From an uncultured Cycloclasticus sp. (GTDB lineage: Bacteria > Pseudomonadota > Gammaproteobacteria > Methylococcales > Cycloclasticaceae): 35,329 nucleotides of DNA. Made by a program: the position numbers and the translations under genes. The notes beneath the pieces were generated by a model, which was not told the origin of the DNA, ran no database searches, and saw only the letters and a list, made by a program, of their open reading frames with translations. This document shows, in pieces, positions 1-35,329 of the stretch (positions within the stretch are counted from its first letter, which is position 1; the number at the start of each line of letters is the position of its first letter). The DNA lies in the NCBI GenBank assembly GCA_913060865.1, contig CAJXTU010000006.1:83009-118337 (forward strand). The letters are read 5' to 3'.

Positions 1-119
1 TTATGCTTAATAGTTAAGGCCGTTATTGTTCCTTTTAATTTATCTATAACGTCGATTGAATAATAAGCTCCGCCAGAAAGGCTAAGTAACAGTGTAAATA
101 TTATTATGTTTTTTATCAT
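1..119 (-). CDS. Partial exported or membrane-anchored protein, N-terminus only
   Basis: An open frame reads leftward from an ATG at 119 to the contig edge without a stop (39 codons). The first residues, MIKNIIIFTLLLSLSGGAYY, look like a signal peptide or N-terminal membrane anchor: a lysine, then a hydrophobic run, then small residues. The visible remainder (SIDVIDKLKGTITALTIKH) is too short to assign to a family. No clear Shine-Dalgarno is seen before the ATG, so the start and the reality of the gene are only moderately supported. It lies downstream of thiC in the same direction, about 420 bases away, so co-transcription is not implied. Confidence 0.45.
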   Translation of the reverse strand, partial: MIKNIIIFTLLLSLSGGAYYSIDVIDKLKGTITALTIKH

Positions 120-539
120 AACGGCAATTTAGTATCGAAAAAAAATCAAACTGACTAACCTCTCGTTTTATTTTAAAAAAAACTAGTATTTCAGTGACTA
201 TAAAGGGAGAGCTAAATCAAAGCCGCTTGGCTTTAATCTGCTATTTTACATTCCCCTTTATTGTATTTTATATTCTTTGGAATCGTATACGTGTCGCTTT
301 AAAGCTGAATTGAAGCTGCCCTATCACTTCAATAAAACTTATACACTTTGAATAGAGCGCACCCAGCTTAGCGCACGCTCAAAAAGATAGAAACTCACAC
401 GGTTTAGGTGACTTTTTCTTTGGTTCGTTCCTTTTAGGCAAAAAAAGCATAGCCACCCATACGGCAACGAGGAGTTAAAATATAAGCTATGCCGCACTAA
501 GCTTAAATCAAGCCCATTTTGGCCTATTTGTTTTTCTTA
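120..539. other. Gene-free stretch between partial gene and thiC
   Basis: I see no convincing coding frame in these 420 bases. There is a 6-bp hairpin (AAAGCC/GGCTTT, GCTT loop) at 219-234. A weak 5-bp GC-rich hairpin lies just after the thiC stop, around 510-530, and could slow leftward transcription, but it has no proper T-run. A 7-bp inverted repeat (GCATAGC at 447-453, GCTATGC at 486-492) has a 32-base loop. None of these is strong enough to name as a terminator or regulatory RNA. Confidence 0.5.
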
Positions 540-2429
<1,890 letters not shown>

Positions 2430-2466
2430 TTAATTACTGAATAGGCGGCATCTTATCACAAACTGC

Positions 2467-2472
2467 TATAAT
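2467..2472 (+). promoter_or_regulatory. Candidate -10 element for the rhodanese-mug-dtd genes
   Basis: A perfect TATAAT lies 29 bases before the rhodanese ATG, in the divergent gap with thiC. I see no good -35 at the usual distance, so this is a modest call. It would serve the overlapping rhodanese, mug and dtd genes. Confidence 0.4.
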
Positions 2473-2501
2473 CAATTTCGAATAACAAAGCCTCTTTCTA
2501 T

Positions 2502-2822
2502 ATGAAAACAATTACCGCTACTGAACTCAATTCACACTTGGAACAAGCCGATAACGCTCTCTTTCTACTCGATGTGAGAGAGCCTCACGAGTTTGAAATT
2601 TGTCAAATTCCAAACAGCCACCTGATGCCCATGCGAAGCATACCTAATCGTTTAGATCAGCTTCCAAAAGATGCCGCCATTATCACTATTTGCCATCACG
2701 GTGTAAGAAGCCAACAAGTCGCCCAATTTCTATTACAAAATGGCTTTAACAACATAACTAATCTTATTGGCGGCGTTAATGCTTGGGCGGCCGATGTTGA
2801 TGGGTCTATGCCAACGTATTAG
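2502..2822 (+). CDS. Single-domain rhodanese-like sulfurtransferase
   Basis: A 106-residue stand-alone rhodanese domain of the GlpE/PspE size class. It begins with the usual substrate-binding strand (LLDVREPHEFE, about residues 22-32). The active-site loop is C64-H-H-G-V-R-S, giving the persulfide-forming cysteine and the six-residue loop of sulfurtransferases, followed by the typical end GGVNAWA. Members move sulfane sulfur from thiosulfate or persulfides to acceptors such as cyanide or thioredoxin; the physiological acceptor cannot be told from sequence. Neighbouring thiC is divergent, so a thiamine-sulfur role is only a speculation. Its 3' end overlaps the next gene in another frame. No Shine-Dalgarno is obvious before the ATG. 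Confidence 0.9.
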   Translation: MKTITATELNSHLEQADNALFLLDVREPHEFEICQIPNSHLMPMRSIPNRLDQLPKDAAIITICHHGVRSQQVAQFLLQNGFNNITNLIGGVNAWAADVDGSMPTY

Positions 2823-3369
2823 TAAATTGGATACCCTTCCAGACATATTAAGCGACCGTTTAGCTATTTTATCTATCGGTTTAAACCCCTCTATCCCATC
2901 TGTAAAAGCTGGGTTCTACTTCGCCAACCCTAGAAATCGTTTCTGGAAGGCACTCAATGCCTGTGGGTTCTTTGACGAAGAGTTCAAACCTAGCCTCCAA
3001 AGCTGTCACCGTTTACACACTAAGTATCGCATTGGCCTTACCGATCTGGTTAAACGACCCACCGCCGGTTGCAAAGATTTAAATGCGACTGATTACCGCG
3101 ACGCTAGCTCACGTTTATACCAACTTATTAGCGACCATCAGCCTCGTATCATTTGGTTTCACGGGAAATTAACCTGTCAAAAATACCTTCAATATAGCCT
3201 TGAAAAAAAACACCCTATTGAATGGGGCTTGCAAGCATGGAGGATCAACAACAAACCCGTCTACGTAACACCAAACCCCAGCCCCGCCAATGCCGCCTTC
3301 TCCTTATCTGTTATCAGCGAGAGCTATCTGGCATTATTTCAACACGTATCCGGCACCTCAGCATGTTAA
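2800..3369 (+). CDS. mug: Mug/TDG-type mismatch-specific uracil/thymine DNA glycosylase
   Basis: The protein has the two signature motifs of the Mug/TDG branch of uracil-DNA glycosylases. GLNPS (N29 in this numbering, the position of the catalytic Asn) is followed by FANPRNRFWK, and VTPNPSPANAAFS near residues 155-165 is the second active-site segment. Members excise U or T opposite G and ethenocytosine in base-excision repair. The start is uncertain. ATGs at 2767, 2794 and 2800 and a TTG at 2830 are all in frame, none with a strong ribosome site. I chose 2800 because it gives a 189-residue protein of usual length with a 23-base overlap into the rhodanese gene. The 3' end overlaps dtd by 7 bases, suggesting translational coupling. 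Confidence 0.85.
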   Translation: MGLCQRISKLDTLPDILSDRLAILSIGLNPSIPSVKAGFYFANPRNRFWKALNACGFFDEEFKPSLQSCHRLHTKYRIGLTDLVKRPTAGCKDLNATDYRDASSRLYQLISDHQPRIIWFHGKLTCQKYLQYSLEKKHPIEWGLQAWRINNKPVYVTPNPSPANAAFSLSVISESYLALFQHVSGTSAC

Positions 3370-3815
3370 CGGTTATTCAGCGTGTCACCCATGCTAATGT
3401 TCTCGTCGATGGCTCTATTATTGGTGAAATAAAACAAGGTATCGTGGCCTTACTCGCCATTGAAAAGGGCGACAGTGAAACAGAAGTCAAACAGCTCGTT
3501 GATCGAATTCTAAGCTATCGAATATTTGCCGATGCCGATGACAAAATGAACTTAAGCGTTAAAGATATAAACGGCGGTTTATTACTTATTCCACAATTCA
3601 CCTTAGCCGCGAACACCAAAAAAGGAACCCGTCCGAGCTTCACTCCTGCGGCAGCCCCTTCAGTATCTAAGCCTTTGTTTGAATTTGCGATCCACTATGC
3701 CCAGCAACAATACGGAAATATATCGTCTGGTGAGTTTGGGGCTGATATGCAAGTGTCTTTATGCAATGATGGCCCTGTTACGTTTACCCTAAAAACACAT
3801 AATGCAGTTAGTTAA
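3363..3815 (+). CDS. dtd: D-aminoacyl-tRNA deacylase
   Basis: Dtd hydrolyses D-amino acids (and glycine mischarged on tRNA-Ala) from tRNA, a proofreading step after aminoacylation. The 150-residue product aligns along its whole length with the family: MLTVIQRVTHANV at the N-terminus, PQFTLAANTKKGTRPSF around 77-93, and the cis-proline loop with NDGPVTF at about 135-141. One oddity is that the family motif SQxxL reads PQFTL here (P77 instead of Ser); I believe a proline occurs in some homologues, so activity need not be lost. The start at 3363 lies inside the end of mug and matches the conserved N-terminus; longer upstream frames would be non-homologous. A 63-base gap follows before tolC. Confidence 0.95.
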   Translation: MLTVIQRVTHANVLVDGSIIGEIKQGIVALLAIEKGDSETEVKQLVDRILSYRIFADADDKMNLSVKDINGGLLLIPQFTLAANTKKGTRPSFTPAAAPSVSKPLFEFAIHYAQQQYGNISSGEFGADMQVSLCNDGPVTFTLKTHNAVS

Positions 3816-3878
3816 TCTGCACTAAATCGTAAGCGGCATGCTAAAGTATTAATGAATATAATTATTTACTAATTCACC

Positions 3879-5213
3879 ATGAATTCCTTAAAAAAATTAC
3901 TACCTAGTCTCATTCTTTGCCTTTATTCTTCGCTCAATTATGCACAGCCGATAGACCTTGTCACAGCATACTCATTAGCGCTTGAACACGATGCCGATAT
4001 TCATGCCGCCTATAATCAGTTGCTCGCGGCAAAAGAAGCCAAACCGCAAGCGCTCGCAGACTTACTGCCCAGCGTTAATGCGTCTGCTATCACAAATGAT
4101 GTTCGACAAGAAAGTGAAAGTAGCTTTTCTGGTGGTGGTAAAAGCACCAGTCAATTTCGCGATGAAAGTTTTTCTGTTTCTTTACGCCAACCTCTGTTTA
4201 ATTGGGCCAGTTTTACTCGCTACAAACAAGCCAATAAACGCGTATCTAAAGCTGAGATAGAATACCGCTTTGCTGAACAGGCACTCATCTTACGCCTCAC
4301 CGAGCGCTACTTAAACTCCCTTCAAGCAGACGTGAATTTAAAGCTCGCGAACGATGATGTTAACGCATTTACACGCCAGCTTGAGCAAGCCACCGTTCGT
4401 TTTGACGTGGGCCTTATCGCCATTACCGATGTACATAACGCTCAAGCTCAGTATGATTTATCAATTGCCACTCAAATTGCTGCGCAAGATGAGCTTTATT
4501 CAGCACAAGAGGCGTTGCGGGAAATCATTCAAAAGGATGAATTAGTTCTCACACCACTCGCCCCTTCTTTCCCATTGTCAGCACCTAAACCTAACGATAT
4601 TAATACATGGGAAACATCCGCTTCCAAGAACAATCTTGCGCTTGAAATGGCAAGGCATGACGTAGGCATTGCAAAAAAAGAAGTTAATATTCAGCGTTCA
4701 GGCCATTACCCCACCGTGGATATAATCGCCTCACATCAATACAGCGAAACAGGCGGGGGGAGCTTTGGTACTGGTTTCAGAAATGAATCCGATAGGCTGG
4801 GTTTAGAATTAAATATGCCACTATTTTCTGGTGGAAAAACAAGCTCTCTTACGCGACAAGCAGCCTTTAGCCATCGGCAGTCAATAGATGCGCTACAATC
4901 ATTACAGCGCACAACATTAAGGCAAACTCGTGATGCATTTAGGGGAGTCACAACAAATTTAAAACGCATTCAGGCTCTCGAACAGGCCATTGTTTCAAAT
5001 AAAAGCTCACTAGACGCTAATGAAGTCGGCTTAGAGGTTGGAACCCGCACGATCGTCGATGTTTTGGACGCGCAGAGTAATTTATCTAGAGCAAAACTTC
5101 AGTTAATTGAAGCGAAAAAGAGCTACATTCTAAGTATTTTAAACCTTAAGCATACGACTGGATCGTTGTCTAAGGCTGACTTGGATATAGTCAACCAATG
5201 GCTACAACACTAG
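3879..5213 (+). CDS. tolC: TolC-family outer membrane channel protein
   Basis: A 444-residue outer-membrane efflux or type I secretion channel. It has a signal peptide (residues 1-22, ending NYA before QPIDL) and the duplicated TolC architecture: helical repeats with tip-like motifs (DLLPSVNASA about 62-71; GVTTNLKR about 350-357), two amphipathic strand segments (SVSLRQPLFNW near 100; LGLELNMPLFSGG near 310) and the GLEVGTRTIVDVLDAQSNL segment near 390. Length and motifs fit the TolC/type I secretion branch rather than a lipoprotein OprM type, since there is no lipobox. TATAAT sits at 3857-3862 but very close to the ATG. The gene ends at a bidirectional terminator. No membrane fusion or inner pump genes are adjacent. 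Confidence 0.93.
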   Translation: MNSLKKLLPSLILCLYSSLNYAQPIDLVTAYSLALEHDADIHAAYNQLLAAKEAKPQALADLLPSVNASAITNDVRQESESSFSGGGKSTSQFRDESFSVSLRQPLFNWASFTRYKQANKRVSKAEIEYRFAEQALILRLTERYLNSLQADVNLKLANDDVNAFTRQLEQATVRFDVGLIAITDVHNAQAQYDLSIATQIAAQDELYSAQEALREIIQKDELVLTPLAPSFPLSAPKPNDINTWETSASKNNLALEMARHDVGIAKKEVNIQRSGHYPTVDIIASHQYSETGGGSFGTGFRNESDRLGLELNMPLFSGGKTSSLTRQAAFSHRQSIDALQSLQRTTLRQTRDAFRGVTTNLKRIQALEQAIVSNKSSLDANEVGLEVGTRTIVDVLDAQSNLSRAKLQLIEAKKSYILSILNLKHTTGSLSKADLDIVNQWLQH

Positions 5214-5249
5214 TCGCAAAAACTATTGATGCGCTTATTATAAACAAGT

Positions 5250-5277
5250 AAAAAAGCCCTTTAGCTAGGGCTTTTTT
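5250..5277. terminator. Bidirectional rho-independent terminator
   Basis: Perfect 11-bp inverted repeat (AAAAAAGCCCT / AGGGCTTTTTT) with a six-base loop. It has A-tract and T-tract on both sides, so it can end tolC (rightward) and the MFS gene (leftward). The MFS stop codon (5265-5267) lies in the loop and first base of the stem, so the hairpin overlaps the last codons of that gene. Confidence 0.9.
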
Positions 5278-6464
5278 ACGGGTTGCTCCAACAAAAAAAT
5301 ATCCCCAGCGGCCCATTTTTTGATGGCTAAAATCACACAAAAGCCTGCTAAAACAAACCCACTGGCCATAAACAAAGAGGCGTTATAATCACCTGTCGAA
5401 CCGGCAAGGTAACCTGCAATAGTCGGCGCTACAATCTGCGGGACGCCATAACTCATCGTCAACATACCCATTAATTTTGCGGGCTTCGTCGGATAAAACC
5501 TACCCGCCATTGTTAACACAATGCTGACAATACCCACAAAGGTGAAACCATATAAACTCGCGCTCAGCAAAGCGAATAACAACGTATCATTGATGGCAGG
5601 AAGCACTATTCCCACCGCATGAATTAAGTACGCCAACAGTAAGGCATTAAGAACGCCCGTTTTTCTAGATATTAGATCCCAAGCAATACACGCGGGAGCA
5701 GCACTTAGACCCAAGATAAGAAAGGCTATCCCCCCCTGCCCTTTCAATGCGGGTTGATTTTCCACTATCGCCACAATATAAGTCGCACTGATAACGAAGC
5801 CAAATCCAGCGCAAAAATACACAACCAGCATTAGTCTCAAGAAGAGCTTGCTTGGTGGCTTATCATCTAGCCGCTGTCCTGTTTCGGTAACGCCTTTAGT
5901 ATCAGGTACTGGCAACCAACGCCAGGCTGGAACAGCAAACACCACACCTATACAACCGAGAAACAGCCATTGTTCGGACCAAGCCAATTGAGTTGACCAC
6001 TCTAGCAGCATGGCTACTAACACGATACCTAGCCCAATGCCCGCAAAGTGGATACCCATTTCACTTCGGTGCTGATGTCTAATCAGCCAATTTAACATTA
6101 GACCTGCACCAATCAACAGGCCCGCTGCCGTACTAAACCCAGCGATAAACCGTGAAAAAGCCCAAACCCAAGGATTATCAGATAAGCCCATCATGAAAGT
6201 TGTCATAACCGCCAGTAGCAAACCTGCTCGGTAAATTCGATCTTTAACAACCAAGCTACCCACCAAGGTCGCCGTTAACGCACCTAGCATATAACCGATA
6301 TAGTTTATTGTCGCCAGCCAACCCGCAAGCACCTTGGTCAAGCCTACTTGCTCAAACATTATCGGGATCATCGGCGTATAAGCAAAGCGCGCAATGCTCA
6401 TGGTTAGTACCAAACAAAAAACACCGGATGCGAGCACTTTGAACCGGCTGTTAACGCGCCCCAT
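5265..6464 (-). CDS. YbfB/YjiJ-family MFS transporter
   Basis: A 399-residue, 12-helix major facilitator protein. The N-terminus (ARFAYTPMIPIMFE, roughly residues 25-38) and the GYMLGAL segment are typical of the YbfB/YjiJ family of uncharacterised transporters; the substrate is unknown. I set the start at the ATG at 6464 (MGRVNSRFKV), which fits the family and overlaps waaA by 14 bases. A longer in-frame start at 6506 would lie deeper inside waaA and add a non-homologous extension. No Shine-Dalgarno is clear, so translation may be coupled to waaA. It ends at the terminator at 5250-5277, the last gene of the leftward LPS cluster. A role with LPS is not implied by family knowledge. Confidence 0.88.
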   Translation of the reverse strand: MGRVNSRFKVLASGVFCLVLTMSIARFAYTPMIPIMFEQVGLTKVLAGWLATINYIGYMLGALTATLVGSLVVKDRIYRAGLLLAVMTTFMMGLSDNPWVWAFSRFIAGFSTAAGLLIGAGLMLNWLIRHQHRSEMGIHFAGIGLGIVLVAMLLEWSTQLAWSEQWLFLGCIGVVFAVPAWRWLPVPDTKGVTETGQRLDDKPPSKLFLRLMLVVYFCAGFGFVISATYIVAIVENQPALKGQGGIAFLILGLSAAPACIAWDLISRKTGVLNALLLAYLIHAVGIVLPAINDTLLFALLSASLYGFTFVGIVSIVLTMAGRFYPTKPAKLMGMLTMSYGVPQIVAPTIAGYLAGSTGDYNASLFMASGFVLAGFCVILAIKKWAAGDIFLLEQPVKKP

Positions 6465-7722
6465 CAAGCATACCAATAATACATTTTGCGACGCTATCCA
6501 CAGCACCTTTGTTTTGCTCTACAAAGTTGCGCCCCGCTGCTCCCATTTTGTCTCGCTTCTCAGCGTGTTCTAGCAACTCAATGACCCAAGTCGCAAGCTC
6601 ATCGGCATCGGTGACTTGATGCGCAGCTTGCTTAACCAACAAGCGGTTACTAATTTCGGTAAAATTATGCACAAATGGACCAAAAAGAATTGGCACCGAC
6701 TGCGCCGCCGCTTCAAGCATATTATGACCACCTGTTGGCACAAAACTACCACCAATAAAGGCAATATCTACCGTTGCATAATATAATTTCAACTCACCTA
6801 AGGTATCTAATAAAAAGACATCGGTAGTAACCCGCGATGACTTCTGTTCGCTACGCCGAGTTACCGTATAACCTTTCTTTTCACACAGCTTTGCCACCGC
6901 ATTAAAGCGTTCGGGGTGCCTCGGTACAAGAACTAATAGCGTATCAGCATGCTGCTTTTTTATCGTCGAAAAAGCATCCAATACTTTTTCATCTTCCCCC
7001 TCATGCGTACTAGCGGCAATCCAGCTGGGTCGTTGCTGAAACCAGTCCCGCCTGATAACGTCTGCCTGCTCCAACAAATGAGCCGGCATATCTATATCAA
7101 ATTTAATGTTGCCCGGCACGCTGATTTTATCTTTATCCAAACCTAGGTGGACAAACCGCTTCATGCTCTCATCTGTTTGTGCACAAACGTGTGTAATATT
7201 GGCCAGTGTCTGCCGCATAAAGCGTCCTAAATAAGCATACCCTTTGGCAGATTTTTCAGAAAGTCGCGCATTGACAATGATAGAAGGCACGTGGCGTAGC
7301 TTTGCTTGATAAAGCATATTCGGCCAAATTTCAGTTTCTAGAATAATCGCTATCGCCGGTTTAAAACAGCGGTAAAAACGTCTCATTGCGCCGGGCATAT
7401 CGTATGGTAAATACACGTGATGAACCCGATGGCCTAAAAATGCCTTTACTCGCGCTGACCCTGTCGGCGTCGTCGTCGTCACCAAAACCGGCGTTTCTGG
7501 AAACCTGCTGACAATCATGTCGATTAATGGAAACGCCGCTTCGGCCTCACCCACAGAAACCGTATGAAACCAAATAACACCTTGAGGCTGCCCTTTTCCA
7601 TACCAACCAAAACGCTCACCCCAACGATTTAAGTAGGCCGGTGCTTTACGCCCACGGATCAGTAACCGCAAAACAAAAAAAGGCGATAACAAGTACAGCA
7701 AGGCTGAATATGCCAATCGCAT
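6451..7722 (-). CDS. waaA: 3-deoxy-D-manno-octulosonic acid (Kdo) transferase WaaA/KdtA
   Basis: WaaA transfers Kdo from CMP-Kdo to lipid IVA on the cytoplasmic face of the inner membrane, making the base of the LPS core. The 423-residue protein has an N-terminal membrane anchor (about 1-22), the conserved WFHTVSVGEAEA segment with the catalytic Glu (E59), the ETEIWPN motif, and the C-terminal GT-B donor domain with GGSFVPTGGHNMLEAA. Four bases separate it from hldD upstream and it overlaps the MFS gene downstream, so it sits in the middle of a leftward operon hldE-hldD-waaA-MFS. Whether it adds one or two Kdo residues cannot be read from sequence. Confidence 0.97.
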   Translation of the reverse strand: MRLAYSALLYLLSPFFVLRLLIRGRKAPAYLNRWGERFGWYGKGQPQGVIWFHTVSVGEAEAAFPLIDMIVSRFPETPVLVTTTTPTGSARVKAFLGHRVHHVYLPYDMPGAMRRFYRCFKPAIAIILETEIWPNMLYQAKLRHVPSIIVNARLSEKSAKGYAYLGRFMRQTLANITHVCAQTDESMKRFVHLGLDKDKISVPGNIKFDIDMPAHLLEQADVIRRDWFQQRPSWIAASTHEGEDEKVLDAFSTIKKQHADTLLVLVPRHPERFNAVAKLCEKKGYTVTRRSEQKSSRVTTDVFLLDTLGELKLYYATVDIAFIGGSFVPTGGHNMLEAAAQSVPILFGPFVHNFTEISNRLLVKQAAHQVTDADELATWVIELLEHAEKRDKMGAAGRNFVEQNKGAVDSVAKCIIGMLDGAR

Positions 7723-7726
7723 AAAG

Positions 7727-8686
7727 CTAGTTAGTATTCAACCATTCCATATAACATTTGACGCCTTCATCGACCGTTTTAAACGTGAGGTTGCAGCCAG
7801 CAGACCGAAGATCGGTCAAATCGGCTTCGGTAAAACTTTGGTAATGCCCAATCAAGTGGTCAGGAAACGGAATATAACTTAAGCTGCCTTTTTGATGATA
7901 ATCGAGCACGCCTTTTGCCACATCATTAAAGGGCTGGCTTTTACCTGTACCACAGTTAAAAATGCCCGACACATTGGGGTTATCCAAGAACCATAAATTG
8001 ACATCGACCACATCGCTAACATACACAAAGTCACGAAGCTGCTCACCGTCACCATAGCCATCACAGCCTGCAAATAACTTAATCTCACCCTTTTCTAACA
8101 ACTGGTTATTTAAGTGAAAAGCGACACTCGCCATACTACCTTTGTGCTGTTCGCGCGGTCCATACACATTAAAGTAGCGCAGCCCAACAACTTGGCTACT
8201 CATTTCTTGATCGCTTGATAATTCCTGAGCACGCACATACTGATCAAACAAGAACTTAGAATAGCCGTAAACATTTAATGGTTCTTCGTTTGCCAAATCT
8301 TCTTTAAATACACTGCCCCCACCGTACACAGAAGCACTGGACGCATAGATAAAAGGAACTTTTTTCGTTTGGCAGAAGTGAAACAATGTTTTTGAATACT
8401 CGTAATTGTTCTCCATCATGAACTGCCCATCCCATTCTGTCGTAGACGAACAGGCCCCTTGATGAAAGATCGCCTCGACTGCTACATCATCGAAATCCCC
8501 ACCGAGAATGCTATCTAAGAAATCATCCTTATCCATATAATCAGCAATACGGGCATCGACGATATTTTTAAACTTGGTACCGTCGGTTAAATCATCCACC
8601 ACCAAAATATTTTCATGACCTTTAGCATTTAAGCCCTGCACAATATTACTACCAATAAAACCCGCACCACCCGTTACAATTATCAT
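7727..8686 (-). CDS. hldD: ADP-L-glycero-D-manno-heptose 6-epimerase
   Basis: HldD (RfaD) epimerises ADP-D-glycero-D-manno-heptose to the L-glycero form used for the LPS inner core. The 319-residue protein is an extended short-chain dehydrogenase with the nucleotide-binding GGAGFIG motif at residues 6-12, a Ser-rich active-site strand ([11 protein letters not shown], about 114-124) and the catalytic Y140-x3-K144 pair. The [13 protein letters not shown] segment is characteristic of HldD. It follows hldE by 6 bases and precedes waaA by 4 bases, so the three are co-transcribed. Confidence 0.97.
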
Positions 8687-8692
8687 CTTCGT

Positions 8693-10126
8693 TTACCTTT
8701 TATCGCTTGTATCGCGTATATTTTTAATTAAATTGGTTGTCGAACAACCATCCACATAGTCAAGCACATAAGTTGAACCGCCCGCCTTTGCAACGCAGTC
8801 ATAACCTTCAATATCTTCAATTCGCTTATAATCGCCACCTTTCACCAATACATCGGGTGAAATTCGACAAATATGCTCTCGTGGTGAATCTTCTGAAAAT
8901 GCGCACACCCAATCTACACACGCCAGCGCCGATAACATTTCTGCGCGCGTTGCTAAATTATTAATAGGGCGCTCGGGCCCTTTTAAACGAGACACGGACG
9001 CGTCATCGTTCACCAAAATAATGAGTCGGTCACCCAATGCTTTGGCTTGCTGTAAATATCGCACATGACCTGGGTGCAAAATATCAAAACAACCATTGGT
9101 TAAAACTATTTTCTCACCGTTAATTCGTGCTGTCGTTATCGCTGCCTCAAGCTCATCAACGCCCAAAAATCCACGCGGCATATCATTCAGGGTATGCAAG
9201 GTCGTTTTTAGCTCTTGCTGGGTAATCGTCGCTGTTCCCAATTTCGCTACCACTAAACCAGCCGCTTGATTAGCCAACACCGTCGCTTCGGAAAAACTTG
9301 ATCCGGCAGCCAAGCACGCCGCTAATGTTGAAATAACCGTATCACCAGCCCCCGTCACATCAAACACTTCTTGCGCCTGCGTTGGCAAATGAATCGGTTC
9401 TTGTGCCGGTTGCAGCAAGGTCATACCTTTCTCGCCACGAGTGATTAAGAGTGCTTCTAACTCTAATTCGTTTAGCAAAGCTGAGCCGCGACTAACGACA
9501 TCCTCTTCGCTACCACACTCACCCACCACGGCTTGAAACTCACTCCAATTAGGCGTGATAAGTGTTGCGCCACGATACTTTGTAAAATCGGTTCCTTTCG
9601 GGTCGATCAGCACTTTTTTACCCGCCGATATTGCCTCTACAATAAGTTGCTGCACCGAGGCCAACGTCCCTTTGCCGTAATCTGACAAAACAACCACCTC
9701 GTGCGATGGCAACGCTCTCGTATAGTCCTGTAGTAGTTTTTCTACTGGGAGGTCATGGAAACTATCTTCAAAATCTAAACGAATCAGCTGTTGATGTCGG
9801 CTCAAAACGCGAAGCTTAGTAATCGTTGGTTGGTCAGGTAATTGTTCAAATTCGCACACCACGTTCGCTTCTTCTAATTGGCTCCTTAAGGCGTTTGCAG
9901 CATCATCAACACCGGTATAACCTAGCACAGTAACAGTAGAATCGAGCGCGGCTATATTTAACGCGACATTACCTGCGCCACCAGGACGATCTTCTACGTC
10001 TTTAACATGCACCACAGGCACAGGCGCTTCAGGCGAAATACGTGACGTATCGCCTTGCCAATTTCTATCTAACATCAAGTCACCAACGACAAGTACGGAG
10101 GCTTGGCTAAAATCAGGTAGTTTCAT
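8693..10126 (-). CDS. hldE: Bifunctional heptose-7-phosphate kinase / heptose-1-phosphate adenylyltransferase
   Basis: HldE (RfaE) carries out two steps of ADP-heptose synthesis in the cytoplasm. The ribokinase-like domain fills about residues 1-318, with the catalytic GAGD loop at 259-262. The nucleotidyltransferase domain follows from about 340, with TNGCFDILHPGH (343-354) containing the HxGH signature. Length (477 residues) equals the fused E. coli form, so this is the two-domain version rather than split HldA/HldC. The next step of the pathway, the GmhB phosphatase, is not in the window. It is the first gene of the leftward LPS operon and diverges from arsC across a 120-base gap. The start at 10126 has a weak AAGAA ribosome site. 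Confidence 0.97.
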   Translation of the reverse strand: MKLPDFSQASVLVVGDLMLDRNWQGDTSRISPEAPVPVVHVKDVEDRPGGAGNVALNIAALDSTVTVLGYTGVDDAANALRSQLEEANVVCEFEQLPDQPTITKLRVLSRHQQLIRLDFEDSFHDLPVEKLLQDYTRALPSHEVVVLSDYGKGTLASVQQLIVEAISAGKKVLIDPKGTDFTKYRGATLITPNWSEFQAVVGECGSEEDVVSRGSALLNELELEALLITRGEKGMTLLQPAQEPIHLPTQAQEVFDVTGAGDTVISTLAACLAAGSSFSEATVLANQAAGLVVAKLGTATITQQELKTTLHTLNDMPRGFLGVDELEAAITTARINGEKIVLTNGCFDILHPGHVRYLQQAKALGDRLIILVNDDASVSRLKGPERPINNLATRAEMLSALACVDWVCAFSEDSPREHICRISPDVLVKGGDYKRIEDIEGYDCVAKAGGSTYVLDYVDGCSTTNLIKNIRDTSDKR

Positions 10127-10212
10127 CGTAAATTCTTATTAAATTATCTGCCAACCATCATATCATGCAGCACACGCAGCAGAAAAAGCCTACCTCACAT
10201 TAGCAGATAATT

Positions 10213-10218
10213 TATAAT
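10213..10218 (+). promoter_or_regulatory. Candidate -10 element for arsC-wrbA-DUF2069-hda
   Basis: Perfect TATAAT 29 bases before the arsC TTG start codon, in the divergent gap with hldE. No good -35 match is seen at 16-18 bases upstream. An AAGGA ribosome site (within 10234-10240) lies between it and the start. Confidence 0.45.
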
Positions 10219-10246
10219 CCTCAAAAACAATGATAAGGACACCGCG

Positions 10247-10594
10247 TTGAGCATTAAAATTTACCACAATCCACGTTGCAGCAAGTCTCGCCAAACACTT
10301 CAGTTACTTGAAGAAAAAGGCATTCAACCCGACATTATTGAATATCTAAAGCAACCTCCTAGCAAAGCGGAGCTAGAATCAGTTTTGAGCTTACTCGATT
10401 TTGGCCCACGCGATTTAATGCGAAAAGGAGAAACTATTTATAAAGAGCTAAACCTAAAAGACGATACTCTCAGCGACGAGCAATTGCTGACGACGATGTT
10501 GAATAACCCTATTCTAATCGAACGTCCTATCGTTTTAGCTAATGGTAAAGCGGCTATTGGCCGCCCGCCTGAAAGCGTTTTGGATATTCTATAA
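10247..10594 (+). CDS. arsC: ArsC-family (YfgD-like) glutaredoxin-dependent reductase
   Basis: A 115-residue thioredoxin-fold protein of the ArsC/Spx family. The nucleophilic cysteine is C11 in NPRCSKSR, and R93 in ERPIV and the GRPPE end (105-109) are the conserved family features. Classical members reduce arsenate with glutathione and glutaredoxin. This branch (YfgD type, beside hda as in E. coli) sits outside any ars operon, so an arsenate role is not certain. The start is TTG at 10247 with a good AAGGA ribosome site. The stop codon is followed immediately by the wrbA ATG, so the genes are coupled. Confidence 0.9.
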   Translation: MSIKIYHNPRCSKSRQTLQLLEEKGIQPDIIEYLKQPPSKAELESVLSLLDFGPRDLMRKGETIYKELNLKDDTLSDEQLLTTMLNNPILIERPIVLANGKAAIGRPPESVLDIL

Positions 10595-11190
<596 letters not shown>

Positions 11191-11191
<1 letters not shown>

Positions 11192-11544
11192 TGAAACTAC
11201 CCAATCAAAAAACAGCCTATTGGTTGCAACTATTAAGCTACCTTTCGTTAATTGGCTTCATCACTGCGTGGATTACATTGTTGTCACCACCACAGTCTTT
11301 TCCTATTGCTTTAGTCCTAATAGCCTGTGTTGTTCCCTTACTGTTACCGCTAAGAGGCGTACTATATGGGCGAGACAAACCCGTCAACTGGGCCGCTTAC
11401 CTTAGTTTGTTGTACTTTATACACGGCACAATGGAGGCCGTTGCCGACCCATCAACAAGGCTCTTAGGTATTATTGAAATCATCATCAGCTTAACAGTAT
11501 TTTTTAGCGCCTCTTTATATATTCGTCACGTTAGCAAGCACTAA
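11191..11544 (+). CDS. DUF2069 small membrane protein
   Basis: A 117-residue integral membrane protein with four hydrophobic segments (roughly 11-30, 37-53, 67-80 and 91-110). It has the family's conserved stretch around LPLRGVLYGRDKPVNWAAYLS, where a positively charged loop sits between helices 2 and 3. No function is known for DUF2069. It is wedged between wrbA and hda with one-base overlaps on both sides (TAATG each time), so it is translated from the same message. Confidence 0.88.
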
Positions 11545-12230
11545 TGTATCCACAGCTTCCACTCCCCTTCACGTTACAAGAAGACTTTAATTTTGAAAAT
11601 TTTATTGCCCATGAGAACCAGCTCGTCATTGAGTCGCTAAAAAATCCCAACGAGCCCTTTATTTTCCTTTGGGGCACGCTAGGAACGGGGAAAACCCATT
11701 TATTACAATCAGCTTGCCAACATCAAACTCAGCTAGGCGGCACAGCCAGTTATTTACCATCAAAAGAGCTAATTAGCACATCACCACAACTTCTAGACGG
11801 CTTAGCCAATCTTGATCTAATTTGTATAGACGATGTTAACTCCTTGTACGAAAAGGCGGACTGGGAAGAGGCTTTGTTTAATCTGTTCAATCAAATCAAA
11901 CAAGTCGGTGGTCGTTTGATTGTTAGCTCGACTGTATCGCCACAACACTCAAAAATAACTCTTAACGATTTGAAGAGTCGACTTAATAGTGGCCTCCCTC
12001 TTAACCTATCCACCCTAAGCGATGAAAGCACCCTTCAAGCCTTACAAGCTCGCGCTCAAAAACTAGGCTTAGAACTTAACCGAGAAGCCGCCAATTACTT
12101 GATGACTCGTTTCCCTAGAGACTTACATACACTCTGGGGTTTACTAAACCAACTAGATCAAGCTAGCCTTGTTGCACAGCGTAAATTAACCATCCCGTTT
12201 TTGAAGGCCACCTTATCTAGCTCGCTATAA
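11544..12230 (+). CDS. hda: DnaA regulatory inactivator Hda
   Basis: Hda is the DnaA-related AAA+ protein that, bound to the DNA-loaded beta clamp, stimulates hydrolysis of DnaA-ATP and prevents re-initiation. The 228-residue protein carries the N-terminal clamp-binding peptide QLPLPF (4-9), a Walker A GTLGTGKT (44-51), a Walker B ending in the acidic pair D96-D97 (LICIDD), and the C-terminal AAA+ lid helices. It lacks the DnaA DNA-binding domain, as expected. The clamp motif separates it from DnaC/IstB-type proteins. It is last in the arsC-wrbA-DUF2069-hda operon; a 70-base gap follows with no clear terminator. Confidence 0.95.
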   Translation: MYPQLPLPFTLQEDFNFENFIAHENQLVIESLKNPNEPFIFLWGTLGTGKTHLLQSACQHQTQLGGTASYLPSKELISTSPQLLDGLANLDLICIDDVNSLYEKADWEEALFNLFNQIKQVGGRLIVSSTVSPQHSKITLNDLKSRLNSGLPLNLSTLSDESTLQALQARAQKLGLELNREAANYLMTRFPRDLHTLWGLLNQLDQASLVAQRKLTIPFLKATLSSSL

Positions 12231-12300
12231 GTCCGGGCAGTTAAGTGTATGTTCAGCTTATTTTAAATATGATATCTTCTTTAAAAATTAAGGAACCTGT

Positions 12301-13053
12301 ATGAATTGCTTACTAAAACGCTCCATTCTTATTTCGGCCCTACTCAGCACACCCATTGTTAATGCCGGTTTCTTGGACTTTATTAAAGATATAGACACAA
12401 GCAAGCTTTTATCTCCAACTGTAACGGCAACACAATTACCAACGAACCTCTCTCAATCTGACATTATCTCCGGGCTCAAGCAAGCGCTTGAAAAAGGCAC
12501 CGCCATTGCCGTTGAAAACCTTAGTAGCGATGGTGGTTTCTTAAACCATGCCGATGTCAAAGTACCTATTCCAAGCAGCCTACAACCGATCGCCTCTTCA
12601 CTAGAAATGCTGGGGCAAGGTAGCCTAGTTGAGAGCTTTCAGACGACCCTCAACAGAGCTGCTGAACAAGCTGCACCTGAGGCCGCAGCCATTTTTTCAA
12701 GCACCATCCAGGAAATGAGTATTGATGATGCCGCAAAGATTCTAAAAGGCCCCGACAACGCCGCAACCGAATATTTTAAACAACACAGCACAGACCAACT
12801 ACTTGAAAAATTTCTACCCATCGTCAAGCAAGCCACTGATAGCGCCGGCGTTACCGCTAGCTATAAGCAATTATTGGCAAATTCTGGCTCGCTTGGTAAC
12901 TTATTAACATCACAATCAACAGACCTTGATACCTTTGTTGCACAAAAGGCCGTTGATGCCATGTTTTTACGCATTGCCGAACAAGAAAAACTCATTCGTG
13001 AAAACCCTGCTGCTAGAACAACCGATTTATTAAAAAAAGTATTCACGCCTTAA
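12301..13053 (+). CDS. DUF4197 periplasmic protein
   Basis: A 250-residue exported protein with a signal peptide (about 1-22, ending VNA before GFLDF). The mature part is helical and fits DUF4197, a proteobacterial family of unknown function, through the segments ISGLKQALEKGTAIAVENLS (about 56-75), LNRAAEQAAPEAAAIF (about 117-132) and the C-terminal VAQKAVDAMFLRIAEQEKLIRENP stretch. There is no lipobox cysteine. A good ribosome site (AAGGA) precedes the ATG. mscS follows 21 bases later, so the two are probably one operon. Confidence 0.88.
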   Translation: MNCLLKRSILISALLSTPIVNAGFLDFIKDIDTSKLLSPTVTATQLPTNLSQSDIISGLKQALEKGTAIAVENLSSDGGFLNHADVKVPIPSSLQPIASSLEMLGQGSLVESFQTTLNRAAEQAAPEAAAIFSSTIQEMSIDDAAKILKGPDNAATEYFKQHSTDQLLEKFLPIVKQATDSAGVTASYKQLLANSGSLGNLLTSQSTDLDTFVAQKAVDAMFLRIAEQEKLIRENPAARTTDLLKKVFTP

Positions 13054-13074
13054 CCAACCCTAAGAGACTCTAAA

Positions 13075-13908
13075 ATGGAAAACTTACTATCCGAAAACAC
13101 CGTTAATCAAATTCAAGAATTGCTCACTGTATACGGGCTTAAAGTGATTGCCGCCTTAGCAATATTCATTATTGGTAAAATGATTGCAAAAGCCATTAAG
13201 TCCGGCACGGCTAAAGCTATGAACAAGGCTGGCTCAGACCCGATTCTTGTCTCATTCACTACCAATATGCTGTATGCCGCTTTACTAGCCTTCGTTATCA
13301 TCGCGTCATTGGGCCAACTGGGCATTCAAACCACCTCTTTTATTGCCATATTAGGTGCTGCCGGTTTAGCTATTGGTTTAGCGCTTCAAGGCTCATTGGC
13401 TAACTTTGCCGCCGGCGTACTGATGATTATTTTTCGCCCTTTCAAACAAGGTGACTTTATTGAAGGCGCAGGTGTTGCAGGTGTTATTGAGGAAGTCCAT
13501 ATTTTTAACACCGTAATGCGAACTGGCGATAATAAGACCATTATTATTCCTAACGGCGGCCTAATGAACGGCAATATTGTCAACTACTCAACCAAACCAA
13601 CTCGACGTTTAGATTTAGTCATTGGTATCGGTTATGACGATGATATTAAGAAAGCAAAGCTGGTTTTAGAAGAATTAATGCAAAATGAAGCACGTATTTT
13701 AAAAGACCCCGCTCCTACCATAGGCTTACTAGAACTTGCTGACAGCAGCGTAAACTTTGCGGTGCGCCCTTGGGTCAACTCTGCTGATTATTGGGGTGTT
13801 CATTTTGACCTACTCGAAAGTATAAAATTACGTTTTGATAACGAAGGCATTAGTATTCCCTACCCACAGCAAGACATCCACTTACACAATTCACCTTGCG
13901 ATAAATAA
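13075..13908 (+). CDS. mscS: MscS-type small-conductance mechanosensitive channel
   Basis: A 277-residue channel of E. coli MscS size, which opens on membrane tension to release solutes during osmotic downshock. Two helices span about 18-37 and 65-85. The pore-lining TM3 is rich in Gly and Ala (AILGAAGLAIGLALQGSLAN, about 91-110), and the beta domain follows with FRPFKQGDFIEGAGVAGVIEEV (about 118-139) and IPNGGLMNGNIVNYS. The C-terminal alpha-beta domain is complete. It ends in a strong terminator and is preceded by the DUF4197 gene. Confidence 0.94.
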   Translation: MENLLSENTVNQIQELLTVYGLKVIAALAIFIIGKMIAKAIKSGTAKAMNKAGSDPILVSFTTNMLYAALLAFVIIASLGQLGIQTTSFIAILGAAGLAIGLALQGSLANFAAGVLMIIFRPFKQGDFIEGAGVAGVIEEVHIFNTVMRTGDNKTIIIPNGGLMNGNIVNYSTKPTRRLDLVIGIGYDDDIKKAKLVLEELMQNEARILKDPAPTIGLLELADSSVNFAVRPWVNSADYWGVHFDLLESIKLRFDNEGISIPYPQQDIHLHNSPCDK

Positions 13909-13924
13909 CAACGCTTAATCTATG

Positions 13925-13952
13925 AAAAAGGGCTGGTTCGCCAGCCTTTTTT
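13925..13952 (+). terminator. Rho-independent terminator after mscS
   Basis: A G+C-rich stem GGCTGG/CCAGCC closed by a TTCG tetraloop, extended by a G-T pair and an A5/T5 stretch, with a T-run at the 3' side. It lies 16 bases after the mscS stop. Confidence 0.88.
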
Positions 13953-13991
13953 GCTTTTACCGTCGAAAATTACAGTTAATATTAAAAAATA

Positions 13992-14020
13992 TTGATTTAT
14001 ATCATAAATTTCACTATTGT
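13992..14020 (+). promoter_or_regulatory. Candidate sodB promoter with an FNR-like site
   Basis: TTGATT (13992-13997) and TATTGT (14015-14020), separated by 17 bases, form a sigma-70-like promoter 57 bases before the sodB ATG. Overlaid on the -35 is TTGAT-TTAT-ATCAT (13992-14005), which matches the FNR/ANR consensus TTGAT-N4-ATCAA in nine of ten defined bases. A site placed over the -35 would be expected to repress rather than activate in low oxygen. The promoter reading and the regulator are inference. Confidence 0.45.
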
Positions 14021-14076
14021 TAGGCACACATTTTTAACGCGCTTAGCGCACAACTTAACTATAAAGGCACACTATC

Positions 14077-14649
14077 ATGGCTCATGAATTACCTGCATTA
14101 CCTTATGCGATTGACGCATTAGAACCACATATTTCTCAAGAAACACTTGAGTTCCACCACGGCAAACATCACGCAACATACGTGACTAAATTAAACGGTT
14201 TAATCCCTGGCACAGAATTCGAAAATTCTAGTCTTGAAGATATCGTTAAAAATTCTTCTGGCCCTATTTTCAACAATGCAGCACAAATCTGGAACCACAC
14301 TTTTTACTGGAACTGCTTAACACCTAACAGCACTGAACCAACGGGTGATTTATTGGCTGCTATCAATGAAGCTTATGGCTCTGTTGATGCCTTCAAAGCT
14401 GAGTTCACCGACAAATCTGTTAATTTATTTGGCGCAGGCTGGTGTTGGTTAGTTAAAAATGCTGATGGCAAGCTTGAAATTGTTCAAACAAGCAATGCTG
14501 GCACACCTTTAACATCTGGCCAAACGCCCTTATTAACGTGTGACGTATGGGAACATGCCTACTACATTGATTGCCGCAATGCTCGTCCTGCCTATATGGA
14601 CAAATTTTGGGCATTAGTAAACTGGGATTTTGTTGCACAAAACCTATAG
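14077..14649 (+). CDS. sodB: Iron superoxide dismutase
   Basis: A 190-residue Fe-type superoxide dismutase, which converts superoxide to oxygen and hydrogen peroxide in the cytoplasm. The metal ligands are in place: H27 (LEFHHGKHH), H74 (IWNHTFYW), D156 and H160 (DVWEHAYY). The glutamine in NNAAQ (Q70) is at the position that marks the iron form rather than the manganese form. There is no signal peptide. A ribosome site (AAAGG) precedes the ATG. It stands as a single gene between two terminators, with its own candidate promoter. Confidence 0.96.
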
Positions 14650-14667
14650 TCACTAAGCATTTATGAT

Positions 14668-14697
14668 AAAAAAGGCACCTAATCGGTGCCTTTTTTT
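14668..14697. terminator. Bidirectional terminator between sodB and perM
   Basis: Stem GGCACC/GGTGCC (14674-14679 and 14685-14690) with a TAATC loop, flanked by A6 on the left and T7 on the right. It can stop both sodB (rightward) and perM (leftward). The perM stop codon (14696-14698) touches the T-run. Confidence 0.88.
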
Positions 14698-15745
14698 ATG
14701 CCTGCTTATATAACTCGCTGTTTTTATACTGATCGTTTACGTGTCGTAGTAGCACCAACAAAACAGCTGCCACGGGCAAGGCCAATAAAACACCTGTAAA
14801 ACCAAATAACTGCCCACCGGCCATCACTGCAAATATAACCGCCACAGGATGCAAACCAATCCTATCACCCACCAATATCGGTGTTAACACAACACTTTCT
14901 AACGTTTGAGCGACCGCAAATACAATTAAAATCGGCAATATCCCGCTAGCATCATGAAGCTGAAAGGCTGATGCACCACAGGCTAAAACCACGCCCACAA
15001 TCAACCCTAAATAAGGCACAAAACTAACCAGCCCAATCAACAGACTAATTAATAAAGCAAACTCCAGCCCGACCAAGCTTAGCCCAACATAATAAATAAC
15101 TGATAGACTCACCATCACTAGGATTTGCCCTTTAAAAAAAGCGCCTAAAACAGAATCCACCTCTTGCATGATACTAGTCAGCCTACCTTCTACTCTGCGT
15201 GGAAATGAATCATGAATATGTGCCATCATCACATCCCAATCACGCAAAAAATAAAACGTAACAACTGGAATCAGCACTAGGTTAGCTAGCCCAGATAAAA
15301 AGGCCATTCCGGACGAACTAATAGAGCCTAGTACACTGGCTACAATACTGCCTGCGCCACCGATGTTTTCTTGTAACGTCTGCTGCAACTTATCAACATC
15401 TACATGCCCATAACTATTTAAACGAACTTGCAACCACGGTAATACCGTTTCTTTTACCCAGCTGATAATAGCAGGCACTTTTTCTATCAGGCTAGAAAAC
15501 TGTTGCTCTATTAAAGGTACTAAAATAATCAAAATAGACGTTAAGCCAACAAAAATAACCGAAAAAACTAAGGTGACGGCCCATGATCTTTGCCACTTTC
15601 GACTCTCCAACCAGTCCGCTAACGGGTCGCCCAAATATGCCAATAAAGCCGCACTCAAAAACGGCATCAATATAGGTGACAACAAATAAAGCACACCAAT
15701 AAAAGCGATAAAAATCAGGAAATATTTACTGTTATCTTTGATCAT
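14696..15745 (-). CDS. perM: AI-2E/PerM-family membrane protein
   Basis: A 349-residue multi-pass inner membrane protein of the AI-2E transporter superfamily (PerM branch). Hydrophobic pairs fill the first 80 residues, a more polar helical region follows at about 80-135, and later helices carry the family's conserved GLVSFVPYLGLIVG (about 239-252) and LTPILVGDRIGLHPVAVI (about 286-303). Members act as transporters of small molecules or cations; the substrate here is not determined. It is the last gene of the leftward DUF2066-phosphatidyltransferase-perM operon, one base after the preceding gene. In Pseudomonas, as I recall, perM lies next to hda; here sodB, mscS and the DUF4197 gene come between. 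Confidence 0.9.
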   Translation of the reverse strand: MIKDNSKYFLIFIAFIGVLYLLSPILMPFLSAALLAYLGDPLADWLESRKWQRSWAVTLVFSVIFVGLTSILIILVPLIEQQFSSLIEKVPAIISWVKETVLPWLQVRLNSYGHVDVDKLQQTLQENIGGAGSIVASVLGSISSSGMAFLSGLANLVLIPVVTFYFLRDWDVMMAHIHDSFPRRVEGRLTSIMQEVDSVLGAFFKGQILVMVSLSVIYYVGLSLVGLEFALLISLLIGLVSFVPYLGLIVGVVLACGASAFQLHDASGILPILIVFAVAQTLESVVLTPILVGDRIGLHPVAVIFAVMAGGQLFGFTGVLLALPVAAVLLVLLRHVNDQYKNSELYKQA

Positions 15746-15746
15746 A

Positions 15747-16301
15747 CTACCTCTTTAATTGATTATCCCAGGCCTTAAAACCCCAAACCCAAATATACTC
15801 TAAGCCACTGATTGTTGTTGTTGCTGCAACAGCATACAACACAAACTCTATCCAGCTTGGCGGTATCTCAATGACACCCTGACTGGATATTAACATCATC
15901 AAATAAACAATTTGGAAGGTGGTGTTTAGCTTACTAGAAAATGGCGGCGTACCATTAAAACTCTCAACAATAAAATGGTAGGCCAGTGCGCCAAAGGCAA
16001 CGACCAAATCACGGAGTAAAATAAGAACAAATAGCCAAGCAGGTATCAACCCAGTAAACACACAAACCGAAAAGCAAGAAACTAACAGTAGCTTATCCGC
16101 TAAAGGATCGAGAAAAGAGCCTAATTGACTTGTCCAATCAAAGCGTTTAGCTAAAAAACCATCCAATGCATCAGACAACCCCGCGATAATAAAAAGACTT
16201 AAAGCCAACTGATAACTTTCATGCAATAACATATAAATAACAGGCGCTACAAGAACAATTCTAATGCCGCTAATCACATTAGGAATATCCTTTCGAGTCA
16301 T
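15747..16301 (-). CDS. CDP-alcohol phosphatidyltransferase (PgsA/cardiolipin synthase-like)
   Basis: A 184-residue membrane enzyme with the CDP-alcohol phosphotransferase signature D44-x2-D47-G-x2-A-x9-G61-x3-D65-x3-D69, which binds the metal pair and CDP-diacylglycerol. The usual Arg after Ala is Lys here (A51-K52), a mild change. Six hydrophobic segments are visible. Family members make phosphatidylglycerol phosphate or cardiolipin; size fits the PgsA-like group, but the housekeeping pgsA is usually elsewhere, so the exact acceptor alcohol is not certain. The ATG follows the DUF2066 stop codon directly, indicating coupling. Confidence 0.88.
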   Translation of the reverse strand: MTRKDIPNVISGIRIVLVAPVIYMLLHESYQLALSLFIIAGLSDALDGFLAKRFDWTSQLGSFLDPLADKLLLVSCFSVCVFTGLIPAWLFVLILLRDLVVAFGALAYHFIVESFNGTPPFSSKLNTTFQIVYLMMLISSQGVIEIPPSWIEFVLYAVAATTTISGLEYIWVWGFKAWDNQLKR

Positions 16302-17411
16302 TTAGTTTGCTCGGTAATATAACGTTTGTTGAGGTGCTTCCACTACCATCTCGCTTCCAGCTACAGGGTGAGGCACCCCAACGTTAGGTGAGATATTAAC
16401 CGATAACACGTCATTCAACGCGATGATATCTTTCAATACCCGCGCATCACCTGATATCATCAAATCCATTATCACCTTATTACCACTCAATTGAGTCCAG
16501 CTCACTTTTTGGACCATATCCAGTGCTGACAAATAACTGGTAATGCGAATAAACTGAGCTATATCTTTTACCCCACTGATATCCATTTTAATGGCTGTAT
16601 CCAACATCAACCTGCCTCTAGGCGCGTAAATGTTAGCTAAAATCTCTGCAACTTCGGAGAAAGCCTGCTGAAAAGCAGCGCCCTCATTAGCTGACTGTTC
16701 AACCGCATTATGTTGGCCACCAGCTTCCATTAACATCCAGTTAAATCGCCACCCATGGCTATTTTTTAATAGCCTCCCCACCATGATTTGCTTAACACCA
16801 TAACGCTTTGAGGCATTCTTTACCTCATCGGGAAACGCTGCCCACACATCATTAAAGCTTATGGCTTTTTGGTCTGCCAAATCAAGTAACGGTAAAGTAA
16901 CCGCTAAACCCGCATCGTTTATTCCTTGCTTAAGAGTATCATTCAACTTACCGTTTGAACCCGCATTGGCAATATACCGATTTTTACCATCATCCACGGC
17001 TAACCACAGTAAAACATCCGGCCTATTTGCTCCCCAAATAGGCACGTCAAATTGTTGTAATGTCCTATCCAGTGCGGCCTTTTGAAAACGCACAATAAGC
17101 CAATAGCCTACGTTGCCATCCTTTTTTTTATATTGAAACTGCTCAACATACGCACCAACATTCGACAACGCAGCTAACAAAGCCTTATTGCTTAACGCGC
17201 TACGTCGGCCAGAAACTTTTTGCACAACTTTATTAAGCGCCGTTCCAATCGCAATATTTCGCGCCGATTGCGACTGATCAGCCACCGACACCTCAGCACT
17301 GTATAAACCCTCTAATTGCACCGCATGCAGGGGCTGCGATAACAAAACAAACAAAAAAACAAACAAAAACCGTATCGTCACGTGTAAAAAGCCTTTATTA
17401 ACATGGCCCAT
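16302..17411 (-). CDS. DUF2066 exported protein
   Basis: A 369-residue protein of the DUF2066 family, found in gammaproteobacteria beside purM and of unknown function. A signal peptide is clear (hydrophobic TIRFLFVFLFVLLSQPLHA, about residues 12-30). The conserved N-terminal region includes QSARNIAIGTALNKVVQKVSG (with RR after it), followed by a later domain with NRPDVLLWLAVDD. The start is slightly uncertain. The ATG at 17411 has no well-placed ribosome site, while a GTG at 17381 lies right before the signal peptide and has AAAGG upstream. It is divergent from purM, as in Pseudomonas, and leads the operon with the phosphatidyltransferase and perM. Confidence 0.87.
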   Translation of the reverse strand: MGHVNKGFLHVTIRFLFVFLFVLLSQPLHAVQLEGLYSAEVSVADQSQSARNIAIGTALNKVVQKVSGRRSALSNKALLAALSNVGAYVEQFQYKKKDGNVGYWLIVRFQKAALDRTLQQFDVPIWGANRPDVLLWLAVDDGKNRYIANAGSNGKLNDTLKQGINDAGLAVTLPLLDLADQKAISFNDVWAAFPDEVKNASKRYGVKQIMVGRLLKNSHGWRFNWMLMEAGGQHNAVEQSANEGAAFQQAFSEVAEILANIYAPRGRLMLDTAIKMDISGVKDIAQFIRITSYLSALDMVQKVSWTQLSGNKVIMDLMISGDARVLKDIIALNDVLSVNISPNVGVPHPVAGSEMVVEAPQQTLYYRAN

Positions 17412-17435
17412 AGCATAATATAGTTACCCCTATTA

Positions 17436-17464
17436 CTGCCAACAATTAACTCAACTGTTATAAT
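17436..17464 (+). promoter_or_regulatory. Candidate purM promoter
   Basis: CTGCCA (4 of 6 matches to the -35 consensus) and a perfect TATAAT (17459-17464) lie 17 bases apart, 30 bases before the TTG start of purM. No PurR-type palindrome was recognised around it. Confidence 0.5.
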
Positions 17465-17494
17465 CTCACTTTTTACAACCTAGTAGAATTGATT

Positions 17495-18532
17495 TTGAGT
17501 GACTCAGAAAAAAGCCTAAGCTATAAAGACGCTGGCGTTGATATTGATGCTGGCACACAGCTCGTTGAGCGAATTAAACCCATTGCTAAGCGAACACAGC
17601 GGCCGGGTGTGCTGTCTGGGTTAGGCGGTTTCGGTTCCTTATTTGAGCTCCCTCTTGATCGTTATAACAAGCCTGTACTCGTCTCCGGTACCGATGGCGT
17701 TGGCACCAAGCTTAAGCTCGCCATGATGCTGAATAAGCACGACACCATTGGCATAGATTTAGTCGCCATGTGCGTCAATGACATCATCGTGACGGGTGCA
17801 GAACCGTTGTTCTTTCTAGATTATTACGCAACGGGGAAACTTAATTTAGACGTTGCGAGCGATGTTATAGCCGGAATAGGTAAAGGCTGTGAACTTGCTG
17901 GCGCGGCCTTAGTCGGTGGTGAAACAGCTGAAATGCCAGGCATGTATGAAGGCGGAGATTATGATTTAGCCGGTTTTAGTGTTGGTATTGCAGAAAAAGA
18001 CAACATTATCGATGGTTCAAATGTTGCTGTTGGTGATGTATTAATTGGTCTCGCCTCATCTGGCGCCCATTCAAACGGTTATTCATTAATTCGAAAAGTT
18101 ATTGAACTGCAAGACGACCTTAACCAAACTTTAGATGGGAAACCCTTAGCAGACGTACTCCTTGAACCAACCCGCATTTACGTTAAGTCTTTGCTTGAAC
18201 TTATTAGGCTACAACCCATCCACGCACTAGCGCACATTACCGGCGGTGGCATCACAGAAAATCTACCTCGCGTGCTACCTGACAACACCGTAGCTAACGT
18301 AACACTCGGTAGCTGGCCAACACCCGCTTTGTTTGATTGGTTACAAGAAGAAGGCAATATCAGCGACGATGAAATGCTCAAAACATTCAACTGTGGTATT
18401 GGTATGGTCATTTGCGTAGCACAAGAAAATGTAGACGCCGCACTCGCTCAGCTAAAACAAAGTGGAGAGTCCGCCTATATCATCGGCCATATCGCCCAAG
18501 CTGATGGTGAACCTACGGTTAATTACCAGTAA
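17495..18532 (+). CDS. purM: Phosphoribosylformylglycinamidine cyclo-ligase (AIR synthetase)
   Basis: PurM closes FGAM to aminoimidazole ribotide with ATP, step five of purine synthesis. The 345-residue protein begins [20 protein letters not shown], matching the family's N-terminus, and has the ATP-binding SGTDGVGTK segment (64-72), the DYYATGKL motif and [13 protein letters not shown] (about 249-261). The start is TTG at 17495; another in-frame TTG at 17489 would add two residues. AIR is also the ThiC substrate, a metabolic link to the thiamine gene at the left of the window. purN follows after 7 bases. Confidence 0.96.
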
Positions 18533-18539
18533 CTCACCT

Positions 18540-19178
18540 ATGAGCTCCGACTATCGCATCGTTGTATTACTCTCAGGCTCTGGCACCACGCTACAATCAA
18601 TTATAGACACAGGCGTACCGGCCACGATCTCCGCCGTTATTAGCAACAAAGCCGATGCCATGGGCTTGAATCGCGCCCAAGAAGCCGCCATTCCAACCCA
18701 TGTTCTAGATCATACCGCTTATTCATCCCGCGAAGCATTTGACCATGATTTGCAAAATTTGATTGACCAATACCAACCAAACCTAGTGGTGCTAGCTGGG
18801 TTTATGCGCATTCTCAGTGATGATTTTGTTAACCATTATTACGGTAAATTAATCAACATCCACCCTTCATTGCTACCAAAATACAAAGGCATGCACACGC
18901 ATCAGCGCGTGATGGACGCCGGCGAACCGCTACATGGCAGTAGCGTACATTTTGTAAATTCCGAGCTAGACAGCGGCCCTGTAGTACTCCAAGCGCGCCT
19001 CCCTATTCTTCCCGGTGATAGCCCAGAAAGCCTGGAGCTGCGTATTAAAACAAAGGAACACCTTATATACCCAACCGCTATAAGCTGGCTAGCTGAAGGT
19101 CGCATTGAGCTTAAGGATGAGGAAATTTATATGGATGGAAAAAAAATGACCGGTCCCGTCGTGATGGATTATATGTAA
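18540..19178 (+). CDS. purN: Phosphoribosylglycinamide formyltransferase
   Basis: PurN transfers a formyl group from 10-formyltetrahydrofolate to GAR, step three of purine synthesis. In this 212-residue protein the catalytic triad sits exactly at family positions: N106 and H108 (INIHPSLLP) and D144 (ELDSGPVV). The N-terminal nucleotide loop is SGSGTTLQS (12-20). The start at 18540 follows the purM stop by 7 bases; longer frames into purM would add unrelated residues. A DUF3108 gene follows 9 bases after the stop, probably on the same message. Confidence 0.96.
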   Translation: MSSDYRIVVLLSGSGTTLQSIIDTGVPATISAVISNKADAMGLNRAQEAAIPTHVLDHTAYSSREAFDHDLQNLIDQYQPNLVVLAGFMRILSDDFVNHYYGKLINIHPSLLPKYKGMHTHQRVMDAGEPLHGSSVHFVNSELDSGPVVLQARLPILPGDSPESLELRIKTKEHLIYPTAISWLAEGRIELKDEEIYMDGKKMTGPVVMDYM

Positions 19179-19187
19179 AATAAAGTA

Positions 19188-19922
19188 ATGAATTTATTAT
19201 TTAAAAAATTCAACCCTTACTTTTTAGCCTTCTTCTTTAGTTTATATTCTGCAAATGCTTTTGCCGTCAAACCGTCAGTGCCTCTATTTATGGCTGACTA
19301 TAAACTCACGCATAACGACATTGAGATCGGTCATGTTGCATTAAGCGTTACCCCCTCAGAAAGCGGTCAATATCAGTTGAAATCTGCCACCGAAACGAGC
19401 GGAATACTCGCTTTTGTTCGAGATGATGATGTACTTGAAACCAGCCTCTTTGAACTCACTGAAGAACATATCAGGCCACTCTCATACCACTACCAACAAG
19501 CACTCGGCAATAAGAATAAAAACATTAGCTTACAATTTAATTGGCAAAAACAAACCTTAACCAACTCATCACAGGGGCAGGATTGGACGTTAACCCTGAC
19601 AAAAGGCGTGCTGGATAAAGCCCTTATGCAAGTGGCTCTAATGCTTGATTTAAACAACCCTGCTACACAGGTTTTTCGCTATAAAATTGCTGATGGTGGC
19701 AAGTTAAAAACCTACGCCTTTTCTCGCTTAGGGGCTGAGAAGATCGACATAGGCGGCACCGAATATGACACCGTTAAGCTCGCTCGTCAAAAGGGTACGA
19801 AACCCTTAATTACTTATTATTGGTGTGCGCCAGAGCTGCACAATTTGCCCATACTCTTGCAACGCGAAAAGTCATACGGCACATTCGAAATGCGCCTAAT
19901 AAACGTCAAATTTAACAACTAA
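19188..19922 (+). CDS. DUF3108 exported protein
   Basis: A 244-residue protein with a signal peptide (about 1-25, ending NAFA before VKPSV). The mature protein is predominantly beta-strand and fits DUF3108, a family of unknown function often found after purN: MADYKLTHNDIEIGHVALSV (about 35-54) and YYWCAPELHNLPILLQRE near the C-terminus. The fold of related proteins suggests a lipid-binding or envelope role, but that is inference. It is third in the purM-purN cluster and converges on dcd with only 15 bases between them and no obvious terminator. Confidence 0.87.
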   Translation: MNLLFKKFNPYFLAFFFSLYSANAFAVKPSVPLFMADYKLTHNDIEIGHVALSVTPSESGQYQLKSATETSGILAFVRDDDVLETSLFELTEEHIRPLSYHYQQALGNKNKNISLQFNWQKQTLTNSSQGQDWTLTLTKGVLDKALMQVALMLDLNNPATQVFRYKIADGGKLKTYAFSRLGAEKIDIGGTEYDTVKLARQKGTKPLITYYWCAPELHNLPILLQREKSYGTFEMRLINVKFNN

Positions 19923-19937
19923 CCCAGTACAACCATA

Positions 19938-20504
19938 TTAAGCTTTTGGTAAGGTAACCCCCGTTTGGCCTTGATATTTACCGCCACGATCGCCATACGA
20001 TGTTTCACAAATCTCATCAGCGCCTAAAAATAATATTTGAGCAACGCCTTCGTTTGCATAAATTTTTGCGGGTAGCGGTGTCGTATTGGAAAACTCCAAC
20101 GTTACGTGGCCCTCCCACTCTGGCTCAAGCGGCGTCACATTCACAATAATGCCGCAACGCGCATAGGTAGACTTGCCTAAACAGATGGTCAATACATCTC
20201 GTGGAATTCTTAAGTACTCAACCGTTCTCGCTAAAGCAAACGAATTTGGTGGAATAATACAAACATCTGACTTGATATCGACGAAGCTATTTTCATCGAA
20301 GTTTTTAGGGTCAACCACCGCTGAGTTAATATTCGTAAAAATTTTAAACTCATCAGAACAACGAATATCATAACCATAACTCGATGTTCCATAAGAAATC
20401 ACCCGACCTTCATCTGAATGCCGCACCTGATGCGCTTCAAAGGGCTCGATCATCCCTTTTTCATCCGCCATGCGACGAATCCAACTGTCTGACTTAATAC
20501 CCAT
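19938..20504 (-). CDS. dcd: dCTP deaminase
   Basis: Dcd deaminates dCTP to dUTP, supplying dUMP for thymidylate synthesis. The 188-residue trimeric dUTPase-fold protein has [13 protein letters not shown] (about 41-53), the phosphate-binding GKSTYARCG (110-118), the catalytic Glu in TLEFSN (E137), and the C-terminal [13 protein letters not shown] lid. Length matches the monofunctional E. coli enzyme. It is downstream of mrp by 12 bases in the same leftward direction, the conserved dcd-mrp order. Confidence 0.96.
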
Positions 20505-20516
20505 AACTAAACCTGA

Positions 20517-21602
20517 TTAATTAATAACAATATTTGGAATTTTACCGCTAAAGTCCTTCGATTTAACGGATAAGCTAGCCGCTAATTTTCTAGCCATATT
20601 TCTATAAATTGCTGAAATCTGACTATCTGGGTCTGCTGCTACTGTTGGCGTACCCGTATCGGTGCTCGTTCGAATTGAAATATCCAACGGCAACGCCCCT
20701 AAAAATTCAACGCCATATTCTTTTGCCATGGCTTCACCGCCACCTTGTCCAAAAATTGCTTCTTCATGCTGACAGTTTGAACAGATATGTAGGCTCATGT
20801 TCTCAATAATTCCAAGAACAGGAATATCCACTTTTTCAAACATTTTCAAACCCTTCTTAGCATCAATCAAGGCAATATCTTGCGGCGTTGTCACCACGAC
20901 TGAGCCCGTCACAGGAACAGTTTGCGCTAACGTTAGGTGAATATCGCCAGTGCCTGGTGGCATATCAATAATCAAATAGTCAAGATCATCCCAATTCGTA
21001 TCATTCAACAATTGACCTAAGGCTTGCGTCACCATCGGCCCACGCAAAATCATCGGCGTATCTTCATCTACTAAAAAACCAACCGACATCACTTGTAAGC
21101 CGTGGCCTTCCATTGGTTGAATGGTACGACCATCCGGCGATCCTGGACGACCACTAATTCCAAGCATCGTTGGTTGACTCGGGCCATAAATATCCGCATC
21201 AAGAATACCGACTCGCGCACCTTCTGCGAGGAGCGCCAAGGCTAAATTAACCGACGTTGTTGATTTACCAACACCCCCTTTACCAGAGGCTACCGCAATC
21301 ATATTCTTAACACCATTCATCGGCTTAATGCCTTTTTGAACGGCATGCGGTTTTATTAACCAACTCACCTCAACATTGGCGCTGACAACACCATCTAATT
21401 GCAATAAATGCTCCGCAATCTCCGACTCCAATCGATCTTTAATACCCGCAGCTGGGTAACCCAAAATGATTTCAACCCTCAGTTCGCCATTAACCAGCGT
21501 TAGATTCTTTAGCGCCTTATTAGGCAGAATACTATTTCCCGTTAAAGGGTCGACAAACTCTTTTAGCCGTTCTTCTATCTGTGTTACTGACAACTCACTC
21601 AT
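20517..21602 (-). CDS. apbC: Mrp/ApbC iron-sulfur cluster carrier ATPase
   Basis: A 361-residue P-loop NTPase of the Mrp/NBP35 family that binds and hands over 4Fe-4S clusters to apo-proteins. An N-terminal MIP18-like domain (about 1-85) is followed by the deviant Walker A GKGGVGKST (107-115), then DADIYGPSQP, IIDMPPGTGD, and the cluster-binding CSNC pair (C274, C277). I chose the ATG at 21602, which has a well-spaced GGAG ribosome site; an upstream in-frame ATG at 21626 lacks one. It diverges from the DUF3012 gene and the ATP-grasp operon. In many gammaproteobacteria the divergent neighbour is metG, which here lies 6.3 kb away. Confidence 0.96.
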   Translation of the reverse strand: MSELSVTQIEERLKEFVDPLTGNSILPNKALKNLTLVNGELRVEIILGYPAAGIKDRLESEIAEHLLQLDGVVSANVEVSWLIKPHAVQKGIKPMNGVKNMIAVASGKGGVGKSTTSVNLALALLAEGARVGILDADIYGPSQPTMLGISGRPGSPDGRTIQPMEGHGLQVMSVGFLVDEDTPMILRGPMVTQALGQLLNDTNWDDLDYLIIDMPPGTGDIHLTLAQTVPVTGSVVVTTPQDIALIDAKKGLKMFEKVDIPVLGIIENMSLHICSNCQHEEAIFGQGGGEAMAKEYGVEFLGALPLDISIRTSTDTGTPTVAADPDSQISAIYRNMARKLAASLSVKSKDFSGKIPNIVIN

Positions 21603-21666
21603 CTTTAGCTCCGGACGCCCATGCAATTAAACGGATTATTTTATACGTTTCTCAACTACTTTGGTT

Positions 21667-21689
21667 AACTTTAGACTGAGACTAAAGTT
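21667..21689. promoter_or_regulatory. Inverted repeat in the mrp / DUF3012 divergent gap
   Basis: Perfect 8-bp inverted repeat AACTTTAG / CTAAAGTT around a 7-base centre. It lies 65 bases before the mrp start and 96 bases before the small lipoprotein start. Position and symmetry suit an operator for a dimeric regulator, but no T-run follows, so it is not a terminator. No known box was recognised. Confidence 0.35.
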
Positions 21690-21784
21690 GATTCACATTA
21701 GAATCTGCTAACATCCATCTGAATTAGTTTAGTAATATCTACTTTTAGTACTTCTCACCTCAACAAAAAAACAAGGACCTTCAA

Positions 21785-21964
21785 ATGAAATTAGTAAAAA
21801 AAATCACGCTGACAATCCTTTCGACTGCATTTTTATTATCACTGACCGCTTGCACACCAGAAATTGGTAGCGAAGCTTGGTGTGGCGACATGAAGGCTAA
21901 ACCGAAAGCTGATTGGACTGCACAACAAGCCTCTGACTTTGCTAAAAGCTGTATTTTCAAATAA
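21785..21964 (+). CDS. Small DUF3012 lipoprotein
   Basis: A 59-residue protein beginning with a lipoprotein signal peptide: MKLVKK, a hydrophobic stretch, then LTAC with the lipid-bearing cysteine at residue 23. The mature part (TPEIGSEAWCGDMKAKPKAD, then WTAQQASDFAKSCIFK) matches what I know of DUF3012: a short marine proteobacterial lipoprotein with two conserved cysteines (here C33 and C56) and the GSEAWC and DWT motifs. Function is unknown. An AAGGA ribosome site sits well before the ATG. It has its own terminator, so it is not in the same transcript as the large fusion gene that follows. By residue 24 the sequence is TPEI, which suits outer-membrane sorting, as there is no Asp at +2. Confidence 0.85.
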   Translation: MKLVKKITLTILSTAFLLSLTACTPEIGSEAWCGDMKAKPKADWTAQQASDFAKSCIFK

Positions 21965-21990
21965 ATAGTTATACAAGCAATTTACTGATG

Positions 21991-22025
21991 GGCCCTTGAA
22001 ATAACAACCAAGGGCCTATTTTATT
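21991..22025 (+). terminator. Rho-independent terminator after the DUF3012 gene
   Basis: Perfect 8-bp stem GGCCCTTG / CAAGGGCC with a ten-base A-rich loop, followed by TATTTTATT. It lies 26 bases after the lipoprotein stop codon and separates that gene from the ATP-grasp operon. Confidence 0.82.
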
Positions 22026-22105
22026 CCAACAGGATAAAAACAAGCGAAGCGTCTCGTTTTGTGACCCAGCCATCAAACCAATGACCGCTCTTGCCTTACA
22101 ATTGT

Positions 22106-22146
22106 CTTAAGGCTTTAAGGTTATTTTAAGGTTCACTCATTATAAT
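22106..22146 (+). promoter_or_regulatory. Promoter of the ATP-grasp operon with PmrA-box-like direct repeats
   Basis: A perfect TATAAT lies at 22141-22146, 58 bases before the ATG. In place of a good -35 there are two direct half-sites, TTTAAG (22114-22119) and TTTAAG (22125-22130), separated by GTTAT. This fits the PmrA/BasR box pattern YTTAAK-N5-YTTAAK exactly, with the 11-bp spacing usual for OmpR/PhoB-family regulators. A third copy, CTTAAG (22106-22111), sits just upstream. The placement over the -35 region, 10 bases before the -10, is what an activator of this class would use. The identity of the regulator is inference; QseB and ColR-like regulators recognise similar repeats. Confidence 0.55.
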
Positions 22147-22203
22147 ATAGAGTGATCCTAACTAACCCATAGTTACTAGCAGGACTTTTAGAAAACTTAA
22201 GCG

Positions 22204-24639
22204 ATGCCATTAGATTTATCAGCAAAAAAATACCGACGGTTTTTCCGCCCACCTATCAGCTTATTGCTGATTTCTTTGCTGCTTCTAATTATCCACATTA
22301 TTAGCGAACAAAACCTGCATACTTTTCTTACACCCGAAAGTGTCTATAAATATACGCTCTCAATGTCTTTTGAGTCTGATGGCGACGTAACCGTGTCAAC
22401 CTACCTGCCAGACAATGACGATCGCCTAGAAATACTAGATGAAACAATCTCTTCCCCCAACTTTGATATTGAGCACCCAAACAACGTAGGGGGCCGCTAT
22501 ACCCAATGGAGCGGCAGTGAGGGCAACGAAACAATCTCATATAGTGCTTTATTATCACTAAAAGATATCCAATTCGAACTATCAAGCCACATCGAAATAC
22601 CAACGCTTTATGAACGCTGGCTAACACCCTACCTCAAAGAAACGGCCGCCATTCCAATTGCCCACCCTGAAATTCAAACGCTATGGACTCAAATAAAGCC
22701 CGCTAATCAAACGAATACGCTTGATGTGCTTCAATCTATCTACACGTATACCCACCAAAAGATCAATTCATTACCCTTCAAAGGCTTCACCGACTCTCTC
22801 ACCGCTTTGCGCCTTGGCGCAGCAAGCTGTAATGGGAAAAGTCGTCTATTTGTCAGCCTTGCTAGATTAAATAACTTACCCTCTCGGTTAGTCGGTGGCG
22901 TCATCCTAAATGGCGAAAAGAAAAAAACCTCACATCAGTGGGTTGAAGTTTACATAGAGGACTACTGGGTACCATTTGACCCGACCAACGGACACTTTGC
23001 GCGTCTCCCACGTCATTATGTCGCGCTTTATCGTGGCGACTATCAACTGTTCAAACACACCAGTAATATCAACTTTGACTACAGCTTTAACTCATACAAA
23101 GGCGATATTTCTCCCGCCTTATACCGAGATACTTCATCACCTGATACCTTAATACCTAATGCAGCAGCGCTACTAAAAACCCTAGGCCTTCCCTTACAAA
23201 CTAGCTACATCTTCTTGTTGTTCCCCATTTGCACCTTATTGATTACCTTTTTACGAAATATAGTCGGGCTTAAAACATTTGGTATCTTTATGCCTATGTT
23301 AATTGCCGCCGCTAGTGTGTACACAGGGTTTTGGGTGGGTCTTATCGGATTCACCACCGTTTTGCTTCTTGCCTTCATTAGTCATGTCATTTTAGGCAAA
23401 CTCAATATTCTCAAAATACCTCGACTAGCCTCCATTATTACCATTACAACCATTGCATCCTTAATAGGCATGTCGAGCATAGCGATACCACAAAATTTTG
23501 AGTTCGGATTATTAGCACTATTTCCAGTCGTTATTATCAGCTTTGCTGCAGATCGTATTCATCAAATGACAAATGAAAGTAGTTGGCCAGAACTGGCCCA
23601 GAACGCTGTAGGCACCTTGATAACTCTTTTTCTTTGTTACCTGATTTTCACTTCTTTTTTACTTCAAGGGTTGTTTGCACTGTACCCCGAGCTATTATTA
23701 ACCGTACTCGCCCTACAAATATCTATCGGTAGCTGGTCGGGTATGCGCATTTCCGAAATTATTCGATTTCGTCGACTCATGGGTCACGGTAAAAAACAAG
23801 TACTCAGCATTAATGGTCGCAATAGAGACCTCATATACAAACATAATAGCGAAACGCTTTTAAAACTCGCAACAAATAAATTAGAAACCAAAAAGTGCTT
23901 ATCACTAAATAACGTCCCTTGCCCAGCTACCATCGCAAGCTGCTATGAATTTGGAGACATTGCTGCCTTCATGCAGCAACTTGATAAGCAGGCAGATATC
24001 GTTATTAAACCAAACAAAGGCGCTCGTGGTAATGGCATCCTTCTACTCGCAAAAAAGCAACATGATGGTTTCATCAGCACATCTGGAAAGTCATGGCCTT
24101 CAAAGGCAATTAAGCAACACATCGAAGAAATTCTATCTGGTAGCTTCTCTCAAAATGGCGACGAAGATGCCGCCTACATTGAACCGATGATCCATCAGCA
24201 CCACACACTAAAGTCCTTTGCGCCATTGGGACTATGTGACATTCGAATCATCGTATGTAATGGCAAGTTATTGAGCGCAATGTTACGTATTCCAACCCTA
24301 AAATCGAAAGGTAAGGCTAACCTTCACAAAGGCGCTATTGGTACCTCTATCGACTTAAAAACAGGCCGGACTGGACGCAGCCTAATGGGTCGCCAAATTA
24401 TACACAACCATCCCGACAGCAATAAATCATTGCAAAATATCCAACTACCTTATTGGAATGATATAAAAAACATGGCCGAACAATGTTATCAATCAATCCC
24501 TTTAGGCTACATGGGGGTTGATATTTGCATCGATGAAAAAGAAGGACCTCTCGTACTAGAAGTTAATGGCCGACCTGGACTGGAAATACAGAATGTTAAT
24601 GATGAAGGTATTCATAATACGGTCTTAGGTGCTTTTTAA
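22204..24639 (+). CDS. Fusion protein: periplasmic transglutaminase-like domain, 7TM domain, cytoplasmic ATP-grasp ligase
   Basis: An 811-residue inner membrane protein with three parts. After an N-terminal membrane helix (17-34), a periplasmic region contains a transglutaminase-like core (about 165-285) with all three catalytic residues visible: C209 in AASCNGKSR, H244 in SHQWVEVY and D259 in PFDPTNG. Residues about 333-510 hold seven hydrophobic helices, like the 7TM module normally paired with a so-called inactive transglutaminase. The C-terminus (about 525-811) is an ATP-grasp ligase with the glycine-rich loop KPNKGARGNGI (602-612), DIRIIVCNG (679-687), HKGAIGTSID (708-717) and the metal-binding end VLEVNGRPGLEIQ (784-796), close to the RimK-related glutamate-ligase-like group. 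In related bacteria ligase and transglutaminase-7TM are usually separate genes; here they are one chain. This puts ligation in the cytoplasm and the cysteine triad in the periplasm. Substrate unknown. The stop overlaps the next ATG by one base. Confidence 0.88.
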   Translation: MPLDLSAKKYRRFFRPPISLLLISLLLLIIHIISEQNLHTFLTPESVYKYTLSMSFESDGDVTVSTYLPDNDDRLEILDETISSPNFDIEHPNNVGGRYTQWSGSEGNETISYSALLSLKDIQFELSSHIEIPTLYERWLTPYLKETAAIPIAHPEIQTLWTQIKPANQTNTLDVLQSIYTYTHQKINSLPFKGFTDSLTALRLGAASCNGKSRLFVSLARLNNLPSRLVGGVILNGEKKKTSHQWVEVYIEDYWVPFDPTNGHFARLPRHYVALYRGDYQLFKHTSNINFDYSFNSYKGDISPALYRDTSSPDTLIPNAAALLKTLGLPLQTSYIFLLFPICTLLITFLRNIVGLKTFGIFMPMLIAAASVYTGFWVGLIGFTTVLLLAFISHVILGKLNILKIPRLASIITITTIASLIGMSSIAIPQNFEFGLLALFPVVIISFAADRIHQMTNESSWPELAQNAVGTLITLFLCYLIFTSFLLQGLFALYPELLLTVLALQISIGSWSGMRISEIIRFRRLMGHGKKQVLSINGRNRDLIYKHNSETLLKLATNKLETKKCLSLNNVPCPATIASCYEFGDIAAFMQQLDKQADIVIKPNKGARGNGILLLAKKQHDGFISTSGKSWPSKAIKQHIEEILSGSFSQNGDEDAAYIEPMIHQHHTLKSFAPLGLCDIRIIVCNGKLLSAMLRIPTLKSKGKANLHKGAIGTSIDLKTGRTGRSLMGRQIIHNHPDSNKSLQNIQLPYWNDIKNMAEQCYQSIPLGYMGVDICIDEKEGPLVLEVNGRPGLEIQNVNDEGIHNTVLGAF

Positions 24640-26516
24640 TGTTGAAAAAGTATTTTTTCCAAACAGGGCTTCCTTACTTACTCTTTGCCGTATTCATTAT
24701 GCTGGGGCTTATCTTCACAGAAACCTTGTTAAAGAGTTCAGTGAAAGAATCACCCATCATAAAAATCACCCCGTCATCTGATGAGGCCGCAGAAACGTTA
24801 CAGGAAATTACTCCGCGTTTAGACGCATCTCACCCGCTTGTCACCCTCTTAATAAAGCGTTTAACATCTAATCAATTAACGAGTGTTAACGACGTATTAA
24901 ATGCTGAGCCATTTTTGTCGTTAAGCCCTGCTGAGCACTTGGCGATCGTTTCTTCTGGTGCTTATATCTTGTCAAAAAAGCAGGATTTCGTGAATACCAT
25001 AAATTTACTAACCACACTCACCGTCGAACAACGCGTTACACAAGATGTTCAATTTACGTTTGCCCACGCCCTATCGAAAACAGATAAAACAGCTGCATCT
25101 ATTGAGCAATACAAACTGTACAAAGCCTTCAAACCAAATGCCTTCGCCGCTATATTTAATCACGGATTATTATTAAAGAAAACGGGGGCATATGAAGAGG
25201 CTATTCGTGTCTTTTTAGATGCTGCCGATAAATCCAGCGGATACAAAAAAGCTAAAGCCCTCCGAAGTTTAGCTGATAGCGAATATCAACTTTCTCGCTA
25301 TACGGATGCTATTAATCACTATAAAAAATCCATCGAGTATCGTCCCAACAATCCCAACACGTGGGCCCAACTAGGCAAAACATTAAGCACATCTGGCGCA
25401 CCGTACAAGCAAGTCGCCGATGCTTACGAAAAAGCAACCGCATTAAATCAGCAAGACCCTAGATTGCAACTAGCCAAAGCTAAACATCAATTACAACATT
25501 ATGACTATACGGCTGTTTTTCATACTCTAAAAGCCACTCAATCCAAATCTAACAATATAAATGGTCATCGCTTGTTGGCGTGGAGTTTTCTTGAGCTAGG
25601 TAAACGAAATAACGCAAAAAAACATATCCGTTATTTGATTCAACACGAAACCTCTAAACAGGGCAAGAAAAAAGCTGAGCTGATGCTTCTATACGCGAAT
25701 AAGCACTACAAAGAGTTGCTCTCGCAAGCTAAAAACTCTCAACTGAAATCAGATGATTTTTATTATTTGAAAGCGCTCGCCTATAGAAAATTAGGGTTCT
25801 ACAAAAGTTCAATGCCTATACTTAACCGCCTCTTAGATAGTGAAACTCATCACTGGCGTTCGCGCATTCAGATTGCACGAATCAAGCGATCTCGCCATCA
25901 ATACAATGAGGCCGTAGCCGACTATCAGCAATTGATACTACATAATAATGCTATTGCGTTTTTGCCCTTCGAGCTGTCGTTAACATATGAGTCTCTTGCT
26001 CAAGCCAAACCCGCTCTTGAGTCTATTCGTCACGCACTTTCAATTAATGCAGCGAATAAAGCTTATCAGCTGGCTAATATCCGACTCCTACAGCTATCAG
26101 GTGCTTCGGATGCTGCGCTACTTGGAATTAACACACTGTTGGCAGAAAATCCCACTTATGCTCGGGCAATCAAACTCAAAGCTCAACTGCAAATAGCCAG
26201 AAATGAACCCGACAATGCCACTAAAACACTTGAACAAGTCCTTGCCCTACAGCCTTCAAACATTGCCACGCTTAAAAAATTGTCTGAACTACTGATCGAT
26301 CGCTCTCGTTATAAGCTCGCCCAGAGTTATTTAACAACGCTTCTTACCGAGCAAAGCGATAGTGTTGACGCTAGATACCTTCTAGCTTACTCTTACTTCA
26401 AGGACAAAAAAATCGCACAAGCATTGACTGAATTAGACAATGTATTGAAACTAAACCATCAACACCAACTAGCAAAAGAACTTAAACGCACCATTAACTC
26501 CAACTTCATTAGCTAA
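24639..26516 (+). CDS. Membrane-anchored tetratricopeptide repeat protein
   Basis: A 625-residue protein with a single N-terminal membrane helix (about 11-30), positive residues before it, and a long periplasmic part made of helical hairpins. TPR-like units are clearest at 170-200 (NHGLLLKKTGAYEEAIRVFL), 206-236 (LRSLADSEYQLSRYTDAINH), 240-272, 373-402, 440-470, 508-536 and 570-605. Such proteins are scaffolds that hold multi-protein complexes, for example in polysaccharide export. No enzymatic motif is seen. The ATG overlaps the stop of the ATP-grasp fusion (TAATG), so the two are translationally coupled and likely work together. A 21-base gap leads to the outer-membrane barrel gene. The family is not one I can name. 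Confidence 0.82.
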   Translation: MLKKYFFQTGLPYLLFAVFIMLGLIFTETLLKSSVKESPIIKITPSSDEAAETLQEITPRLDASHPLVTLLIKRLTSNQLTSVNDVLNAEPFLSLSPAEHLAIVSSGAYILSKKQDFVNTINLLTTLTVEQRVTQDVQFTFAHALSKTDKTAASIEQYKLYKAFKPNAFAAIFNHGLLLKKTGAYEEAIRVFLDAADKSSGYKKAKALRSLADSEYQLSRYTDAINHYKKSIEYRPNNPNTWAQLGKTLSTSGAPYKQVADAYEKATALNQQDPRLQLAKAKHQLQHYDYTAVFHTLKATQSKSNNINGHRLLAWSFLELGKRNNAKKHIRYLIQHETSKQGKKKAELMLLYANKHYKELLSQAKNSQLKSDDFYYLKALAYRKLGFYKSSMPILNRLLDSETHHWRSRIQIARIKRSRHQYNEAVADYQQLILHNNAIAFLPFELSLTYESLAQAKPALESIRHALSINAANKAYQLANIRLLQLSGASDAALLGINTLLAENPTYARAIKLKAQLQIARNEPDNATKTLEQVLALQPSNIATLKKLSELLIDRSRYKLAQSYLTTLLTEQSDSVDARYLLAYSYFKDKKIAQALTELDNVLKLNHQHQLAKELKRTINSNFIS

Positions 26517-26537
26517 TCAATAATAAGGTAACCTATC

Positions 26538-27659
26538 ATGAAAAAACTTATCCTGTGTGGCGCTATTGCCGCCTCAATCAGCGGAGCAGCCCATGCTGTT
26601 AATATAAAAGGTGAAATCTCACCCGGTTATGACTCAAACCCTTATCGCCTTTCCGATAACCTAGATGACGGGGAAACTTGGTTTATAGATACTAATGTGT
26701 TTGCAAATCAAAAGTTTGGCAAATTTAAGCTCAGTGGCGCTCTAAAAAATCGCGCTCATGAAGGCTCGTTTAATAATGCTGATGTATTAACCGGAAAACT
26801 AAAAGGGCGATACAAGAGTAAATACAAGGTTATGGGTAAGAAGTTTTCCTCATCCACTACCATCGAAACAGGATTCAAAGATAAAACTTATGTTAGTCGT
26901 ACGACAGGAAAGATCGGCACATCCAGCGGTCAAAAAATAGAAGATCGCTATGATTACGATTACTGGAAACTTTCAACATCCAGTTCAGTTTGGCTACACG
27001 ATCAAGTAAAAACCAGTTTGGCGCTAAGCTACAACAACAAAAGTTATGATGACCAAAACATCGCCACGCTTAGCAATCTTGATTACGAGCAAGCTAACTT
27101 ACTAAACACTTGGCTATTTAAACAAAATAAAGACAGCGACTTCAAACTCGCTTTTGGTATTGGTGAAAGAGATTATGACAATAGACGCCAAAAAACTAAA
27201 GCAGGTGCATTAGTTGCTGGTTCTGACCTTAAATACTTCTACCATAATATTAAACTGTCTCATCAGCATGACCTAACGCCAAGTCTTAGCGTTGATCTCG
27301 GTATAAAATACGAGGAAAGAACTGATAATGGCTTTGGCTATTACGACACTGACACCATCAAGTACTCGGCTAACGCTTTCTACACGTTGGACAACGAGAT
27401 AACACTATTTGCTAAAACTAGTTACGAAGATTACGAATACAACAACGCATTTACAACTGATGAAGATGATGAAGACTTACCTGGCAGACAAGGCTACACC
27501 ATCAGGCTAGGTGCAGAAAAGGACCTAAATGAGCTAACTGGTCTACCCGCTCTTGGTTTTATTGGTGTCAGACTTGATGACTTTGATTCAAATGATCCCC
27601 TTTACGAATACGACCGTTACCAAGCATTTATGGGTATCAAAGTAAGCTTTAAGCAATAG
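26538..27659 (+). CDS. Predicted outer-membrane beta-barrel protein
   Basis: A 373-residue exported protein. The signal peptide is clear (residues 1-20, ending AHA before VNIKG). The mature protein is a run of alternating strands rich in Tyr, Asp and Lys, broken by charged turns (for example YDDQN, DEDDEDL), typical of an outer-membrane barrel. The last strand, YQAFMGIKVSFKQ, resembles a barrel C-terminal signature except that two residues follow the Phe. The opening GEISPGYDSNPYRLSD resembles surface-facing barrels that accompany TPR or export proteins. No specific family was recognised. A GGTAA ribosome site precedes the ATG. It is the last gene of the operon, ending at a terminator, and would give the system an outer-membrane partner. 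Confidence 0.78.
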   Translation: MKKLILCGAIAASISGAAHAVNIKGEISPGYDSNPYRLSDNLDDGETWFIDTNVFANQKFGKFKLSGALKNRAHEGSFNNADVLTGKLKGRYKSKYKVMGKKFSSSTTIETGFKDKTYVSRTTGKIGTSSGQKIEDRYDYDYWKLSTSSSVWLHDQVKTSLALSYNNKSYDDQNIATLSNLDYEQANLLNTWLFKQNKDSDFKLAFGIGERDYDNRRQKTKAGALVAGSDLKYFYHNIKLSHQHDLTPSLSVDLGIKYEERTDNGFGYYDTDTIKYSANAFYTLDNEITLFAKTSYEDYEYNNAFTTDEDDEDLPGRQGYTIRLGAEKDLNELTGLPALGFIGVRLDDFDSNDPLYEYDRYQAFMGIKVSFKQ

Positions 27660-27675
27660 ATTACCATCTAAAATG

Positions 27676-27709
27676 AAAAGCGCAGTGTCATCGGCATTGC
27701 GCTTTTTTT
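27676..27709 (+). terminator. Rho-independent terminator closing the ATP-grasp operon
   Basis: A 12-bp stem AAAAGCGCAGTG / CATTGCGCTTTT with one G-T pair, a seven-base loop and a T7 run, 16 bases after the barrel gene stop. It separates the operon from metG. Confidence 0.88.
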
Positions 27710-27885
27710 GTCTCTAATCGCAGGTTCTCCTTAAACACCTCGCTTGCGTCAATAACACTCTCTCCCATGATGCCCGTTTTGTGGGACAATACCGCCAAAT
27801 AAATCAAACCCTTAACGTTAAATCCGAAGAGTAACTACCTGTTTTATCTTGTGGTTAGTTCTATTCCTATTTATAAGCCATAGTT

Positions 27886-29922
27886 ATGTCAAAAGAAATT
27901 AGAAAGATTCTCGTCACCAGTGCACTGCCATACGCCAATGGCCCAATCCATATTGGCCATTTAGTCGAATACATCCAAACCGATATCTGGGTGCGTTTTC
28001 AAAAACAACGCGGCCACAGTTGCCACTATGTTTGCGCCGATGATGCTCATGGCACTCCAATTATGCTCAGAGCACAGCAAGAAGGCATCACGCCTGAGCA
28101 ATTAATCGCCGACACGTGGACCCAACATAACGCTGACTTTAAAGGTTTTAATATCGGGTTTGATAATTTCTACACAACTCATTCTGACGAAACACGTGAT
28201 TTTGCCGAGCTCATTTATAACCGCCTACACGCGAAAAAATACATCCACAGCAAAGTCATTACCCAAGCGTATGACCCTGTTAAAGAGATGTTTCTTCCTG
28301 ATCGGTTCATTAAAGGCGAGTGCCCTAAGTGTGGCGCAAAGGATCAATATGGTGACAACTGCGAAGCCTGCAGCGCTACTTATTCACCCACGGATCTAGT
28401 CAACCCCTTTTCGGTTATTTCTGGTGAAAAACCCATCGAGAAAGACTCTGAGCATTACTTCTTTAAACTTGGCGAATTTGAAGCCATGCTGAAAGAATGG
28501 ACTCACTCCGGCCACCTACAAGAGCAAGTGGCCAATAAACTTAATGAGTGGTTTGACGTTGGGCTACAAGACTGGGACATCTCGCGTGATGCACCTTATT
28601 TTGGTTTTGAAATCCCTAATGCACCTGGTAAGTTTTTTTACGTTTGGCTTGATGCCCCCGTGGGTTACATGGGTAGTTTCAAAAACTTATGTGATAGAGA
28701 GGGCTTAGACTTTGATGAGTATTGGTCAAAAGACAGCTCCACAGAGCTCTACCATTTCATCGGCAAAGACATCGTTTATTTTCACGCGCTATTTTGGCCG
28801 GCCATGTTAACGGGTGCTGGCTTTAGAACACCAACGGCTATTTTTTCGCATGGTTTTCTAACCGTTAATGGCGAAAAAATGTCCAAATCTCGTGGTACAT
28901 TTATTAAAGCCCGCACATTTTTAGACCACCTAAACCCAGAGTACTTACGCTACTACTTTGCGGCAAAACTAAGTAACCGCGTTGAAGACATAGACCTTAA
29001 TTTTGAAGACTTTAGTCAACGCGTCAATACCGACCTTGTTAATAAAGTCGTTAATATTGCTAGCCGTTGCAGCGGTTTTATTAAAAAGCGTTTTGATGGT
29101 CAATTATCCGCAAATTGTAGCGAGCCTGAGCTATTCCAATCGTTTGTCAATGAAAGTGACAACATTGCCACGCTCTATGAAACACGCGAATACGGCAAAG
29201 CCATGCGCGCCATTTCATCACTGGCAGACAAAGCCAATCAATATATTGACGATAAACAGCCCTGGGTTATTGCAAAACAGTCTGATAGCGATGAAGAATT
29301 ACACAATATATGTAGCATCGGCATCAATTTATTTTATGTTATTGCAGGTTATTTAAAACCCGTTGTGCCCGACATGGTCAGCAAGGCCGAAACCTTTTTG
29401 AACACAGGCGAATTTACTTGGCCAGATCAATTTACCCCACTCACTGAACACCGCATCAATAAATTCAAACCATTAATGACACGCGTTGACCCTGATAAGA
29501 TAGCGGCCGTTATAGACGCTTCAAAAGAAAACTTAGAGAAGACCGCTGCTAAAATGCAACAAAAAGCGCCCATAAAAAAGGCAGAAGAAATATCCGATAC
29601 GATTGAGTTTGATGATTTTGCCAAAATTGATTTACGCGTTGCACTGATTGAAAAGGCTGAGCACGTAGAAGGAGCAGATAAATTATTACGTCTAACATTA
29701 AGCCTTGGCGAGGAAACACGACACGTCTTAGCGGGCATAAAATCAGCCTACGCACCTGAGGACCTTGAGGGCAGGCTGACCGTCATGGTAGCAAACCTCA
29801 GGCCACGAAAAATGCGATTTGGAACATCCGAAGGTATGGTGTTAGCAGCTGGTCTAGGCGGGGATGAGCTATGGATTTTATCACCCGACAATGGTGCAAA
29901 GCCCGGTATGCGTATCAAGTAA
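27886..29922 (+). CDS. metG: Methionyl-tRNA synthetase
   Basis: A 678-residue class I synthetase that charges tRNA-Met. It has the HIGH-type signature HIGH at 22-25, a single zinc knuckle with four cysteines (C146, C149, C159, C162), the KMSKS loop at 331-335, an anticodon-binding helical domain, and a C-terminal tRNA-binding (EMAP/Trbp111-like) domain from about 575 that mediates dimerisation. This is the E. coli-type long form. TTGTGG (27849-27854) and TATAAG (27872-27877), 17 bases apart, could be its promoter but would leave almost no leader, so I do not call it separately. No Shine-Dalgarno is evident. It normally adjoins mrp; here the ATP-grasp block lies between. Confidence 0.97.
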
Positions 29923-29934
29923 AGGACTCTTGTT

Positions 29935-29950
29935 GCTCAAAAAGTTGAGC
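29935..29950 (+). terminator. Weak hairpin after metG
   Basis: Perfect 6-bp stem GCTCAA/TTGAGC with a four-base loop, 12 bases after the metG stop. Only ATTTAATG follows, so termination would be weak at best. Confidence 0.3.
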
Positions 29951-30067
29951 ATTTAATGAAAAGCCTTTATAATTCTTAAAGTGAATATAAAATTAATTTT
30001 TCATTCTATCTAGTTATATAAGGCTTAACAATCCAATGAGCATTGCTACGATTTGGGTGAATGAGGA

Positions 30068-30073
30068 TATACT
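30068..30073 (+). promoter_or_regulatory. Candidate -10 element for the rnf operon
   Basis: TATACT lies 23 bases before the rnfA ATG. The best -35 (TTGCTA, 30043-30048) is 19 bases away, longer than ideal, so this is a weak call. No ribosome site stands out before rnfA. Confidence 0.35.
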
Positions 30074-30096
30074 AGCCATAAATCGTAACTTATCCT

Positions 30097-30678
30097 ATGT
30101 CTGAATACCTACTCATCTTAGTCAGCACCATACTGGTTAACAATTTTGTTTTGGTGAAATTTCTCGGCTTGTGCCCATTTATGGGCGTTTCAAACAAGCT
30201 AGAAACAGCTATGGGTATGGGTTTTGCGACAACGTTTGTATTAACGCTAGCCTCCATCTGTAGTTATTTAGCCAATCAATATTTGCTCGCACCTCTTGGT
30301 TTAGAGTATCTACGCACCATCACTTTTATTGTCGTCATCGCCGTTGTTGTGCAAATGACCGAGGCCATCGTCCATAAAACCAGCCCGCTGCTGCATCAAG
30401 TATTAGGCATTTACCTGCCGCTCATAACAACTAACTGTGCTGTATTGGGCGTCGCATTATTAAGCGTTCAAGAAGACCACAACTTTATCGAGTCAGGCTT
30501 ATACGGTTTTGGCGCTGCCCTCGGGTTTTCTTTAGTACTGGTGCTGTTTTCCACAATTCGCGAACGCATTACCGTATCTGATGTACCCGAACCATTCAGA
30601 GGCAACGCCATCGCTTTAGTCACCGCTGGCTTAATGTCTGTCGCATTCATGGGCTTTTCTGGCCTGATTAAGTTCTAA
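30097..30678 (+). CDS. rnfA: Rnf electron transport complex subunit RnfA
   Basis: A 193-residue, six-helix inner membrane protein, homologous to RnfE and NqrE. Conserved stretches are [20 protein letters not shown] (about 15-34) and [13 protein letters not shown] (about 110-122), each holding a cysteine (C26, C113) of the type that binds the intramembrane iron-sulfur centre between RnfA and RnfE. The complex couples electron flow between ferredoxin and NAD to ion movement across the membrane, and in E. coli (RsxA) it also reduces SoxR. It is first in rnfABCDGE; rnfB starts three bases after its stop. Confidence 0.96.
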
Positions 30679-30681
30679 ATC

Positions 30682-31230
30682 ATGTCATTCTTTGTACTCA
30701 TTATTATGTTCGCGGTACTTGGTATTCTTCTTGGGTATGCCGCTATTCGCTTTAAGGTAGAAGGCGACCCTCTCGTCGATCAAATTGACGCCGTATTACC
30801 ACAAACGCAGTGCGGTCAATGCAACTTTCCCGGTTGTCGCCCTTATGCCCAAGCGATCGCTAACGGCGAGGCCGATATCAATCAATGCCCACCCGGCGGC
30901 GAAGCGGGTATTGCTGCATTAGCTGACTTATTAGGTGTGGAGCCTAAGCCCCTAAATGAAGACAATGGCGTTGAAAAAGAAACCTTGGTTGCTGTTATCG
31001 ACGAAAACACCTGTATCGGCTGTAAATTATGTATTCAAGCCTGCCCAGTTGATGCCATTTTAGGCGCACCAAAACACATGCATACGGTTATTGAAGCTGA
31101 ATGCACAGGTTGTGAACTATGCATCCCGCCCTGTCCCGTCGAATGCATAACGATGGAACCTGTAGCAAAAACGTTAGCACTTTGGGAATGGGATAAACCC
31201 GACACCTCTCAGCAAAAGGTGAGTTCATGA
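30682..31230 (+). CDS. rnfB: Rnf complex iron-sulfur subunit RnfB
   Basis: A 182-residue subunit that accepts electrons from ferredoxin. An N-terminal membrane helix (3-22) is followed by a four-cysteine cluster domain (C44, C47, C52, C69) and two ferredoxin-type 4Fe-4S motifs (C111, C114, C117 with C121; C141, C144, C147 with C151). All twelve cysteine ligands are present. Length matches the short gammaproteobacterial form, unlike the longer clostridial RnfB with extra clusters. The 3' end overlaps rnfC by four bases (ATGA). Confidence 0.96.
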
Positions 31231-32753
31231 GATTATGGTCATTTAATGGTGGGCTCCCTTCGCTGGCCGAACATAAAAACGAATCGGTCAACTTACCCAT
31301 TGAGATAGCGCCCGTACCAAAATGCTTGGTTTACCCACTAGGTCAACATATCGGTAATGCTGCAAAGCCTTTAGTTCAAGTTGGCGACAACGTGTTGCGT
31401 GGACAAAAAATAGCGAGTGCCCAAGGTATGGTCAGCGCGCCCATTCACGCTGGTAGTTCCGGTACCGTGATCAGTATCGCTGATCATCTTATTCCACACC
31501 CTTCCGGCTTTTCTGCCCCCTCTATAACTATAGAAACTGACGGGGTTGATAATGAAATCGACTACACGCCTTGCACTGATTTTCGACAGTTAAGCGCTTC
31601 TCAATTAGTTGATATTGTTCGTGAAGCCGGTATTGTTGGCTTAGGTGGCGCTGCATTTCCTACTGCTATCAAACTTGATACGCAAGGTAAGCCCGTTACC
31701 ATCGACACCGTCATTTTGAATGGCGCAGAATGCGAACCTTATATTTCATGCGACGACAGACTCTTAAAAGAACGAGCAAATCGCGTCATAGAAGGTGTAG
31801 AAATTTTATTGCATATGCTCAGCGCCAAACGTGCCATTCTTGCGGTTGAAGACAACATACCTGAAACATTCACCTCAATTCAAAACGCGATCACTAACAA
31901 CCAAAACCCAGCAATCAACGCCGTTCAAATACCCACCATTTATCCAACAGGTGGCGAAAAACAATTAATTCAAACCTTAACGGGAAAAGAAGTTCCAAGC
32001 GGCAAAATACCCGCTGAAATTGGCATCGTCTCCATCAACGTAGGTACTGTTTATGCCATTCAACAAGCTGTTATTGAAGGCAAGCCCCTTACCTCAAGGA
32101 TCATCACCGTTACTGGAGAAGGAGTCAATAAACCTCACAATCTTGAGGCTAGAATTGGCACGCCTATTAGCGCATTAATTAACGTTTGCCGCGGCTACAC
32201 TAAACAGGCTGATCGGTTAATTATGGGTGGTCCGATGATGGGTTTTGCGCTACCAAGCGACAATATTCCTATCGTAAAAGCAACTAACTGCATCCTTGTT
32301 GCCAGCAAACATGAGGTGGTCACCGAAAAACAAGCAATGCCTTGTATTCGCTGCGGCTTATGCGCTAGCGCTTGCCCAGCCTCATTATTACCCCAGCAAC
32401 TTTATTGGTTTAGCCGCTCAGACCAACTCGACAAGGCGGTAAAACTTAACCTATTTGATTGCATAGAGTGTGGTTGCTGCGACGTAGTTTGTCCAAGCCA
32501 TATCCCGCTGGTGCAGCACTTTAGATATGCGAAAAGTGCGCTGAAAGTACAAAACCACGAAAAACATCAATCGAACGTTGCTCGCGAACGCTTTGAAGCG
32601 CGAGAAGAGCGCATCGCACGTGAAAAAGCGGAACGGGCAGAACGGTCTCGCAAAAAGAAAGCCGCTCTAAAAAGCAAACCGGCAAAAGAAGAAATCGACG
32701 CCGCTGTTAACCGTTCAAAAACAAAAAAGAACTCGATAACCAATGAAGATTAG
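31227..32753 (+). CDS. rnfC: Rnf complex NADH-binding subunit RnfC
   Basis: A 508-residue peripheral subunit that holds FMN and binds NAD(H). The glycine-rich [12 protein letters not shown] (135-146) and [12 protein letters not shown] (165-176) form the nucleotide and FMN site shared with NuoF/NqrF-like proteins; an SLBB-like region follows. Two 4Fe-4S motifs are complete (C373, C376, C379, C383; C412, C415, C418, C422). The tail from about 445 is a charged, Arg/Lys/Glu-rich helix. It is much shorter than the E. coli protein, which has a long alanine-rich repeat tail. It overlaps rnfB by four bases and precedes rnfD by three. Confidence 0.96.
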
Positions 32754-32756
32754 ATT

Positions 32757-33782
32757 GTGCATTTTTTAACCTCTAACGCGCCTTTTATCGCCCCGCAAAA
32801 TAGCGTTCAGAAAATGATGCTATGGGTGCTTATTGCACTAGTCCCCGGCATTATCACCATGATTTGGCAGTTTGGATATGGGGTTTTAGCAAATATCATT
32901 ATTTGCGTTTCAACCGCATTAATGGCCGAAGCGAGTATGCTACGTCTTCGCGGAAAAGCCATCGCACCTGCGCTATCGGACCTAAGTGCCGTGGTGACGG
33001 CTATTTTATTAGCGCTTGCCCTACCCACGCTGGCACCTTGGTGGATTCCCTTTATCGGCGCCTTTATCGCCATCGTGATCGCAAAACATTTATATGGCGG
33101 CTTAGGCTACAACCCTTTTAATCCAGCCATGATCGCCTTCGCCATACTGATGGTGTCTTTTCCAAAAAGCATGACTGTTTGGGTGCTCCCGCACTCGATG
33201 CTACCAACTGGCATTAGTCTGTCAGACATATTCACTATCGTTCTTGATCAACAACCTAAACAAACGCTCATTGATGCAATAACGGCAGCAACGCCATTAG
33301 ATGAAATGAAAACCCAGCTCGGGCTCAATCAAACCGTTGAAGAAATACGCTCATCATCTATCTTCGGTAGTTTATCCGGTCAAGGCTGGCAGTGGGTTTC
33401 TATCGCTTACCTTCTCGGCGGCATGGTATTGATGTTTAAAAAAATCATCAGCTGGCATATTCCTGTTGGTCTATTAACAGGCCTATTCATTATTAGTTTT
33501 GCTTTCTATTTACTTGAACCTAGCGTTACACCCTCTCCTTTGTTTCACTTACTCAGTGGTGGCGCAATGTTGGGTGCCTTTTTTATCGCAACCGACCCTG
33601 TCACCGCAGCAACAACCCCAAAAGGGCGTTTTATTTATGGTGTATTAATCGGTTTGCTAACCTATATTATCCGTACTTGGGGCGGTTACCCAGAAGGTAT
33701 CGCATTCGCCGTTATTTTAATTAATATGGCGGTACCATTAATCGACTATTACACGCCACCGCGTGCATACGGGCATAAATAA
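32757..33782 (+). CDS. rnfD: Rnf complex membrane subunit RnfD
   Basis: A 341-residue, multi-helix membrane protein carrying a covalently bound FMN. The flavin-attachment segment is AATPLD with T179, aligning with the E. coli RnfD acceptor Thr, and the family motifs YGGLGYNPFNPAM (113-125), GAFFIATDPVTAATTPKGR and the end VPLIDYYTPPRAYGHK are present. FMN attachment needs the transferase ApbE, which is not encoded in this window. The start is GTG at 32757, three bases after the rnfC stop; it gives the expected N-terminus (HFLTSNAPF) although no strong ribosome site is visible. Confidence 0.95.
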   Translation: MHFLTSNAPFIAPQNSVQKMMLWVLIALVPGIITMIWQFGYGVLANIIICVSTALMAEASMLRLRGKAIAPALSDLSAVVTAILLALALPTLAPWWIPFIGAFIAIVIAKHLYGGLGYNPFNPAMIAFAILMVSFPKSMTVWVLPHSMLPTGISLSDIFTIVLDQQPKQTLIDAITAATPLDEMKTQLGLNQTVEEIRSSSIFGSLSGQGWQWVSIAYLLGGMVLMFKKIISWHIPVGLLTGLFIISFAFYLLEPSVTPSPLFHLLSGGAMLGAFFIATDPVTAATTPKGRFIYGVLIGLLTYIIRTWGGYPEGIAFAVILINMAVPLIDYYTPPRAYGHK

Positions 33783-33783
33783 C

Positions 33784-34422
33784 ATGGCTAACAATAAAAC
33801 AATGATGATGAGATCAGGCTTGGTACTGGGGCTTTTCTCACTTATTGGTATAGGCCTAGTATCGCTGACTCAGTCGGTGACACACGAAAAAATTGCCGAG
33901 AATGAGCGCTTATACGTTTTGAAGAATTTGCGTGAATTAGTGCCTGAAACGCTACACGATAACGATTTGCTGGCAGATGCCTTACACGTTATAGACGCCG
34001 AAGCGTTCGGCAATACGCATGAGGTGACCATCTATAAAGCTATGAAAAATAAGCAACTCGTTGCTATTATTGCCTCACCCACCGCCGCTGACGGCTACAA
34101 TGGCTCTATCAAGTTACTCGTCGCCATTCGCAACAACGGTGAATTGTTAGGTGTTCGAGTCGTCTCACATCATGAGACACCCGGCTTAGGTGACGCTATT
34201 GATACCAATAAAAGTAATTGGATATACTCATTTAATGGGCGATCACTAAATAACCCTAGCCCTCGTTTATGGCAGGTAAAAAAAGATGGTGGCGAATTTG
34301 ATCAGTTTACTGGCGCAACCATTACACCGCGAGCCGTCGTAAAAACCGTTCTAAAAACATTACAATACTACCAAGCAAATAAAAAAGCGCTAACAACCAC
34401 GACTCAACAAACCAATGGATAA
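33784..34422 (+). CDS. rnfG: Rnf complex flavoprotein subunit RnfG
   Basis: A 212-residue subunit with one N-terminal membrane helix (about 12-30) and a periplasmic FMN-binding domain. The flavinylation motif is TGATIT at 176-181, preceded by the conserved [11 protein letters not shown] (129-139). The FMN is attached covalently by ApbE. I chose the ATG at 33784, one base after the rnfD stop codon; an in-frame ATG at 33763 inside rnfD would add seven non-conserved residues. The 3' end overlaps rnfE by eight bases. Confidence 0.95.
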
Positions 34423-35098
34423 CTACAAACAGATTTTAAAAAATGGCCTATGGGAGAATAATCAAGCCTTCGTCGCGTTGCTAGGGCTTTGCCCTCTCTT
34501 GGCAGTCAGCAACACCGTTATTAATGGCTTAGGCTTAGGCCTAGCCACAACACTCACGCTCATTCTGTCTAATTCGATCGTCTCTCTTATTCGTCGACAA
34601 GTTGGCAATGAAATTCGCTTACCCGTGTTTGTCCTCATCATCGCCTCTATTGTAACGGCCATTGAACTGGTCATGAATGCGTTTTTCTATGAGTTATATC
34701 TAATACTTGGTATTTTTATTCCGCTGATTGTCACCAATTGTTCCATTATTGGTCGCGCAGAAGCATTTGCCTCGAAAAACCCATTAGTCGCTTCATCTAT
34801 TGATGGCTTAGCTATGGGGCTTGGCTTCACAGCCGCCTTAATTATTCTCGGTGCCGTACGTGAAGTATTAGGCTCCGGCACCTTATTTGCCAATGCTCAT
34901 TTAATGTTTGGAGATGCCGCTAAAGACATGGTCATTTATGTCATTCGCGACTACGAAGGCTTCCTACTCGCTATTTTGCCACCGGGTGCTTTCATTGGTT
35001 TAGGTTTACTGATTGCACTAAAGAACGTGATTGATAAACGCTTAGCAAAACCGGCTAGTCAAGCAGTCAGCTTCGCCATGGATACAGAAAAAGCTTAA
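34415..35098 (+). CDS. rnfE: Rnf complex subunit RnfE
   Basis: A 227-residue, six-helix inner membrane protein, paralogous to RnfA. It shows the matching half-motifs [19 protein letters not shown] (about 15-33) and [17 protein letters not shown] (about 103-119), with the paired cysteines (C26, C108) that meet those of RnfA. The C-terminal segment ([17 protein letters not shown]) is typical of RnfE. It completes the rnfABCDGE order; a TonB-like gene starts nine bases after its stop. Confidence 0.96.
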
Positions 35099-35107
35099 CA
35101 ATCTACG

Positions 35108-35288
35108 GTGAGTAGCGTTACGTATTCATGGAACTCCCTTGCTTACAAACCTAAATCGGTACTGTTGTTTGTTGTCATCTCGCTGCTTGTGCATGCGGTA
35201 CTAGCGGCGTTTGTTTATAAGATGGGTGTTTTTTCAACACCTGACATTGACAGCATTCCGGCAAAATCGATCCATATTTCTATTACCC
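35108..35288 (+). CDS. Partial TonB-like protein, N-terminus only
   Basis: A frame opening with GTG at 35108 (AATCTACG lies between the rnfE stop and this codon) reads about 60 codons until the adapter sequence begins. The product starts MSSVTYSWNS, then a short basic patch and one strong hydrophobic helix (about residues 17-37, VLLFVVISLLVHAVLAAFVY), followed by a Pro-containing periplasmic start. The His inside the helix (SLLVHAVL) is the hallmark of TonB and TonB-like energy transducers. The Pro-rich and C-terminal TonB domains lie beyond the contig. In Pseudomonas, as I recall, nth follows rnf, so this neighbour differs. The true sequence ends at 35288-35290, where the first adapter bases cannot be told from genomic ones. 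Confidence 0.6.
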
Positions 35289-35329
35289 CTGTCTCTTATA
35301 CACATCTCCGAGCCCACGAGACCAGAGAG
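35289..35329 (+). other. Illumina Nextera transposase adapter (artefact)
   Basis: The last bases are not genomic. CTGTCTCTTATACACATCT, the Nextera mosaic-end sequence, starts at 35289 and is followed by CCGAGCCCACGAGAC (35308-35322), the read-2 side of the transposon adapter. The final CAGAGAG agrees with the first seven bases of an i7 index that I remember as N708 (CAGAGAGG). The order is exactly that of read-through into the adapter, so the assembly end is untrimmed. Confidence 0.97.

Follow-up and report, generated by a model that had tools for sequence, protein, structure and literature searches.

The three-gene operon described here is found in Cycloclasticus, where it forms a cassette flanked by mrp and metG (Table 1; positions are those of the window, the whole stretch of 35,329 nucleotides that was analysed). 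The reading frames, lengths and coupling put forward in an earlier note on this DNA were borne out. All three genes lie on the same strand, the fusion and TPR frames overlap by one base, and the barrel frame begins 21 bases past the TPR frame. The domain make-up and membrane logic proposed for the three proteins were likewise upheld by Pfam profiles and structure models, the membrane sides being predicted. A search of positions 21500-28000 against Rfam returned no match.

Table 1. Features of the operon in window coordinates
Feature	Position	Strand	Details
Candidate promoter	22114-22146	+	PmrA-like TTTAAG-N5-TTTAAG (22114-22130), then TATAAT (22141-22146)
Fusion gene	22204-24639	+	811 aa; N-terminal anchor, transglutaminase-like domain, 7TM, RimK-type ATP-grasp ligase
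Transglut_core domain	22705-22983	+	residues 168-260, 55 bits, above Pfam cut-off; Cys209, His244, Asp259
7TM_transglut domain	23176-23778	+	residues 325-525, 134 bits, above Pfam cut-off; helices in model
ATP-grasp ligase domain	23791-24621	+	residues 530-806; ATPgrasp_ST and TIGR02291 matches
TPR protein gene	24639-26516	+	625 aa; net charge +29; a single hydrophobic anchor at the N-terminus
Predicted outer-membrane beta-barrel gene	26538-27659	+	373 aa; signal-like segment at the N-terminus; model with 16 strands
Intrinsic terminator-like stem-loop	27675-27707	+	15 pairs, T-rich tail

It is plausible that the genes share a single promoter and a single terminator. A candidate element and a long stem were found at the two ends, but a consensus promoter scan listed no site from 21704 to the fusion start. 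The region has 9 terminator-like sites where shuffles gave 6.4, the stem in Table 1 being by far the longest, and 8 promoter-like sites in the consensus scan where shuffles gave 16.5. The box in front of the fusion gene is presumably PmrA-like, judged by the PmrA box consensus. The pattern TTAAG-N6-TTAAG-N10-TATAAT (22115-22146) occurs with identical spacing upstream of the fusion gene in a second Cycloclasticus (G003), the element is common to the operon and cptA in two Cycloclasticus species, and a degenerate form precedes cptA more widely, as counted without a shuffle control. A PmrA-like box was seen in 3 of 31 stretches upstream of a fusion or TG-7TM gene, the window's included. A genome-wide PmrA-like regulon was rejected: since 18 Cycloclasticus genomes gave 12 matches against 10 in a reversed control, the pattern alone is at chance level, and what counts is only that it recurs before both the fusion gene and cptA in two species, together with the degenerate form at cptA.

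Domains and models of the three proteins

The fusion is predicted to be an inner-membrane protein with the transglutaminase-like (TG) domain in the periplasm and the ligase in the cytoplasm. By sequence, the TG domain holds all three catalytic residues, Cys, His and Asp, of PF01841-type enzymes. Its model aligns best to 3isr, titled as a putative cysteine protease (Z 24.7, 252 residues, rmsd 2.8), and a sequence search of the PDB with residues 41-324 found nothing significant (best E 0.47). TG-fold domains of prokaryotes are often peptidases. The 'inactive transglutaminase' profile PF14400 scored 20.7 against the fusion, under its cut-off of 25, and PF14401 matched nothing in the host genome or in the controls, which makes that search uninformative. 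In the ligase domain the ATP-grasp motifs are conserved; ATPgrasp_ST matched residues 539-806 with 209 bits, above the Pfam cut-off, and TIGR02291 gave E 7.6e-73 at 245 bits, under its cut-off of 314. Its structural matches were ArgX, LysX and RimK, and the fold also matched D-cycloserine synthetase, cyanophycin synthetase and D-Ala-D-Ala ligases (Z 16 to 17), all three within about 1.5 Z of RimK.

Many TPR families matched the second protein, and its single hydrophobic segment (residues 13-31) is N-terminal. The third protein, taken in the earlier note to be a beta-barrel with a signal peptide, does have a signal-like N-terminal segment, and its AlphaFold model (pLDDT 87.7) has an N-terminal helix followed by 16 strands; an outer-membrane location is predicted. 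No profile family matched this barrel above cut-off. The matches listed in a fold search were mostly generic porins, with OmpG, AlgE and FhaC/CdiB also listed.

Recurrence and relation to the rlo operon

The system had been proposed as undescribed, which does not hold for its core, since the combination of ligase, 7TM and TG parts is already known in its homologues rloB and rloC (PMC12239564). The rlo operon (rloA, rloB, rloC) of Pseudomonas aeruginosa was reported in mBio in 2025. According to the portion of that report drawn on here, RloA cuts poly-glutamate in vitro, rloA mutants are rescued by loss of rloB or rloC, and the operon governs hypoosmotic tolerance, biofilm and antibiotic sensitivity and also affects cell shape; in the same portion, the authors leave the molecular role of the products open (PMC12239564).

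By sequence comparison, the core of our operon is homologous to RloB and RloC, yet it forms a separate class, sister to Rlo. In a TG-7TM tree of 51 rows, the 38 members of this class fall into one clade (support 100/99), and the fused forms into one clade of 31 rows (100/98). The catalytic Cys and His are retained in 37 of 38 sampled TG domains of this class and lost in RloB-type proteins in 27/27 genomes checked. The third catalytic position is Asp in 26 of the 38, Gly in 11 and cysteine in one (L072), which lacks the catalytic Cys and still has the TPR and barrel genes. An RloA-type protease adjoins all 10 RloB loci with enough flank. The RimK-associated protease (PF05618-type) was indeed absent, as had been claimed, from the locus DNA examined beside this class (0/38), and the sole PF05618 match in the host genome is a separate 469-aa frame that also bears a RimK domain. 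It had further been proposed that the TPR and barrel genes replace the protease. The protease is missing, but its place is more likely taken by the apparently live TG-fold domain, because Cys and His are kept only in this class within our sample. A genome bin (G014) seemed to carry both this operon and Rlo, which is doubtful because its two metG copies differ: the metG start on the cassette contig (the same DNA as L047) is 91% like the window's, and a complete metG on another contig reaches 82%, so that the bin may mix strains.

The order fusion-TPR-barrel recurs in distant bacteria, and chance adjacency is therefore rejected; the reciprocal co-occurrence of barrel and system likewise rules out chance neighbours. 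Of 369 genomes from the host's taxonomic class, 9 carry the system, and 8 of these have the barrel, as do 2 of the 360 others (Fisher p 5e-14, uncorrected for kinship). The coupling expected from the earlier note thus held in other genomes for the TPR gene, which directly follows the fusion in 28/28 testable loci, and for the barrel gene in split-gene loci (7/7), but the barrel is next in only 14 of 27 fused loci. In 13 whole genomes with fusion and TPR genes (8 Hyphomonadaceae, 4 Kangiella and one other), the barrel was not found anywhere. As it is coupled in fused and split branches alike, the barrel is probably ancestral to the class, and the 13 genomes would imply that the outer-membrane step is non-essential to the core or that another protein serves there. 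In a search of plasmids, 5 of 72,556 records matched, every one below 60% identity; of the two with at least 80% query coverage, one is a Legionella record in which two separate genes are annotated, and the other an Aeromonas record of 4.9 Mb.

The net charge of the TPR protein is positive in 20/20 loci with the barrel against 1/13 without. It is not a trait of the whole class, being positive in only 21/33, and its link to the barrel amounts to about 3 changes on the tree (kinship-corrected test on 2 pairs, p 0.5). One genome has a single frame joining a TPR stretch to this type of barrel.

Possible function of the operon

We argue, with a probability of roughly 0.4, that the operon represents a sister class of Rlo with an outer-membrane arm, by which an acidic peptide polymer or tag is made, processed and passed outward. 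In the cytoplasm the ligase would extend a peptide or carrier with acidic, glutamate-like amino acids, glutamate being suggested as substrate by analogy with RimK and RloA. The 7TM part could then hand on or present the chain, and the TG-fold domain would cut it or transfer it to a periplasmic acceptor, in the role of the secreted retropepsin RloA. In loci that have the barrel the TPR protein is cationic, and it may steer the acidic product towards that barrel, to be displayed or released. We infer that the product may be polymeric, exported or linked to the envelope. The promoter element common to cptA hints that the set might be deployed during outer-membrane remodelling.

A tenable, if tentative, possibility is that nothing is exported. 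As in Rlo, the ligase and 7TM parts would poly-glutamylate an acceptor that is periplasmic or linked to peptidoglycan. The live TG domain would trim it, the TPR protein serving as a scaffold for cell-wall enzymes and the barrel as an accessory osmotic porin. The 13 genomes lacking the barrel favour this reading, as do the mostly porin-like fold matches of the barrel and the Rlo phenotypes of hypoosmotic tolerance, cell shape and antibiotic sensitivity given in that portion of PMC12239564, but a barrel that is probably ancestral to both branches, and rare where the system is missing, argues against it. It is unlikely that the TG domain is a true transglutaminase making isopeptide links between the ligase-made peptide and outer-membrane or periplasmic proteins, with the TPR protein and barrel as acceptor and anchor. 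The Transglut_core match and the near-universal Cys and His would agree with this, but the closest structure is titled a protease, prokaryotic TG folds are often peptidases, and Gly replaces Asp in 11 of the 38. Even less probable is a trans-envelope sensor, in which the TG-7TM part reads the state of the envelope and gates the ligase, and the TPR protein and barrel report from the outer membrane; the position of the 7TM part between two enzyme domains and the element common to cptA would suit a sensor, but catalytic motifs kept in both enzyme domains are unexpected for a pure one. That this is an ordinary rloBC pair beside unrelated TPR and porin genes by accident is hardly credible, for all its homology to RloB and RloC, given the recurrent gene order, the reciprocal co-occurrence and a separate clade with a live TG domain.

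On the reading as a sister class with an outer-membrane arm, the live TG domain, the missing protease and the added arm suggest a clue to the purpose of the product. The class also provides a natural system in environmental bacteria from which maker, processor and exit could be removed singly.

Comparison with known systems

With the RimK/RimB system of ribosomal S6 glutamylation the operon shares the RimK fold and motifs of its ligase domain, but its ligase is membrane-bound and RimB is not adjoining. A profile of the barrel picks up, weakly and at E 6e-6, an EpsL-type polysaccharide barrel that itself scores 282 bits against TIGR03014 (cut-off 275). Conversely, the barrel of one split-form locus (L080) matches TIGR03014 over about 110 residues at 5.9e-6 and 25.5 bits, far below the cut-off of 275, and the window barrel gives no match to it at E up to 1.

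With the synthase-dependent systems of exopolysaccharide secretion (PgaA; also AlgK/AlgE and PelB), as far as the sources drawn on describe them, the operon shares an inner-membrane maker, a periplasmic processing domain, a TPR scaffold and a barrel. The scaffold and a barrel of about 16 strands are present here, with predicted localisation, and the barrel is missing in 13 of 27 fused loci. PgaA and PelB are not among the listed fold matches of the barrel; the barrel gave E 0.038 against the PelB barrel model, and the TPR protein 27 bits against the PgaA model (cut-off 367). The synthases of those systems are glycosyltransferases, whereas the enzyme here is of the amide-ligase type, and no glycosyltransferase family matched the three proteins above cut-off. 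We consider it doubtful, but conceivable, that the operon is a Gram-negative machine for secreting poly-amino acids on the plan of the polysaccharide synthase systems, in which a single membrane protein would make an acidic poly-amide chain, pass it on and trim it, with the TPR protein as cationic conveyor and the barrel as dedicated pore.

The closest likeness is to Rlo, which also has an RloB-type TG fold with 7TM and an RloC-type ATP-grasp ligase within one operon. The window fusion scores 112.6 bits against NF052267 (RloB), for which the cut-off is 900; its ligase relates to RloC, a RimK-related ATP-grasp protein, by homology and kept motifs, not as an equivalog, with TIGR02291 under cut-off; and the operon holds no secreted retropepsin (PF05618) like RloA. 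In contrast to Rlo, the two core parts are fused in one protein here, the TG Cys and His are kept without an adjoining RloA-type protease, and this separate clade has TPR and barrel genes in addition.

The transglutaminase-7TM class and its gene neighbourhood

We pooled 51 transglutaminase-7TM (TG-7TM) proteins. Their sources were the window, loci L047-L076 of genome_contigs and 20 chosen stretches of the searched genomes. In the tree of their 7TM parts, 38 of the 51 rows (31 counted as fused to the ligase and 7 split, with TG-7TM and ligase as separate genes) lie on one side of a branch with support of 100/99. The 31 fused rows lie on one side of another branch (100/98), which fits a single origin of the fusion. 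The rows are not independent, since the pairs L051/L073 and L066/L074 are almost duplicates. The contigs of L073 and L074 stop inside or before the ligase, yet both rows are included among the fused ones. Ten rows of the RloB type, named after the TG-7TM protein of the P. aeruginosa rloABC operon, fall outside the 38-row group, not as a single clade. Three rows belong to neither group, namely L089, with a very long branch, and L075 and L076, two Thermodesulfobacteriota loci whose placement beside the 38-row clade is modestly supported (86/85) and which have lost the TG cysteine and histidine.

In the alignment, 37 of the 38 proteins retain Cys209 and His244 (exception L072), and the third catalytic position is aspartate in 26, glycine in 11 and cysteine in one. 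The glycine, with cysteine and histidine kept, is found in the fusions of L050, L051, L052, L053, L056, L066, L068, L069, L071, L073 and L074. In RloB-type proteins both cysteine and histidine are missing in 27/27 genomes with a separate RloB/RloC-type pair (22 loci and 5 further loci, all searched genomes with such a pair). The ATP-grasp motifs are preserved in both groups.

The RimK-associated protease that the earlier note had reported as absent was indeed found at none of the 38 loci, within the available flanks, by a profile built from 10 PF05618 sequences; these come from the RloB-type loci with enough flank, where the protease adjoins in 10/10. The TPR gene lies directly 3' of the fusion in all 28 fused loci whose downstream sequence reaches 900 bases or more (L051, L073 and L074, whose sequence ends too early, were left out). 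A barrel gene comes after it in 14 of the 27 fused loci with enough sequence (L048 was likewise left out). The 13 barrel-less loci are 8 Hyphomonadaceae, 4 Kangiella and G240; L056, another record named Kangiella, has the barrel. A profile search that detected 3 positive controls did not find the barrel in the whole genomes of these 13, for most of which completeness is not stated. TPR and barrel genes follow in the same order in 7/7 split loci; the split locus L084, with a broken ligase frame, was left unscored by the gap rule. In the loci with enough sequence, co-occurrence with the fusion in other genomes holds throughout for the TPR gene and in part for the barrel.

Among 369 sampled genomes of the bacterial class, the window-type system was found in 9 and RloABC in 4 (E up to 1e-60). 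The barrel profile was positive in 10 genomes: 8 of the 9 with the system (Fisher p 5e-14, kinship ignored) and 2 others (G226, G264). The G264 match is an EpsL scoring above its cut-off. That of G226 is a single ORF on L148, a stretch within which no TG or ligase ORF was found.

An additional TPR gene lies upstream of the split-form operon in 4/7 loci, the match in L078 being weak. The potassium uptake genes before the L050 fusion fit an osmotic theme; ORFs sized as this pair (458 and 483 aa) occur 5' of the fusion in L051 and L073, and in L148, the likeness being by size only.

Coordinates of the operon genes and of other features
Locus	Position	Feature	Remark
Window	22204-24639 (+)	Fusion, 811 aa	
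Window	24639-26516 (+)	TPR protein, 625 aa	
Window	26538-27659 (+)	Barrel, 373 aa	
Window	21785-21964	DUF3012 lipoprotein-like ORF, 59 aa	Between mrp and operon
L116 (G000 contig C1)	3073-5158	cptA-type phosphoethanolamine transferase gene	Same PmrA-like element; then prokaryotic diacylglycerol kinase gene, PF01219
L097 (own genome)	1477-2886	469-aa ORF	PF05618 (RimB-type) and RimK domains combined
L089 (G013)	6581-8206	Lone TG-7TM protein, very divergent	RloA/RimB-like and ligase-like ORFs nearby, opposite strand
L050	6945-9785	TrkA and TrkH genes	Two genes immediately 5' of fusion
L075	2780-4929	TG-7TM and ligase	RloA-like ORF adjoins
L076	8025-12000	TG-7TM and ligase	RloA-like ORF adjoins
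L148 (G226)	8554-10173	TPR-like N-terminal part and barrel	Barrel of the operon's barrel family
L080	3181-4641	Extra upstream TPR gene	
L081	222-2057	Extra upstream TPR gene	
L084	13550-15124	Extra upstream TPR gene	
L078	2459-4279	Extra upstream TPR gene	

Models of the fusion and the barrel, and the charge of the TPR protein

An ORF check bore out the positions of the three genes, and the fusion is composed as the earlier note had claimed, with the Transglut_core, 7TM_transglut and ATP-grasp domains all exceeding their Pfam cut-offs. The inactive-transglutaminase Pfam model scored under its cut-off, as did the NCBIfam models TIGR02291 (245 bits, cut-off 314) and RloB NF052267 (112.6 bits, cut-off 900), the latter two scores making the two halves of the fusion relatives, not members, of these named families. 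AlphaFold modelled the fusion with pLDDT 82.5 and pTM 0.63, and the model aligned structurally over 252 residues with 3isr, a putative cysteine protease (Z 24.7, rmsd 2.8). Its ligase part best matched ArgX (Z 19.1), LysX (17.8) and RimK (17.7), and also D-cycloserine synthetase, cyanophycin synthetase and D-Ala-D-Ala ligases (16.6 to 16.8). With the last group so near in score, the ligase substrate cannot be named from the fold alone. The barrel was modelled with 16 strands (pLDDT 87.7), and matches of this predicted structure to OmpG, porins, AlgE and FhaC/CdiB tell the fold class only. A sequence scan placed a terminator-like stem downstream of the operon.

Among the 33 loci scored, each with its TPR ORF at full length, the net charge of the TPR protein is positive in 20/20 with the barrel (+29 in the window) and in 1/13 without it (L064, +4). 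Relative to other ORFs of the same locus, the median shift per 100 residues is +4.8 with the barrel (the 17 of 20 loci with at least 2 other ORFs) and -4.3 without it (13/13), so that proteome acidity is not the whole explanation. On the tree, however, there are just 3 changes in barrel presence and 4 in charge sign, and an independent-pair test of their link gave 2 pairs and p 0.5. We take the charge pattern as a lead towards an acidic cargo.

Genomic place and candidate promoter in Cycloclasticus

The operon lies between mrp and metG. We surveyed 16 metG loci out of 18 Cycloclasticus genomes and found the operon at the window's locus and mrp adjoining metG without it at 10, including that of G001, the genome with the MetG nearest to the window's (94%). 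In the remaining 5 stretches mrp was not seen by blastp; in one of these (L111) an operon-less junction is revealed by a short stretch of DNA matching the end of mrp. The G008 alignment to the window skips from 21971 to 27751 over about 90 bases, which makes the operon a cassette some 5.8 kb long. DNA matching the stretch of the DUF3012 ORF was also found at several operon-less junctions.

The fusion is present in 3 of the 18 genomes searched (G003, G014 and the window's own, G000), several of which are incomplete. A genome_contigs match at 71%, L047, is a Cycloclasticus MAG contig whose DNA is identical to a contig of G014; G014 groups in one genus with the window's genome. Separate RloB/RloC-type pairs were found in G004, G005, G008, G009, G014 and G015, and G014 may be a mixed bin.

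The element TTAAG-N6-TTAAG-N10-TATAAT, whose box we presume to be that of PmrA, stands upstream of the fusion gene of both the window and G003, and is absent from that of L047. At the allowed spacing 2 matches occur in the window's own genome, one ahead of the fusion and the other ahead of the cptA-type gene (PRK10649, 731 bits, cut-off 404), and G003 has 3, before the fusion, before cptA and one other. Over the 18 genomes the element count of 12 is similar to the 10 of a reversed control. cptA was found in 7/18 genomes; a candidate degenerate box lies at -65 to -67 in 4 of 6 cptA upstream stretches, and visual inspection gave near matches in the remaining 2. Two of the 4 OmpR-type regulators of the own genome have PmrA as best match, under its cut-off.

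Possible function and comparison with known systems

Our search of the accessible literature yielded the Rlo paper as the only one relevant to this operon; the neighbourhood may have been mentioned before. According to that paper, P. aeruginosa RloA cleaves runs of at least 8 glutamates, and rloA mutants are rescued by removal of rloB or rloC (PMC12239564), so that the product of RloB and RloC may well be rich in glutamate and in need of cleavage. Unlike Rlo, the window-type class has no retropepsin, retains the catalytic residues of the TG-fold domain, and adds a TPR protein, often together with a barrel. On the simplest reading, the TG domain would take over cutting or transfer of the ligase product and the TPR-barrel pair would carry it to the outer membrane, where we infer the steps between ligase product and export. 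What chiefly argues against obligate export is the existence of lineages without the barrel. Such delivery by the TPR-barrel pair would resemble the handling of a polysaccharide by the TPR domain of PgaA, for which a comparable role is proposed (PMC9384988).
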